From: Candidatus Poribacteria bacterium
Lineage (GTDB): Bacteria; Poribacteria; WGA-4E; B28-G17
NCBI GenBank assembly: GCA_021162805.1
Contig: JAGGXZ010000187.1
Coordinates: 1-56,367 of the forward strand
Reading direction: 5' to 3'
DNA length: 56,367 bases
Position numbers and translations under genes: made by a program. Every line of letters begins with the position of its first letter. Position 1 is the stretch's first letter. Below the pieces are notes generated by a model. It was given only the letters and a program-made list of their open reading frames with translations. It was not told the origin of the DNA and did no database searches. Below are positions 1 to 56,367 of the stretch, piece by piece.

Positions 1-2
1 CA

Positions 3-845
3 AAGGTCACAGTGGAGATTGCAAGATACTCCATCGTGCAACTGCTATTCGGGATAAAGCCCGATCACGTCTCTCTGATAGAGAGGCTGCCACAGGAGAG
101 CGTGAGCCTCAGAAGAAGCGACTTCCCCCTGATGGTGGAGACGGAGGATGAGAGGTTCATCCTGCTCCTGGAGTTCCAGACAAGATGGGAGAGGGAGATA
201 CCGCTGAGGTTGCTGGAGTATATGGCGAGGCTGAAGATGGAGTATGAGATTCGGATTGTGCCAGCGGTGATGCTGTTCATGCCTAGCAGGGTGGCGAGGG
301 AGGAGTATGAGGACGAGCACGTGCGGTTTAGGTTCAGGCTTTTGAGGATGTGGGAGATGGATGGGAGGGAGATCTACGAGAGGGGTGAGATACGGCTTTA
401 TCCGTTTCTCCCCGTGATGAGAGGAGGGGAGGAGGTGGTGAGAGAAGCTGAAGAGGAGATATACAGGAGTGGATTGAGCATGTCAGAGAAGGCGGATCTG
501 CTGACTGCGATGGCGATATTTGCGGGGTTGAGGTCTAGGGAGATGGCGAAGGAATTAGTCAGACGAAGGAGGGATATCATGATACAGTCTGCAGCCTATG
601 AGATAATCAAGGAGGAAGGCATAAGAGAAGGCATCAAGCAGGGAATCCAACAGGGTCTTCAGCAGGGGTTGCAGGAAGGTCTTAGGGAGGCGATAGAGAG
701 CCTGCTGAAGGTGAAGTTCGGTGTTGAGGGGACAAGGCTGATGGAGAGGCTGAAGGAGGACACGCCCGTTGAGAGGCTCAGGGCTCTGAAGAACGCGGTG
801 GAGGTGGCGGAATCCCTTGGGGAAATCGAGGGGATGTTTGGGTGA
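3..845 (+). CDS. Rpn-family PD-(D/E)XK nuclease/putative transposase, 5' end outside window
   Basis: The reading frame is open from the first bases of the window, so the true start probably lies upstream; a GTG at 12 is only an internal candidate. The protein carries the core of the Rpn/YhgA-like (DUF4351-type) nuclease fold: an Asp in SDFPLMVE followed by the E-x-Q motif in LLLEFQTRW, then the RLLEYMARL helix typical of the family. The C-terminus has the usual GI(R/K)xG / GLQxG repeats (residues about 195-220). Members are recombination-promoting nucleases or solitary transposase-like genes that scatter through genomes. Only about 20-40 N-terminal residues seem to be missing. Function beyond the family is inference. 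Confidence 0.8.
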   Translation, partial: KVTVEIARYSIVQLLFGIKPDHVSLIERLPQESVSLRRSDFPLMVETEDERFILLLEFQTRWEREIPLRLLEYMARLKMEYEIRIVPAVMLFMPSRVAREEYEDEHVRFRFRLLRMWEMDGREIYERGEIRLYPFLPVMRGGEEVVREAEEEIYRSGLSMSEKADLLTAMAIFAGLRSREMAKELVRRRRDIMIQSAAYEIIKEEGIREGIKQGIQQGLQQGLQEGLREAIESLLKVKFGVEGTRLMERLKEDTPVERLRALKNAVEVAESLGEIEGMFG

Positions 846-874
846 GGGCGAAGCATTTCCTCCTGAATGCCTCG

Positions 875-947
875 CCTACGATTCGTAGGGCGGTTCCTTT
901 ATCTATCCCCCGCCGCATCCCGGCGGCATGTAAAATGCCGCCCTACG
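875..947. repeat. Composite inverted-repeat intergenic element
   Basis: Nested palindromes fill the middle of this gene-free stretch: CCTACG/CGTAGG (875-889), an outer pair CGTAGGGCGG (884-893) and CCGCCCTACG (938-947), and inner stems CCGCCG/CGGCGG (910-926) and GGCGGCAT/ATGCCGCC. It looks like a REP- or MITE-type interspersed repeat, the kind with a CGTAGGGCGG core common in related metagenomic genomes. The rest of 846-1113 shows only the promoter listed next. Confidence 0.6.
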
Positions 948-1033
948 CCAGGTGATGTGTCCCTCAATTCGGATGCGGATCATTCCTCCACCGCTCATCG
1001 CCTCCCCTCATCGATGAGCCAACTTTATCCCCG

Positions 1034-1062
1034 TTGACTCACCCCTCAAAACCTAATAGAAT
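1034..1062 (+). promoter_or_regulatory. Predicted sigma-70 promoter of the PIG-L gene
   Basis: TTGACT and TAGAAT boxes separated by 17 bases, about 50 bases before the start codon of the downstream gene. Confidence 0.6.
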
Positions 1063-1113
1063 TATATCACCATTTTTCAGACCGAATCAACGCTCTCCCT
1101 GGGAGGCGAGGGA

Positions 1114-1830
1114 ATGGAGAGGATAAGCGTTATAGCGATCGGCGCCCATCCGGACGACGTCGAGATACTTTGTGCCGGAACGCTGGCCAAATATGCCCGC
1201 CTGGGCCATAAAATCGCCATCTGCTACGCCACCGATGGGCAGTTCGGCCACGTCATCATAAAGCCGGATGAGCTTAGGGAAGTGAGACGCGGAGAGGCCG
1301 AACGATCCTGCTCCGTCATAGGAGCGGAGATGATATGGCTGGGGTATCAGGATGAGTTCATATTCGACGACAAGGAGACGAGACTGCGATTTATAGAGGC
1401 GATCCGCAAGGTTCGGGCGAACCTGATAATCACACACGATCCCAACGACTATCACGAGGATCACCGCATCGTCAGCCGCCTAGCCACGACGGCAGGTTTT
1501 CTGGCGAGCGTGCCCAACATCGAGACCGAATCACCGCCGCTCGATTGGATACCTCCCGTCTATTACATGGACACTTTGGCGGGGATAGGATTTCTGCCTA
1601 CCGATTATGTGGACATAACCGAGGATATCGAGACGAAGCTGAAGATGTTGAGCTGTCACGAGAGTCAGGTCAAATGGCTGATGGAGCACGATGGGGTCGA
1701 TATCCTGGATTTCGTCCGGACGGTCAATAAGTTCCGTGGACTGCAGGCCGGAGTGGCTTATGCCGAGGGATTCAGAAGACATGAGGCATGGGGTAGAATG
1801 GGCATATCCATGGAGAGGCTGCTGCCTTGA
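1114..1830 (+). CDS. PIG-L (LmbE) family deacetylase
   Basis: 238 residues, the usual size of the family. The zinc-binding AHPDD motif lies at residues 11-15 and a second motif HEDH at 114-117, so His12, Asp15 and His117 are the expected metal ligands. PIG-L proteins remove N-acetyl groups from sugars such as GlcNAc linked to lipids, inositol or thiol carriers (as in BshB and MshB). The substrate cannot be read from the sequence. The start has a GGGAGG-type ribosome site just upstream. It appears monocistronic, followed by decayed sequence. Confidence 0.92.
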   Translation: MERISVIAIGAHPDDVEILCAGTLAKYARLGHKIAICYATDGQFGHVIIKPDELREVRRGEAERSCSVIGAEMIWLGYQDEFIFDDKETRLRFIEAIRKVRANLIITHDPNDYHEDHRIVSRLATTAGFLASVPNIETESPPLDWIPPVYYMDTLAGIGFLPTDYVDITEDIETKLKMLSCHESQVKWLMEHDGVDILDFVRTVNKFRGLQAGVAYAEGFRRHEAWGRMGISMERLLP

Positions 1831-1904
1831 ACGTAAAGCTGATATGAGGTAAAATCCTGAGAGGTGTCTTAGACATCAATCCAAAGGGAAGGGAAATAGG
1901 GCGA

Positions 1905-2199
1905 TGGATGAAGCTACGGAGGAGAGGGATATCAGAGGCTGAATCACATAGAGGTGGAGATAAGCGACCTGCGCAACGCCGTGAAGTCCGAGACGGATAC
2001 CCTGAGGGGAGAGATAACCGGCTTGAGATCTGAGATAAGCGATATGCGGGCGGAGATGCATACCAGGATCGATGGGTTGAGAACTGAGATGGGCGAGCTG
2101 AGATCTGAGGTGAGGAGGTTAAACTCCGAGATCCATAAGGACTTCAGGTCTCTGGTATGGATAATAGGCCTCTCAAGACGTTCCAAACCCCTCCTTTGA
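1905..2199 (+). pseudogene. Frameshifted small coiled-coil protein gene
   Basis: An ATG at 1905 opens MDEATEERDIRG and stops at once, while the next frame continues with the matching heptad-rich sequence (open from 1912; a GTG at 1954 could start it). Joined by one shift near 1935-1940 they form a single coiled-coil protein of about 95 residues with IxxLRxEI-type heptads. The C-terminus breaks off after a short hydrophobic stretch (LVWIIGL), where relatives of this general type carry a membrane segment. I read it as a remnant, though the second piece could still be expressed as an 81-residue protein. Confidence 0.5.
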
Positions 2200-2475
2200 G
2201 GATGGGGATAACCTGCCCTACGGGTGGAGGCTTTCCAGGGGCGAGGGGAGATGGGAGGAGAAAGGACATGCCGGATCGAGAAGCATAAGCATCACAGGGA
2301 CGGGCGAGGACTCCAACTACTGGTTCGCCCCCCAATTCAAGCTCAAACCCCGAACCCTCTACAGGGTGAGCTTCTTCTGCAGGAGATCCCCCGGAAGCTC
2401 CGGCGGAAGCGCGATAACAGGGTCGAGCGTCTATGCCTCCGATTACGGATATCTGATCTCATCGGACGAGGAGAG
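2168..2475 (+). pseudogene. Fragment of a secreted carbohydrate-binding-type domain
   Basis: In this frame the sequence reads VPNPSFEDGDNLPYGWRLS and onward through SISITGTGEDSNYW and LKPRTLYRVSFF. This is the start of a CBM-like jelly-roll domain as found in large secreted bacterial glycosidase-like proteins. There is no start codon or signal peptide before it. The frame begins right after a stop at 2165 and runs into the 3' end of the convergent epimerase gene. It is a stranded internal piece of a once larger gene, fused by deletion to the coiled-coil remnant before it. Confidence 0.55.
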
Positions 2476-3501
2476 CTATTCGAAATCCTCGCCCTCGCCC
2501 CGCTGCACCTTTAGAGCGGATTCGACCATCTCGCCGATCCCCCACCTCGGCCGGTATCCGATCATACATCTCGCCTTCGTGTTATCCAGGTCGAAGACCC
2601 ACCTCACGGGCACCTTGTATTCGATCACCGGTTTGCCGGTGGCCTTTGCGATCGTATAGGCTGCCTCCCGGAAAGTAATCGGCCTAGGCGCGCTGACGTT
2701 GAATACCTCGCCCGTGGAGGCGTCGTTCTCCAGGGCACAGATACATCCCAGGGCGACGTCACGGGCGTCCACGGGTTGCTGGATCCAGGGGCGTCCTTCC
2801 TCATCGTAGACGGCGCAGAGGGCATCTCCCGGTGCCTTCGTCTCCAGATCGCGCCACAATTCCCTCCCATCGGGCATGAACAGGGAACCTTCCGGATGAC
2901 TCTGACCGGCTTTCAGTATGACGCACACGAAGCTTACCGTCCATCGGCTGAGGATGGCGGTGCCGGAGCAGATGCCCGTCGGACGGATGATCGCCGTGCG
3001 CAGTCCTGTCTCCCGCGCGGTCGTCTCCACAACCTTCTCGCCCAACAGCTTGCTTAAACCATATGTCCCCACGGGTCGGAGCGGATGTAGCTCATCGACG
3101 GGATTATAACAGGTAGCGATGATATGGGCGTCGTTCGGATACACGGATGAGGAGCTTATATGGACGAACTTCACCAATCTGTCGGCACGCCTTGAGGCCG
3201 CTTTTGCTAGGTTGAACGTGCCTCGGACGTTGTTATCGAAGAACTCCGTCTCGGACATCCCCGGAAGCGGTGAGACGAGATTGGCCGTATGGATCACGCC
3301 ATCTACGCCCTCCACGGCCCTCTCCGCGGCCGACATGTCCAGCAGGTTTCCTTCCATCAGCTCGATGTCAAGTCCATCGAGCCTGCTCCGGGCCGGGTCG
3401 CCAGGAAGGATCAATCCCCTCACCTCATGATTTCGTTTGAGAAGGGCCCTCACCAGTCTTGAACCGACCTGACCGGAAGCACCTGTTACAAGCACCTTCA
3501 A
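2476..3501 (-). CDS. NAD-dependent epimerase/dehydratase (extended SDR)
   Basis: 341 residues from a TTG start, chosen because a strong GAGGAGG ribosome site sits 9 bases upstream and the Rossmann strand begins at once (KVLVTGASGQVG). A longer frame exists but would run through the promoter. GASGQVG binds the dinucleotide and TYGLSK supplies the YxxxK catalytic pair. Extended SDRs of this type act on nucleotide sugars or related carbonyl compounds. The substrate is unknown. It is divergent from the glycosyltransferase gene, which fits a role in cell-surface sugar synthesis, but that is inference. Confidence 0.88.
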   Translation of the reverse strand: MKVLVTGASGQVGSRLVRALLKRNHEVRGLILPGDPARSRLDGLDIELMEGNLLDMSAAERAVEGVDGVIHTANLVSPLPGMSETEFFDNNVRGTFNLAKAASRRADRLVKFVHISSSSVYPNDAHIIATCYNPVDELHPLRPVGTYGLSKLLGEKVVETTARETGLRTAIIRPTGICSGTAILSRWTVSFVCVILKAGQSHPEGSLFMPDGRELWRDLETKAPGDALCAVYDEEGRPWIQQPVDARDVALGCICALENDASTGEVFNVSAPRPITFREAAYTIAKATGKPVIEYKVPVRWVFDLDNTKARCMIGYRPRWGIGEMVESALKVQRGEGEDFE

Positions 3502-3538
3502 ATCTATCGACCTCCTCGGAAGATTCGAGACGAATGCG

Positions 3539-3567
3539 ATTATATCACATTCGGCAGGGCTTTTCAA
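3539..3567 (-). promoter_or_regulatory. Predicted sigma-70 promoter of the epimerase gene
   Basis: On the minus strand TTGAAA and TATAAT are separated by 17 bases, about 35 bases before the TTG start codon. Confidence 0.65.
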
Positions 3568-3603
3568 CGATTTCAAGCCATCAGCCGTTAGCTTCAGTCC
3601 TTC

Positions 3604-3632
3604 TTGCATATCCGCTTGAAATTTGATATAAT
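3604..3632 (+). promoter_or_regulatory. Predicted sigma-70 promoter of the glycosyltransferase gene
   Basis: TTGCAT and TATAAT separated by 17 bases, about 60 bases before the GTG start. It lies back to back with the epimerase promoter. Confidence 0.65.
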
Positions 3633-3693
3633 TTATTTCGACCAAAAAACCTTTTTAGTCGAACGTTTGATAACGGAGAGACGGGATATCTCC

Positions 3694-4794
3694 GTGAAAG
3701 TCCTTGTTTTCTCAACCACATCGGGGATAGGCGATATGATCATGACCGTGCCAATGCTCAAGCTGTTACGTCGAAGGATACCTCACGCCCACATCGTACT
3801 CGGCGTCCTGCCCGAAGGCGCAAGACAGCTCTTCGAGACATGTCCGTATGTGGATGAGGTTCGGAAGGTGGAAACCGACGGAGTGATTATACCCGATTTG
3901 ATTATGAAGAATGCCAGGCTGCTTTGGAGGATGATGAGGGATTACAAGTTCGACATCTGCATCACCACCTCCGTCTCATATGCCTCGTTTTATATGGGCA
4001 TAGACAACATCATAGCCAGATTTATGAGGGCCAAACGCAGGGTCGGATATCTTTTGCCCGCTTCGGGGGCGTTGATCTGGAGGGCGCTGGGGTTTTCCTT
4101 CCTGCTTCATGAGAGGCTCAGGGTTGACCCAGCCAAACATCACGTGCTTCAGAACATCGAGCTTCTCAAATTCATAGGTATAGAGCCGGAGGGGGAGATA
4201 CCGGGTCTCGAGCTTTGGCCGAATGAGGAGGATGAAAGGATGGCGGATGGATTTCTGAAGGTTCATGGGATAAAGCCCTCTGATTTGGTGATAGGGATTC
4301 ATCCTGGAGGAAACGTATGGGTTATGAAGCGGTGGCCCGCCAGGAGATTTGCCAAGCTGATAGACAAAATAGTTGAGGAGTATCCGGGAGCGAAGGTGTT
4401 GATCTTTGGGGGTTTAGAGGAGGAGGGTTTGAAAAGGAAGGTGGCAGAGATGGCGGGAGGCGATCCCATCCCGGTTGACACGATGCCGATAAGGGCGACG
4501 GCAGCGCTGATAAGACGATGTGACCTGTTCGTCGCCAACGACTCCGCCCCGATGCACATGGCAGCAGCGATGGGAACGCCCGTCTTAGGGATATTCGGCC
4601 CGACCAATCCTCAGGCGACGGGACCGTTTAGCCGGAAGGGAGCGGTCGTATCGCTCGGACTGAAGTGTCAACCATGTTACAACAAGGTGGGGTTTTTCCC
4701 GAACATGACGTGCAATGCCGAGCCGGAATATGCCTGCTTAAGGGAACTTCCGGTGCAGAAGGTGTTCGAAAAGGTAGTGGAGATGCTTCGGTGA
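3694..4794 (+). CDS. Glycosyltransferase family 9 (heptosyltransferase-like)
   Basis: 366 residues from a GTG start placed where the N-terminal strand VKVLVFSTTSGIGDMI begins; the frame is open further up, but that part overlaps the promoter. GT9 hallmarks are the N-terminal GIGDMIMTVP loop, HPGGN with KRWP at about residues 201-212, and the C-terminal VANDSAPMHMAAAMGTPVLG and FGPTNP signature. Such enzymes add heptose from ADP-heptose to lipid A-core or related glycans on the cytoplasmic side of the inner membrane. A 75-base piece of this gene is duplicated downstream of the TetR gene. Confidence 0.92.
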   Translation: MKVLVFSTTSGIGDMIMTVPMLKLLRRRIPHAHIVLGVLPEGARQLFETCPYVDEVRKVETDGVIIPDLIMKNARLLWRMMRDYKFDICITTSVSYASFYMGIDNIIARFMRAKRRVGYLLPASGALIWRALGFSFLLHERLRVDPAKHHVLQNIELLKFIGIEPEGEIPGLELWPNEEDERMADGFLKVHGIKPSDLVIGIHPGGNVWVMKRWPARRFAKLIDKIVEEYPGAKVLIFGGLEEEGLKRKVAEMAGGDPIPVDTMPIRATAALIRRCDLFVANDSAPMHMAAAMGTPVLGIFGPTNPQATGPFSRKGAVVSLGLKCQPCYNKVGFFPNMTCNAEPEYACLRELPVQKVFEKVVEMLR

Positions 4795-4832
4795 AAAACC
4801 AACTTAGTCGAAGGGTTTACGATCTCCCACTG

Positions 4833-4869
4833 GAAAAGCCCACTCCTTTAAGGGTGGGATGAAAGGCGA
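4833..4869 (+). mobile_element. Possible remnant of an IS200/IS605 (TnpB) right end
   Basis: A hairpin CCCACTCC-TTTA-AGGGTGGG followed by ATGAAAGGCG resembles the 3' structured end common to IS605-family tnpB elements and their guide RNAs. No tnpB or tnpA coding sequence is near, so at best this is a stranded end. It could instead be an ordinary terminator-like hairpin of the glycosyltransferase gene, though it has no T tract. Confidence 0.3.
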
Positions 4870-4870
4870 T

Positions 4871-4900
4871 TTGTTCTTATCTTCGGTTGTGGTATATAAT
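4871..4900 (+). promoter_or_regulatory. Predicted sigma-70 promoter of the tetR gene
   Basis: TTGTTC and a perfect TATAAT with an 18-base spacer. The start codon is about 200 bases downstream, leaving a long leader that holds two palindromes and an AACGTT repeat. Confidence 0.6.
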
Positions 4901-4924
4901 ACCTTTGGTACAAAACCCTAGGGC

Positions 4925-4936
4925 CGGACCGGTCCG
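4925..4936. promoter_or_regulatory. Perfect 12-base palindrome, candidate TetR operator
   Basis: CGGACCGGTCCG lies about 20 bases after the predicted transcription start of the tetR gene, a normal place for an autoregulatory operator. Assignment is by position and symmetry only. Confidence 0.4.
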
Positions 4937-4998
4937 AAGTTAAGCCTCTGGAGAGGAGGGCCTCTGCAAAGGTTAAGGAACGAGGAACTAGGACGGAA

Positions 4999-5024
4999 AA
5001 CGTTACAACGTTAAACGTGCAACG
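4999..5024. repeat. AACGTT-type intergenic repeat, copy 1
   Basis: AACGTT units in tandem (AACGTTACAACGTTAAACG). A related, longer copy lies before leuS near 22594. It probably belongs to an interspersed repeat family. Confidence 0.45.
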
Positions 5025-5077
5025 GATTTCCTTTCTCCTCGTTCCTCCGATGTAAGCCGCCTCGATGAAGGAGGAAG

Positions 5078-5098
5078 CTCATCTCCTTTGGAGATGAG
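5078..5098 (+). promoter_or_regulatory. Hairpin abutting the tetR ribosome site
   Basis: CTCATCTCC-TTT-GGAGATGAG is a perfect 9-base stem with a 3-base loop. It ends exactly where the AGGAGGT ribosome site of tetR begins. It could act in the mRNA on translation or, as DNA, be a second operator. Confidence 0.45.
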
Positions 5099-5109
5099 AG
5101 GAGGTCACG

Positions 5110-5688
5110 ATGAATGATGAGGGGAAGAAAGAGCTCATCGTTAAAAAAGCCAGAGAACTTTTCGCCAGATACGGTATGAAGAAGACCACTATGGAGGACA
5201 TCGCATCCGCATGTGGTATGGGGAAGGCCACGCTTTACTACTACTTCAAGGGTAAGGAGGATATCTTCCGGGCGGTCATCAAGGAGGAGTTTGAGATATA
5301 CAGGAGAAGAATGGAAGAGAATCTCTCAAAGGCCAAATCGCCTCATGATAAGATCAGAGCTTTTGTCCGGACCAGATCTGTAGTCCTCAAGGAGCTGGCA
5401 AATTACTATGAAACACTCACGGCTGAATATCTGGATCATTACGCATTCGTGGAGCGGGAGAGGCAGAGGTTGACCAACTGGGAGATAGACACGATGCAAG
5501 CCATACTCGAGGAGGGGGTTCGGCAGGGTCTGTTCGATGTCTCCGATACGAGGCTTACAGCCGTGGTGCTGGTCTTCGCGCTGAAAGGTCTTGAGTTCCC
5601 CTGGACGGTCGAACAGAACATAATCGAGATCGAGCGTGCGATAGATCTGCTGTTGCCGGTGCTGTTCAGGGGGATTGAGAAGCGATGA
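5110..5688 (+). CDS. TetR/AcrR family transcriptional regulator
   Basis: 192 residues, typical length. The N-terminal helix-turn-helix (residues about 10-55) has the family pattern TTMEDIASACGMGKATLYYYFKGKEDIF. The C-terminal all-helical part would bind a small hydrophobic ligand. The ATG has a strong AGGAGGT site five bases upstream. It is the first gene before the long radical SAM/lipid-type operon and has no obvious promoter between it and that operon, so it probably controls the operon and itself, perhaps through the palindromes in its leader. Confidence 0.93.
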   Translation: MNDEGKKELIVKKARELFARYGMKKTTMEDIASACGMGKATLYYYFKGKEDIFRAVIKEEFEIYRRRMEENLSKAKSPHDKIRAFVRTRSVVLKELANYYETLTAEYLDHYAFVERERQRLTNWEIDTMQAILEEGVRQGLFDVSDTRLTAVVLVFALKGLEFPWTVEQNIIEIERAIDLLLPVLFRGIEKR

Positions 5689-5701
5689 TCCTAAAGCGGG
5701 A

Positions 5702-5776
5702 CCGGGAGCGAAGGTGTTGATCTTCAGGGGTTTGGAGGAGGAAGGTTTGAAGAGGAAAATTGCGGGGATGGTGGAG
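5702..5776 (+). pseudogene. Duplicated fragment of the glycosyltransferase 9 gene
   Basis: This stretch closely matches 4384-4458 inside the GT9 gene and encodes nearly the same residues (GAKVLIFRGLEEEGLKRK against GAKVLIFGGLEEEGLKRK). It has no flanking GT9 sequence and sits between tetR and the first operon gene. It looks like the last trace of a second GT9 gene, or a short ectopic duplication. Confidence 0.7.
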
Positions 5777-5822
5777 GGGGATATCGGAGCGAGGAAGTTC
5801 CCTCTGAGAGGGAGGTTCGGGG

Positions 5823-7232
5823 ATGAGGGTTCTTCTGCTGAATCCGCCCTTTCCGAGCGGGGTTTATGACGCCTTGAACATGTCATTGCCCCCGATGGGG
5901 CTCATGTATGTCGCCTCGGTTCTCAGGGAGGGGGGCCACGACGTCAAGCTCGCGGACCTCACGGTTAAAGGTCAGAAAGCCGACCTATCGGAGCCGGATA
6001 TCATCGGCATATCATGCTGCACCCCTCAATATCCATTCGGGCTGGAGCTGGCCAGGAGGGCGAAAGAAGAGGGGAAGGTCGTCGTCATGGGAGGACCACA
6101 TGTTACTTTCACCGCTGAGGAGACGCTTAAGACCGGACTGGTGGACTTCGTGGTGAGGGGCGAGGGCGAGATGACGATGCTGGAGCTTGTAGACGCCCTC
6201 CAGGGGGAGAGGTTCGATCCGTCAAAGATCCCCGGCATCTCATGGCTTGAGGGGGAAACAGGGCGTGTCGTCCATAACCCCGACAGACCTCCCGTGATGG
6301 ATCTCGACTCCCTTCCCTATCCAGCCAGAGATCTGGCTGGGGTCAGGGAGAACTACAAAACCTGCCTCAAAAGGACGAAACTCTCAACTCCCATCATAAC
6401 GAGCAGGGGCTGTCCTTTCAGATGCTCCTTCTGCGTGATACCCAGGATGAACGGGAGGATCTGGAGACCCAGGTCGCCCGAGGCGGTGGTGGACGAGATA
6501 GAACATGTCGTGGAGGAATATGGGTTTGAGGGGATAATCTTCACGGACGACAACTTCACCGTCAGACCGGAGAGGGTCAAACGGACATGCGATCTGATCA
6601 TCGAGAGGAAAATCGATATAGCCTGGTGGTGTATGTCCAGGGCGGACACCATCCTCAGGAATGAGGATATGGTCGAGAGGATGGCCGAGGCAGGCTGCTG
6701 CACGATCTTCATCGGCCTTGAAAGCCCGAACCCCGAAACGCTCAAGTTTTACCACAAGAAAACCTCACCCGACGTGAACGAAAAGGCGATCGATCTGCTG
6801 AGAAAACATGGCATTCAAACCCTCGGCTCCTTCATACTCGGCGCCCTAAACGAGGGGAAGGAGGAGTGTGAGAGGACGATCGAATACGCGTTGAGGCTCG
6901 ATCCTGAGCAATGTCAGTTCTCGATCCTCACCCCATACCCCGGAACGGAGATCTTCGATATGGTCAGGGACAGGATAAAGGTGAGGGATTGGACGAAATA
7001 TGACTGCGTTCATGCGGTCTTCGATTCAGATCGGCTCACCGCCAGGCAGAAGGAGAAGCTGCTCAGAAAGGCCTACAAGAGGTTCTATTTGAGGCCCCGG
7101 AGAATCTTTAACTTCTCTAGGATCGGGCCGAGCGTGAAGACCGTCTGGCTGATCCTCGGGTATTTCCTCTCTCAGCTCCGTAAAGGCGGGAAATCGCTAT
7201 GGAAAGGCTGTTCCTCTATCTGCGGCAGATAA
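5823..7232 (+). CDS. B12-binding-domain radical SAM protein
   Basis: 469 residues. The N-terminal Rossmann-like cobalamin-binding domain (about 1-150) has the NPPF, PPMGLMYVASVLR and GGPHVTF elements; the radical SAM core follows with Cys197, Cys201 and Cys204 (RGCPFRCSFC) for the 4Fe-4S cluster, and the C-terminal third is family-specific. B12 radical SAM enzymes often methylate unreactive carbons in lipids, antibiotics or chlorophylls. First gene of the operon; its end overlaps the next gene by 34 bases. A role in modifying a lipid is inferred from the neighbours. Confidence 0.93.
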   Translation: MRVLLLNPPFPSGVYDALNMSLPPMGLMYVASVLREGGHDVKLADLTVKGQKADLSEPDIIGISCCTPQYPFGLELARRAKEEGKVVVMGGPHVTFTAEETLKTGLVDFVVRGEGEMTMLELVDALQGERFDPSKIPGISWLEGETGRVVHNPDRPPVMDLDSLPYPARDLAGVRENYKTCLKRTKLSTPIITSRGCPFRCSFCVIPRMNGRIWRPRSPEAVVDEIEHVVEEYGFEGIIFTDDNFTVRPERVKRTCDLIIERKIDIAWWCMSRADTILRNEDMVERMAEAGCCTIFIGLESPNPETLKFYHKKTSPDVNEKAIDLLRKHGIQTLGSFILGALNEGKEECERTIEYALRLDPEQCQFSILTPYPGTEIFDMVRDRIKVRDWTKYDCVHAVFDSDRLTARQKEKLLRKAYKRFYLRPRRIFNFSRIGPSVKTVWLILGYFLSQLRKGGKSLWKGCSSICGR

Positions 7233-7834
7233 AAAGCGGAGGAGAACAGCTCTTAACGATCGGTGAGAGATTTAAGCCGTGGAGAAGCTTGCTCCATCTG
7301 ATAGTGGGCGTGGCTTCGGTCCTGATCCTTTTTCTCCCGAAAAATGGGGTGATAGCCGCCTTGGGATCGGCGTTGATCTTGGCGCTTTCGTTCGAGGCGA
7401 TTCGTCTGAGGAATGAGAGAGCAAATAGATGGTTCATGCTCCGGTTTCACACGCTGGTCAGGGAAGAGGAGGAGGGGAAGGTTGCCGGACACATCTATTT
7501 CCTCATAGGCACGCTGGCGACAGCGCTTATCTTCAGGAGGGAGATAGCCGCCACAGCGATCCTCTTCCTCGCCGTCGGGGATGCAGCAGGTGTGGCGGCG
7601 GGATCTATATTGGGGGAGCTCAGACTGTGGAGGGGGAAGACGGTTGAAGGGGCAATCGCCTGCTTTGTCTTCTGTCTGATGATCGGGCTCGTTCCGATCT
7701 CTCTTTACGGCATGGATTTCAGAAAGGTTGTCCTCGGGGCAGCAGTTGCCACGCTCGCCGAACTGGCGCCCATACCCCCGGACGACAACCTCACCATCCC
7801 GCTCCTATCCGGGGCGGCGATGACGCTGATTTGA
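7199..7834 (+). CDS. DGK1/VTE5/SEC59-like lipid (diacylglycerol or polyprenol) kinase family membrane protein
   Basis: 211 residues with about six hydrophobic segments. The diagnostic stretch is GDAAGVAAGS followed by GKTVEGAIACF, the CTP-binding region of the DGK1/phytol kinase/dolichol kinase and cytidylyltransferase-like group. These inner-membrane proteins phosphorylate diacylglycerol, phytol or polyprenol. The start lies inside the end of the preceding gene, so the two are translationally coupled. The substrate is unknown, but a lipid alcohol suits the operon. Confidence 0.82.
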   Translation: MERLFLYLRQIKSGGEQLLTIGERFKPWRSLLHLIVGVASVLILFLPKNGVIAALGSALILALSFEAIRLRNERANRWFMLRFHTLVREEEEGKVAGHIYFLIGTLATALIFRREIAATAILFLAVGDAAGVAAGSILGELRLWRGKTVEGAIACFVFCLMIGLVPISLYGMDFRKVVLGAAVATLAELAPIPPDDNLTIPLLSGAAMTLI

Positions 7835-7846
7835 AGGAGGAAAGCG

Positions 7847-9295
7847 ATGAATCTGAAATTGAAGATGTTTGAGGAAACCCTCTCTTCCTCCCCTGTGAGA
7901 TCGCTTCTCAGAAACCTCACAGAGGGCGAGAACCCTCCCCTTGCGAGGATGCTTCTCTCCGAGGAGGGAGATGGGAAGCTCAGCATCAAGGAGAGGGTGG
8001 AGCTTCGGCTGCTCCTCTCTGCCCTGCACCTCTTCCAGAGGGGACTCCACACCGATCGATTCGTCAGCTCCGTATTGAGCTCTCAGCTGTATAGGAGGAT
8101 GTTGTTTTTGGGGGTTAAGACCCTCGGGTCTTACGGCCTCAACCGTCCTCAGACGCTTGTGGCGCCGATCATGATCGTCTGGAACTTCACGAACGCCTGT
8201 AACCTGAGGTGCAAACATTGCTACCAGTGGAGGGGAAGGTCGTTATATCCGAACGAGCTCTCTCTCGACGAGAAACTGAACGTCGTCGATCAAGTAGCCG
8301 ATATGGTAGTGCCGATACTTGGGATATCGGGAGGGGAGCCGCTGGTGAGCCCACATCTCATCCCCGTCATCCGGCACGCCAAGGAGAGGGGATTGTGGGT
8401 CACCGTAGCCACAAACGGAACCCTCTTGAGCGAGGAGATGGTTAGGAAGCTGAAAGAGGCAGGGGTGGATTACCTGGAGGTCTCCCTAGACAGCGCCGAT
8501 TCCCACAAGCATGACGCTTTCAGAGGCGTGGAGGGGAGCTGGCAGAGAACAGTTGACGGGATCAAGAGGGCTGTAAAAGCCGGGATGGAGGTGGGGATAG
8601 CATCCACGATAACCAAGCTGAACCTGGATGAGCTTGACGATCTATATCATCTGGCCCTCCTCCTGGGCGTCAGGAAATTCTTCGCCTTCAACTTCGTCCC
8701 GACGGGCAGGGGAGGGGAGTCCGCCTCGATAGACCTTTCACCTCAGGAGAGGGAGGAGATGCTGAGGAGGATCTACGGGTATATAAACGAGAAGAGGATA
8801 GCGGTATGCGCCACAGCACCTCAGCTTGCCAGGGTCTGCTATGCGTCGCCCGATATCCCCGTCGTCATGCACTATGCGATGAAGACAAGGAGCAGATCGG
8901 CCAAACATGTGGCCGAATATCTGGGAGGATGCGGAGCTGGGAGGGCATACTGTTGCATTCAGCCCGACGGGAAAGTGACCCCGTGTGTTTTCATGGAGGA
9001 TCTGGTAGTGGGAGATCTGAGGGAGCAGAGTCTGAAGGAGATATGGGAGGAGGCCGATGTTTTCAGGATATTGAGGGACAGGGAAAACCTGAAGGGGCAC
9101 TGTAAGGTGTGCGAGTTCAGGGATATATGCGGTGGATGCCGAGCGAGGGCATACGCCTATTTCGGCGACCCCACCGCTCCCGATCCGGGATGTATAAACA
9201 ACAGGGAGGCGTGGAATGAAGTCATAGGCGAGGCAGTTGATAAGGTCCAAATCGGTAAAGGAGGTGAAAAGGGATGGTTATCCGTCGGCTCTTAA
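7847..9295 (+). CDS. Radical SAM/SPASM domain protein
   Basis: 482 residues. The SAM-cluster motif CNLRCKHC has Cys118, Cys122 and Cys125, preceded by an unusual helical extension of about 100 residues. GISGGEPL is the GGE SAM-binding motif. The C-terminal SPASM region is rich in cysteine (GGCGAGRAYCC, TPCVF, CKVCEFRDICGGC) and should carry one or two auxiliary Fe-S clusters. SPASM enzymes modify peptides or act in cofactor and lipid pathways. A GGAGG ribosome site supports the start. No precursor-peptide candidate is evident other than the short gene overlapping its end. Confidence 0.92.
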   Translation: MNLKLKMFEETLSSSPVRSLLRNLTEGENPPLARMLLSEEGDGKLSIKERVELRLLLSALHLFQRGLHTDRFVSSVLSSQLYRRMLFLGVKTLGSYGLNRPQTLVAPIMIVWNFTNACNLRCKHCYQWRGRSLYPNELSLDEKLNVVDQVADMVVPILGISGGEPLVSPHLIPVIRHAKERGLWVTVATNGTLLSEEMVRKLKEAGVDYLEVSLDSADSHKHDAFRGVEGSWQRTVDGIKRAVKAGMEVGIASTITKLNLDELDDLYHLALLLGVRKFFAFNFVPTGRGGESASIDLSPQEREEMLRRIYGYINEKRIAVCATAPQLARVCYASPDIPVVMHYAMKTRSRSAKHVAEYLGGCGAGRAYCCIQPDGKVTPCVFMEDLVVGDLREQSLKEIWEEADVFRILRDRENLKGHCKVCEFRDICGGCRARAYAYFGDPTAPDPGCINNREAWNEVIGEAVDKVQIGKGGEKGWLSVGS

Positions 9296-9441
9296 GCTTA
9301 ATCAAAGAGGTCAGATCCTCGGAGGCGGCCCGACATCTGGAAAACGCCAGGCGCGAGGTGCTCCTGGCGATTAAATCCGCCGTGAATACGACGATCGATG
9401 CAGCACTTGGAGAAGAGAGGAAAAGTGAAGGGGTTCAGTAG
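9274..9441 (+). CDS. Small helical protein (55 residues), unknown function
   Basis: An ATG preceded by a strong GGAGGTG site opens a 55-residue frame that overlaps the end of the SPASM gene and the start of the UbiB-like gene. The product is charged and apparently all helical (MVIRRLLSLIKEVRSSEAAR at its N-terminus), with an amphipathic pattern and no cysteine cluster. The good ribosome site and its fit into the overlap chain argue that it is real. It may be a membrane-surface partner of the ABC1 kinase encoded next. I do not recognise it. Confidence 0.6.
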   Translation: MVIRRLLSLIKEVRSSEAARHLENARREVLLAIKSAVNTTIDAALGEERKSEGVQ

Positions 9442-11053
9442 GATATACAGGGACATAGGGCGGTATCGGCAGATACTGAAGGTTCTGGTCAAATACGGGT
9501 TCGGCGATCTCATAAGCTCCGTCAAACGGCGGTGGAGGGCCCCTAAGGAGATAAAGGAGCTCGAGAGGGCTGAGCGGGCGAGACTGGCGCTTCAAGAGCT
9601 GGGCCCGACCTTCATAAAACTCGGCCAGATGCTCAGCATGCGCCCCGACCTGATCACCCCTGAATTCGCCGAGGAGTTCAAAAAGCTCCAGGACATGGTT
9701 CCGCCGTGCGATTTCGAGGAGGTCAAAGGAGTGCTGGAAGAGGAGTTCAAAGCTCCCTTGGAGTCCAGGTTCTCCCGCTTCGACCCTCTCCCCATAGCCG
9801 CCGCCTCGCTCGCCCAGGTTCATAAGGCCGAGCTTAACGGTGAGCCTGTGGCGGTTAAAGTCCAGCGTCCCGGCATCAGAAGGGTGATCGAGACGGACAT
9901 AGATATCCTCCTTCAGATAGCCGGGATAGCAAAGAGACGGCTCGGCGACGAAGCGCCCTTCGACCCCGTTGGGATCGTAAACGAGTTCGCCAAGAGCATC
10001 TATCGAGAGCTGGATTTCACCAGAGAGGGGAATAACATGCTCCGGTTCGCCCAGAACTTCCAGAACGATCCCACCGTCTACGTTCCTAAGGTGTACCGGG
10101 AGCTGACCACGGGAAGGGTTCTGACGATGGAGTTCGTGGACGGGATCAAGATCTCAGATGTGGAGAGATTCGAGTCGCTGGGGCTGGACAGAAGAACTGT
10201 GGCCCTAAACGGCGCCAAAGCCGTCCTGAAGGAGGTCTTCGAACATGGCTTCTTCCACGCCGATCCCCATCCCGGCAACATATTTGTGATCGAGGGTAAC
10301 GTCATCGTCCCGGTGGATTTCGGCATGGTGGGTAGATTAACCCCCGAAGAGATGGAGTCGCTGGGTCGGCTGCTAGCGGGGATGGTGTATAAGGACGCCG
10401 GATTGATAGTCAGAACGCTCTATCAGCTCGGAATGCTGGAGGAAACGCGGGATACCGACGAGCTGAAGAGGGATATCTCCGATTTTCTGGATAGATACTA
10501 CAAACGCCCGCTTTATCAGCTCGACATGAGGGCTATCATGGACGAGTTGATGTGGATCGTCCGATCACACAGGGTGAAGGTGCCATCAAGCTACACGCTG
10601 ATGCTCAGGGCGTTGGTGACGATGGAAGGTGTGGGTAGGCTGCTTGACCCCCAGTTCGATATGTTCGCCCTCGCCAAACCCTATGTTCTCAGGATGACCG
10701 CCCGTAAGCTGAACCCATCCCGGCTTGCCAAAGAGGCGATGGAATTCGCCCAGGATTCCCTCGACTTGGTCAGATCGCTCCCGATCGATGCAAGGGTGAT
10801 ATCTGCTAAGCTCAAAAAAGGCAACTTGAAGATAACGGCGGAGTGGGAACGGCTGAATATCTTCTTAACGGAGCTCAGCAGATCCGTCAACCGGCTCACG
10901 TTCGGCCTCATAACCGCCGCTCTGGTTGTCGCCTCGGCTATCGTCATGCATTCCAGGGGAGGGGCATCAACCCTGGGTGGGATCGGACTGGCCATCTCAT
11001 CCATCCTGGGGCTTTGGCTATTGATAACGATCATCAGATCAGGTGGTCTGTGA
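9398..11053 (+). CDS. ABC1/UbiB (AarF) family atypical kinase
   Basis: 551 residues, normal size. The family-specific KxGQ motif is at 74-77 (IKLGQML), the alanine-rich loop AAASLAQVH replaces the usual P-loop at 134-142, Lys154 is the ATP-binding lysine, HADPHPGN forms the catalytic loop and VDFGMVG the metal-binding motif. Two membrane helices end the protein (about 505-547). UbiB-type proteins are ATPases that help extract or handle isoprenoid quinone intermediates and other lipids at the membrane. Its place among lipid-type genes suggests the same here. Confidence 0.94.
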   Translation: MQHLEKRGKVKGFSRIYRDIGRYRQILKVLVKYGFGDLISSVKRRWRAPKEIKELERAERARLALQELGPTFIKLGQMLSMRPDLITPEFAEEFKKLQDMVPPCDFEEVKGVLEEEFKAPLESRFSRFDPLPIAAASLAQVHKAELNGEPVAVKVQRPGIRRVIETDIDILLQIAGIAKRRLGDEAPFDPVGIVNEFAKSIYRELDFTREGNNMLRFAQNFQNDPTVYVPKVYRELTTGRVLTMEFVDGIKISDVERFESLGLDRRTVALNGAKAVLKEVFEHGFFHADPHPGNIFVIEGNVIVPVDFGMVGRLTPEEMESLGRLLAGMVYKDAGLIVRTLYQLGMLEETRDTDELKRDISDFLDRYYKRPLYQLDMRAIMDELMWIVRSHRVKVPSSYTLMLRALVTMEGVGRLLDPQFDMFALAKPYVLRMTARKLNPSRLAKEAMEFAQDSLDLVRSLPIDARVISAKLKKGNLKITAEWERLNIFLTELSRSVNRLTFGLITAALVVASAIVMHSRGGASTLGGIGLAISSILGLWLLITIIRSGGL

Positions 11054-12048
11054 TGAAATGGCTCAGACTGGCAGGATCAGCTCTCGGCATGCTTGTGCTC
11101 GCCCTTTTCACATTCAAAATTGGCCCTCACCCGATCTGGATGAATTTAAAATCGCTCAAATGGAAGTTCGTGCCGATCCTCGTGTTGTGCCTTTCATATG
11201 AGTCGCTTAACACGGGGGCATGGTTAACGGTCATCAGGGTTGAACGCAGGGTAAAATTCCTCAAGCTATTTAAAGCCTGGCTTGCCGGCGAGGCGATCAA
11301 CGCCACGATACCGTTTATGAGCCTCGGCGGAGAGCCGTTAAAGGCGGCCCTGATAAGGGATGAGCTCCCTTTCAGCCGCGGGATGGCATCGGTGGTGATA
11401 GACAGGACGATCTCCAGCCTCGCCGGAATCCTCTTCGCCATGAGCGGCGTGGTCTTGGGGTTCAGGTATCTCACCCTCCCGTTGAGGTTTAAGGTGGCCA
11501 TACTGACAATAACGGTTACCGGGGCGATTTTCATGCTCCTCCTGATATTCGCCCAGCTCCACGCCCCCGGTTCCTCGGTGGTGAGGGCGCTCAGAAAGGT
11601 TAAGCTGGTCAGGAAAGATGTGAAAACCCTTACCTTCGATGAATATCTCTCCTCATTTTACCGGGATCATAAGGATAAGTTCTTCCTGGCTTTGATCATG
11701 CATTTATCCGCGAGGATGATAGGGGGAATCCTGGAGACGTGGATCATATTGAGGTTTTGGGACATCAGCGTCAGCTTTATCTCCGCCTGGCTCATAGCTT
11801 CCCTTACGGTGCTGATCGTCACGCTTTTCGCTTTTCTTCCCTCCGGCCTCGGGGCATCAGAGGGGGGACAGGTGTATATTTTCAAAGCGATGGGACTTGA
11901 CCCCACAGTGGGGCTTTCGATGGGGATAGTCAAAAGGCTGAGGAAGATCGCGTGGGTTATGGTCGGACTGATAATTCTCGCCGGAAGTAAATCACGTCCA
12001 GAGAAGCTTACGGCTATGGCTTCGCCGGAGGAAGAAGCATTTAGGTGA
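11053..12048 (+). CDS. Lysylphosphatidylglycerol synthase TM-region/UPF0104 family membrane protein
   Basis: 331 residues with about seven or eight membrane segments. The start is the ATG overlapping the stop of the previous gene (TGATG); a longer open frame would lie inside that gene. Features of the AglD/HpnL-type UPF0104 family are LAGEAINATIPFMSLGGEPLKA near residue 80, DRTISSLAG, and FLPSGLGASEGG near the end. Relatives are flippase-like proteins or the membrane half of MprF; HpnL acts in hopanoid metabolism. Transfer of a lipid across the inner membrane is the likely role. Confidence 0.88.
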   Translation: MKWLRLAGSALGMLVLALFTFKIGPHPIWMNLKSLKWKFVPILVLCLSYESLNTGAWLTVIRVERRVKFLKLFKAWLAGEAINATIPFMSLGGEPLKAALIRDELPFSRGMASVVIDRTISSLAGILFAMSGVVLGFRYLTLPLRFKVAILTITVTGAIFMLLLIFAQLHAPGSSVVRALRKVKLVRKDVKTLTFDEYLSSFYRDHKDKFFLALIMHLSARMIGGILETWIILRFWDISVSFISAWLIASLTVLIVTLFAFLPSGLGASEGGQVYIFKAMGLDPTVGLSMGIVKRLRKIAWVMVGLIILAGSKSRPEKLTAMASPEEEAFR

Positions 12049-13064
12049 TGGTTAAGAAGGGCGGACGTGTTCTTTTCCTTCTGAAAGCTTTCATCGCCGT
12101 AATCAGGACGAGGTTCGTCACCCATCGTCCTTTTCTCCTCTCCCATCTGGTGACCTCAAGGTGTAACTGCCGCTGCCCGATATGCCTTTGGCGCGGTTAC
12201 GGTGAGGAGGAGCTCTCGACCGATCAGGTGCTTTCGATCTACGAGGATGCCAGGCGTAACGGATTTGCTGCGGTCGTGTTGTGGGGAGGGGAGCCGCTCA
12301 TCAGAGACGATATAGTTCAGATCGTCCGAGGAGCACGCGAGATGGGGTTCGTGACTCTGCTCATCACAAACGGATACCGGCTCGAGGAGATAGCCCCTGA
12401 GCTTTGTCCGAACCTGGATGCCCTCATCGTCTCGATAGATTTCCCCTCCGAGGAACACGATCTGTTCAGGGGATATCCGGGGCTATTCCGAAAGGCAGTT
12501 CGAGGGATTTACCGAGCTAAGCAGGTTAAGCCCAAGATGAAGATATCCATAAACTGCGTTATAACGAGATTGAACGGTAGGTATGTGAAAGGGATGATAT
12601 CCCTCGCCGATCAACTGGGTGTCTCGATAACCTTCGAGTCGATGAACACATACATGCCCTTTTCAACCCGTAACGTCTCATCCTTCAAGCTTCCGCCGGA
12701 GGAGGAAAGCGAGATATTCAAGCTGATCAGAAGTTATAAGCTGCGCGGCCACAGGATAAACAACTCTCTGGCGTATCTCGATACCTTCATCGGCGGTAAG
12801 AGGAGATATAAATGCCATTCGCTTGAGGTATGCCTCACCGTTCAGCCTAACGGTGACGTTCGGATCTGCCTCAGCCGTAAACCCTTGGCCAACCTCGTTA
12901 AAACCCCCATCGGCGAGGTGCTGAAGATGAGGGAATACAAGGAGTATCAGAGACTCAGTCATCGATGCCACATCTGTAACGACTACGGGACGGTCGAGTA
13001 TTCACATATCTGGAGGTTTAACTCCAAAGCGCTTTTAGGCGCAGCGTTTACGTTTCTCACTTGA
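12048..13064 (+). CDS. Radical SAM protein
   Basis: 338 residues from an ATG that overlaps the previous stop; a GTG one codon earlier is an alternative. SRCNCRCPIC gives Cys39, Cys43 and Cys46 for the cluster, VLWGGEPL is the GGE motif, and a short SPASM-like tail holds CHSLEVC and CHICNDYG. The N-terminus before the motif is hydrophobic and basic, as in enzymes that work at the membrane. It recalls the HpnH type of lipid-linked radical SAM enzyme, but the sequence does not settle the substrate. Confidence 0.9.
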   Translation: MVKKGGRVLFLLKAFIAVIRTRFVTHRPFLLSHLVTSRCNCRCPICLWRGYGEEELSTDQVLSIYEDARRNGFAAVVLWGGEPLIRDDIVQIVRGAREMGFVTLLITNGYRLEEIAPELCPNLDALIVSIDFPSEEHDLFRGYPGLFRKAVRGIYRAKQVKPKMKISINCVITRLNGRYVKGMISLADQLGVSITFESMNTYMPFSTRNVSSFKLPPEEESEIFKLIRSYKLRGHRINNSLAYLDTFIGGKRRYKCHSLEVCLTVQPNGDVRICLSRKPLANLVKTPIGEVLKMREYKEYQRLSHRCHICNDYGTVEYSHIWRFNSKALLGAAFTFLT

Positions 13065-13094
13065 TAACCTTAACTTTCATGAAGGGGAGGAACG

Positions 13095-15941
13095 ATGGAA
13101 AGGTTTGCGGAGCTTGTTCTAAGACACAGGCTATTGGTGATTGTCGGGACAATCGTTCTGACGGGCTTCTTCGCTCTTGGGCTTACGCGTCTATGGGTTA
13201 ACAGTGACATCATCAGCTATCTGAAACCTGATGACCCTGTCGTCAAGCTTTTCAACCGGATAGGGGAGGAATACAGCGGGAATTTGCTGGCGATGGTGGG
13301 GATCGAGACAGACGATGTCTTTTCACTTTCGACGCTGAGGCTTATCAGGGATCTGACAGAGGCGTTCAAGAGCCTTGATGGGGTCGCCTCGGTAATGAGC
13401 CTGACCGATATCCTCGACATACGCAAGGTAGAGGGTGGTCTTGAGGTCAGGAAGCTGATCGATAAAGATAACCTTCCTTCAACCTCAGAGGAGCTGAAAA
13501 GGCTCAGGGAGTATGTCCTCTCTAAGAAGATGTATCGCGGGAAGATCGTCTCGGCTGATGGGCGGATCACGCTTATCATCTGCCGCCTTCGCCAAGACGC
13601 CGATAGACCCGGAGTTGCCCGGAGGATAAAGGAGATTACGGAATCTAAGCGAAACGGGGTAAAAGTCTACTACAGCGGTCTGCCCCTGCAGATCCTCGAG
13701 GCTCAGGGGATCATACTCAAAGACCTGAAAAAGCTGGTTCCCACGGTAGTTCTCGTGGTTATTCTGGTGTTGTTCTTCAGCTTCCGTTCGATCCGAGGGG
13801 TTGTTCTTCCCCTGACGGCAGTTCTGATAGGCACGGTGTGGGCCATAGGGCTGATGGGCTGGCTGAAGGTGCCGCTTTCGATCATCTCAAACGTCACGCC
13901 GGTTCTGCTTATAGCTATAGGCAGCGCTTACGGAATTCACATGATCTCCAAGTATTACGAGGAAGGTGAGGAGGATAGAAGGGCTAAAACGGAGAAGGCT
14001 TTAAGTGAGGTGGGGATGCCGATCCTGCTTTCAGGGCTCACGACCCTGATAGGCTTCCTCTCCTTCATCGGGGCGTATATCACCTCGATTACCCACTTCG
14101 GCGTTTTCACCGCGATAGGTGTTGGGTTTACGATGGTCATTTCTCTCTCCTTCATCCCAGCAATACTTTCACTTCTGAAGACAGGGGAAGAACAAAGTAA
14201 CTCTGGGGTGAACGATCATCTCTTCGTCCGAATCATGAGCAGGCTCGCCGATTTCATCCTGAGACGCGAAAAGATCATAATAGCCGTGTCGCTCATCATA
14301 GCTCTTGTAGCCATCATAGGATTGCCCAGGATCAAACGTGAGGTGAACATGCTGGAGTATCTTCCGAAGGACAGCGATATCCGTATAACCGAGGAGATGA
14401 TGAGGGCCAATTTCGGCGGCTCGATCCCCATCCAGATAGTCGTCAAAGGCAATATGAAGGACCCGTTCGTTCTCAAAGAGATGCGACGGATGGAGAAATT
14501 CCTCAACTCCCTCCCATATGCCAGCAACGCCCAATCAATAGCCGATCTGATCTGCGAGATGAACAAGGTCATGAACGATCATCCCACCATACCTGAAACG
14601 CCCGAGGGTGTGGCTAACCTGTGGTTCTTTATCGAGGGGAAGGACATACTCAAGCAGCTTGTCAACGGGGATCAGACAGAAGGGCTCATCCAGGCCCAAC
14701 TGGGCACGTCCGACACGGCGATAGGCCTGGAAATAGTCAACTCGATTGACCGTTACATCTCGAGGATGAGTCCCAAAATCGAGGTAGTTCAGGTTTCCCT
14801 GTTAAATCCCGATGAATTGACCAAGGCGAAGGAATGGCTCTACAGTGAGATCGCCGAGGAGATATATTTCGACGCCACAGCTCGAGATCCCGATTTCAAG
14901 ATCGAAAGCTCCTCGCTCAAAGCCGTTGTGAGGAAGGCATTGGAGGCGGATGTCGTCCTCACCGAGGGAATGCTTGAGGAGCTGAGGAGGGAACTGCGCT
15001 ACTACTTCGAGATGGAATCGGAGGTTATGGTGCCTGAGAATTTAATTGATCCGCTCGTGGAGGGGATCTTGAAGATGGCATCCTCCGGTCGAACCTCAAA
15101 GTCCGAGTATCTCGATCTCCTGAGGCGAACGATACCCAAGGATATCCTAGATGAGGACCCTGAGGCCGCAGATCTCACCGCAGAGACGTTGGCCGCTAAG
15201 ATCCGGGAGGTATGGGGTAAATCCAAAGTCCAGGCAGCTATAGCCCAGCTATTGCCCCTCTTCCCCCAGAAGCTACGCGACGACCCGGATTTCAGGGATG
15301 ACCTGTATGAAGACCTGTGGGTGATCAACGAGGGGGTATGGGGAATGCCTCCAGGGATAGACGTGAAAGCCGTTCAGAGAGAGGTTGAGATCTCGGCCAA
15401 ACAATCCGGTATGCCGGCAGTTTACAAACGGCTGGACAGAAACCTGCTTAAAAGTCAGATTCAAAGTTTCGTTATAGCCTTCGTGCTGGTATTCATACTC
15501 CTTTCGATCCAACACCGATCCGCTAAAGTGGGTCTGATCACCTCGTCGCCTATCTTGCTGACCGTTCTGATAAATTTCGCCGTGATGGCGTATGCTGGCG
15601 TAGCTTTGGATTTTGCCACGATGATGATAGCCAGCGTGGCGATAGGTATCGGGATAGACTACTCCATACATTTCTCCAGCAGATACAAGATCGAGCTTAA
15701 GCGGCTTTTAAACCCAGGGCCAGCTCTGGCGAGAACGCTTGAGACCACCGGCAGGGCGATCCTGATAAACGCCCTCACCGTAGCCTTGGGATTCTCCGTA
15801 TTGCTTATGGGGCAACTCACCCCTATCAGGCAGTTTGGTTGGATGGTCGCCATGACCATGATAGTGAGCGCGCTTTCGGCGATAACCTATCTGCCAGCGA
15901 TGCTCCTAGTAAGCAAGGTAGAACATAAGCGAAAACGATAA
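13095..15941 (+). CDS. RND superfamily permease (MMPL/HpnN-like exporter)
   Basis: 948 residues with the duplicated RND layout: a first membrane helix near 13-33, a large periplasmic loop, a bundle at about 212-365, a helix at 393-410, a second and longer periplasmic domain, and a final bundle at about 790-940. GIGIDYSIHFSSRYK in the second half is the typical acidic RND helix. Proteins of this subgroup export lipids such as hopanoids or mycolates and differ from drug pumps of the AcrB type. It is followed at once by a LolA-like protein and a porin, so a route across the envelope is likely. A GGGGAGG site precedes the ATG. Confidence 0.93.
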   Translation: MERFAELVLRHRLLVIVGTIVLTGFFALGLTRLWVNSDIISYLKPDDPVVKLFNRIGEEYSGNLLAMVGIETDDVFSLSTLRLIRDLTEAFKSLDGVASVMSLTDILDIRKVEGGLEVRKLIDKDNLPSTSEELKRLREYVLSKKMYRGKIVSADGRITLIICRLRQDADRPGVARRIKEITESKRNGVKVYYSGLPLQILEAQGIILKDLKKLVPTVVLVVILVLFFSFRSIRGVVLPLTAVLIGTVWAIGLMGWLKVPLSIISNVTPVLLIAIGSAYGIHMISKYYEEGEEDRRAKTEKALSEVGMPILLSGLTTLIGFLSFIGAYITSITHFGVFTAIGVGFTMVISLSFIPAILSLLKTGEEQSNSGVNDHLFVRIMSRLADFILRREKIIIAVSLIIALVAIIGLPRIKREVNMLEYLPKDSDIRITEEMMRANFGGSIPIQIVVKGNMKDPFVLKEMRRMEKFLNSLPYASNAQSIADLICEMNKVMNDHPTIPETPEGVANLWFFIEGKDILKQLVNGDQTEGLIQAQLGTSDTAIGLEIVNSIDRYISRMSPKIEVVQVSLLNPDELTKAKEWLYSEIAEEIYFDATARDPDFKIESSSLKAVVRKALEADVVLTEGMLEELRRELRYYFEMESEVMVPENLIDPLVEGILKMASSGRTSKSEYLDLLRRTIPKDILDEDPEAADLTAETLAAKIREVWGKSKVQAAIAQLLPLFPQKLRDDPDFRDDLYEDLWVINEGVWGMPPGIDVKAVQREVEISAKQSGMPAVYKRLDRNLLKSQIQSFVIAFVLVFILLSIQHRSAKVGLITSSPILLTVLINFAVMAYAGVALDFATMMIASVAIGIGIDYSIHFSSRYKIELKRLLNPGPALARTLETTGRAILINALTVALGFSVLLMGQLTPIRQFGWMVAMTMIVSALSAITYLPAMLLVSKVEHKRKR

Positions 15942-15956
15942 AAAAGAAGGAGGAAG

Positions 15957-16718
15957 ATGAAGATGAGAGCCTTAAGAATGATCCTTGCGATCACGTTAAC
16001 CTTCGGCCTGACCCTCAGCTTCGCTCTCTCCTCATACGCCCTCACGGGCGAGGAGGTGCTTAAGAAGGTAGATGAGGTGGCAAATGCCCCCAAGGATATC
16101 CACATGATAATGAAGACGATCTTGATTGATTCCAAAGGCAACGAGAAGGTTCGGAAGGCGGAGAGCTTCCAGAAAGGTACCGAGAAACGGCTTATCCGGT
16201 TCCTCGAGCCTGCCGACCAAAAGGGGATCGGTTTTCTCGCCCTGCCTAACGACGTCCAGTACATCTACATGCCCGCCTTCCACAAGATCAGAAGGATCGC
16301 ATCGCACGTCAAAAACACCAAATTCGCCGGCACGGATTTCACCTACGATGACCTCAGCACCTTCAGGTTCTCCAAGGATTACAACCCCAAACTGCTGGAG
16401 ACGACCGAGGAGTTCTACATACTCGAGCTTATCCCTAAACCGGGCGTCAAGAAGGATTACAGCAGGCTTAAGATGTGGGCCAGGAAGGATAACTTCGTCT
16501 CCGTCAAGATCGAATACTACGACAAGAAGGGCGAGCTGAAGAAGGTGCTGGAGAGGAGAAAGATCACTAAGATCGGAAAGTACTGGACCGCAAAGGAGAT
16601 GGAGATGAGGGATCTCAAGGAGAACCACTCCACCAAGATGATCCAGGATAAAATAGAGTTCGATACGGGTTTGAGCGATAGGATCTTCACGCCCAGATAC
16701 CTTAGAAGGACGAGGTGA
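15957..16718 (+). CDS. Outer membrane lipoprotein-sorting (LolA-like) protein
   Basis: 253 residues with a clear signal peptide (basic start, hydrophobic core, likely cut after SSYA near 28). The mature part is the all-beta LolA/LppX-like domain with the typical IRFLEPADQKGIGFLAL, LPNDVQYIYMPAF and GTDFTYDDL segments. This family is often encoded beside MMPL/RND exporters and probably shuttles a lipid through the periplasm. A second ATG two codons on, with better spacing from the GGAGG site, is an alternative start. Confidence 0.92.
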   Translation: MKMRALRMILAITLTFGLTLSFALSSYALTGEEVLKKVDEVANAPKDIHMIMKTILIDSKGNEKVRKAESFQKGTEKRLIRFLEPADQKGIGFLALPNDVQYIYMPAFHKIRRIASHVKNTKFAGTDFTYDDLSTFRFSKDYNPKLLETTEEFYILELIPKPGVKKDYSRLKMWARKDNFVSVKIEYYDKKGELKKVLERRKITKIGKYWTAKEMEMRDLKENHSTKMIQDKIEFDTGLSDRIFTPRYLRRTR

Positions 16719-16721
16719 GAG

Positions 16722-18143
16722 ATGAAAGGGATATCTCTTTTAACCGCAGCGTTCCTCCTCTTCACCGCCTTGGCATCAGCGGATGTGTCGCTAAACGGTT
16801 ACCTTCAAACCGATGCAAGGTTTAGGGTTCAAGGTGAGAGGGAGTTCACGTGGAACCGAAGCGAGATCGATCTGAAGCTTGAAGGCAGTCCATCGGAAAA
16901 GCTTCATCTCTTTGGGGAAACGTCCATCCGCGGGTTGGGGTTCCCAAGCGTCAAGACGCTCGCCGATCTGCAGAGATTCGAGAGGGACAGAGCTACCCCG
17001 TGGAGCATCGATCTGAAGGAAGCGTATCTGGACGTCTACAGCTTCCTGATCGATAACCTGGACCTGCGGCTGGGAAAGCAGATCGTGGTCTGGGGCACGG
17101 CCGACAGGATAAATCCCACGAGCAACATCTGCCCGGATGATCTGGAGGACGTGTTCGATTTCGGCGAAAAGCTCGGGGCTAATTCTATCAAGGCGTCCCT
17201 TTACTGGAGCGTCGGGGAGACGGATCTGACCCTGACCGGCGTCTTCGTCCCCGTCTTCACCCCATCCATCCTTCCGCCTCCGGAGTGGACCGCCGGGCTG
17301 ATGGAAAATCAGGGGATAAATCCTCCTCAGGGAATGACCCTCGGCGAGATGAAACAGGAGATCAAGCTGCCCGAAAACAAGCTAGGTGAAACGTCATCCT
17401 TCGGTTTGAGGTTTTTAGCGAACAATCTGAAAGGATACGACATCTCGGTGAGCTACTACCGCGGGAGGGATAAGCTTCCGATCCAGTCCTCCCTGACCCT
17501 TTGGCCGCACTCCCAATCGGCTGAACTCGTCCAGCCGCCCGCTTCATCAATGCCTCCTCAGGGGCCGATGGTGATGGACGGGAAGCTGGAGATGATCTAT
17601 CCGAAGATACAGGTGATAGGGGCCGATATGGCCGGTGAGCTGCCAAAAGTAAAGGTCGGGATATGGGCCGAGTGTGCCCTGTTCATACCCGAGAAGGTGG
17701 ATATGATCACAAACATCTCGACTCCGCTGGGACAGATGAACCAGACGACGACCGTGCTTGAGGATAAACCGTATCTCAAGTTCGTCGTGGGATGGGATTA
17801 TACCTTCAAGGACGGGACATATGTCAACTTTCAGTATCTACACGGATTCCCTTTCGAACGTGGAAAGGATAACCTGAACGATTATTTCGCATTCAGGCTG
17901 GAGAGGAAGTTCCTCAACGATGAGCTGAAGGTAACTCCGATAGGTTTTTCGATCGGGATAGATGACTGGAGCGATGTGGGTGAGAACTACGGGATGGTAT
18001 TCAACCCCGAGATAAGCTATTCCCCGCAGGACAACATCGAGTTGAAGCTGGGCGCCTATCTGCTTCACGGCGAGGGCAAGGGCTTTTTCAGTAGCATAAA
18101 GGATAAGGACGAGATCTACCTCAAGGCCAAGATGAGCTTTTAG
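16722..18143 (+). CDS. Outer-membrane beta-barrel protein (DUF1302-like porin)
   Basis: 473 residues with a cleavable signal peptide (MKGISLLTAAFLLFTALASA) and alternating beta-strand sequence to a final phenylalanine (LKAKMSF), the usual outer-membrane insertion signal. The RLGKQIVVWGTADRINPTS segment and the general pattern fit the DUF1302-type barrels that accompany MMPL permeases. Only three bases separate it from the LolA-like gene. It is probably the outer-membrane part of the same export path and the last gene of the operon. Confidence 0.85.
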   Translation: MKGISLLTAAFLLFTALASADVSLNGYLQTDARFRVQGEREFTWNRSEIDLKLEGSPSEKLHLFGETSIRGLGFPSVKTLADLQRFERDRATPWSIDLKEAYLDVYSFLIDNLDLRLGKQIVVWGTADRINPTSNICPDDLEDVFDFGEKLGANSIKASLYWSVGETDLTLTGVFVPVFTPSILPPPEWTAGLMENQGINPPQGMTLGEMKQEIKLPENKLGETSSFGLRFLANNLKGYDISVSYYRGRDKLPIQSSLTLWPHSQSAELVQPPASSMPPQGPMVMDGKLEMIYPKIQVIGADMAGELPKVKVGIWAECALFIPEKVDMITNISTPLGQMNQTTTVLEDKPYLKFVVGWDYTFKDGTYVNFQYLHGFPFERGKDNLNDYFAFRLERKFLNDELKVTPIGFSIGIDDWSDVGENYGMVFNPEISYSPQDNIELKLGAYLLHGEGKGFFSSIKDKDEIYLKAKMSF

Positions 18144-18171
18144 CTTTCGGCTATCAGGTTGAGGTGAAATG

Positions 18172-18203
18172 GTCGCCGATCCTGGCATGTCCGGATCGGC
18201 GAC
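18172..18203. terminator. Perfect hairpin between convergent genes
   Basis: GTCGCCGATCC and GGATCGGCGAC form a perfect 11-base stem around a 10-base loop, 28 bases after the porin stop codon and just past the end of the minus-strand pseudogene. There is no T tract on either side, so a terminator role is only suggested by position. Confidence 0.45.
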
Positions 18204-18209
18204 TATGAT

Positions 18210-18537
18210 CTACTTCAGTTCAGAGCCTATCACCCTGACCGATTCTCCCGAACAGGCGGAGCGGATCAGGGCGGATATGATCGCCACCGATCTCAATCCC
18301 ACCCCCCCTGTTACCTCCGGTTCGCGTCGGCATCGCAATGCCTCGATGAAATCCCAAACTTCAGCGGCTATGAGCTTCCTATCAGTCACGGCGCTTTCAA
18401 AGGAGTAGCTTCCGGGGCGCCCCTCCGCCGCGGCGATGATCTCTATGCCGTGACAGACGCATCCCGCGCGCCGGCATCACAAGGGCATCCTCGAGCGGAA
18501 CCATCGGCATGGCATAGGTGCCATAGGCTATCTTCAT
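18210..18537 (-). pseudogene. Chimeric remnant: sugar isomerase-like start joined to Gfo/Idh/MocA C-terminus
   Basis: An ATG with a GGGGGTG site opens MKIAYGTYAMPMVPLEDAL, the usual first strand of a xylose-isomerase-like TIM barrel protein. The frame soon becomes senseless and stops. In the next frame a readable sequence continues to the stop at 18210: FESAVTDRKLIAAEVWDFIEAL, then EPEVTGGVGLRSVAII. That is the end of a Gfo/Idh/MocA oxidoreductase. So an internal deletion or recombination joined two dehydrogenase-pathway genes and a frameshift followed. Nothing else is visible in 18144-18618. Confidence 0.6.
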
Positions 18538-18618
18538 GTTCACCCCCTTAACGTTTGGAGATGGAAGGGATAGGGACGCGGATAAGATACGACAACCGAT
18601 CGGGGATGTCAAGGATTG

Positions 18619-18647
18619 TTGACAACCCGCTCGGTGAACGGTATAAT
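18619..18647 (+). promoter_or_regulatory. Consensus sigma-70 promoter of the ferritin-like gene
   Basis: TTGACA and TATAAT, both perfect, with the ideal 17-base spacer, about 35 bases before the start codon. It is the best match to consensus in the window and should drive the ferritin-like/URO-D/TtcA/FolD gene run. Confidence 0.85.
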
Positions 18648-18681
18648 GAGATACGCAGAACATCTGAAACTGGAGGGAGAT

Positions 18682-18987
18682 ATGCCTGAGTTTCTGAACC
18701 CTTTCTCCGGTTTAACGCCGGATCGAAAGATGAGTGAGAGGGAGCTGACCAGGGCGATCCGATTGGCTCTCTCCGCCGAAGAGGAGGCGGTGCACCTCTA
18801 TGAGGCCCTGGCCGATGCCACCGATCATCCGCTGGCAAAGGCGGTGCTTCAGGATATAGCGAATGAGGAGCGGGTGCATGCAGGGGAGTTCCAAAGGCTC
18901 CTCAACATCCTGCTCGACGATGAGGAAAGGCTGCTGGCCGAAGGCGCAGCCGAAGTGGACGAGATGGCCGAAAAAATCGAAAAATGA
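18682..18987 (+). CDS. Ferritin-like protein of the encapsulin-cargo type
   Basis: 101 residues from an ATG with a GGAGGGAG site; a longer frame would run through the promoter. The sequence (MPEFLNPFSG at the start, then a two-helix unit with EEEAVHLYE at 33-41 and EERVH at 62-66) matches the short ferritin-like family typified by encapsulated ferritin, where two-helix subunits build the di-iron site between monomers with Glu and the ExxH pair. These enzymes oxidise iron and are often loaded into encapsulin shells. No shell gene is in the window. Iron storage or oxidative-stress defence is the likely role. Confidence 0.85.
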   Translation: MPEFLNPFSGLTPDRKMSERELTRAIRLALSAEEEAVHLYEALADATDHPLAKAVLQDIANEERVHAGEFQRLLNILLDDEERLLAEGAAEVDEMAEKIEK

Positions 18988-19958
18988 GGACGAGGAGGAT
19001 GATGACACGGGAGGAGAATTACTTTCGGACGGTGGAGTTCCGAAATCCCGCCTGGATACCGGTCTCCGTCAGCCTGATGCCCGCTACCTGGAAGAAGTAC
19101 AGGGAGGATCTGGAGGAGATCGTCATAAGACATCCCCTTATATTCGGAGAGTACAAGAAGGGGAGCAGGAACTTCGACGAGTTCAGAGGTCTATACAGGG
19201 AAGGAACTCACACGGATGAATGGGGATGTGTATGGAAGAACATCCGGGGCGGCTTGGATGCCATTGTAGTCCACCATCCGCTTTCAAGCTGGGATGCGTT
19301 TGAAAGCTATACCCCTCCCGAACCGGGCGAAGGTTTGCCGCATGGGTTTATGTTCCAGAGGCTTTATTATCTAAGGGGTTTCGAAAACCTGATGATGGAC
19401 TTCGTCGACGAGCCTCCGCAACTCCACAGGCTCATAGATATGGTGCTCTCCTATAATCTCGCGGTCGTCAGAAAATGGGTGGCGAGAAAACCCAAGATGG
19501 TCCATTTCGGCGACGATCTGGGGATGCAGGATAGACTTCCCATGAGCCCCGAGCATTTCAGGAAATACCTCAAACCGTGTTACGCCCAGATCTTCGGCAT
19601 GTGCAGGGATGCGGGGATACACGTCTACTTCCATTCCGACGGACATATATTGGAGGTGATAGACGATCTGATAGAATGCGGGGTGACGGTGGTCAACCCT
19701 CAGATCAGAGCCAATACGCTGGACGGTTTGGTAAAGGTGTGCAAGGGTAAGGTGTGCGTCAACCTCGACCTGGACAGGCAGCTCTTCCCATTCTGCACCC
19801 CTAAGGATATAGATGAGCATATCAGGGAGGCCGTCGTCAAGCTGGGATCGAAACAGGGAGGGCTGATGCTGGTGGCGGAGTGCGAGCCGGATGTGCCCCT
19901 TGAAAACATCGAGGCGATCTGTCAGGCGCTGGAGAAATATATGTTCTACTATAGCTGA
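18984..19958 (+). CDS. Uroporphyrinogen decarboxylase (URO-D) family protein
   Basis: 324 residues, overlapping the previous stop by four bases (ATGA). ATGs at 18999 and 19002, right behind a GAGGAGG site, are alternative starts. The C-terminal half has the URO-D/MtaA barrel motifs, including YFHSDGHI (near residue 215), GVTVVNPQ and NLDLDRQLFPFCTP. Members outside haem synthesis are mostly methyltransferases acting with corrinoid proteins; the HSDG form here departs from the HxCG zinc motif of MtaA/MtbA. Bacteria of this kind carry many such paralogues of unknown substrate. True HemE is unlikely. Confidence 0.85.
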   Translation: MRTRRMMTREENYFRTVEFRNPAWIPVSVSLMPATWKKYREDLEEIVIRHPLIFGEYKKGSRNFDEFRGLYREGTHTDEWGCVWKNIRGGLDAIVVHHPLSSWDAFESYTPPEPGEGLPHGFMFQRLYYLRGFENLMMDFVDEPPQLHRLIDMVLSYNLAVVRKWVARKPKMVHFGDDLGMQDRLPMSPEHFRKYLKPCYAQIFGMCRDAGIHVYFHSDGHILEVIDDLIECGVTVVNPQIRANTLDGLVKVCKGKVCVNLDLDRQLFPFCTPKDIDEHIREAVVKLGSKQGGLMLVAECEPDVPLENIEAICQALEKYMFYYS

Positions 19959-20689
19959 TGGGAGCCATCCGAAGCAAGCTCATCAAAGCCATAAAGGATT
20001 TCGACATGATCCAGAACGGCGATAGGATCGCCGTGGCCGTCTCAGGAGGATGGGACAGCCTGACGCTCCTGACATTGCTGTGGGAGGAGAGAAGGGCGAT
20101 CGGATGTGAGTATGAGCTTTTGGCGATCCATATCCTCGGTAATGGCGCCGGGCCGTGGGGGAAACCACATGAGCCGCTGGTGAGGTGGCTCGAGGGCTTC
20201 AAGGTAGAGACAGGCGTGGATTATGTCTTAGCTCCTTTTTTCCTGCCGAAAGGCGAGCCGTTGCCGATGAACTGTTTCAGGTGTTCCTGGAACAGACGCA
20301 AGTCGATTTTTCTAGCAGCACATGAACACGGCTGTAACAAGGTGGCCTTCGGCCATCATATGGACGATAACGTTGAAACGGCGCTTTTGAACCTCTTCTT
20401 CAAGGGTCGGCTGGAGATGATGAAGATATCCTCACCTCTGTTCGGAGGTGTGCTCCGTATCATAAGGCCCTTGATATACGTCACAAAGGGGGAAATCAGG
20501 GGATTCGCCCAAGGCAGAGGCTTTCCCGATCCTCCTCCGCCCTGTCCGATGGCCGGCCACTCGACGAGAAAACTGATAGGAGATATGATCAGGAGCGTCG
20601 AGATGGCCGGATTTAAAAACGCCAAACTCAATATCTTCAGGGCAGCCCTGAAATACTCTGAATTACAAGGGAGGGATGATGAGCGCTAA
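19958..20689 (+). CDS. TtcA-like PP-loop ATPase (tRNA thiolation type)
   Basis: 243 residues. The pyrophosphate loop SGGWDS is at residues 30-35, the CFRC pair follows in the middle (MNCFRCSWNRRK) and a third cysteine lies in PPPCPM near the end, so a 4Fe-4S cluster is likely, as in TtcA and other two-subfamily tRNA 2-thiolation enzymes. GHHMDDNVETALLN is the second conserved block. The start codon overlaps the stop of the URO-D gene. Modification of tRNA is the probable function; the exact base is not shown by sequence. Confidence 0.85.
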   Translation: MGAIRSKLIKAIKDFDMIQNGDRIAVAVSGGWDSLTLLTLLWEERRAIGCEYELLAIHILGNGAGPWGKPHEPLVRWLEGFKVETGVDYVLAPFFLPKGEPLPMNCFRCSWNRRKSIFLAAHEHGCNKVAFGHHMDDNVETALLNLFFKGRLEMMKISSPLFGGVLRIIRPLIYVTKGEIRGFAQGRGFPDPPPPCPMAGHSTRKLIGDMIRSVEMAGFKNAKLNIFRAALKYSELQGRDDER

Positions 20690-21548
20690 AATTCTTGAAG
20701 GTAAACCCATAGCCGATAAGATCAAGGAAGAGGTTAAAGCGGGCGTGGAGGAGCTAAGATCCAAAGGGGTGAACATCACCCTGGCAGCGGTTCAGGTCGG
20801 CGAAGATCCCGCCTCCAAGGCATATATCAGAAGCCAGAGACGCAGGTGTGAGGAGGTAGGTATCAACTACAAACTGCATCAACTTCCTGAAACGACCACC
20901 CCTGAGGAGTTGAGGGAGTTCATCGAGAAACTCAACCGTGACGAGACCGTCACGGGGATAATTCTCCAGATGCCGCTTCCGAAGCAGATCAGTCCGAACG
21001 AGGCCTTCTGCTGGATAGACGAGCTCAAGGATATCGAGGGGGTCTCGCCGGCCAGCATCGGAAGGATAGCCTTTGACATGCCGAGGCTCGTTCCGCCCAC
21101 GGCCATGGCAGCCATCACCCTGCTTAAGTCGACCGGGGAGGAGATATCGGGCAAAGAAGCCGTCGTCATCGGCAGAAGCACCATCGTCGGCAAACCCGCA
21201 GCGCTGCTGTTGCTCCAAAGGAAACTTTCGGCGACCGTCACCGTCTGTCATACCGGAACTTTTAAGAGAGGAAAGATCGAGGAACATGTCGGTCGAGCTG
21301 AGATATTGATAGCCGCGGCCGGTCGAGCCAAACTGATCAAGGGAGAATGGATCAAGCCCGGCGCGATAGTCATAGATGTCGGGATGAACCATGTAGGTAA
21401 GAAATTCGTCGGCGACGTCGAGTTCGAGACCGCCAAGGAGCGCGCCGCATATATCACCCCCGTTCCCGGAGGTGTGGGGCCGGTTACAGCGTCGATCCTC
21501 ATGAGGAACGTCCTCGAGGCCGCTAAGTGGCAGATGGAGCTGGCGTGA
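20676..21548 (+). CDS. folD: Methylenetetrahydrofolate dehydrogenase/cyclohydrolase
   Basis: 290 residues, standard length. The active-site YxxxxxK appears as AYIRSQRRRCEE preceded by VGEDPAS, then GIILQMPLP, the NAD(P) site VIGRSTIVGKPAALLL, and the closing PVPGGVGPVT. The enzyme oxidises methylene-THF to methenyl-THF and hydrolyses it to 10-formyl-THF in the cytoplasm. An ATGATG start overlaps the previous gene and has a GGGAGGG site. A 5-formyl-THF cyclo-ligase gene elsewhere in the window belongs to the same pathway. Confidence 0.97.
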   Translation: MMSAKILEGKPIADKIKEEVKAGVEELRSKGVNITLAAVQVGEDPASKAYIRSQRRRCEEVGINYKLHQLPETTTPEELREFIEKLNRDETVTGIILQMPLPKQISPNEAFCWIDELKDIEGVSPASIGRIAFDMPRLVPPTAMAAITLLKSTGEEISGKEAVVIGRSTIVGKPAALLLLQRKLSATVTVCHTGTFKRGKIEEHVGRAEILIAAAGRAKLIKGEWIKPGAIVIDVGMNHVGKKFVGDVEFETAKERAAYITPVPGGVGPVTASILMRNVLEAAKWQMELA

Positions 21549-21565
21549 CTTAGCCGCGGCTTATA

Positions 21566-21574
21566 TGTTATAAT
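21566..21574 (+). promoter_or_regulatory. Extended -10 promoter of the DUF362 gene
   Basis: TG-T-TATAAT, a perfect extended -10 element, lies 26 bases before the start codon. The -35 region is poor, as is usual for this promoter type. Confidence 0.5.
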
Positions 21575-21599
21575 TCCCCAAAACGGAGGAATAGGGGAG

Positions 21600-22583
21600 A
21601 TGAGGAGGATCTCGCGCAGGGATTTCCTCAAGACGGCGGTTATAGGCGGGGTGGGTGTGACCGCTCTGCCAAACCTGATCGGCAGGGGATATCCCGAAAC
21701 GTCTGCGATAAGCCGAATCGCTTTGATCGAGGACCCCGGTTTCTCCTCGAACATGAAGGTCAACCCGGAACCGCTTCATGAGGCTGTGGATTCGCTGTTG
21801 AGGAAGCTGACCGGAAAGGATGCCGTCTCAGAGGCGTGGAAGGAGATATTGAAGGGCTATCGGAAAGGGCAGGTTATAGGGATCAAGGTCAACTGCATAA
21901 ACAGAAGGCTCCCATCACATCCGCAGCTCGTCGATGCCATCGTTCAATCCCTGGTGGAGTTCGGCGTCCCCGAAAACGATATCGTCATATGGGATAGAAC
22001 CAACAGGGAGCTAAAGAGAGCCGGCTATAAGCTCAACGAGGGTCAGAGCGGCGTCAGGTGTTTCGGCACCGATTCCAGCGGCTGGGGATATGACACCGAC
22101 AACCCGATCGAGATAGAGGGTCAGAAGAAGCATCTGACTAAGATACTCACACGTCTCTGCGATCACCTGATAAACGTGCCCGTGTTGAAGGATCACAGTC
22201 TCGCCGGCGTAACGTTAAGCATGAAGAACCACTACGGCACGGTCAACAACCCCGGATCGCTTCATGGGAACAACTGCGATCCCTTCATCGCCAAGCTGAA
22301 CGCCGCTCCACACATTAAGGACAAGACAAGACTGATAATCCTCGACGCCATTCTAGGTATCTGCAGAGGTGGGCCCGGAGGCGCCCCTCAGTTTTCGCCC
22401 AATATGCTGGCCGCCGGATTCGATCCGGTCGCCATGGACAAATTCGGCATGAGCCTCATCAATCGGGAGAGGGGAAAAAGAGGGCTGGACGAGGTAACGG
22501 GGAAGGCGAAACACGTGCACACGGCGGCCGCGATCGGATTGGGGACCGATGACGAATCGAGGATCAAGATCGTAAAGGTGTAA
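21600..22583 (+). CDS. DUF362 protein with Tat signal
   Basis: 327 residues. The N-terminus has the twin-arginine motif SRRDFLK followed by a hydrophobic stretch (AVIGGVGVTALPNL), so the folded protein is exported by Tat. The body is the DUF362 domain: KVNCINRRLPSHPQLVDAI, VIWDRTNRELKRAGY, VPVLKDHSLAGVTLSMKNHYG and PQFSPNMLAAGFDPVAMD. DUF362 proteins have no settled function; some are linked to iron-sulfur proteins, but no cysteine cluster is visible here. A GGAGG site precedes the ATG. Confidence 0.9.
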   Translation: MRRISRRDFLKTAVIGGVGVTALPNLIGRGYPETSAISRIALIEDPGFSSNMKVNPEPLHEAVDSLLRKLTGKDAVSEAWKEILKGYRKGQVIGIKVNCINRRLPSHPQLVDAIVQSLVEFGVPENDIVIWDRTNRELKRAGYKLNEGQSGVRCFGTDSSGWGYDTDNPIEIEGQKKHLTKILTRLCDHLINVPVLKDHSLAGVTLSMKNHYGTVNNPGSLHGNNCDPFIAKLNAAPHIKDKTRLIILDAILGICRGGPGGAPQFSPNMLAAGFDPVAMDKFGMSLINRERGKRGLDEVTGKAKHVHTAAAIGLGTDDESRIKIVKV

Positions 22584-22593
22584 ACGCCGGCGC

Positions 22594-22630
22594 GTTGAAC
22601 GTTAGAACGTTAAACGTTCAACGTGCCAAC
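22594..22630. repeat. AACGTT-type intergenic repeat, copy 2
   Basis: GTTGAACGTT (22594-22603) and AACGTTCAAC (22613-22622) form a perfect 10-base inverted repeat around a further AACGTT unit. The same units occur before tetR at 4999-5024. Confidence 0.5.
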
Positions 22631-22670
22631 ATTCGATGCTCTTTTGACCTATCAGCGAGGTAGCGTGAAG

Positions 22671-25151
22671 ATGAGGGACGAGGGATATCCTTTCGAGGAG
22701 ATAGAACGCAAATGGCAGGAGTTCTGGGAGAGAGAGGGTTTCTTCCGGACAACTGAGGATCAAAGCAGGCCGAAATATTATCTGCTGGAGATGTTTCCGT
22801 ATCCGTCGGGAAGGATACATATGGGGCACGTACGCAATTACTCGATCGGGGATGTGCTCGCCAGGTATCTGACGATGCGCGGCTACAACGTGCTCCATCC
22901 CATGGGGTGGGATGCCTTCGGTCTCCCGGCGGAAAACGCCGCCATCCAGCGCGGGGTGCACCCGGCGATCTGGACCAAGGATAACATCGAATACATGCGT
23001 AAACAGCTCAAAAGGATGGGATTCAGTTACGATTGGGATAGGGAGATCTCCACCTGCTCGCCGGAGTACTACAAGTGGGGGCAGTGGCTCTTCCTGAAGA
23101 TGTACGAGATGGGGTTGGCATACAGGAAGGAGGCCATAGCGAATTGGTGTGAATCGTGTCAGACGGTCCTCGCCAACGAGGAGGTCATAGGCGGCAGATG
23201 CTGGAGGTGCGATTCACCCGTCGTCCAGAAACCTCTGATGCAGTGGTTTTTCAGGATAACCGCCTATGCGGAGGAACTGCTGAGAGATCTGGAGAAACTC
23301 ACCGGATGGCCGGAGAGGGTGCTGATCATGCAGCGCAACTGGATCGGCAGGAGCGAAGGCGCTGAGATAGATTTCCCCATAGCCGGCACCGACGAGGTCA
23401 TCACCGTCTTCACCACCCGGCCCGATACCGTCTTCGGAGCGACCTACATGGTTCTAGCTCCCGAACACCCTCTGGTCAAAAGGCTGGTCTCCGGAACGGA
23501 TCGTGAGGGCGAGGTCACGCGGTTCATCGAGGAGGTATCCCGTGAATCCAAGGAAACTCGAACGGCCGAGATAGGGGAGAAACGGGGAATCTTCACGGGA
23601 GCCTACTGCGTCAATCCGATGACCGGCGAGCGTATCCCCATCTGGATAGCCGACTACGTCCTCATGGAATACGGAACGGGAGCCATAATGGCCGTTCCCG
23701 CCCACGATCAGAGGGACTTTGAGTTCGCTAAACGATACGATCTGCCGATAAGGATCGTCATCCAAAAACCCGATTTCTCGCTTGATCTGGAGACCATGTC
23801 TCAGGCGTATGAGGATCCGGGGGTGATGGTCAACTCCGGGCAGTTCAACGGCCTGGACAACGAGGAGGGGAAACGCAGGATCATAGAATATATGGAGTCA
23901 AAGGGGATCGGCAGAGCAACCGTTCAATATCGACTTCGGGACTGGTGTATCTCAAGACAGCGGTACTGGGGCAACCCGATACCGATCATCCATTGCGATA
24001 GATGCGGCGTTGTGCCTGTCCCGTATGAGGACCTGCCGGTTCTCCTACCGGAGGATGTCGAGTATAAGGGAAGCGGCACGGCGACGCTGAAATCGTGTAA
24101 GGAGTTTTATGAGGTCAAATGTCCTAAGTGCGGAGGGAAGGCTCACAGGGAGACGGATACGATGGCGACCTTCGTCGATTCGTCCTGGTATTTCGCCAGA
24201 TACACCGATCCGCGAAACGAGGAGCTTCCCTTCTCGAAGGATAAGGTCGGATATTGGATGCCGGTTGACCAATACATCGGCGGCATAGAGCATGCCGTTC
24301 TGCATCTGCTATACGCCCGGTTTTTCACCAAGGTGATGCGTGATATAGGATTGCTGGATGTGGACGAGCCGTTCACCAACCTCCTCACCCAGGGCATGGT
24401 GGTCAAGGACGGGGCGAAGATGTCCAAATCCAAGGGGAATGTGGTCGATCCGGACGATATGGTTCGTAAATACGGATGTGATACGGTCAGGGTGTTCATG
24501 CTGTTTGCCGCTCCGCCTGAAAGGGATCTTGAGTGGAGCGATCAGGGGATCGAAGGCGCATACAGGTTCCTCAACCGCGTGTGGAATCTGGTCCATGATA
24601 ACCTGGATATCATTAAAGACGTCAGGGCGGAGTATGATCCGGACTCCCTCTCCGGACCGGCGAAAAAGCTCCGATCCGCCGTGCATACGGCTATAAAGCG
24701 GGTTACGACCGATATAGGCGATAGAATGCATTTCAACACCGCCATAAGCGCGATAATGGAGCTTGTAAACTATATGTATCAGATGGAGCGATCGGATGAC
24801 GACTCATTTAAGTCGGTGCTGAGGGAGGGGATCGAATCGCTGATCCTTCTGCTTTCGCCCTTTGCGCCTCACATCGCTGAGGAGCTCTGGGAGAGGATAG
24901 GAAACCGGCCCGGTCTGGTGAGACATCCCTGGCCGAAATGGGATGAGAGGGCGTTGGTCAGGGAGGAGATCCTGATCGTGGTGCAGGTCAACGGCAAGGT
25001 TCGGGGCAGGATAACCGTCCCCGCTGACGCCTCCGAGGATGAGATCAAAAGGGTTGCCATGGAACATCATAACGTCCGGCGATTCGTCGGGGGCAAAACG
25101 CCGAAAAGGATAATCTTCGTCCCGGGGAGGCTTGTGAACATAGTCGTTTAA
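22671..25151 (+). CDS. leuS: Leucyl-tRNA synthetase
   Basis: 826 residues from an ATG at the start of the conserved N-terminus ([15 protein letters not shown]); an open frame reaches 48 bases further up into the repeat but lacks support. The HIGH motif appears as HMGH at 50-53, the CP1 editing domain has [13 protein letters not shown], a zinc-type pair of CxxC motifs occurs in the middle, and KMSKS is at 583-587. The C-terminal VNGKVRG element is present. The protein charges tRNA-Leu and edits mischarged products. The bacterial type and length are complete. Confidence 0.98.
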
Positions 25152-25155
25152 TGAG

Positions 25156-25482
25156 ATGAAAATGGATAAAAAGGTGAGTCGATTGGTAAATCGAGTGAAG
25201 GATTATTTGATGGAGGTATATGGCGAAGGGATTAAAGGCGTTATCCTCTATGGCTCACATGTGAGAGGTGAAGCCACAGGGGATTCAGACATCGATATCC
25301 TTGTATTGGTGGATGAATCCCTTAACCCCTCGGAGGTTAGGAGAAGCTTGAGCGACCTTCTATTTGATATGCTTATCGAAGAGGGAGAGCTTGTTTCAGT
25401 TATAGCGCTTCCCGAACCTTTCTTCGAAAATTATAAAAGCCCGTTTACGTTGAGCGTGAGAAGAGAAGGGTTAAAGATGTGA
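25156..25482 (+). CDS. MNT-type nucleotidyltransferase (antitoxin of HEPN/MNT pair)
   Basis: 108 residues. The minimal nucleotidyltransferase signature is intact: GSHVRGEATGDSDID provides the GS turn and the two metal-binding aspartates. In HEPN/MNT modules this protein neutralises the HEPN partner, in studied cases by AMP transfer to it. It begins four bases after leuS stops and overlaps the next gene, so it is cotranscribed with housekeeping genes. Confidence 0.88.
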   Translation: MKMDKKVSRLVNRVKDYLMEVYGEGIKGVILYGSHVRGEATGDSDIDILVLVDESLNPSEVRRSLSDLLFDMLIEEGELVSVIALPEPFFENYKSPFTLSVRREGLKM

Positions 25483-25889
25483 AGGAAATAAGGGATTTCA
25501 TAGAGAAGGCTGAGAGGTTCTTGATCACAGCGGAATATGCTTTAAACATCGGAGATTATGACTCCTGTGTTTCAAGGTGTTACTATGCTATGTTCTTCGT
25601 CGCTGAAGCATCGCTTCTCACCAAGGGTTTAACCGCCTCTTCCCACAAGGGCGTGATAGGTCTGTTCGGGGAACATTTTGTAAAAGCGGGGATTTTTGAT
25701 AGAGATCTAGGAAAAGCGCTCAATGACGCTTATGACAAGAGATTGGTTGGGGATTACGGTGTAGGTTTTACCATCGCCAAGGAAGAAGCGATGGATTTAC
25801 TGGAGATGGCGCGAAATTTCGTTCAAACGCTGAAAAATTATCTCGATGGGTGGTTGGAATCTGGACCTACAGGAGAAGATGATGGCTGA
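25479..25889 (+). CDS. HEPN domain protein (toxin-type partner)
   Basis: 136 residues from a GTG that overlaps the stop of the MNT gene. The helical HEPN pattern is clear: CVSRCYYAMFFVAEASLL, then SHKGVIGLFGEHFVKAGIFD and a final LLEMARNFVQTLKNYL. Many HEPN proteins are RNases using an Rx4-6H motif; that motif is not obvious here, so catalytic activity is open. Its 3' end overlaps the start of the RNase J gene. Confidence 0.88.
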   Translation: MKEIRDFIEKAERFLITAEYALNIGDYDSCVSRCYYAMFFVAEASLLTKGLTASSHKGVIGLFGEHFVKAGIFDRDLGKALNDAYDKRLVGDYGVGFTIAKEEAMDLLEMARNFVQTLKNYLDGWLESGPTGEDDG

Positions 25890-27531
25890 AGTCAGAATCA
25901 TACCTCTCGGTGGGGTGGGCGAGTTCGGAATGAACACGATCCTCGTCGAGAGCGAGGACGATATCCTGGTGATAGATGCCGGGCTGATGCTGCCCGATTT
26001 GGATATGCCGGGGGTTGATCTCATAATCCCCGATATCTCCTATCTCATCGAGCGGAAAGATAAGGTCAGGGGGATCATCCTGACACACGGTCATGAGGAT
26101 CATATCGGTGCTCTTCCCTACATGTTGGAACGGGTGGAAGCCCCGATTTACGGGGCAAAACTCACGCTCGCTTTGGTCGAGGAGAAGCTCAGGGAGTTCA
26201 ACATCGCAGAATACCGGCTAAACGAGGTGAAACCCGGCGAAGGCATATCCCTGGGCGGGTTTGAGATCGAGTTCATCAAAGTCTACCACAGCATCCCCGA
26301 CACGCTCGCCCTCGCCATCCATACGCCGGGCGGCACGATCGTCCACAGCGGGGATTTCAAGTTGGATCAGACCCCTGTCAACGGGGATATGACGGATCTA
26401 CATAGATTCGCCGAGCTGGGCGAGAGAGGGGTTTTGTTGCTGCTTTCAGACAGCACAAACAGCGAGCGCCCCGGATACTCCCCGCCGGAGAGGTCGATCT
26501 TCCCGGCTTTAGATGCCATATTTCAATCCGCCCGGGGGCGGATCTTTGCCTCCACCTTCGCCTCAAGCATATACAGGATCCAACAGTTTATCGAGCTGGC
26601 GGCCAAGCATAACCGATATATCGCCATCGCCGGCAGATCCATGACTCAGAACATCCGGATAGCCAATGATCTGGGATACCTCTGGCTGCCGGAGAACCTC
26701 CTCATCGATCTCAAAGGAGTAAGGGATCTGCCGCCTGAAAGCGTTATGGTGATGACCACGGGCAGTCAAGGGGAACCGCTTTCCGCCCTTTCGCTGATGG
26801 CTATGGATAACCACAGGATACACATCGAGGAGGGGGATACGGTTATAATCTCGGCAAGGATAATCCCGGGGCACGAAAAGGCCATAGGCAGGGTGATCAA
26901 CCATCTCTATAGACGCGGCGCCGATGTGTATTATGAAAGAATAGCTGACGTCCACGTCTCCGGACATGCCTGTCAGGAGGAGCTGAAGCTTATGCTCAAC
27001 CTCGTCAAGCCCCGCTATTTCATTCCCATCCATGGCGAATACAGACAGCTTATCCATCATGCCAAGCTCGCTGAAAGCGTGGGAATACCCCGCTCGAATA
27101 TAATCGTGGCTGAGGACGGCGATGTGATAAGGATGAGCGGCGGAAGGTGCGAGCTTGCGGATAAGATCCCGACCGGCAAGGTGCTCATCGACGGAAGAAG
27201 TTCCGACGGATTGGCGGATGTGCTGTTGCGCGACCGCAGGCAGCTCGCCCGCGACGGGATGCTCATACCGATAGTCGTGCTCAACAGCGATACGGGCGAG
27301 CTGGTGGCCGGTCCGGATATGGTCTCCAAGGGATTTATCTGTCCAGATGAGCCGAACGGGCTGATGAAGGAGGCGAAGGAGCTGATCGTATCGCTTTTGA
27401 CAGAGATGGGAACCGAGGAAAAAGGCGATGTGCCATCAGTTCAGGAGGAGATAAGGATTGCCCTGCGTAGATTCTTTTCCAAGCGGATGTCGCGCAGGCC
27501 GATCGTGATACCGGTGGTGATGAGGATATGA
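25879..27531 (+). CDS. Ribonuclease J
   Basis: 550 residues, as expected. The metallo-beta-lactamase motif HGHEDH is at 70-75, the beta-CASP domain follows with GRSMTQN and TGSQGEPLSALS, and FIPIHGEYRQLIHHA is the third RNase J signature. The C-terminal domain is present. It degrades and matures RNA as a 5'-3' exo- and endonuclease. The start is an ATGATG pair with an AGGAGA site; an upstream open extension lies inside the HEPN gene and is not needed. Confidence 0.95.
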   Translation: MMAEVRIIPLGGVGEFGMNTILVESEDDILVIDAGLMLPDLDMPGVDLIIPDISYLIERKDKVRGIILTHGHEDHIGALPYMLERVEAPIYGAKLTLALVEEKLREFNIAEYRLNEVKPGEGISLGGFEIEFIKVYHSIPDTLALAIHTPGGTIVHSGDFKLDQTPVNGDMTDLHRFAELGERGVLLLLSDSTNSERPGYSPPERSIFPALDAIFQSARGRIFASTFASSIYRIQQFIELAAKHNRYIAIAGRSMTQNIRIANDLGYLWLPENLLIDLKGVRDLPPESVMVMTTGSQGEPLSALSLMAMDNHRIHIEEGDTVIISARIIPGHEKAIGRVINHLYRRGADVYYERIADVHVSGHACQEELKLMLNLVKPRYFIPIHGEYRQLIHHAKLAESVGIPRSNIIVAEDGDVIRMSGGRCELADKIPTGKVLIDGRSSDGLADVLLRDRRQLARDGMLIPIVVLNSDTGELVAGPDMVSKGFICPDEPNGLMKEAKELIVSLLTEMGTEEKGDVPSVQEEIRIALRRFFSKRMSRRPIVIPVVMRI

Positions 27532-27532
27532 T

Positions 27533-28306
27533 ATGAGCTTCATCGAGGCGATATCGCTCGGAGTGGTTCAGGGATTGACGGAGTTCCTGCCCGTCAGCAG
27601 CTCAGGTCATCTCGCTCTCGCTCAGCATTATCTGGGATTGCGAGAGCCCCAGCTTTTTTTCGACGTGATGGTTCACGTCGGAACACTGATGGCTATATTG
27701 TTGGCTTTCAGAGAAGATGTGCTGAGGATACTCAGGGGGAAGGATTGGTATCTGTTCGGGATGATATGTCTCGGCACCGTGCCGACGGCGGTGATAGGGT
27801 TTACCCTGAGGAGGTTTGTCGAGGAGGCGATGATAAGGGTTTGGATCGTCTCAGCCATGCTCCTCGTGACAGGCATCGTTCTTATCTCCTCCTCCCTGAT
27901 CGCCCGGAAGGCGATTAAAAAGCTGGATCGCGTTACCCCTCTTCGATCGCTGGCCGTCGGCGTGGCTCAGGGGGTGGCTGTCATTCCGGGGATATCTCGC
28001 TCGGGCATGACCATCTCATCGGCCTTAGCTTTAGGGGTAAAAGGGGAGGAGGCGGCGAGGTTCTCCTTCCTCCTGTCGATCCCCGCCATCCTCGGAGCGG
28101 CATTGCTGGAGGTGAAGGATATCGGCGCAAACGAGATACAGATCGCCCCGACTCTCTCAGGTATGATAGCCGCTTTCATCTCGGGATTCATAGCTATAAA
28201 ACTGTTGATATCCATGCTCAGGAGAGGGAGATATACCGTTTTCGGATACTACTGCGTCGCCATCGCCTTCCTTTCCCTGCTGCTCAACCTCCTCTTCAAC
28301 CTCTAA
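27533..28306 (+). CDS. uppP: Undecaprenyl-diphosphate phosphatase
   Basis: 257 residues with about eight membrane segments. The two signature motifs are complete: GLTEFLPVSSSGHLAL near residue 15 and PGISRSG near 149. The enzyme recycles undecaprenyl diphosphate to the monophosphate for peptidoglycan and other glycans at the inner membrane, and gives bacitracin resistance. The ATG follows the RNase J stop by one base. Confidence 0.96.
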   Translation: MSFIEAISLGVVQGLTEFLPVSSSGHLALAQHYLGLREPQLFFDVMVHVGTLMAILLAFREDVLRILRGKDWYLFGMICLGTVPTAVIGFTLRRFVEEAMIRVWIVSAMLLVTGIVLISSSLIARKAIKKLDRVTPLRSLAVGVAQGVAVIPGISRSGMTISSALALGVKGEEAARFSFLLSIPAILGAALLEVKDIGANEIQIAPTLSGMIAAFISGFIAIKLLISMLRRGRYTVFGYYCVAIAFLSLLLNLLFNL

Positions 28307-28353
28307 CCGTGTCCTTCGTCTAATCGGTTGAATCTTCGTTCTTTCGGTGTGAG

Positions 28354-28947
28354 ATGGACAGGACGGGAAAGGAAGAGGATAGGCGTCTTATCGAGGGCTT
28401 GCTCAACAATAACATGGCGGCTTTCAATGAGGTGATCGCCAGAACCGTCAGGATGGCCGTGGCATGTTACAGGAGATTCCGCGTGGAGCTTAAGTCCCTC
28501 GGTTTAGAGCCGGGAGACGTGGCACAGGAGGTGCTCTTCAGGTTGGTAAACAGCGACTATGGCATATTCAGGAGATGGGATTACAGAGAGAGCGTGGATG
28601 CCGCCATATATAAGATAACACGGAATCTCTGTCTCGATCTGACCAAGAAGGCGAGAAAGGAGCGGAGGATGTTGAGATCCTATGCCGAGCTCAGATCAGA
28701 CGTTCAGATGGGCGAATTTCAAGTTGAAAGGAAGGAAGCCCGGGAGTATTTTGAAAGATGCCTGAGATCGCTCTCCGAGGTGGATAGAACGATAATACAG
28801 ATGAGGAGGGCAGGCAGATCGTTCGATGAAATCGCAAAAGCCCTCGGCGCCTCATACAGTATGGTGACCACCCGGTTCCACCGAGCCAAAAAACGGCTTA
28901 GGGATATGCTGAGAGAATCCGGGATAGGGTATTACGATTTGATCTGA
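28354..28947 (+). CDS. RNA polymerase sigma factor, sigma-70/ECF type
   Basis: 197 residues with regions 2 and 4 only, the ECF plan. Region 2 spans about 20-95 (GDVAQEVLFRLVNS, YKITRNLCLDLTKKARKERR) and region 4 about 135-185 (LSEVDRTIIQMRRAGRSFDEIAKALG then SMVTTRFHRAKKRL). It is followed 75 bases later by a zinc-finger protein that may be its anti-sigma factor, and by the giant Lon-NACHT gene. It probably directs transcription of this cluster. Confidence 0.9.
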   Translation: MDRTGKEEDRRLIEGLLNNNMAAFNEVIARTVRMAVACYRRFRVELKSLGLEPGDVAQEVLFRLVNSDYGIFRRWDYRESVDAAIYKITRNLCLDLTKKARKERRMLRSYAELRSDVQMGEFQVERKEAREYFERCLRSLSEVDRTIIQMRRAGRSFDEIAKALGASYSMVTTRFHRAKKRLRDMLRESGIGYYDLI

Positions 28948-29022
28948 AGTGTGAAATTATCCCTTCGAGGTCGTTAACTCATTATGAGATACATCGAGGA
29001 TCGAAATCCGAAGGTCTAAGCG

Positions 29023-29685
29023 GTGAGGATCATGGGGAAGACCTATTACACGGATGGGGAATGTTTATCCGAAGAGCTTCTCTGGGATTATGTTTCGGGT
29101 AAACTCCCCGCTCAGGTCGGTCAGGCTGTGAACCGGCATCTCGAGAGATGCCCCTCATGCAGATCCAGAACCCAGGAGGTGAGAGAGGATTTCGAGAGGT
29201 TCACCTCCTTGGGGGATCTGCCCTATGATATCACCCGCAGATGTTGGGAGGTAATCTTCGGTAGGGGTTTCCTAATAGGAAGTAGGCTCTCATCGCTCAA
29301 GCATGATTTAGCTTGCAGGGTAAGCCAGGAGGGAGAAAATATCTGGATGGCTTCCGATAACGGTAGATCAGACATAATCGTAGGGGTGCTCGATAGCGAC
29401 GGAAAGGTAAAGGGATTCACCATCTTCAGGTTCCTCCTATATCCCGTTATAAGCGAGCACAGGATCTCAATGGCTCTTAGGGAAAGAGGGGAATCCGAAA
29501 GGTATGACGGATACGTGGCCCATGTCGTGGTGAAGTTCGATGATCTGCCCTGGGAGATGCCCGTTAGGGTGGAGGGGTGTGAGATCGTCGTGGAGGATGT
29601 TTTACTGCCGGAGTCTTTCCCCGATGAGATCGAGGAAATGGAACTGGATATCTTCATCGAACCGCCGAGAGAACCGATCGTATGA
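29023..29685 (+). CDS. Zinc-finger (zf-HC2-like) putative anti-sigma protein
   Basis: 220 residues. The N-terminal module has Cys14, then HLERCPSC with His39, Cys43 and Cys46, the HxxxCxxC zinc site of anti-sigma domains. Unlike most membrane-bound anti-sigmas it has no hydrophobic segment, so it is predicted to be cytoplasmic. The C-terminal part (about 85-220) is a beta-rich domain I do not recognise and may sense a signal. A GTG start is given; the ATG three codons later is equally possible. It ends 61 bases before the likely start of the giant gene. Confidence 0.75.
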   Translation: MRIMGKTYYTDGECLSEELLWDYVSGKLPAQVGQAVNRHLERCPSCRSRTQEVREDFERFTSLGDLPYDITRRCWEVIFGRGFLIGSRLSSLKHDLACRVSQEGENIWMASDNGRSDIIVGVLDSDGKVKGFTIFRFLLYPVISEHRISMALRERGESERYDGYVAHVVVKFDDLPWEMPVRVEGCEIVVEDVLLPESFPDEIEEMELDIFIEPPREPIV

Positions 29686-29746
29686 TTGGATTCTCGAGCC
29701 CTCGGAGATAGGAAGACCCTCATACCCTGTGAGGTTGAGGAGGGGG

Positions 29747-32700
29747 GTGAACGGACGTGAGTTGTGCCGTTTTCTGTTTCAAGATCGTTCATCCCCCTTT
29801 CTTCTCCTTCATCGAACGCTGAAACTTTGCATGGAAAGACATGGGCCGGATCTCGCCTATGATCTCGCTTCCCTTCTCCCACATAATGAGTTTTTAGAAG
29901 GCACGATCGATTATCTCCAGAGGGTAGCCCTTGACGATCCGAATCTGCGAAGGCAGTTTGTTCAGAACGAAATCAGGGTGTCGGCGATGGCGGATCTCCT
30001 GAATAGATCCCATCTGCTCGATCTCCTGGAGGACTTCGCCCCTCTCCTGTCTCTGGATCTTCCCCCCTTCGAGAGCTTTAAGATTAAGATGGGGTCGGAT
30101 CTACATCGGGAGCTGATCGAAAGAGGAGCTTCGGAGGAGACAGCCAGAACGGCGGCGACGATAGCCGCCCATCTGATCTCATCCTCCCTGAACTTCTCCC
30201 TCTGGGTGCCGCTTGTGAACCTGAGTGGCGAAGGGGAGCTTTTCCGTCTGGATGTGCTGGTTAGGCCGTCAGAAGGTGAGGGGAAACTAGAGCTATCCAA
30301 GAGGATTAAGGATGAGGGATTTCGCAGCTCACTCGATATGGCCCATAAGCTCGCCTGCTATGACATAGGTGAGAGCTACGACGCTTATCTATCCATAGAC
30401 GGCATCCCTCAGAATGCCCAGCTTCATGGGGGTTCAATGGGTCTGGCCGTTGCCATCGCCATCGAAGCCGCTGCTATGGGTCGGAAGATAGGTTTCAAGG
30501 AACCGGGTGATCTCGCCGTCACAGGCGCTTTAGATGGAATGGGGCGTGTCCTGCCCGTGTCGGATATACGGGCTAAGGTTCAAGCTGTTCTCCGCGGAAT
30601 GGAGAAGGGGAACAGGATAAATGCCATCGTGGTCCCCAAGAGAAATCTCGAAGAAGCTGAGGAGAGCTGCTGGGGTAGGCTTCAGGTTATAGGCGTTGAT
30701 TCATTGCCGGATCTATCCTCGCTCCTCCTGGAGCCATGGGTCGATTATCTGAACGCTTTAAGCGCTTCCTCCTCTTCCGAATCGCCGAGTTTCCCAGCTC
30801 TTAAGGGGGCGATCTCCAGGAGCAGAAATGCGGTCTATCTGGAAAAGGCGGGAGGCGATAAAAGGGCAACCGTCCTTCAGATCGCCTCCCTTCTCGCCGG
30901 GGAGAGACTTAGCTTCCGCCGATCAGATCCATCTTTACCCCCCATACCCATTCCCGTTTTGTGCAAGAGATGGAGGGATAAACTGCAGATCGTGGAGGAG
31001 TCTTTATCCCGATTCGGCGTTTCAATTCCCAAGTCCTTGATTCTCTCCGATTTGAAGCGCGGGAAACTCCTGTTTATCTCCCCATATTTTCACCCCGAGT
31101 TTAACATCTGGGTTTTAACCGAGTCTGAATGGCGGAGGGAAAGGGGTAGGATACCCGATGGATCGGTTGTGATCTCAGACCTTAAAATCCGTTCCACCTG
31201 CTTTGACGAGCATATACGCCATGTCCGGCGCGTTGTGATACCGAACGCCATATTGACCTGCCGCTGTGAGGGGATATCCTTTGAGGATTTCCTCGATCGG
31301 GAATACATGCGGTTGAACCTCGTTCTCGCCGATGATCCCAACGGTTCACCTATTACCGCCGAGGAGGCGATCATCAACAACAGACGCGTGTTGATCGTCG
31401 GAGACGGCGGATCGGGGAAGAGCGTCGAGCTTCTGAGGATATTCGTCCTCGCCTCAAAGGGGAAGATCAAAGTGGATCTGAACGGGGAGGAGATTCAGCT
31501 CGTTCCCGTCTACTTGAGAGCTGAGGAGATCCTGAGACATGGAAGGGATATCGGAGAGGCGATCGCGGAGATCACAGGCGAGGAGATACACGATCTCGTC
31601 TATACGCCCGGCATACTACTGCTCCTTGATGACCTTGACGTCGCCGCCGATGGGATCGGCGATATAATCTCCTCACTTGAAAAGCCGCCCTTCGATCAGT
31701 GGCTCTGTCTCGGTGCGATGAGATCCTACACATGGCTTTCCATCGTGACCAACCTGCCGCCCAGTTGGGTCATATACCGAATCATGCCACCGGAGGAGAA
31801 GGAGATCAGGAGATTCCTGGGGTTTAATCCGGGCAGGGTTAATCTGCCAATCCTGCTGCATTTGATGAGATCTTACCTCAGGTCCAATGAGGAAACTATA
31901 CCGTGTTCGAGGCGTTCATCACTTTACAGATCCGCCTTTCAGAACTGGATGAGATATGAATTGCCGGACATGGAGAGGAGATTGGATAAGGTCGGGATCA
32001 CATCGAATAACCTCGATTTAATGCTTCGTCGAACCCTCGAGGAGCTGGCGATACATTGCCTTAAGGATGGGAAATCGGAGCTGCCGTTCAACGAGGCGGC
32101 AAAGGTTGTCGAGAACTGGATAGAGAGGGAGATAAAACCCAGAGGTTATTTCCCACCTTGGTGGGCCTGTGAGAGGGTCTACAACCTTTGCGGAACACCG
32201 GAGATGATCCCCATAGGTAAACTTGAAGGGGGCCGCCCGGATAGAGATTCGATCCTCATATACCTGGAAGCGATCTCATCCTTGCCTTTTCTACGAGTGA
32301 AAGACGAAGGATTCGAGTTTATACACGATGAGATTCGGGATTACTGGGCAGCGGAGTGGATCGCCCGTAAATGGAATGAGGATAGGACAATTCAGATGGA
32401 TCTCTTCGATCGGACGGATGCGAGGAATGCCGTTGTGATCTCATCCGGGTTTGCTCTCGATCCCGAGAAATACGTCCAGGCTGTCTTCAATCCATCTGAT
32501 CTTTATAGGACCGCCCTCGCAGCGGAATCGATCTTAGAATGCGAACTCCCTGCCGATCTCAGAGCCAGGATTATAACCGCTCTCATCGATCATCTCGCCG
32601 TGGAGAGGTTCGAGATTCTTATAGAGGGGCTGAAGGTTCTGGATTTGATCATGAGCGGGGATGTCGTCCCGGCGGTTTTAAGTCATCTGGAGAATAAGGA

Positions 32701-34390
32701 TGATCTGCCATCGTTTCTGGAGCTGGCATTGATAAGGGCAACCTTCGAGAAATTCGCACATCTACCCGATAGAGATAAAAAGCTATGCCTCGACCAGGTT
32801 CTCTCCTTCATCATCAGATTCATGTCCGAGATGAAGTATCTATCCAATAGAGAGCCGATGAATGAGATCAAATCATCCGTCCTCAATCACGCCTTCATGA
32901 TCTTAGGTTCAAGCATGCGGAGCAACCCCGATATCCAGGAGAGGGTGATCTCGCATCTGAAACCGCTTATCGAGGCCGGAGACGCATCACTCCGGGCAAG
33001 GGCGCTCTGTATGATGGGGTGGATTTTGCCCGATAGAGGATTTCCCCAGATCAGAGAGGTTGGGCTGAGGGGCGATCCGCCCTTAGAACTGAGATGGAGC
33101 GCATTGGCGAAGCTGTGCGGTATATTTCGAGATGAGGGGATCATACCCCACGTCCAAGCCCTCCTCAATTCCCTGGCTGAAATGTCAATTGATAGGTTCA
33201 GATTTTCGGGCCGTTACGGAAATCCGGAGGAGACGATGAGACTCATCCGACGCTGGGCCCTCCACGACCTGGTTTTCTTCTTCGGATACAGAGAAGAGGT
33301 GATCCGATTCATCGATGGATACGTAGAGGCCCTTTCGCCTGAGGAGAAATGCGAGCTCGTCAGGGCGTTTGTAAGATCCGGATGGGGAATGAAGAGAATT
33401 GAGGGGTGGATAGAAGAAGGAAGGTTTCCGATTGAAGCCACACCGATTTTGGTTCATGACCTGGGATATATCTGGCGTATACGAACCCTCTCAAAGGATA
33501 TGATCAGGGGGATATCGGAGTTGGTGGAGAGATATCCGGAGGCGGAGACGCCGTTTGAAAGATGGACCGATGCTATGAGACTCGCCGTGGAACTGCCTCC
33601 CGATTGGGGGATCGAGACGATAGATCCGGAGAGATTTCACGCCGATTTCACCGGATATCACAGATCCGAAGAGGGCAAACGGTGGTGGATCGATGGGTTC
33701 AAGATGATCCTCTCACTCAGAAGGGGAGAACCCGTTCTGCAGCAGAGGGTGCTCGACCTACTCGGCTGCGTGATCTGTGACGACAAGGCGGGGATGAACG
33801 AAAGGCTTATCAATATGTCGGCGGTCGCCGATATCGGCAGAACGCTCTTTGAATGGGCCCGTCCAGTTCTCCGATTTCTGGCAAATGTGGTGGCCCTTCA
33901 GAGGGAGCCGATCCTCAGAATGCGCGCTTTAAAATTGATGTCGATCATCCCGGAGATCACCGGATATGCGCTTGCCGAAAGGATGATCGAAAGGACGATC
34001 GATGGAGATAACGTATACAGACAGCTCGCCATCCTGCCCGAAGCCCCCATCGCGTGTGGCCCATCCCTGATCGAGCCGATCTATGAGCTTTACCGTCGAA
34101 CCCGAAGCATCGAGCTTCGTAGAAGGATAGCCTACTCGCTTTCCTCCTTTTGGCGGCTTGGAATGAGGGAAGAGGACGAAGGTGCTAACGAAAGGGCGTG
34201 CGATATATTGCTTGATATCGCCGAAAGCGATCCCGAACCTACCGTTAGGCTCGAGGCGATTTACAGCTTCGCCAGAATCGCCCCCTCAAACCGGCTGAGT
34301 GAACTCAGGAGGATATTCAGAGATAACGTTAAAGTTACTAACAGGAGGATCGGGGAGATCGCCGAAAGGCTGACGGAAAGATGGTTTTGA
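29747..34390 (+). CDS. Giant Lon-protease-like/NACHT NTPase/HEAT-repeat protein
   Basis: About 1547 residues. The N-terminal start is uncertain: the frame is open far upstream, but that part is a shadow of the preceding gene; a GTG behind AGGAGG is chosen, and ATG 29831 is the next choice. Domain order: a helical leader (1-190); a Lon (S16)-type domain with HGGSMG (Ser230) and GRVLPVSDIRAK (Lys277) as the probable Ser-Lys dyad; an unknown region (330-540); a NACHT/STAND NTPase with Walker A GDGGSGKS (552-559), Walker B LLLLDDLD and the FEFIHDEIRDYWAAEW element that closes NACHT modules; then some 650 residues of HEAT-like helical repeats. This is the layout of a signal-triggered STAND protein with a protease effector. 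It overlaps the subtilase gene by ten bases. Confidence 0.85.
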   Translation: MNGRELCRFLFQDRSSPFLLLHRTLKLCMERHGPDLAYDLASLLPHNEFLEGTIDYLQRVALDDPNLRRQFVQNEIRVSAMADLLNRSHLLDLLEDFAPLLSLDLPPFESFKIKMGSDLHRELIERGASEETARTAATIAAHLISSSLNFSLWVPLVNLSGEGELFRLDVLVRPSEGEGKLELSKRIKDEGFRSSLDMAHKLACYDIGESYDAYLSIDGIPQNAQLHGGSMGLAVAIAIEAAAMGRKIGFKEPGDLAVTGALDGMGRVLPVSDIRAKVQAVLRGMEKGNRINAIVVPKRNLEEAEESCWGRLQVIGVDSLPDLSSLLLEPWVDYLNALSASSSSESPSFPALKGAISRSRNAVYLEKAGGDKRATVLQIASLLAGERLSFRRSDPSLPPIPIPVLCKRWRDKLQIVEESLSRFGVSIPKSLILSDLKRGKLLFISPYFHPEFNIWVLTESEWRRERGRIPDGSVVISDLKIRSTCFDEHIRHVRRVVIPNAILTCRCEGISFEDFLDREYMRLNLVLADDPNGSPITAEEAIINNRRVLIVGDGGSGKSVELLRIFVLASKGKIKVDLNGEEIQLVPVYLRAEEILRHGRDIGEAIAEITGEEIHDLVYTPGILLLLDDLDVAADGIGDIISSLEKPPFDQWLCLGAMRSYTWLSIVTNLPPSWVIYRIMPPEEKEIRRFLGFNPGRVNLPILLHLMRSYLRSNEETIPCSRRSSLYRSAFQNWMRYELPDMERRLDKVGITSNNLDLMLRRTLEELAIHCLKDGKSELPFNEAAKVVENWIEREIKPRGYFPPWWACERVYNLCGTPEMIPIGKLEGGRPDRDSILIYLEAISSLPFLRVKDEGFEFIHDEIRDYWAAEWIARKWNEDRTIQMDLFDRTDARNAVVISSGFALDPEKYVQAVFNPSDLYRTALAAESILECELPADLRARIITALIDHLAVERFEILIEGLKVLDLIMSGDVVPAVLSHLENKDDLPSFLELALIRATFEKFAHLPDRDKKLCLDQVLSFIIRFMSEMKYLSNREPMNEIKSSVLNHAFMILGSSMRSNPDIQERVISHLKPLIEAGDASLRARALCMMGWILPDRGFPQIREVGLRGDPPLELRWSALAKLCGIFRDEGIIPHVQALLNSLAEMSIDRFRFSGRYGNPEETMRLIRRWALHDLVFFFGYREEVIRFIDGYVEALSPEEKCELVRAFVRSGWGMKRIEGWIEEGRFPIEATPILVHDLGYIWRIRTLSKDMIRGISELVERYPEAETPFERWTDAMRLAVELPPDWGIETIDPERFHADFTGYHRSEEGKRWWIDGFKMILSLRRGEPVLQQRVLDLLGCVICDDKAGMNERLINMSAVADIGRTLFEWARPVLRFLANVVALQREPILRMRALKLMSIIPEITGYALAERMIERTIDGDNVYRQLAILPEAPIACGPSLIEPIYELYRRTRSIELRRRIAYSLSSFWRLGMREEDEGANERACDILLDIAESDPEPTVRLEAIYSFARIAPSNRLSELRRIFRDNVKVTNRRIGEIAERLTERWF

Positions 34391-37300
34391 TCCTTTCCCT
34401 GTTGATAGCGATATCATCGGTCAACTCGCCTTCAGAGCGGATCGACGGATTTCTGCTGGCCATCTCTCAGCTTCCCCTCGAGCAGGTGGAGAGGTTGGAT
34501 TTCGTCCATGACGGCGTGGCAAGGGTGCTGATAAAGCTCTCCGGCCCGATCGACCATCTTCCGGGAGCGAAGATACGAACGATCACCGGCACCATTGCCT
34601 CGGCTGAGATCGCTCTATCTCGAATATCTGATCTCGCCACGTCGCCTCATGTTCTGTTCGTCCAGCCCGCTATCAGATTGAAGCCCTGTCAGGAGTGGAT
34701 CAGAGGGAACATAAAGGATATAGGCGCGGATCTGGCTCATCGGTCCGATCCTGCTTTCACCGGTAGAGGAACGATCATCGGAGTGATAGATACCGGCATA
34801 GATTGGTCACATCCCGACTTCGCCAATCCCGATGGATCGTCTAAGATCCTCTACATCTGGGATCAGACGGTTACCATACCCGGCAAGGAACCCGCTGATT
34901 ACGGCTATGGCTCGGAATGGTCAAGGGCCGAGATCCAATCCGGAGTCTGCCGCGAGATGGATACCTATGGGCATGGCACACATGTCTCCGGCGTAGCCTC
35001 CTCCGTCGCTCCTGATGCTCAGATCATAGCCGTTAAATCCTATCTCTTCGACGATCAGGTGATCGACGGCGTGAACTACGTGTTTAAAAGGGCGAGAGAG
35101 TTGGGGATGCCGGCGGTCGTTAACATGTCGTTTGGAGGGCAGGAAGGACCGCACGATGGGAGATCACTCCTAGATCAAGGCATTCAGGAGATCATTAAAG
35201 GCAAAAGCGGCAGGGCGGCGGTGGCTTCGGCTGGAAACGATGGTGACGACCCGATCCACGCGGGGGGAAAGCTTCCACCTCCTGAAAACGGCAGATATCC
35301 CTACCTCTCCTTCACGGCCGATCCCGACGAGGAACATCTCAACGTTGAGATCTGGTATAGCTCATCCGATTCGATAAAGGCAAAACTGCTGGTGCCTGAT
35401 GGCAGGGGAGGGTTCACGGATTATGGATGGGTAAAACCCGGCGACTCCATATCCGCCTCAGTTGACGAGGGGATGCTGAAGGGAGCTCAAGTTTACCTCG
35501 GGTCGGACTCGCCACATCCGCTCTATCCCGATCTGAATCGCATCCAGGTCTGGATATGGGATGGAGGGGATATGAGCCTGCCGCTCGACAGAGCGAAGTT
35601 CATGCTGGAGCTGGATGGAGCCGGCGTGAGGTTCGACGCCTATACCGTCGGTCCCACCGTATTCACCTCGGAGGCAGACCGGATGTGCATTCAACCGGAT
35701 GGGGAGAAGACAATAGCTTCACCAGCCTCAGCCCCCGACGTGATCGCCGTCGCCTCATATGCCGTGACGAACTCGTGGCCCAACATAAGGGGCGATTATA
35801 CCGTCGTTGATTATGCGCGTATCGGCCGGATATCGGTCTTTTCAAGCAGGGGGCCGCTGAGAAATGGAGGGAGAAAACCGGATGTAGCCGCGCCGGGACA
35901 GATGATCGGAGCGGCGTTATCGGAGGTGAGCTGGCAGAGGCCTAACGATATCCTTCCTGATGGGAGACACGTGGTATTTCAAGGAACAAGTATGGCTGCC
36001 CCGCATGTCTCAGGGGCTATATCGCTTCTATTGGAAAAACATCCCGATCTGACGCCATCTCAGGTCAAGTTGCGGATCATCGCATCCTCCCTCGATATGG
36101 GCAAGCCGGGCTGGGATGAGCTGTGGGGATATGGGAAGCTAAGGGTTCCGGAGCTTCTGAACTTGCCTCGTTCACCCTCTCTGATTTCGATCGAGCCGGG
36201 CGACGGGAAGCTTAAAGTCAAATGGACAGGTGTAAAAGGGGCGGCCGGATATATCCTGGAGATAGATGGGAAAGGAATGGATGTCGGCGACGAGACGGAG
36301 CATGTTATCGATGGATTGGAGAACGACAAGCCGGTCAGGATCCGAGTCATCGCCTATAACGGAATCGGATTTAAAAGCTCCCCCTCTGAGGAGATGATAG
36401 GCGTGCCCGATGCCAAAGGATTGGATCTCGCTCCTCCCCTGCCTCCAAGATCGTTGTGGCTTCTGCCGGATGACGGTCGGGTAATGGCGGAGTGGGAACC
36501 ATGTCCCGAACCGGATGTGGCGGGATACAAGGTATATTGGGGAGACGGACCAGGGAGGTATATGAGCTCAGCGGTGGTTAAGGGATCGACCAAGTATCTG
36601 ATAGATGGGCTTGAAAACGGGGTTGAGATCTACGTAGCCGTCTCCGCCTTCGACACTTCAGGCAACGAGAGCGAGCTTTCAAGGGAAATCTCCACCGCAC
36701 CTAGGCGATACGAGGGTGATCTGCCGCGACAGATGCCCGGATCGCCTTTTGAACTCGAGGGCGATTCCGTCGGTTCCCCCCTGATGGTGGACCTAACCGG
36801 TGACGGCCCCCCTGAGCTCATCGTGACGAGCTCTGAAGGTGAAATCCAGGTTAGATCCTACCTCGGCGGTGTGAGGATGATGTGTGATCGAAACCTGAAC
36901 GGTCGGATAAGATCCGAACCGATCACGGTCGACCTCGACGGTGATGGTCTTCCGGAGATCGTAGCTGCCGTCGGGAATTCGCTTTACGCCTTGAGTTCAA
37001 ATGGGGATCTGTTTTGGAGAACGAAATTCGACTCCGAGATCTATCTCTCTCCGGCGGCCGCCGACATAGATGGGGACGGTAAGATGGAGATCATCCTGCC
37101 GCTTTCCGACGGAACGATCGATCTCGTCGGCCCGGACGGTGAAAGCAAGGCGATCTGGAGGGTTTCCGAGGAGAGATTCTGCGCCTCACCTGCGATAGCT
37201 GACATCGACGGCGACGGGTTCCCAGACGTGATCATCCCGTCGGAAAAGGAGGTATACGCCATCTCACACAACGGGGAAAAGCTGTGGGAATACGCCCCTC

Positions 37301-38283
37301 CCGATGGATATGGGGATGCATCCCCGATCGCCTCGGATTTCAACGGAGACGGTTCCATCGATGTGGTTTTCCCATCTAAGGGAGGAGATGTCTATATGAT
37401 GGACAGCCCTGGGGAGATCATCTGGGTGAACCGAACGAGCGTAACGGTCTGTGGATTGTCCGCCGGAGATCTCGACGGTGACGGATTGCCGGAGATCGTC
37501 GCCTCAAACGAAGTCGGTGAGATATGTGCCTGGAAGGCCGACGGAAAACTGGTGGATGGTTTCCCGGTCCAACTGGAGGAGAGATCCCATACCGTTCCTC
37601 TCATCCTCGACCTCGACGGGGATCGAAAGCCGGATCTGCTCGTTGGGGCCATAAGGGGAGACACGGGGTTGATCTACGGGCTGAAATCAAACGGTGAGCT
37701 CATCTCCGGTTTCCCACTGGTCAATTACAAGTTCGCTAACACTCCGGCTGTGGGAGACCTGGACGGGGATGGTGACATGGAAATCGCTATCTCTACGATG
37801 GGCGGTTATGTGGATAAAGCACAGGTGAACGTATGGGATCTCAAGATATCTTATGCGATGGAATCGGTCGAATGGGGGATGCCGAGAAAGGATGGTGAAA
37901 GATCAGGATTTTATCCGGCTCAAACCCCTCCAGGATATATCACAGCCTCCTCGCTGAAACCGGTGAGGTGGGGTGAGATCAAATCCAATCTGCTTCAAAA
38001 CTATCCGAATCCATTCAACCCTGAGACCTGGATACCCTTCATCCTCGGCGAGCCTGCCAGGGTGACGATTGGGATATACGATCTTTCGGGAAGACTGGTA
38101 TGGCGGAAGGTGTTGGGGCAACGTGAGGCGGGAGTTTATCTCCTCAAAGATAGGGCGGTCAAATGGGATGGGAGGAACCTAAACGGAGAGGAAGTTTCAA
38201 GCGGACTTTACATCTATACCCTTCAGGCGGATTCAAATGGAGAAAGGCGACTCTGGCGGCGTAGGATGATGCTCATCAGATAA
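34381..38283 (+). CDS. Secreted subtilisin-like protease with FN3, FG-GAP repeats and sorting tail
   Basis: 1300 residues. The S8 catalytic residues are Asp137 (VIDTGID), His198 (GHGTHVSG), the oxyanion Asn286 (ASAGND) and Ser537 (GTSMAAPHVSG), with an insert before Asn to Ser. Two FN3-like domains follow (about 595-675 and 685-775), then six or more FG-GAP/VCBS repeats rich in DLDGDG and DIDGDG calcium motifs (about 790-1140), and a C-terminal NYPNPFNPETWIPF tail from 1207 with a FlgD-like beta domain. The tail marks export to the cell surface. The N-terminus is hydrophobic (MVLILSLLIAISS) but lacks basic residues, odd for a signal peptide. The start overlaps the giant gene, so both are coupled. 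Confidence 0.93.
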   Translation: MVLILSLLIAISSVNSPSERIDGFLLAISQLPLEQVERLDFVHDGVARVLIKLSGPIDHLPGAKIRTITGTIASAEIALSRISDLATSPHVLFVQPAIRLKPCQEWIRGNIKDIGADLAHRSDPAFTGRGTIIGVIDTGIDWSHPDFANPDGSSKILYIWDQTVTIPGKEPADYGYGSEWSRAEIQSGVCREMDTYGHGTHVSGVASSVAPDAQIIAVKSYLFDDQVIDGVNYVFKRARELGMPAVVNMSFGGQEGPHDGRSLLDQGIQEIIKGKSGRAAVASAGNDGDDPIHAGGKLPPPENGRYPYLSFTADPDEEHLNVEIWYSSSDSIKAKLLVPDGRGGFTDYGWVKPGDSISASVDEGMLKGAQVYLGSDSPHPLYPDLNRIQVWIWDGGDMSLPLDRAKFMLELDGAGVRFDAYTVGPTVFTSEADRMCIQPDGEKTIASPASAPDVIAVASYAVTNSWPNIRGDYTVVDYARIGRISVFSSRGPLRNGGRKPDVAAPGQMIGAALSEVSWQRPNDILPDGRHVVFQGTSMAAPHVSGAISLLLEKHPDLTPSQVKLRIIASSLDMGKPGWDELWGYGKLRVPELLNLPRSPSLISIEPGDGKLKVKWTGVKGAAGYILEIDGKGMDVGDETEHVIDGLENDKPVRIRVIAYNGIGFKSSPSEEMIGVPDAKGLDLAPPLPPRSLWLLPDDGRVMAEWEPCPEPDVAGYKVYWGDGPGRYMSSAVVKGSTKYLIDGLENGVEIYVAVSAFDTSGNESELSREISTAPRRYEGDLPRQMPGSPFELEGDSVGSPLMVDLTGDGPPELIVTSSEGEIQVRSYLGGVRMMCDRNLNGRIRSEPITVDLDGDGLPEIVAAVGNSLYALSSNGDLFWRTKFDSEIYLSPAAADIDGDGKMEIILPLSDGTIDLVGPDGESKAIWRVSEERFCASPAIADIDGDGFPDVIIPSEKEVYAISHNGEKLWEYAPPDGYGDASPIASDFNGDGSIDVVFPSKGGDVYMMDSPGEIIWVNRTSVTVCGLSAGDLDGDGLPEIVASNEVGEICAWKADGKLVDGFPVQLEERSHTVPLILDLDGDRKPDLLVGAIRGDTGLIYGLKSNGELISGFPLVNYKFANTPAVGDLDGDGDMEIAISTMGGYVDKAQVNVWDLKISYAMESVEWGMPRKDGERSGFYPAQTPPGYITASSLKPVRWGEIKSNLLQNYPNPFNPETWIPFILGEPARVTIGIYDLSGRLVWRKVLGQREAGVYLLKDRAVKWDGRNLNGEEVSSGLYIYTLQADSNGERRLWRRRMMLIR

Positions 38284-38286
38284 TCC

Positions 38287-38586
38287 CTATCCTGAGCTCC
38301 CTTTCTTATATTTCACCTCGCCGTGGACCTCGATTATATCGACTATGGCAGTGATTGCAGCATCTACCGGCTTCTCCCTGGTGAGAGGAGTATATCTGGA
38401 AGAGCTTCCGGTGACGACCAGTACTACTTCTCCCACGCCAGCTCCCACCGAATCCATAGCCACCAGATACCTATCCTTGGGATTACATTCGACATCTATC
38501 TCCTGGACGACCATAAGTTTCCCGCCCACGAGTTTTTCGTCCTTGCGTGTCGCCACAACCGTTCCGACTACCTTGCATAGAACCAT
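38287..38586 (-). CDS. EutN/CcmL family bacterial microcompartment vertex protein
   Basis: 99 residues, the normal size of the pentameric vertex proteins. The family pattern is plain: CKVVGTVVATRKDEKLVG at the N-terminus, KLMVVQEID, DSVGAGVGEVVLVVTGSSSR in the middle, and PVDAAITAIVDIIE. These proteins cap the corners of icosahedral protein shells. No hexameric shell protein or encapsulated enzyme gene is in the window, so this is a stand-alone locus. An AGGAGA site supports the start and a good promoter lies upstream. Confidence 0.93.
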   Translation of the reverse strand: MVLCKVVGTVVATRKDEKLVGGKLMVVQEIDVECNPKDRYLVAMDSVGAGVGEVVLVVTGSSSRYTPLTREKPVDAAITAIVDIIEVHGEVKYKKGSSG

Positions 38587-38626
38587 CTGGCTCTCCTGAT
38601 ATTCTTCGACACCTTAAAGCCTTAGG

Positions 38627-38655
38627 ATTATAGCATTTCATGCTTATCATTGCAA
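38627..38655 (-). promoter_or_regulatory. Predicted sigma-70 promoter of the EutN/CcmL gene
   Basis: On the minus strand TTGCAA and a perfect TATAAT with a 17-base spacer, about 40 bases before the start codon. Confidence 0.7.
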
Positions 38656-38684
38656 CAGGACTTCAGGATATGAATCATCCCTAC

Positions 38685-38713
38685 TTGTCAGGTGAAGGGG
38701 GATAATGTAAAAT
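38685..38713 (+). promoter_or_regulatory. Predicted sigma-70 promoter of the fluoride riboswitch transcript
   Basis: TTGTCA and TAAAAT separated by 17 bases. The expected start of transcription near 38720 falls just before the first base of the riboswitch aptamer. Confidence 0.7.
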
Positions 38714-38726
38714 TTTCCATGTGATA

Positions 38727-38783
38727 CGGCGATGGGGTTCGCCGTTAACCGCCGGTCGTTCAGATCGGCTGATGACCCCTACC
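38727..38783 (+). promoter_or_regulatory. Fluoride riboswitch (crcB motif)
   Basis: The aptamer matches the known consensus: stem CGGCGA/TCGCCG (38727-38732 with 38739-38744) enclosing GATGGGG, then TTAACCGCC, a second stem GCCG/CGGC, and the hallmark GGCTGATGACCCCTAC. The loop GGGGT (38734-38738) can pair with ACCCC (38775-38779) to form the required pseudoknot. The same ACCCC bases form the 5' arm of the terminator that follows, so fluoride binding should prevent termination and switch the downstream gene on. Confidence 0.92.
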
Positions 38784-38813
38784 AAACGGCGGGAGCGGTA
38801 GGGGAATTTTTTT
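38776..38813 (+). terminator. Intrinsic terminator of the fluoride riboswitch
   Basis: CCCCTACC (38776-38783) and GGTAGGGG (38797-38804) form an 8-base stem followed by AA and seven T. Its 5' arm overlaps the riboswitch pseudoknot. A further stem AACGGCGGG (38785-38793) with CCCGCCGTT (38815-38823) is mutually exclusive with it and could be an extra antiterminator. Confidence 0.88.
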
Positions 38814-38845
38814 GCCCGCCGTTCCCTTGAAGGTGGGGTGAAGGG

Positions 38846-39274
38846 ATGAAGTTCAAACATAAAAATCATCTTCTTTCCGGGTATCTTACCCTCGCCAAGC
38901 AGATTCGTGAGGTGAGAAGCATCATCTGCGAAGGTGAACCGATAAGCGGAACGGGCATGCCGATGGAACCGTTGCCTCAGGAGAAACAGGATAAGATCCT
39001 CCGTGTCCTTAAGCTCATATCGGATCGGTTTGAGAAGCTTGTTGCGAAGTTCGCTCCGGAGGAGCTGGAGGAATCGGGAAGGCGTCAAAACGCCTCGGTT
39101 ACCAAGATGTGGGCTTCCATCGTTTTAAGGAACATCAGGGAGACATTGGAATCGATTCATCCGAGGAACTTCGAAAGGAAATTCGGAGATCTATCCCCGA
39201 AGGAAAAGGAACTGCTTAAGGCTGAGTCAGAGCGGATGATCGAGGAGTTGGATCGACTGCTGAGGGAGATCTAG
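38846..39274 (+). CDS. Unknown 142-residue helical protein under fluoride riboswitch control
   Basis: I do not recognise this protein. It is charged, has no membrane segment or signal peptide, and is predicted to be almost all helical: an N-terminal helix (LTLAKQIREVRSIICEG), a glycine/proline-rich turn with GTGMPMEPLPQ, then long helices up to the LDRLLREI end. It has one cysteine and no known catalytic motif. A GGTGGGGTGAAGGG stretch precedes the ATG. The fluoride riboswitch and terminator lie directly before it, so it should be made when fluoride is present. It is clearly not a Fluc/CrcB channel, a CLC antiporter, enolase or pyrophosphatase, the usual genes under this control. Confidence 0.8.
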   Translation: MKFKHKNHLLSGYLTLAKQIREVRSIICEGEPISGTGMPMEPLPQEKQDKILRVLKLISDRFEKLVAKFAPEELEESGRRQNASVTKMWASIVLRNIRETLESIHPRNFERKFGDLSPKEKELLKAESERMIEELDRLLREI

Positions 39275-39296
39275 AGACAGCTCGTAAACCCAGACG

Positions 39297-39325
39297 TTGA
39301 CTAAGTAAGATGAATCGTCTATAAT
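39297..39325 (+). promoter_or_regulatory. Predicted sigma-70 promoter of the DegT gene
   Basis: TTGACT and a perfect TATAAT with a 17-base spacer, about 35 bases before the start codon. It makes a transcription unit separate from the riboswitch gene possible. Confidence 0.75.
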
Positions 39326-39361
39326 CTAAGGCTGTCAATCTTCTATCGAAGGGGGAAAGAG

Positions 39362-40600
39362 ATGGAAAAACTGGCCATAGATGGTGGTAAACCTATAAGG
39401 GATAAACCGTTTCCACCCGTTAGGAAGGTTGGAGATGAAGAGCTGGAAGAGCTGAGAAAGGTGATAGAATCCGGCAACCTCTTTCGAGGAGCAAGGGTCA
39501 GGGAGTTCGAGGAGAAATTCGCCCGGCTTTACGGCGTCAAAAGGGCCGTATCCAGCACGTCCGGCACGGCTGCGATACACGTGGCGATGGCGATGTTGAA
39601 CCTCAACCCCGGCGATGAGGTTATAACCGGGCCGATAACGGATATAGGGACGGTTATACCCATCCTCGCCCAAAACGCCATACCGGTCTTCGCCGATATC
39701 CAGCCGGATACCTTCAATCTGGATCCCGATGACGTCGAACGCAAGATCACCCCGAAGACGAGAGCGATCGTAACGGTTCATCTCTTCGGAAACCCATCCG
39801 ATATGGATGGGCTTCTCCGGGTTGCGCGTAGACATGGGATCGCTCTCGTGGAAGACAGCGCCCAGGCTCATCTGGCCTCATATAAGGGCAAGCTGACCGG
39901 CACCATAGGGGATATAGGCTGTTTCAGCTTCCAACAGAGCAAGCATATGATAACCGGCGACGGGGGAATGACGATAACCGATAACGACGAATACGGTGAC
40001 CGCGGGGCGATCTTCGTCGATAAGGGATGGGAGAGATGGGTCTCAGGGCCCAGGCATTACGCCATGTTCGGGATGAATTACAGGATGACGGAGCTACAGG
40101 CCGCCGTCGGAATCGCGCAACTGAGGAAGGTCAAGCAGGTGACTGAGACCAGGAACAGGCTCGGAGACATGCTCAGCGAGATGATATCGGATGTCGGGGG
40201 TGTCAAGCCACAGAGGGTTTTGGAAGGATGCCGATGTGTATATTGGTATTATGGGATGGTCGTTGAGGAAGACGCCCCCTTCACCGCCGGTCAGTTCGCG
40301 AAAGCCCTCTCCGCCGAGGGCATACCGGCCGGGGCGCATTATATCGGCAAACCCATCTTTCTGTGTCACGAGGCGGTGAGGAATAAGAAGATCTACGGCG
40401 ATTCAGACTGCCCTTTCAACTGCAGGTATACCTCAGCTAAGGTCGAATACACCGAGGGATTATGCCCCGTCGCCGAGTCGGTCCTCGACAGGCTTATCAC
40501 CATATCCGTAAACGAGTTCATGAACGAGGAGGATATAGCCGATATAGCAAGGGCTATCAGAAAGGTGAGCGAGGGGCTATCAACAAAAGGCAGGGCGTAG
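39362..40600 (+). CDS. DegT/DnrJ/EryC1/StrS family aminotransferase
   Basis: 412 residues. SSTSGTAAIH (near 67) binds the PLP phosphate, VEDSAQAH carries the Asp that contacts the PLP nitrogen (about 165), and Lys194 in FSFQQSKHMITGDGG is the Schiff-base lysine. The family aminates keto-sugars linked to nucleotides or acts in related small-molecule pathways; the acceptor is not evident. A GGGGGG-type ribosome site and a good promoter are present. The next two genes follow closely and may be cotranscribed. Confidence 0.93.
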   Translation: MEKLAIDGGKPIRDKPFPPVRKVGDEELEELRKVIESGNLFRGARVREFEEKFARLYGVKRAVSSTSGTAAIHVAMAMLNLNPGDEVITGPITDIGTVIPILAQNAIPVFADIQPDTFNLDPDDVERKITPKTRAIVTVHLFGNPSDMDGLLRVARRHGIALVEDSAQAHLASYKGKLTGTIGDIGCFSFQQSKHMITGDGGMTITDNDEYGDRGAIFVDKGWERWVSGPRHYAMFGMNYRMTELQAAVGIAQLRKVKQVTETRNRLGDMLSEMISDVGGVKPQRVLEGCRCVYWYYGMVVEEDAPFTAGQFAKALSAEGIPAGAHYIGKPIFLCHEAVRNKKIYGDSDCPFNCRYTSAKVEYTEGLCPVAESVLDRLITISVNEFMNEEDIADIARAIRKVSEGLSTKGRA

Positions 40601-40610
40601 GAGGTGCGAT

Positions 40611-41177
40611 TTGGGCAAGGTCAAAATGTCACCGAGACGAATAGTTTATCCGACCCCTGCCGCCCTCATCACGTGCGTTGACGAGGAGGGCAGGCCGAAC
40701 ATAATCACCCTGGCCGAGGTGGCGCATCCGTGTATCGCCAACCCGACGATGATGATGCTCGCCATAGCGCCTGAGAGATACTCAAACAGCCTGATAAGAA
40801 AGACGAAGGAATTCGTCGTGAACTTCCCGACGGCCGATCTGGCGGAGAAGGTGGATGGATGCGGGTGCGTTTCAGGCAGAGATGTGGATAAATTCGATAG
40901 GTTCGGCCTGACTCCTCTGCCCGCCTCCGTAGTCAAACCGCCCCTGATAAAGGAGTGTCCCGTTAACGTCGAATGTGTGCTGAGATCCGTCCAGCCGATA
41001 GGATATCACGACTTCTTCATGGGTGAGGTGGTCGCCATACATGTCGATGAGGAGGTGCTCGACGAGAGAGGGGGAATCATTCCCGGGAAGCTTAACCCGC
41101 TGGTCTTCGTTCTAGGAGAGTACTGGAACGTCGGTAGGAGGCTCGGACATCATGGGTTCAGCCGAAGCAAAAGATAA
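40611..41177 (+). CDS. Flavin reductase-like domain protein
   Basis: 188 residues from a TTG supported by AGGAGG six bases upstream; an ATG at 40626 is an alternative. The FMN-binding split-barrel pattern of the flavin reductase family is seen: YPTPAALITCVDEEGRPNIITLAEV, a central VVNFPTADLAEKVDGCG, and YHDFFMGEVVAIHVDE near the end. Such proteins bind FMN and reduce flavins or serve as the reductase of two-component oxygenases. Ten bases separate it from the aminotransferase. Confidence 0.88.
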   Translation: MGKVKMSPRRIVYPTPAALITCVDEEGRPNIITLAEVAHPCIANPTMMMLAIAPERYSNSLIRKTKEFVVNFPTADLAEKVDGCGCVSGRDVDKFDRFGLTPLPASVVKPPLIKECPVNVECVLRSVQPIGYHDFFMGEVVAIHVDEEVLDERGGIIPGKLNPLVFVLGEYWNVGRRLGHHGFSRSKR

Positions 41178-41754
41178 ACTGCGCAGGCGAATACTGAGGA
41201 AATGCAGGGCGCTTAGCCCTGATGAGGTGATCGGGAGGAGCTCCAAGATACGATACAGGTTCATCGAGCTAACGGAGGAGCAGGGATTCAACGTGGTGAT
41301 GATCTACATCAGCGTGAGGAACGAGGTGGATACCTATGAGCTGGGAAAAGAGCTCCTGAGGATGGGTAAAATGGTCTGCGCCCCGGTGGTCGATAGGACT
41401 CAGAGGAGAATCCTGCCCTACACGGTGAGCAGAATCCCCGATGACCTGGTGGATGGGGAATACAATATACCCGAGCCGTCGAGGGAGAAGGGACAACCGG
41501 TTGATCCCAACTCGATAGATGTCGTCGTGGTCCCTGGCGTGGGATTTGACCTGAGAGGATATAGGATCGGATACGGGGGAGGATATTACGATAGATTCCT
41601 ACCGCTGTGTTCGAATGCGCTTTTTGTGGGGCTGGCATATGAGTTCCAGATCGTCGATAAGGTACCGAACGAGGATTGGGATATACGAATGGATATGATC
41701 ATAACGGAGGAACGCGTGATAAGGACGTCTACGGCATCAGAGGGGCGAGGTTAA
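41152..41754 (+). CDS. 5-formyltetrahydrofolate cyclo-ligase
   Basis: 200 residues. The family signature VPGVGFDLRGYRIGYGGGYYDRFL is complete, and an N-terminal basic helix (KDKLRRRILRKCRALS) and the ATP-site region are as expected. The enzyme converts 5-formyl-THF into methenyl-THF using ATP and so feeds the reaction of FolD, whose gene is also in the window. It overlaps the flavin reductase gene by 26 bases and its 3' end overlaps the convergent argC by 26 bases. Confidence 0.94.
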   Translation: MGSAEAKDKLRRRILRKCRALSPDEVIGRSSKIRYRFIELTEEQGFNVVMIYISVRNEVDTYELGKELLRMGKMVCAPVVDRTQRRILPYTVSRIPDDLVDGEYNIPEPSREKGQPVDPNSIDVVVVPGVGFDLRGYRIGYGGGYYDRFLPLCSNALFVGLAYEFQIVDKVPNEDWDIRMDMIITEERVIRTSTASEGRG

Positions 41755-42775
41755 GCCCCGCCTTTTCGTCGAACCCACACATCAGGTTCATATTCTGCAA
41801 CGCCTGACCTGACGCGCCCTTCACGAGGTTATCTATGGCCGACATGACGACCACGACGTTTGTTCGTTCATCCGCCAGGACGGCTATATCGCAGAAGTTG
41901 CTTCCATACACCGCCTTCGTCGATGGAAACTCGCCCTTATCCAGCACCCTGATGAACGGCTCTGATCTGTAAAACTCCCTATAGATCTCCAACAGATCCC
42001 CTGTGGAGACGGGCTCGATCATTCTGAAATAAAGGGTGCTCAGTATACCCCTGCTCATCGGCACCAGATGTGGTGTAAAGGCCACGAGGACTTGTTCTGA
42101 GGCGATGAGGCTCAGTTCCTGTTCCATCTCCGGCGAGTGTCTGTGCGCCATGACGTTATAGGGCTCGAAGTTCTCCGTTCGGGAGGGATAATGGGTTTTA
42201 TCAGATGGCTTTCTGCCTGCCCCTGAAATTCCGGTCTTGGCGTCGACTATCACGAGAGATCTATCCACGATCCCCTCGCGCCTCATCAGGGGGGCAGCGG
42301 CCAATATAGCGCCTGTGGGATAACATCCGGGGTTGGCGACGAGACGCGCATCCCTTATCTCTTCCCTGTGTAACTCGGACAATCCGTAGACCGCCCTCTT
42401 AATCAGATGAGGGGATGTGTGTTCGACGCCATACCATCTCTCGTATGTTTTTACGTCCTTCAGTCTGTAGTCCGCGCTGAAGTCTATCACCCTCACCCCT
42501 CTCTCCAGAAGTGAGGGGGCAAACTGCATAGCGACCTTGTGGGGGAGGGCTAGGAAAACTATATCGCATCTGGATGCGACCTCATCGGGATCAAATCTCT
42601 CGAAGCGGAGATCCATGAATCCACGAAGATTGGGTATGACCTTATCGATCCGCTCTCCCGCGTAGGTACGAGAGGTGAGCATCTCGATTTTGATCTCTTC
42701 GGGATGTGACAGGAGAAACCTCAATAGTTCACTGCTGGTATATCCCGACGCCCCGACGATTCCTACCTTGACCAT
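41729..42775 (-). CDS. argC: N-acetyl-gamma-glutamyl-phosphate reductase
   Basis: 348 residues. The N-terminal NADP site is GASGYTSSELLRFL, and the catalytic cysteine lies in NPGCYPTG (near 150). A conserved His-rich patch (MAHRHSPEMEQELS) follows. It reduces N-acetylglutamyl phosphate to the semialdehyde in arginine synthesis. It is the last gene of the ten-gene minus-strand operon and touches the stop of the preceding gene by one base. No other arg gene is in the window. Confidence 0.97.
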   Translation of the reverse strand: MVKVGIVGASGYTSSELLRFLLSHPEEIKIEMLTSRTYAGERIDKVIPNLRGFMDLRFERFDPDEVASRCDIVFLALPHKVAMQFAPSLLERGVRVIDFSADYRLKDVKTYERWYGVEHTSPHLIKRAVYGLSELHREEIRDARLVANPGCYPTGAILAAAPLMRREGIVDRSLVIVDAKTGISGAGRKPSDKTHYPSRTENFEPYNVMAHRHSPEMEQELSLIASEQVLVAFTPHLVPMSRGILSTLYFRMIEPVSTGDLLEIYREFYRSEPFIRVLDKGEFPSTKAVYGSNFCDIAVLADERTNVVVVMSAIDNLVKGASGQALQNMNLMCGFDEKAGLNLAPLMP

Positions 42776-44622
42776 TATCCCCTCCTTCCTCTGGATCTTA
42801 TTAACTCATTCACCTCATCTAGCTTCCTCTCGATCTTTTTGAGGTTATACTCTATATAATCGATCGGGTGAGCGGGTTTCCCCTCGTTTTCCCTCATCAG
42901 CCCCTCCCTCACGAGATGGAGGAATTCCATCAATATGGATCTAGACAGCGGTTGAGGTCTTTCCGCCCATCTCCTCAGGGCCTCAATTTCAGGAAATTTA
43001 AACTCATCCAGCGATCTGAAGGTGGAGCCCAGAGGTCTGGGGTTGTATCCGAGTTGGAACCCCTTTAAGGCTAGGATGAAGGGCTCGTAATTATGATTGC
43101 TTTTGAGCCTCATGAACTTGTATTCGATCAGGTTCGCTCCCCTTGACCGCCCTATGAGCCCCTCCTCTTTGTCTTCCTCCGAGGCGAAATGGATGTTTTC
43201 ATCGCTGAAGTGTAATCTGCCGTATTTATCGACTATCTCGCAGTTACAGATCCTATTTTCGTGGAGACATCCGCCTTTATCCGGCTCTATATCGCCACAC
43301 AGAAGCAGCAGACATATCAGGAGTTCCGGGTCGCTGGAACGTGACATATCCGGTTCGCCTTGAGCGTCGAGGGTGATATGGAAACTATGTGGCAGGATAT
43401 CGGCGAAGAGAACGGCCTGGTTTATCAACTGATTCAACACCCACGGGTCATCCGTGACCGGTTTGGAGAAATCGCCCATCGTGCTGATCTTTCCCAGCGA
43501 GTATTCGAAAAATCCCCTCGTTCGCCCTTCGGGTTCCTCCATACCTGAGTGATCGTCCACATGACCTCCGAGCTTCCAGCATCTGTGTAGCAGATCGAAA
43601 TCATTGAAGTAGTAGAAGCTATCGTATCTGCTATCCTCTCCCGGCAATGCGTCGACGGCCCTCGCGCCGATATCGCTCATCTCGATCTCGGCGCCAAGCG
43701 GGACCCTGCCCGGATGCCTATGTCCTCTCACCCATTCGATGATCTCCTTGATCTCCATCGGGTCGAAGATCATATCGGCTATCCTGATCCCCATCACCGT
43801 GTATTCCAGATAATCCTTATCCATGCTCAGCCTGTTAGCCCCGATCGCGTCCATGATCTTCTCGATGGCGGTGCTCTTTCTATTCACGAATATGAGAGCG
43901 ACGAGGTTAGAGAGGGTTCTCTCGTGGAATTTAGGATTTACGGTGATCTCGCCGGCGAAGGCGTTGCCGATCATACGTTCGATCTGGTTGAAGATCACGT
44001 GCTTGACCATCAATTTGATATAGGCGTTGGCGTATCTCAATGCCTCCGGATCGGATTTGACGCCTTCCAAGGTCGGGAGAGAGGGCTTATAGAGGATCTT
44101 ATCTATCAGATATCTCAGATCGGCGGATCTGCGGAAATGGGCTGAGATAAGAGCCTCTATCTTATCGCTCAATAGCTCCGCTTTAGCCCTGTGGACGAGA
44201 TCCGTGCTCTCCTGATCCTCCAAGTCGGTCAGATCCTTCAGTTTTCTCTCAAGATACTCCTTGATCCTCACATCCGTGTATACCTCAGGCCCGAAGAACT
44301 TCTTCAGTCCGTGCAGGTTTCCCACATAGGCATAGGCCCTCTCACGCCGCCCCTGGACGATTACCTCCACCTCCTTACGGTCATAGAGATCCCCTTCCGC
44401 TTCGTATCGATCTATCTTCGCCATGGTCTCCTCGTCGATCCCATACAGTATGCATCCCTCCACGGTGGAGCCTGCTTTCGGAAGGATATAGGAATATCCC
44501 GTTCCGGGCATTATCTTCTCGTAATTCTCAAGTATGGCCTTCCTTTTCGGGAAAACCTTTCCCGTGACGCGTCTGGTTATGGAGTCGTTCATGAGCATCC
44601 CGTATGCGAAGAGGCTGGGCAT
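42775..44622 (-). CDS. GGCT (AIG2)-like domain fused to putative amidoligase domain
   Basis: 615 residues. The first 110 form a gamma-glutamylcyclotransferase-like domain with FAYGML at the start and the likely catalytic Glu74 in IDRYEAEGDLY. A helical linker follows. The region from about 308 resembles the glutamine-synthetase-fold amidoligases (COOH-NH2 ligases): GAEIEM (310-315), HVDDHSG (354-360), FFEYSLG and HSFHITLD (412-419), which would bind metal and ATP. Families of amidoligases occur with GGCT domains and are thought to make and break glutamyl amide or isopeptide bonds. This protein may join both activities. The amidoligase call is from motif pattern only. It starts six bases after its unknown partner gene. 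Confidence 0.6.
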   Translation of the reverse strand: MPSLFAYGMLMNDSITRRVTGKVFPKRKAILENYEKIMPGTGYSYILPKAGSTVEGCILYGIDEETMAKIDRYEAEGDLYDRKEVEVIVQGRRERAYAYVGNLHGLKKFFGPEVYTDVRIKEYLERKLKDLTDLEDQESTDLVHRAKAELLSDKIEALISAHFRRSADLRYLIDKILYKPSLPTLEGVKSDPEALRYANAYIKLMVKHVIFNQIERMIGNAFAGEITVNPKFHERTLSNLVALIFVNRKSTAIEKIMDAIGANRLSMDKDYLEYTVMGIRIADMIFDPMEIKEIIEWVRGHRHPGRVPLGAEIEMSDIGARAVDALPGEDSRYDSFYYFNDFDLLHRCWKLGGHVDDHSGMEEPEGRTRGFFEYSLGKISTMGDFSKPVTDDPWVLNQLINQAVLFADILPHSFHITLDAQGEPDMSRSSDPELLICLLLLCGDIEPDKGGCLHENRICNCEIVDKYGRLHFSDENIHFASEEDKEEGLIGRSRGANLIEYKFMRLKSNHNYEPFILALKGFQLGYNPRPLGSTFRSLDEFKFPEIEALRRWAERPQPLSRSILMEFLHLVREGLMRENEGKPAHPIDYIEYNLKKIERKLDEVNELIRSRGRRG

Positions 44623-44628
44623 CGGCCA

Positions 44629-45522
44629 TCACCTCAGCTTCCATCGATCGAGTTTGCCGAGGAGGATAAGAGGGCGAAAGCCGATCCTATCACTTCTCGC
44701 CTCCGGCCAGTTGGTGTAGACGGATGTCGACATGGTGGCGAAGCTGAACTTGCCTCCGAAGAGCTTCTCCTCCCTACTGCCGAACCTCACATTGTCCTCG
44801 AACCACTCCCATGTGTTACCTTGATACCATTGCGGATAGAAACAGTCGCTTAAGAAGCAGAACTCCACGAGCCTCGGCAGCCGAATCTGATCCCTCTTCA
44901 GCCCTAGCAGCCTCGCCAATTCAGGCAGAATGAACCTATGTATCTCGGTCCACGAAATGGCGTATCTGGACCCTTTCTCTATATATCCCCGCCTCGGTAT
45001 GACGCCGTTTTCCCTCATCTGGCCTATGATCTTTCCCAAAAAGTCGGAATCGTTCCGGTACATCTGTCTACCGTTTTGATAGTCCGGCTTCATCCGGGTG
45101 TCCACCAGCACGAGAGCCGCCGTATCGAAGTATGGGGAGAGGTTTATCGTCTCCGGCGGCATTTCCTCGTTCTCGATCCGCGTGTAGACCCATTTCTCCA
45201 TCCTGACGCGCCAGCCGGGGTATTGCGATTGGGGTGTGAAGCTTCTGGGCAGCAGTATGTGTGGTTCGAGCCCGAAGGGCATACAACGGCGGATTTCCTC
45301 CGAATAAGGCTCGAAGTCTTCGGCAGCGAACCGGATCTCCTCTCCGAAGAAGTAAGATTGTAACTCGCTCTCCTCGGCTGCTATCTCCTCCAGATTTATC
45401 TCCCTCACTTCGCTTTCCGCTTCGCTTATCTCAGCCAGAAGGGTTTCCGAATCGATCTTACCCTCTTGAAGAAGGGATTTGAGCTTATCTATAATCTCTC
45501 TGATCTCGTTCAGGTCGTTCAC
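44629..45522 (-). CDS. Unknown 297-residue protein, partner of the GGCT-amidoligase
   Basis: I do not recognise it. The start is a GTG behind GGGGGAGA; an ATG further up would overlap gpsA. The first 70 residues are acidic and helical (coiled-coil-like: IREIIDKLKSLLQEG, then EISEAESEVREI). The rest is globular with many aromatic residues, for example PHILLPRSFTPQSQYPG, VYTRIENEE, CFLSDCFYPQWYQGNTWEWF and FATMSTSVYTNW. No signal peptide or membrane helix is visible. The tight spacing to the next gene suggests joint function, perhaps as substrate, regulator or second subunit. Confidence 0.7.
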   Translation of the reverse strand: MNDLNEIREIIDKLKSLLQEGKIDSETLLAEISEAESEVREINLEEIAAEESELQSYFFGEEIRFAAEDFEPYSEEIRRCMPFGLEPHILLPRSFTPQSQYPGWRVRMEKWVYTRIENEEMPPETINLSPYFDTAALVLVDTRMKPDYQNGRQMYRNDSDFLGKIIGQMRENGVIPRRGYIEKGSRYAISWTEIHRFILPELARLLGLKRDQIRLPRLVEFCFLSDCFYPQWYQGNTWEWFEDNVRFGSREEKLFGGKFSFATMSTSVYTNWPEARSDRIGFRPLILLGKLDRWKLR

Positions 45523-45535
45523 CTCGATCTCCCCC

Positions 45536-46573
45536 TCAATCGAGGAATTTGAGCGAGCGTGACATGAGCTCACTCATCATCTCCCGCGGGTCTCTTCCGA
45601 GATAGAGGACATCGTGGACGGCCTTGATGATCGGCGCGTCCACCTTGTGTTCCCGTGCGAGGTGATAGGCCGATTTCGTGGTGTAATACCCCTCGACCAA
45701 CTTCCTCTCATGGCTCATCACCTTGAAGGCCTCCTCGACCGATAATCCTCTGCCGATAAGCTCCCCGAAATATCTGTTTCTGGTATTGCCCATGCAGCTC
45801 ATCCATAAGTCGTTGCACCAAGCCTGGCTTTCGGCGGAGAAGGTATGCGGCTGAGCGCCTAACTTTAACGCCAGTCTCTTGACCTCGGCTGACGCCCGTG
45901 ATATGAGAAGCGTCTTGGTGCCCCAAGGGTTGTTGAGCCCGTCGGAGATCCCCGCTCCGATGGAGATGACGTTTTTAAATGCCCCCGCATACTCCACGCC
46001 TATGATATCCGTATTGGCGTATATCCTGAGCCTGTCGCTGGCCATAAACTCCTGAAGCCATCTCGCCACCTCCCTGTTCGGACATGCGATCTCCGCCCCC
46101 AGTGCCGCTCCCATGATCATTTCCGATGCTATCGTTCCTCCGGAGAAGGTCGCTATCTCACCCTTAAAGCCGACCTTGCTTAATTCCTCGCCTATGACCT
46201 GTGATGGCCTTTTACAGCTTCCCAGCTCCAGTCCTTTAGCGGCGTTGAGAACCGTAGCTTCAGGTGAGATGTATCCGGCCAGCTCTCTCGAAGCATCTCT
46301 AAGCGCCTGGCTTGGAACGACCAGCAGTATCAGGTCTGCTCTTCGGACACATCTGATATCGGAAGTAGATTCCACCTTTATAGGAAGAGGTATATCCGGA
46401 TAATAGATAGGGTGGGTTCGGGTGGTTTTGATGTGAGAGATCAGATCCTCATTCCTATCATAGAGGCAGATCTCCACCGCCTTATCCATTCGGAACTTAT
46501 CACCGAGGTATTTCGCCAATGCGAAGCCGAAGGCCCCTGACCCGTAGACGACAACCTTCATCTCAAATCTCAT
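45536..46573 (-). CDS. gpsA: Glycerol-3-phosphate dehydrogenase, NAD(P)-dependent
   Basis: 345 residues from an ATG that overlaps the previous stop (ATGA); the fifth codon is a second ATG. GSGAFGFALA is the dinucleotide site and GVEYAGAFKNVISIGAGISDGLN carries the catalytic lysine. It reduces dihydroxyacetone phosphate to glycerol 3-phosphate for phospholipid synthesis. Compared with ordinary GpsA it reads FSGGTIASEM where the usual LSGPSFAxE loop is expected, and GAFKN for GALKN, so it is a divergent member. Confidence 0.87.
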   Translation of the reverse strand: MRFEMKVVVYGSGAFGFALAKYLGDKFRMDKAVEICLYDRNEDLISHIKTTRTHPIYYPDIPLPIKVESTSDIRCVRRADLILLVVPSQALRDASRELAGYISPEATVLNAAKGLELGSCKRPSQVIGEELSKVGFKGEIATFSGGTIASEMIMGAALGAEIACPNREVARWLQEFMASDRLRIYANTDIIGVEYAGAFKNVISIGAGISDGLNNPWGTKTLLISRASAEVKRLALKLGAQPHTFSAESQAWCNDLWMSCMGNTRNRYFGELIGRGLSVEEAFKVMSHERKLVEGYYTTKSAYHLAREHKVDAPIIKAVHDVLYLGRDPREMMSELMSRSLKFLD

Positions 46574-47373
46574 AGGCTCTGAAATTTATAGACGGCATGC
46601 CTGAATGCCAACACGGAGCCTCCTATCGGGAGGTTGACCTTGATGGCGTATTTCGAATACCATTCGATCGTACCGATTATCACTTCACCGCCTCGCATGA
46701 CCAGCATTATCGGTTTCTCCTCCTTGTACGCTTTCTTCAGCTCTTCATCCGGGATCTTGTATCTCTCCTTGCGGGGTATGATCGCCTTGAGATTCTGTGA
46801 TCTCACCTCTTCGTCGTAACTGATCGCCCGTTTGACCTTCTCCTCATCCCGCACCTTATAGCAGAATTTGATGTCATGCATGAAGAATCGCTTGACCTCT
46901 CCGTCTATGAGGAGATCGATATCGTATTTGTATTTCTTTTTGACCAGGCATTTGAGGTGAGGATGGTCGTAGGTCTCGAAGACCATCGGCGTCTGGTTTT
47001 TGGCCTGCTTGATCATATAGGCGTCATCCGGGATCAATTTTTTCTTCTTCACCTGAGGTTGAGTCGGCTGGGCCTGTCTTTGAGGCTGCTTCGGTCCTCC
47101 CTTGCCTTTAGGACGAGGGACTCGACGTTTGGGTTTCAGGATCTCCTGAAGTTTACTCTCATCTATCCTCCGCGAGGAGACGATGATGTTTTTGGCCTCC
47201 AAGCCTTTGCGGCCCTGTCCTATCTCATAATAGACGAAGTGTCCCGGTTGTATCTCGCCTTCGTGTTTTTTGACGGAGGAGATGTGCATGAACAAATCTT
47301 GCTCCCCACTATCCTGGGCGATAAAACCGAAACCTTTTTGACTGTTATAGTATTTAATTCTGCCCGTTGGCAT
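46570..47373 (-). CDS. Cold-shock domain protein with two Sm/Hfq-like domains
   Basis: 267 residues from an ATG 11 bases behind GGAGGT; a GTG three codons earlier is too close to that site. The N-terminal cold-shock domain (1-66) has the RNA-binding motifs KGFGFI and LFMHIS. A basic, proline/glutamine-rich linker follows (about 80-115). Two later segments resemble Sm folds: 128-173 ([20 protein letters not shown] then FMHDIKF) and 218-267 ([25 protein letters not shown] then AFRHAVYKF), the latter close to the Hfq Sm2 pattern. It would be a fused RNA chaperone. The Sm assignment is from pattern only. Confidence 0.75.
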
Positions 47374-48142
47374 TTTCGGCACCGACCTCCTTTATCCCCT
47401 CTTTTGCGAGATATGGCTTCAATAGGTCTATGGGTAAAGGGAATACTATGGTGGAGTTGTTCTCCGACGCCACCTCGATCAGTGTTTGAAGGAATCTCAG
47501 TTGCACGGCCGTGGGGCTCCGTTGTATGGTCTGGGCGGCTTTGAGCAATGTTTCCGCAGCTTCGTATTCGCCTTGGGCGTTTAAAACCTTAGCTCTTCTC
47601 TCCCTCTCCGCCTCAGCCTGTTTCGCCATCGCCCTTTTCATCTCATCCGGTAGATCCACGTCTTTGACCTCCACGGCCAAAATTTTTATCCCCCAGGGAT
47701 CGACATGCTCCTCAACGGTCCTGCTCAGCTCCTCATTTATCATCTCCCTTTTAGAAAGGAGATCATCCAGCTCGAACTTCCCTATGACGCTCCTGAGGGC
47801 TGTGAGGGCAACTTGAGTGGTGGCGAACCGGTAATCCTCCACCTCAACGACGGAGTTGGCCGGATCATCGACCTTATAGTAAAGGACGGCGTTTACCTTA
47901 ACGGAGACGTTATCCGAAGTTATGACGTCTTGCTCCTCTACATCCACGGCAGTGACCCTCAATGATACCTTCACCATTTTGTCTATGAAAGGGATGATGA
48001 AGACCAACCCCGGCCCTTTCACCTTATGGAGCTTACCAAGCCTGAAAACCACTCCACGCTCATACTCGCGAAGTATCTTCATGGACATGTATGCCAGGAC
48101 GATAACGGCGATGAGAGCCACACCGATCTCATATACTATCAT
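47354..48142 (-). CDS. SPFH/band 7 protein (slipin/stomatin-like)
   Basis: 262 residues. One N-terminal membrane helix (2-22) is followed by [29 protein letters not shown], the stomatin signature, and a band-7 domain with [21 protein letters not shown] and [18 protein letters not shown]. The C-terminus is helical and Glu/Ala-rich ([20 protein letters not shown]). These proteins form rings on the membrane and organise microdomains. No NfeD-type protease is next to it. The ATG overlaps the GGDEF stop (ATGA) and its end overlaps the cold-shock gene. Confidence 0.95.
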
Positions 48143-49233
48143 TCCCCCTCCTCCTTGAGTTCGGATTCCGGGACGACCTGATCTCTCCCCCTCTGTTTGG
48201 CCAGATACATCGCCTTATCCGCCCGTTCCAAGATGGTCTCCGGCGTATCATCGCTTCTCACCCACGCCACCCCCGCGCTTATGCTTATCTTTATGCCCAC
48301 CGGTTTGCCGTCTCGTTCATATTTAAAGACCTTCTTAGCTATATTGCTCCTCAGCCTCTCAACGGCGTGCCAGCTATCGGTGCCGATGCTGCCGAAGAGC
48401 ATCGCTGCGAACTCATCTCCGGCCATTCTGGCTACGAAGTCGTCCGCTCTGAAGGTCTCCTTGGCTATCCGGCCCACCATATAGAGCACCTTATCGCCTA
48501 TCAAATGGTTATGTTCATCGTTGACGCGTTTAAAATGATCGACATCGAATATGACCAAGGAGAAGGGGATATTAGTCACATTGAACCTTGCTATCTCCTC
48601 ATCCAGCCTTCGCATGAGCGCCCTTCTGTTGAAGAGCCTCGTCGTCTCATCTATCAAGGCCTCCTCCGTCATCTGAGAGAGCTTCTCCTGCAATTCCACC
48701 ACTCTAACGGCCAGCTCATCCGCCGTCTTCTCCAGTTTACTTTGTCTTTCCCTAAGCCTTTCCTGCAGTTGTCCCACAACCTGGAAGAGTTCCTGCTTGA
48801 TAAGCCTTATATCCTCCAGCCTCGAAGCTCCTTCCAATCTTAATATGTCCTTCTCCACCCCCTGGCTGAACTCCTTGTCATCGGAGAGGAACTTGTTGAG
48901 GGCTTTCATCAAAAGCCTTATTATCTCCTTCAGCTCCGATATCCTCTTTTCATCGTAGATCCTCTCGGCCTCCTTCTGTCTCAGGATAAGCCGTGTGAGA
49001 TCGTTCTTAAGCTGGTTCAACTCGAATATATCCTCGATCTCCTTCAGTTTCATGGATATGTCCCTGAGCTGCTGCTTGTATTTGGAGGTCTCGAGCCCTT
49101 CCCCCTCCTTGGCGTAGATCCCTATTATCTGCAGCAGGGAGGCGATGATGCTCTTGAGGCAGGCTTCAGGCGATATGTCGTTCTTACCCGACACCAGTTT
49201 TATCTCCATCTCATCTTTTTTTCTGAAAAACAT
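48139..49233 (-). CDS. Diguanylate cyclase (GGDEF domain) with long coiled-coil N-terminus
   Basis: 364 residues. About 190 N-terminal residues are helical and charged, without membrane segments, and resemble a cytoplasmic signalling coiled coil. The GGDEF domain follows with [23 protein letters not shown] and the active-site motif AGDEF in place of GGDEF, a change found in active enzymes. It makes cyclic di-GMP from two GTP. No RxxD inhibitory site is obvious before the motif (the bases encode [12 protein letters not shown]). The input signal is unknown. Confidence 0.93.
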
Positions 49234-49242
49234 GGCGTTACC

Positions 49243-50682
49243 TCACACCTTTAGTTCTACCCCGGCGCCTATCAGTTCTCTGTCTCGCTGAATTATAGGG
49301 TCGACCTCCCTTTCTATAAATTCGACGACCTGTGACGGCGCCCGACCGACGAATCTGCCGGGGATCATCATTTTCCTGAGCTCCACGACGGAGAGCCCGA
49401 AGGAGCTATCAGCGGCGATCCTCTCCAGGAGGTCGTTCTCCCCTCCCGATCTCATCTGCAGGGTGACCTCCATGGCGTATTTTCTTATCCTTTCATGCAG
49501 CTCCTGCCTATCCCCACCCCTTCTGACCGACTCCATAAGGATATCCTCCGTCGCTATAAAGGGCAGCCTCTCCTCGAGATGTCGTCTTATCACCTCAGGA
49601 TATACCTTCAACCCCTGGGCGACGTTTATGCAAATCAACAGCACGGCGTCGGTCGCCAGAAAGAGCTCCGGTATCGAAAGCCGTTTATTAGCCGAGTCAT
49701 CCAATGTCCTCTCCAACCACTGGCTCGCTGCGGTGAAGTATGGGCTTTGAGCTAACGTGATCACATATCTGGAGAGCGCCCCTATCCTCTCGCATCGCAT
49801 CGGATTCCGTTTGTAAGCCATCGCGGATGAGCCGACCTGACTTTCCCCGAAAGGCTCCTCGATCTCTCCCAGATGCTGCAGCAGCCTGATATCGTTGCTG
49901 AACTTATGTGCCGATTGCGCTATGCCGGAAAGGGTAGAGGCGATCTGGGCATCCACCTTCCGAGTATACGTCTGTCCGGTTACGATAAAGCTTTCACTGA
50001 AACCCATCTTACGAGTGATCATCCGGTCGAGCCTCTTGACCTTCTCCTCATCCCCCTCAAACAACCTCATGAAACTGGCCTGCGTTCCCGTTGTGCCCTT
50101 GACGCCGCGGAACTTGAGTGATTCGATTCTGCCCACGATCTCGTGATAATCCATCACGAAATCCTGAAGCCATAACGTCGCCCTTTTGCCGACGGTCGTC
50201 GGCTGAGCGGGTTGAAAATGTGTGAAACCTAAAGTCGGTAGATCGCGATATCTCAGAGCGAAATCGCGCAGAGCAGCTATCAAGCTCACCAATCTCGCCT
50301 TCAATATCTTCAACCCATCCCGTATCTGAATGAGATCGGCATTATCGGTGACGAAAGCGCTGGTAGCTCCTAAATGTATTATCGGTTTGGCCCTCGGACA
50401 TTGTGAGCCGAAAATTCGTATATGCGCCATCACGTCGTGTCTTATCCTGCGTTCCTCCCGAGCCACCTCATCGAAGTCTATATCGCTCTTGTGTCTCCGC
50501 ATCTCCTCTATCTGCTCCTCGCTTATAGGAAGCCCCAGCTCCCTCTCAGCCTCAGCTAACGCTATCCAGAGTTCCCTATAAATCTCCCCCCTTCTCTGTG
50601 GCGAGAAGTTGCGGAGCATCTCCTCGCTGGAGTATCTCTGAACGAGAGGATTCTGATAGACGTTTATCCCTTCTTGAGCCAT
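49243..50682 (-). CDS. purB: Adenylosuccinate lyase
   Basis: 479 residues, typical of the longer class. The fumarase/aspartase-superfamily signature SSAMAYKRNPMRCERI carries the catalytic serine loop, HLGATSAFVTDNAD and GFTHFQPAQPTTVGKRA are the other substrate-binding blocks. It cleaves fumarate from SAICAR and adenylosuccinate in purine synthesis. Its start lies within the end of the upstream dehydrogenase gene (19 bases shared). Confidence 0.96.
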   Translation of the reverse strand: MAQEGINVYQNPLVQRYSSEEMLRNFSPQRRGEIYRELWIALAEAERELGLPISEEQIEEMRRHKSDIDFDEVAREERRIRHDVMAHIRIFGSQCPRAKPIIHLGATSAFVTDNADLIQIRDGLKILKARLVSLIAALRDFALRYRDLPTLGFTHFQPAQPTTVGKRATLWLQDFVMDYHEIVGRIESLKFRGVKGTTGTQASFMRLFEGDEEKVKRLDRMITRKMGFSESFIVTGQTYTRKVDAQIASTLSGIAQSAHKFSNDIRLLQHLGEIEEPFGESQVGSSAMAYKRNPMRCERIGALSRYVITLAQSPYFTAASQWLERTLDDSANKRLSIPELFLATDAVLLICINVAQGLKVYPEVIRRHLEERLPFIATEDILMESVRRGGDRQELHERIRKYAMEVTLQMRSGGENDLLERIAADSSFGLSVVELRKMMIPGRFVGRAPSQVVEFIEREVDPIIQRDRELIGAGVELKV

Positions 50683-51686
50683 TTCAGCTTAGGCACCACC
50701 TCAGGATTGACCAGATATTTCGGAAGCTCTCCCCTCAGGCAGGCGGCAGCGTTCTCCGCCACCTTGACCTTCAGCTCATGATATGCCTCCTCGGTGTATG
50801 AGCCATAATGAGGCGTTATGACGACGTTATCAAGTTTCAGAAGCGGATTATCCCTGTCGGGAGGTTCCTTCTCCATCACATCCAATCCCGCTCCGGCGAT
50901 CCATCCCTCGGAGAGGGCCCTGCAAAGGGCTTTCTCATCTATGACCGGACCGCGGCTGGTGTTTATCAGATAGGCTGTGGGCTTCATCATTCTCAACTCG
51001 CTCTCGCCGATCATGTGATATGTCTCCTCCGTCAGCGGGGTATGGATCGAGAGTATGTCCGATTCTTTCAGAAGCGTCTCGAAATCCACCGGCTCCACGC
51101 CGTATCGCTCGAAGATCTCCTCGGGCACATACGGATCGTGAGATATAATTCTTTTGAACCCGAAAGGTCTGGCCTTTTTTACCAGGGTTCTTGGTATGTT
51201 TCCGAAGGCGAGCAGCCCAAGGGTCTGAAGCTGATATTTGTGAATGGGGGCGGCTTTAGACCTGCTCCATATGCCCTCCTTGACGAGATTGTTCATGTAA
51301 ACCACCTTGCGGGATACGGCCAGGATCAGGCTCATCGCCGTATCTGATACCTCTTCCCAACAGAAATCAGGTACGTTCGCCACACATATCCCATGCTCAG
51401 TTGCCGCCGGTATGTCTATCGTGTCGACTCCTATACCGTATCGAACTATAACCCTGCATTTCTGAAGCGATTCTATCACGCGTCTTGTAATTTTGGTCAC
51501 GGCGTTGATGATAGCATCAGCATCCTGAACGCTTTGGATAAGCTCATTCTCATCCTTAAACCTCGCCGGGATCACCTCCGCGCCGAACCTCGCGAGTATC
51601 TCACTCTCAACTTTCGGAGCAAACCTCCCCGCGTCCGTTGCTACGACCTTAAATTCCCCCTCCACCTCAAAACCTCTCGATTTCAA
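50664..51686 (-). CDS. D-2-hydroxyacid dehydrogenase
   Basis: 340 residues from a TTG that overlaps the previous stop; a GTG seven codons in is another choice. The catalytic set is present: Arg in NTSRGPVID, Glu in LDVMEKEPP and His in ITPHYGS. The dinucleotide site reads GLLAFGNIPRTL, a relaxed form of the usual GxGxxG. The family includes phosphoglycerate, glyoxylate and lactate dehydrogenases; no ACT domain of the long SerA type is present. The substrate is unknown. It follows an FAH-type gene, hinting at a shared catabolic route. Confidence 0.9.
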   Translation of the reverse strand: MKSRGFEVEGEFKVVATDAGRFAPKVESEILARFGAEVIPARFKDENELIQSVQDADAIINAVTKITRRVIESLQKCRVIVRYGIGVDTIDIPAATEHGICVANVPDFCWEEVSDTAMSLILAVSRKVVYMNNLVKEGIWSRSKAAPIHKYQLQTLGLLAFGNIPRTLVKKARPFGFKRIISHDPYVPEEIFERYGVEPVDFETLLKESDILSIHTPLTEETYHMIGESELRMMKPTAYLINTSRGPVIDEKALCRALSEGWIAGAGLDVMEKEPPDRDNPLLKLDNVVITPHYGSYTEEAYHELKVKVAENAAACLRGELPKYLVNPEVVPKLKWLKKG

Positions 51687-52612
51687 ATGGGTTCAAGCTT
51701 ATGAACTGGATTGCTTAAAATCCCTATCTCTTCGATTTCGATCTCCACCACATCTCTATCTCTCAAAGGGAGATCCTCGGGGGCGACGATTCCTGTCCCC
51801 GTCATCACGACCGTTCCTGTTGGGATCGGGTTATCCCGAAGCAGATATTCGTTGATCTCATCTATCGATCGTTTCATCTGGGATGTGTTGGCCTCACCCT
51901 CGAAGATTATCTCGCCCTCCCTTATAATCCTACATGTTATGCTCAGATCCATCGGATCTGGTATCTCAGAGGTGGTAACGATCATCGGTCCAAGGGCACA
52001 GCATCCTCTGTAAATCTTCGATTGGGGCAGATAAAGCGGGTTTTCCCTCTCTATATCCCAGGCCGACATGTCATTAGCTATCGTGTATCCGATAACTCTC
52101 CCTTTGCCGTCGAGAATATAGGCGAGTTCAGGCTCAGGGACGGTGTGGATCGAATCGCTGCGTATGCACACCGGCTCATTTGGCCCGACGCATCTGGACG
52201 AGGTGGCCTTGAAGAATATCTCAGGCCTTTCAGCCCTGTAGGCTCTGGAGTAGATATCCCCCTCGGTTTCAACGTCCCTCATCTCAGCGCTTCTGAAGTA
52301 TGTAACGCCACATCCCCAAACCTCAGGCGGATCTATCGGAATGAGAAGATGAGGTGTATCGTCACGAGGTTGAACGTCGAGCTCGGGAAACATAACCCGG
52401 GCGAGTTCCTCCTTATCCGGATGTTTGAGCGAGATCTCCTCCTCCATCTCCGCCGCTATCACGTTTAGGCTTACGCCTTCCGATTCCGCTATCTGTAGAA
52501 GCTGTAGGGTGCTGGAGATCTCATCGGTGGTGATATCGATAACCCTACCGTCCGTGGCCAGAACACCTACCCTTTTCCCCTCTCCAGGTAAGAAAAACTG
52601 GATAATGCGCAT
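51683..52612 (-). CDS. Fumarylacetoacetate hydrolase (FAH) family protein
   Basis: 309 residues from an ATG at the start of the conserved N-terminus (MRIIQFFLPGEGKRVGVL); an open frame further up would run through the promoter. The metal-binding pattern of the family is seen in VPEPELAYIL (Glu-x-Glu) and GYTIANDMSAWDIE, and TGTGIV follows near the end. Such enzymes cleave or decarboxylate beta-diketo acids, or act as hydratases in sugar-acid degradation. First gene of the ten-gene minus-strand operon. Confidence 0.93.
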   Translation of the reverse strand: MRIIQFFLPGEGKRVGVLATDGRVIDITTDEISSTLQLLQIAESEGVSLNVIAAEMEEEISLKHPDKEELARVMFPELDVQPRDDTPHLLIPIDPPEVWGCGVTYFRSAEMRDVETEGDIYSRAYRAERPEIFFKATSSRCVGPNEPVCIRSDSIHTVPEPELAYILDGKGRVIGYTIANDMSAWDIERENPLYLPQSKIYRGCCALGPMIVTTSEIPDPMDLSITCRIIREGEIIFEGEANTSQMKRSIDEINEYLLRDNPIPTGTVVMTGTGIVAPEDLPLRDRDVVEIEIEEIGILSNPVHKLEPI

Positions 52613-52646
52613 CTCCCGTCCCTTCCCTGGGAATTTAGACTGGATA

Positions 52647-52675
52647 ATTCTAACTGATTTTAGCCTGCCTGTCAA
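52647..52675 (-). promoter_or_regulatory. Predicted sigma-70 promoter of the minus-strand operon
   Basis: On the minus strand a perfect TTGACA and TAGAAT with a 17-base spacer, about 35 bases before the FAH start codon. It should drive the run of genes down to argC. Confidence 0.75.
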
Positions 52676-53071
52676 GCGTGATGCGTAAAGTACAGGGCTT
52701 TTCAATGATTTGGTATAATCAGGCATGATAGAGGGCACGTTCCTGCGCGTATCCTCGAGTCCGGCAGGCACGGGGGCTTATCACTACAGCGCTGTCGAAA
52801 AGCGTTGAAAACCCCTTCGTAAAGTACTTGCGTTCGGTCGGACGGAAATGTATACTAATAATGTTCCCTTCCATGAGGGTCTTCAAGACGGATCATATCT
52901 GGGAGACGATGTATGAACTCTGGGTGAGATTTAGGACGTTTAGCCTAAGCTTTTTAGAGCGCTAAACGTAAGTGATATAGATCGCCATCGCTGATTTTTC
53001 GAATGATTTTAATCATCCTCAGCGGATCGGCGCGCGTGCGTCGAAAAAACACTTAACGGAGGTGTTAGGTA
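52676..53071. other. Gene-free stretch with a promoter and an inverted repeat
   Basis: I see no credible coding sequence here. It holds the promoter listed next, an isolated TATAAT at 52714 without a -35, and a perfect 9-base inverted repeat ACGTTTAGC/GCTAAACGT (52936-52944 and 52961-52969) with a 16-base loop that may be an operator or a leader hairpin of the next gene. Confidence 0.5.
52828..52856 (+). promoter_or_regulatory. Predicted sigma-70 promoter before the 299-residue orphan gene
   Basis: TTGCGT and TATACT separated by 17 bases. The next start codon is about 215 bases downstream, so the leader would be long and would contain the inverted repeat. Confidence 0.45.
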
Positions 53072-53971
53072 ATGTTGATCTCCATCCTGCATCTATCATC
53101 ATCGTTTTACACCCAGAGGCGAATGAGGCTGCGTGAATTTGCTCAGAGGTTCTGGCAGGATATCCGACGTGAGATCAATCCCCCTCCTAAGTCGCTCACC
53201 ATCGAGGTAAACCCCGCCCTGAAGACGCACTACAGGAGGGAGTATCGGACCTATCTCGTCACGCTGCAGCTGGGAACATCCGTGACGGATCTGATAACCC
53301 AAACGTTCATATCAGGGCCTTCATACGGAGGATACATGGGGGCGAGCTCATACGTTCAGGCCATCGAGGCGAAGGAAGCGTTAAAACAGGAGGCAGAAGC
53401 GATGGCCCGCCTTGCAGAGGCAACCGCCCAGGAAGCTCAGATGGAGACGGTTAACCCACAACAGGGCATGACTCAGATGCAAAAGAATCTGCTGGAAGGA
53501 CAGAAACGACGTGATCTGGCCGAAGCGCAACAGCTACAGCAACAGGCGGAGATGGCCGCAGAAGCCGCTCAGAAGGTCGAAGAGAAGATCCAGGAAACAG
53601 CAACGGATCAGATCGCATCGGTAGAGGAGAGAACGCTGACGGGACCCGGGACACAACCCTCTCAGCCTCCATCTCAGGCGCCTCAGCAGTCAGCTCAAAC
53701 CCCTCAGGCCCCACCAGCGCCTGCCGAGCAGCCCAATCCCACCGCCACGGCGGAGGTTAAGGCAACCGAACAGGAGGAGCGGCAAAGCGATATAGCGGAG
53801 CTGAGAGCCGTCAGAAGAGTCCTCAGGAACTACCATCTCAGAATAGCCAGAGGACCCGATCTGGAAAACGACGTTATGGGCGACAAGATCGTCTTCGAGG
53901 TCTGGGCTGATTCATTCGCCACGAGGGGGATAAATCCCCACATGCGGCCGATCATCGTGCCGAGTTTCTGA
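53072..53971 (+). CDS. Unknown alanine/glutamine/proline-rich 299-residue protein
   Basis: I do not recognise it. The ATG has a GGAGGTG site 10 bases upstream. Residues 1-100 form an ordered-looking part (REINPPPKSLTIEVNPALK, then YLVTLQLGTSVTDLI and a glycine/tyrosine-rich SGPSYGGYMGASS). About 105-175 is a long alanine/glutamine/glutamate helix, then a proline/glutamine-rich disordered linker (195-230). A conserved-looking end carries ERQSDIAELRAVRRVLRNYHLRIARG and VFEVWADS. There is no signal peptide or membrane helix. It is monocistronic. Confidence 0.8.
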   Translation: MLISILHLSSSFYTQRRMRLREFAQRFWQDIRREINPPPKSLTIEVNPALKTHYRREYRTYLVTLQLGTSVTDLITQTFISGPSYGGYMGASSYVQAIEAKEALKQEAEAMARLAEATAQEAQMETVNPQQGMTQMQKNLLEGQKRRDLAEAQQLQQQAEMAAEAAQKVEEKIQETATDQIASVEERTLTGPGTQPSQPPSQAPQQSAQTPQAPPAPAEQPNPTATAEVKATEQEERQSDIAELRAVRRVLRNYHLRIARGPDLENDVMGDKIVFEVWADSFATRGINPHMRPIIVPSF

Positions 53972-53982
53972 AACCTGCCCTT

Positions 53983-54013
53983 TGGAGTGCGATGACTTCG
54001 TCATTGCACTCCA
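53983..54013. terminator. Long hairpin between convergent genes
   Basis: TGGAGTGCGATGAC and GTCATTGCACTCCA pair over 14 bases with one G-T wobble around a TTC loop, between the orphan gene and the prepilin peptidase gene, which face each other. No T tract follows on either strand, so it may end transcription both ways but is not a canonical intrinsic terminator. Confidence 0.5.
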
Positions 54014-54022
54014 TCCAGGTGA

Positions 54023-54805
54023 TCAAAGCAGATTAACATACCACCTCCATAACTCCTCTCCATAAAGCATGGAGATGATAGCGGCCGCCGATAGAAAAGG
54101 ACCGTATGGTATGGCACTCTTTAACCCGACCCTCCGGATCAACATGTACCCCCCACCCACTACCGATCCCATCACGGCCGAGAGGAGGATCACGAGAATC
54201 ACATGCGGGTAAAACCCCATGTAAGCCCCTATCATCGCCGTGAGCTTTACATCTCCCATCCCCATGGCCTCGCGCCTGAATATCAACGATCCAATCAAGC
54301 TCATGAACAGTATGACGCCTCCTCCGACGATAAGGCCAACAGCACGATTAACCAATATCGATGGACGATGATGAAGCAACATTAAAGCGGCGGCGAAAGC
54401 GAGGCCTAATCCCATCCCCGGCAGGGTTATCCTGTTCGGGATGATGTAATGCGATAGATCTATGAAGGAGATGGCGATCAGCATGGCAGAAAGCAAACAA
54501 TACCCGATGAACTCCACCGTGAGTCCATATCTCCTCAGCAAAAGCGAAAAGATAACACCTGTTAGAAGCTCCACCAGAGGGTATCTGATCGATATGGGCC
54601 CTTTGCAATATCTGCATCGACCGCGCAGGATCAGGAAGCTGAGAAGAGGGATGTTATCATACCAGCGAATCGTTTGGTTACAGCTAGGACAGAAGGAGCG
54701 AAGCGGCTTGAGCACGGATAGCCCGTTTGGAATTCGATAGATGCAGACGTTGAGAAAGCTGCCCACAATAAGGCCGAAGATGAAGATGATCACCTCTATT
54801 GCCAC
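54023..54805 (-). CDS. Prepilin peptidase (type IV, A24 family)
   Basis: 260 residues with about eight membrane helices. The N-terminal cytoplasmic methylase-type domain has the zinc-binding cysteines 39, 42, 64 and 67 (CPSC, CRYC). The catalytic aspartates are Asp116 (FIDLSHYIIPN) and Asp185 in MGMGDVKL. It cleaves and N-methylates type IV prepilins and pseudopilins at the inner membrane. The pseudopilin gene just upstream overlaps its start by ten bases and is a natural substrate. Confidence 0.96.
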   Translation of the reverse strand: MAIEVIIFIFGLIVGSFLNVCIYRIPNGLSVLKPLRSFCPSCNQTIRWYDNIPLLSFLILRGRCRYCKGPISIRYPLVELLTGVIFSLLLRRYGLTVEFIGYCLLSAMLIAISFIDLSHYIIPNRITLPGMGLGLAFAAALMLLHHRPSILVNRAVGLIVGGGVILFMSLIGSLIFRREAMGMGDVKLTAMIGAYMGFYPHVILVILLSAVMGSVVGGGYMLIRRVGLKSAIPYGPFLSAAAIISMLYGEELWRWYVNLL

Positions 54806-55218
54806 GGGTTAGCATCCTCCCTTATGAGTTCACTTATCTCGGCTATCCCACCGAACCTATATTTTCGGGGAACAGTTTCATCATCCTCCGGTATTCCCAC
54901 CTTAGATCTCTTCAGATCTAACACGTATCGGCCGCCCCATGGGTTGTGCGATACGGCCTTCAGAAATGGCAGGTTCCATTCTTCGCTCTGTTTGGTCTTA
55001 ATCAACTCATTCAGCGATTTGGGAAACCTACCGAATTTTCTGTGAAATCTCTCACATGCTCCGGCTATCACCTGAACATCGTGAATGGCATGCTTGACCT
55101 TTCTCTCCTCGATGAGCTTAGGAGCGGTCAAAGCAGCGATCACGGCGGCGATCACCACCAGAGCTATAAGCTCCAGCAGTGTCATCCCCTTTATGTCATG
55201 AAACCCAGAATCTATCAT
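54796..55218 (-). CDS. Type II secretion/type IV pilin-like pseudopilin
   Basis: 140 residues. A short leader ends in Gly11, followed by MTLLELIALVVIAAVIAALTAP: the type III-like signal cut by prepilin peptidase, with Glu at position +5 of the mature protein. The C-terminal part is a small globular head with NPWGGRYVLD, a pattern of the GspG-type pseudopilins. It starts within the end of the PHP-type gene. The other secretion genes are not in the window. Confidence 0.92.
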   Translation of the reverse strand: MIDSGFHDIKGMTLLELIALVVIAAVIAALTAPKLIEERKVKHAIHDVQVIAGACERFHRKFGRFPKSLNELIKTKQSEEWNLPFLKAVSHNPWGGRYVLDLKRSKVGIPEDDETVPRKYRFGGIAEISELIREDANPWQ

Positions 55219-56367
55219 ACATCCCCCTCAGCTCAGCCTTCAATCCGTTGAGCTCGTCCTGTGACACCTCTTTGCCTTCCAGCATGCGCATGAACAACAT
55301 CCCCTCCAGCTCGCATATACGGTCGTGTATCGGGAAGAGTTCCCTTTCGAGAAAATAGGTATACTCCACCAGGTGAAACGGCCCGATCACTTCCACCTGG
55401 CCGTTGGAATATCGTTGACAAGCAACGGATCTGCGCTCGGAGATGGCTTCGAGCACCGATTCTATCGAGAGTTCCTCGGCGAAAACCACACTCCAGTATC
55501 GCCCATATGTGTGGTTTTCAGCCCTATGGGTGTCGGAGTTCCCTATAATGGGAGGTGATACCCCGCGTGAGAGCTCATCCTGGTATCTGGCCACCGAAAG
55601 GAGGTTATCCTCGAAGTTGACATCACCAAGTAGCTCGATAGCGTCATATAACCTATCTCTTAGCAATTGCTCATACACGAGTCTATCCAGGTGGAATCTC
55701 CTCGATGCGACCCAATATGGATGAGCAATGACGGCGAATCCACCCAGCTCCCTGATCTTATTTACAACCCATATCGCGTGGGCGTATCGTTGGGGCGAAA
55801 GTCCCTCCACCAGCTCTCGCTCCTTCAGCTTTCCGATTATGGCATTGACCTCGCGATCGTAGGATTCGAGATCATCTCTGCATTTCGCCACCCATCCGGA
55901 GGCGTTGATGGAGAGGTAATGGCCACATGATTCCCTTGCTGATACCTCCTCACCTGGGATGAGCAGCATGTCCAGTCCTATCCTTTCCGCCTCCCTGATC
56001 GCCTCCAAGGAGGGTTCGTATTTATCGTGATCGGTTATCGCTATGAAATCCAATCCCAATCTCTTCCCCCTGACAGCCATATAGATGGGGGATTGTCTGC
56101 CGTCAGAGTAGAAGGTATGGATATGCATGTCACCCTTGAACGGTTTTAACCCCCATAGGTCCTTTCTAAGGGCGAAGATGTGTTCGGAGAGAATCGATCG
56201 GGATGAATCGGGCGAGAAAAGGTCAAATTGATACTCGCCCGCTGTTTTAAATTCGGGCGAAAAGGTTAAGATCCCTTCATCGTTCGGTTTAACCTGAAAC
56301 TCTGCTTCCTCCGATTTGTCGACTTTTGAGAAAAGCCTTATCGTATAGGTCTTTTCAGGATCAAACC
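55196..56367 (-). CDS. PHP-domain metallohydrolase with N-terminal beta domain, 5' end outside window
   Basis: The frame stays open to the window edge, so the gene starts beyond it. The visible part has an N-terminal beta-sandwich-like stretch of about 75 residues (EAEFQVKPNDEGILTFSPE, then YQFDLFSPD), then GDMHIHTFYSDGR, the first PHP metal motif, AITDHD, the VIAHPYW motif and NSDTHRAEN, which complete the metal site of the CehA/McbA-like group. These enzymes hydrolyse phosphoesters or similar bonds; the substrate is unknown. A methionine before HIHTF is internal and not the start. Confidence 0.88.
   Translation of the reverse strand, partial: FDPEKTYTIRLFSKVDKSEEAEFQVKPNDEGILTFSPEFKTAGEYQFDLFSPDSSRSILSEHIFALRKDLWGLKPFKGDMHIHTFYSDGRQSPIYMAVRGKRLGLDFIAITDHDKYEPSLEAIREAERIGLDMLLIPGEEVSARESCGHYLSINASGWVAKCRDDLESYDREVNAIIGKLKERELVEGLSPQRYAHAIWVVNKIRELGGFAVIAHPYWVASRRFHLDRLVYEQLLRDRLYDAIELLGDVNFEDNLLSVARYQDELSRGVSPPIIGNSDTHRAENHTYGRYWSVVFAEELSIESVLEAISERRSVACQRYSNGQVEVIGPFHLVEYTYFLERELFPIHDRICELEGMLFMRMLEGKEVSQDELNGLKAELRGMYDRFWVS

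Follow-up and report, generated by a model that had tools for sequence, protein, structure and literature searches.

The window analysed here is a stretch of 56,367 nucleotides from Candidatus Poribacteria bacterium (contig JAGGXZ010000187.1). It carries a fluoride riboswitch ahead of a gene for a 142-residue protein, which we call ORF142. The features of the locus and its immediate surroundings are as follows.

38287 to 38586, minus strand: gene for an EutN/CcmL-type microcompartment shell vertex protein, divergent from the riboswitch and with its own promoter-like site (38655-38627)
38685 to 38713, plus strand: sigma-70-type promoter TTGTCA-17-TAAAAT, assigned by consensus match only
38719 to 38788, plus strand: fluoride riboswitch aptamer (RF01734) with its pseudoknot
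38776 to 38813, plus strand: intrinsic terminator, CCCCUACC (38776-38783) and GGUAGGGG (38797-38804) followed by U7 (38807-38813), predicted by folding
38830 to 38839, plus strand: ribosome-binding site region AAGGUGGGGU, for which pairing with the released strand 38775-38783 is a folding prediction only
38846 to 39274, plus strand: ORF142, a soluble helical protein of 142 aa, probably belonging as a divergent member to an undescribed family of fluoride operons (codon score, profile matches and AlphaFold2)
39297 to 39325, plus strand: promoter TTGACT-17-TATAAT of a DegT-type aminotransferase gene (11 of 12 consensus bases)
39362 to 40600, plus strand: the DegT-type aminotransferase gene, next after ORF142

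A covariance-model search of the 56 kb window, a check proposed in the initial annotation of this DNA, matches the complete RF01734 model (positions 1-64) to 38719-38788 with 59.6 bits and an E-value of 4.6e-14 over the window, well above the gathering score of 34. The pseudoknot is intact, with GGGGU (38734-38738) pairing with ACCCC (38775-38779), so that the full crcB-type aptamer with pseudoknot partners read earlier from the letters is borne out. Compared to the Rfam consensus GGaGU/ACUCC, one A-U pair has become G-C. The 4.3 Mb genome has no other RF01734 match, and matches above the cut-off occur in only 3 of the 98 genomes searched, the present one included. A riboswitch pattern search of viral contigs found none.

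The promoter is placed for transcription to start at or near the first aptamer base; three promoter-like sites were found in the region, against 0.9 expected in shuffled sequences. Downstream, the terminator hairpin folds with -16 kcal/mol, and its 5' arm is at the same time the 3' strand of the pseudoknot. Blocking the pseudoknot strands in the fold removes the terminator at a loss of 8.4 kcal/mol (from -40.7 to -32.3). In addition, the full leader is predicted to fold with 38775-38783 paired to 38832-38839 over the ribosome-binding site, which is predicted to be partly free once the strands are blocked.

Judged by its sequence, the leader is almost certainly a transcriptional fluoride ON switch, with its response to fluoride being a prediction. 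Without fluoride, strand 38776-38783 would fold into the terminator. With fluoride present, the pseudoknot of the aptamer would retain this strand, letting RNA polymerase read on into ORF142. The promoter just ahead of the aptamer, the terminator sharing pseudoknot bases and the textbook ON switch of the initial annotation are all supported by this arrangement of aptamer, pseudoknot and competing terminator. Going beyond that account, the released aptamer strand may also cover the ribosome-binding site, and such masking would be a second, translational layer of control.

By codon usage ORF142 is coding: it scores 0.234, whereas wrong frames within the window's genes reach 0.123 at most. Its product is soluble (GRAVY -0.60, no hydrophobic segment) and is modelled by AlphaFold2 as a helical bundle (pLDDT 71-73, pTM 0.65-0.69), in agreement with the earlier description of a helical 142-residue protein lacking a membrane segment. 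When considered as a membrane protein of the Fluc/CrcB (PF02537) or CLC-F (PF00654) type, it proved to be soluble and without a Pfam match. Homologue searches with ORF142 alone returned nothing usable from Pfam, NCBIfam, PHROGs, PADLOC, the PDB and plasmids, nor from viral contigs, GTDB peptide patterns and 98 relatives.

The structural models suggest one candidate identity. In Foldseek, both models have Dps proteins as their top matches, with probabilities reaching 0.97 and a TM of about 0.5, as would suit a ferritin-like/Dps-type four-helix bundle that protects against fluoride-induced metal or oxidative stress. However, the E-values of these matches are 0.14 or worse at 8-16% identity, there is a single E-x-x-H (E102-x-x-H105) where a ferritin-like di-metal site needs two, Pfam gives no ferritin match, and a ferritin-like-looking family of the phylum matches ORF142 no better than shuffles. 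We therefore regard a Dps-type function as extremely improbable. The family just mentioned (L014 and L059-L088) is an uncharacterised helical protein of about 180 aa with a weak COQ7 match, present in 77 of the 85 genomes of the window's phylum and found neither in this genome nor in the second genome that belongs to the same taxonomic family. Its member in relative G013 (L014), a weak hit, was rejected as an ORF142 homologue, as the family's profile ranks ORF142 below shuffles.

ORF142 is probably what the switch chiefly controls, since a near-consensus promoter of its own serves the DegT gene; some read-through is possible. The switch could conversely serve mainly the genes further downstream by read-through (DegT-type aminotransferase, flavin reductase-like protein and 5-formyltetrahydrofolate cyclo-ligase), leaving ORF142 as a minor passenger. 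These genes are co-directional (39362-41754), and a terminator was looked for after ORF142 and none found. The promoter at 39297-39325 speaks against such an arrangement, as do relatives that have the DegT gene without ORF142 and the fact that the fluoride riboswitches seen elsewhere are followed by none of these downstream genes; we consider it very unlikely. In the same-family genome G001, no ORF142 counterpart lies ahead of the DegT gene.

Because ORF142 alone finds no relatives, we examined the genes downstream of fluoride riboswitches elsewhere, specifically at 16 GTDB loci found by pattern and at matches in one further phylum (40 genomes). In genome G111, the first gene after the riboswitch (L050) encodes a soluble helical protein that has short motifs in common with ORF142; this lead was chosen as the best scorer among several dozen downstream ORFs. 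Searching genome-wide with the L050 protein gave one relative each in three genomes of the same phylum, G134 (46% identity), G101 (32%) and G102 (34%), and each of the four genes has an RF01734 match upstream of it, on the contig and strand that carry the gene. A profile of these four members, with ORF142 left out, was then compared with 1093 ORFs: ORF142 scores 18.2 bits (E 1e-4), against 7.1 for the next ORF and 11.6 for the highest-scoring of 5000 shuffles. Removing the lead member leaves ORF142 at 15.1 bits (E 9e-4; next ORF 6.3, best of 5000 shuffles 11.2). Two-member profiles give it weak scores, and the one of G101 and G102 alone does not set it apart from shuffles. In a six-frame search of the 98 genomes with the four-member profile, ORF142 ranks first with 17.5 bits (E 0.008 per genome), followed by a match of 14.3. 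A minus-strand ORF at L042, with 11.9 bits, was judged to be a chance match.

A fifth member came from a search of 16 riboswitch-bearing genomes. It lies in Acidobacteria bacterium 37-71-11, the genome of locus L039 (34.1 bits, E 4e-8), where it forms the N-terminal part of a dynamin-like GTPase (L111, G148), and adding it to the profile raises ORF142 to 20.1 bits. All five distant relatives, each in a different genome other than the present one, thus have an RF01734 riboswitch upstream on their own strand, which answers in the affirmative the earlier question of whether homologues occur near fluoride riboswitches. The members are all soluble and of similar length, and the family has no counterpart in Pfam, NCBIfam or the PDB. 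In the numbering of ORF142, residues N7-H8, L101 and G114 are common to all six proteins; G114 stands in an [FY]-G pair close to the final helix.

The link to ORF142 is remote, with 19-25% identity to the family members, a pairwise BLAST E-value of 0.017 and an hhalign value of 52-61%. These low values, and the fact that no direct homologue turned up in any library or among the 98 relatives, would suit an unrelated orphan that sits behind a fluoride switch in this lineage only and resembles the family through shared helical character. Yet across 98 genomes the profile picks out as its top match precisely the ORF next to the riboswitch, shuffled and reversed versions of ORF142 score far below the protein itself, and the signal persists without the lead member, so an orphan seems unlikely. 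Homology and genomic context together indicate that ORF142 is quite probably a divergent, stand-alone member of an undescribed helical family of fluoride-response operons.

The order of genes at the loci of the other members, from the riboswitch onwards, is as follows.

L106 (genome G134): riboswitch, Na+/H+ antiporter (PF00999), helical gene, Dynamin_N GTPase
L107 (G101) and L108 (G102): riboswitch, GTPase, antiporter-like gene, universal-stress-type gene, helical gene
L109 (G111): riboswitch, helical gene, TPR protein, DUF6062
L111 (G148): riboswitch, further genes, helical-GTPase fusion

The antiporter-like and universal-stress-type names at L107 and L108 come from reading the sequences. 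The GTPase is the next gene in L106, shares a gene run with the helical gene in L107 and L108 and is one protein with the helical domain in L111, where the fusion gene has a fluoride riboswitch about 1.8 kb upstream on the same strand. The surrounding stretch (L111:1-9000) holds three fluoride riboswitches in 9 kb (259-321 on the minus strand; 1785-1846 and 6373-6434 on the plus strand) and is a dense fluoride gene island. Dynamin-like GTPases behind fluoride riboswitches were located in several phyla:

L032, 274 to 1953, minus strand
L038, 27 to 1817, minus strand
L039, 1 to 1421, minus strand
L106, 40 to 1761, minus strand
L107, 3442 to 5328, minus strand
L111, 3316 to 5778, plus strand
L112, 3610 to 5397, plus strand
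L113, 3143 to 5002, minus strand

The GTPases tied to the helical family match PF00350 at E 4e-21 to 5e-29, and five of the GTPases listed are confirmed as PF00350. At L032, L038, L039, L112 and L113 the same GTPase type follows the riboswitch without a recognisable helical gene, accompanied by DUF6062 and a CrcB-like gene in L112 and by an enolase-like and a DUF6062-like gene in L113. DUF6062-type proteins with paired cysteine motifs themselves recur behind fluoride riboswitches (L003/L112, L040:152-1015 on the minus strand, L043, L050/L109 and L113), beside CrcB-like, enolase-like or GTPase genes; PF19538 is confirmed for L003 and L050.

The GTPase is absent from the stretch read at the G111 locus. 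ORF142 has neither a dynamin-like GTPase nor DUF6062 as a neighbour, and is surrounded instead by the DegT aminotransferase, flavin reductase-like and EutN/CcmL genes. Queries with the fluoride-operon GTPases and DUF6062 gave no match in a 1.05 Mb sample (24%) of this genome. A GTPase or DUF6062 neighbour, as seen in other members, may not be obligatory for the family.

Two proteins are commonly taken to be partners when their genes are fused or adjacent. We tentatively propose that ORF142 is a helical partner of a dynamin-like GTPase under fluoride stress, probably working as an adaptor or regulator. Together, the two could plausibly maintain or remodel the membrane that HF crosses. Bacterial dynamin-like proteins act at membranes, often as hetero-oligomers (PMC6162298). 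The main route of fluoride stress is the entry of HF through the membrane, with acidification (PMC11139923), and the antiporters in the same gene runs fit this route. The roles suggested earlier for ORF142 (binding fluoride, protecting a metal enzyme or regulating) found no support, and genome context points to a GTPase partner instead. For the explanation as a whole, that is, a fluoride ON switch, a family member and a GTPase partner, we see the case as evenly balanced.

No CrcB was found in this genome, which is 95% complete. Its only CLC protein (L013:1303-2613, contig C142) has GEGIP in the selectivity-filter position and lacks a GREGP-type gating glutamate. Chloride CLCs have GSGIP in that position, and by these motifs the protein is neither a standard chloride CLC nor a clear CLC-F. 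More speculatively still than the partnership itself, bacteria may carry a fluoride-triggered membrane system, made only on fluoride entry, that consists of a dynamin-like GTPase and a dedicated helical partner of the ORF142 family, often with DUF6062. ORF142 would then be the system in its minimal form, standing alone, and no Fluc exporter was found in its genome.

Current explanations of fluoride resistance mostly invoke export, antiporters and additional copies of sensitive enzymes. The described fluoride riboswitch targets include exporters, antiporters, pyrophosphatase, HAD proteins, enolase and formate hydrogen lyase (PMC11139923), and mutS was also described as a target in 2010 (PMC2864571). 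A MutS-domain protein after a fluoride riboswitch in genome G084 (L006:1-1422, minus strand) agrees with the latter association. ORF142 is none of the described types, so the initial annotation was right to place the controlled gene outside them; its list of known types was too short, omitting antiporters, HAD proteins, formate hydrogen lyase and mutS. Our literature search found no paper joining 'fluoride riboswitch' with 'dynamin' and none mentioning DUF6062, although an earlier mention is possible in subscription papers and supplements, which lay outside it. What is new here is the undescribed fluoride-response protein family, whereas the riboswitch controlling ORF142 is of a known kind. 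A helical family met only downstream of fluoride riboswitches, and tied to a GTPase by gene order and fusion, suggests a further arm of the fluoride response, possibly at the membrane. The family points to an unstudied part of bacterial fluoride defence, and the pairs of helical protein and GTPase are concrete pairs to test.

Ultimately, the locus can be set beside four known or recurrent systems. As a member of RF01734 the riboswitch is ordinary, with the complete aptamer, the pseudoknot and a terminator overlapping the 3' strand; unlike in typical members, the 3' strand is also predicted to pair with the ribosome-binding site, and the controlled gene is an undescribed one. DUF6062 (PF19538) is likewise an uncharacterised soluble protein that recurs behind fluoride riboswitches, and it shares an operon with the helical family in L109, but ORF142 has no sequence match to it and lacks the paired cysteine motifs. 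Bacterial dynamin-like GTPases (PF00350, Dynamin_N) are neighbours or fusion partners of the helical family in fluoride operons, whereas ORF142 has no GTPase domain and none adjoins it. The fourth system is the helical family itself (L050/L109, L106, L107, L108 and the N-terminal domain of L111). ORF142 differs from it in standing alone, in its low identity and in lacking both arginines of the NHRR motif of helix 1, of which it keeps N7 and H8. Like these proteins, it lies behind a fluoride riboswitch, falls in the range of about 140-155 aa, is soluble and helical, and bears the family's marks of NH in helix 1 and [FY]-G near the last helix.
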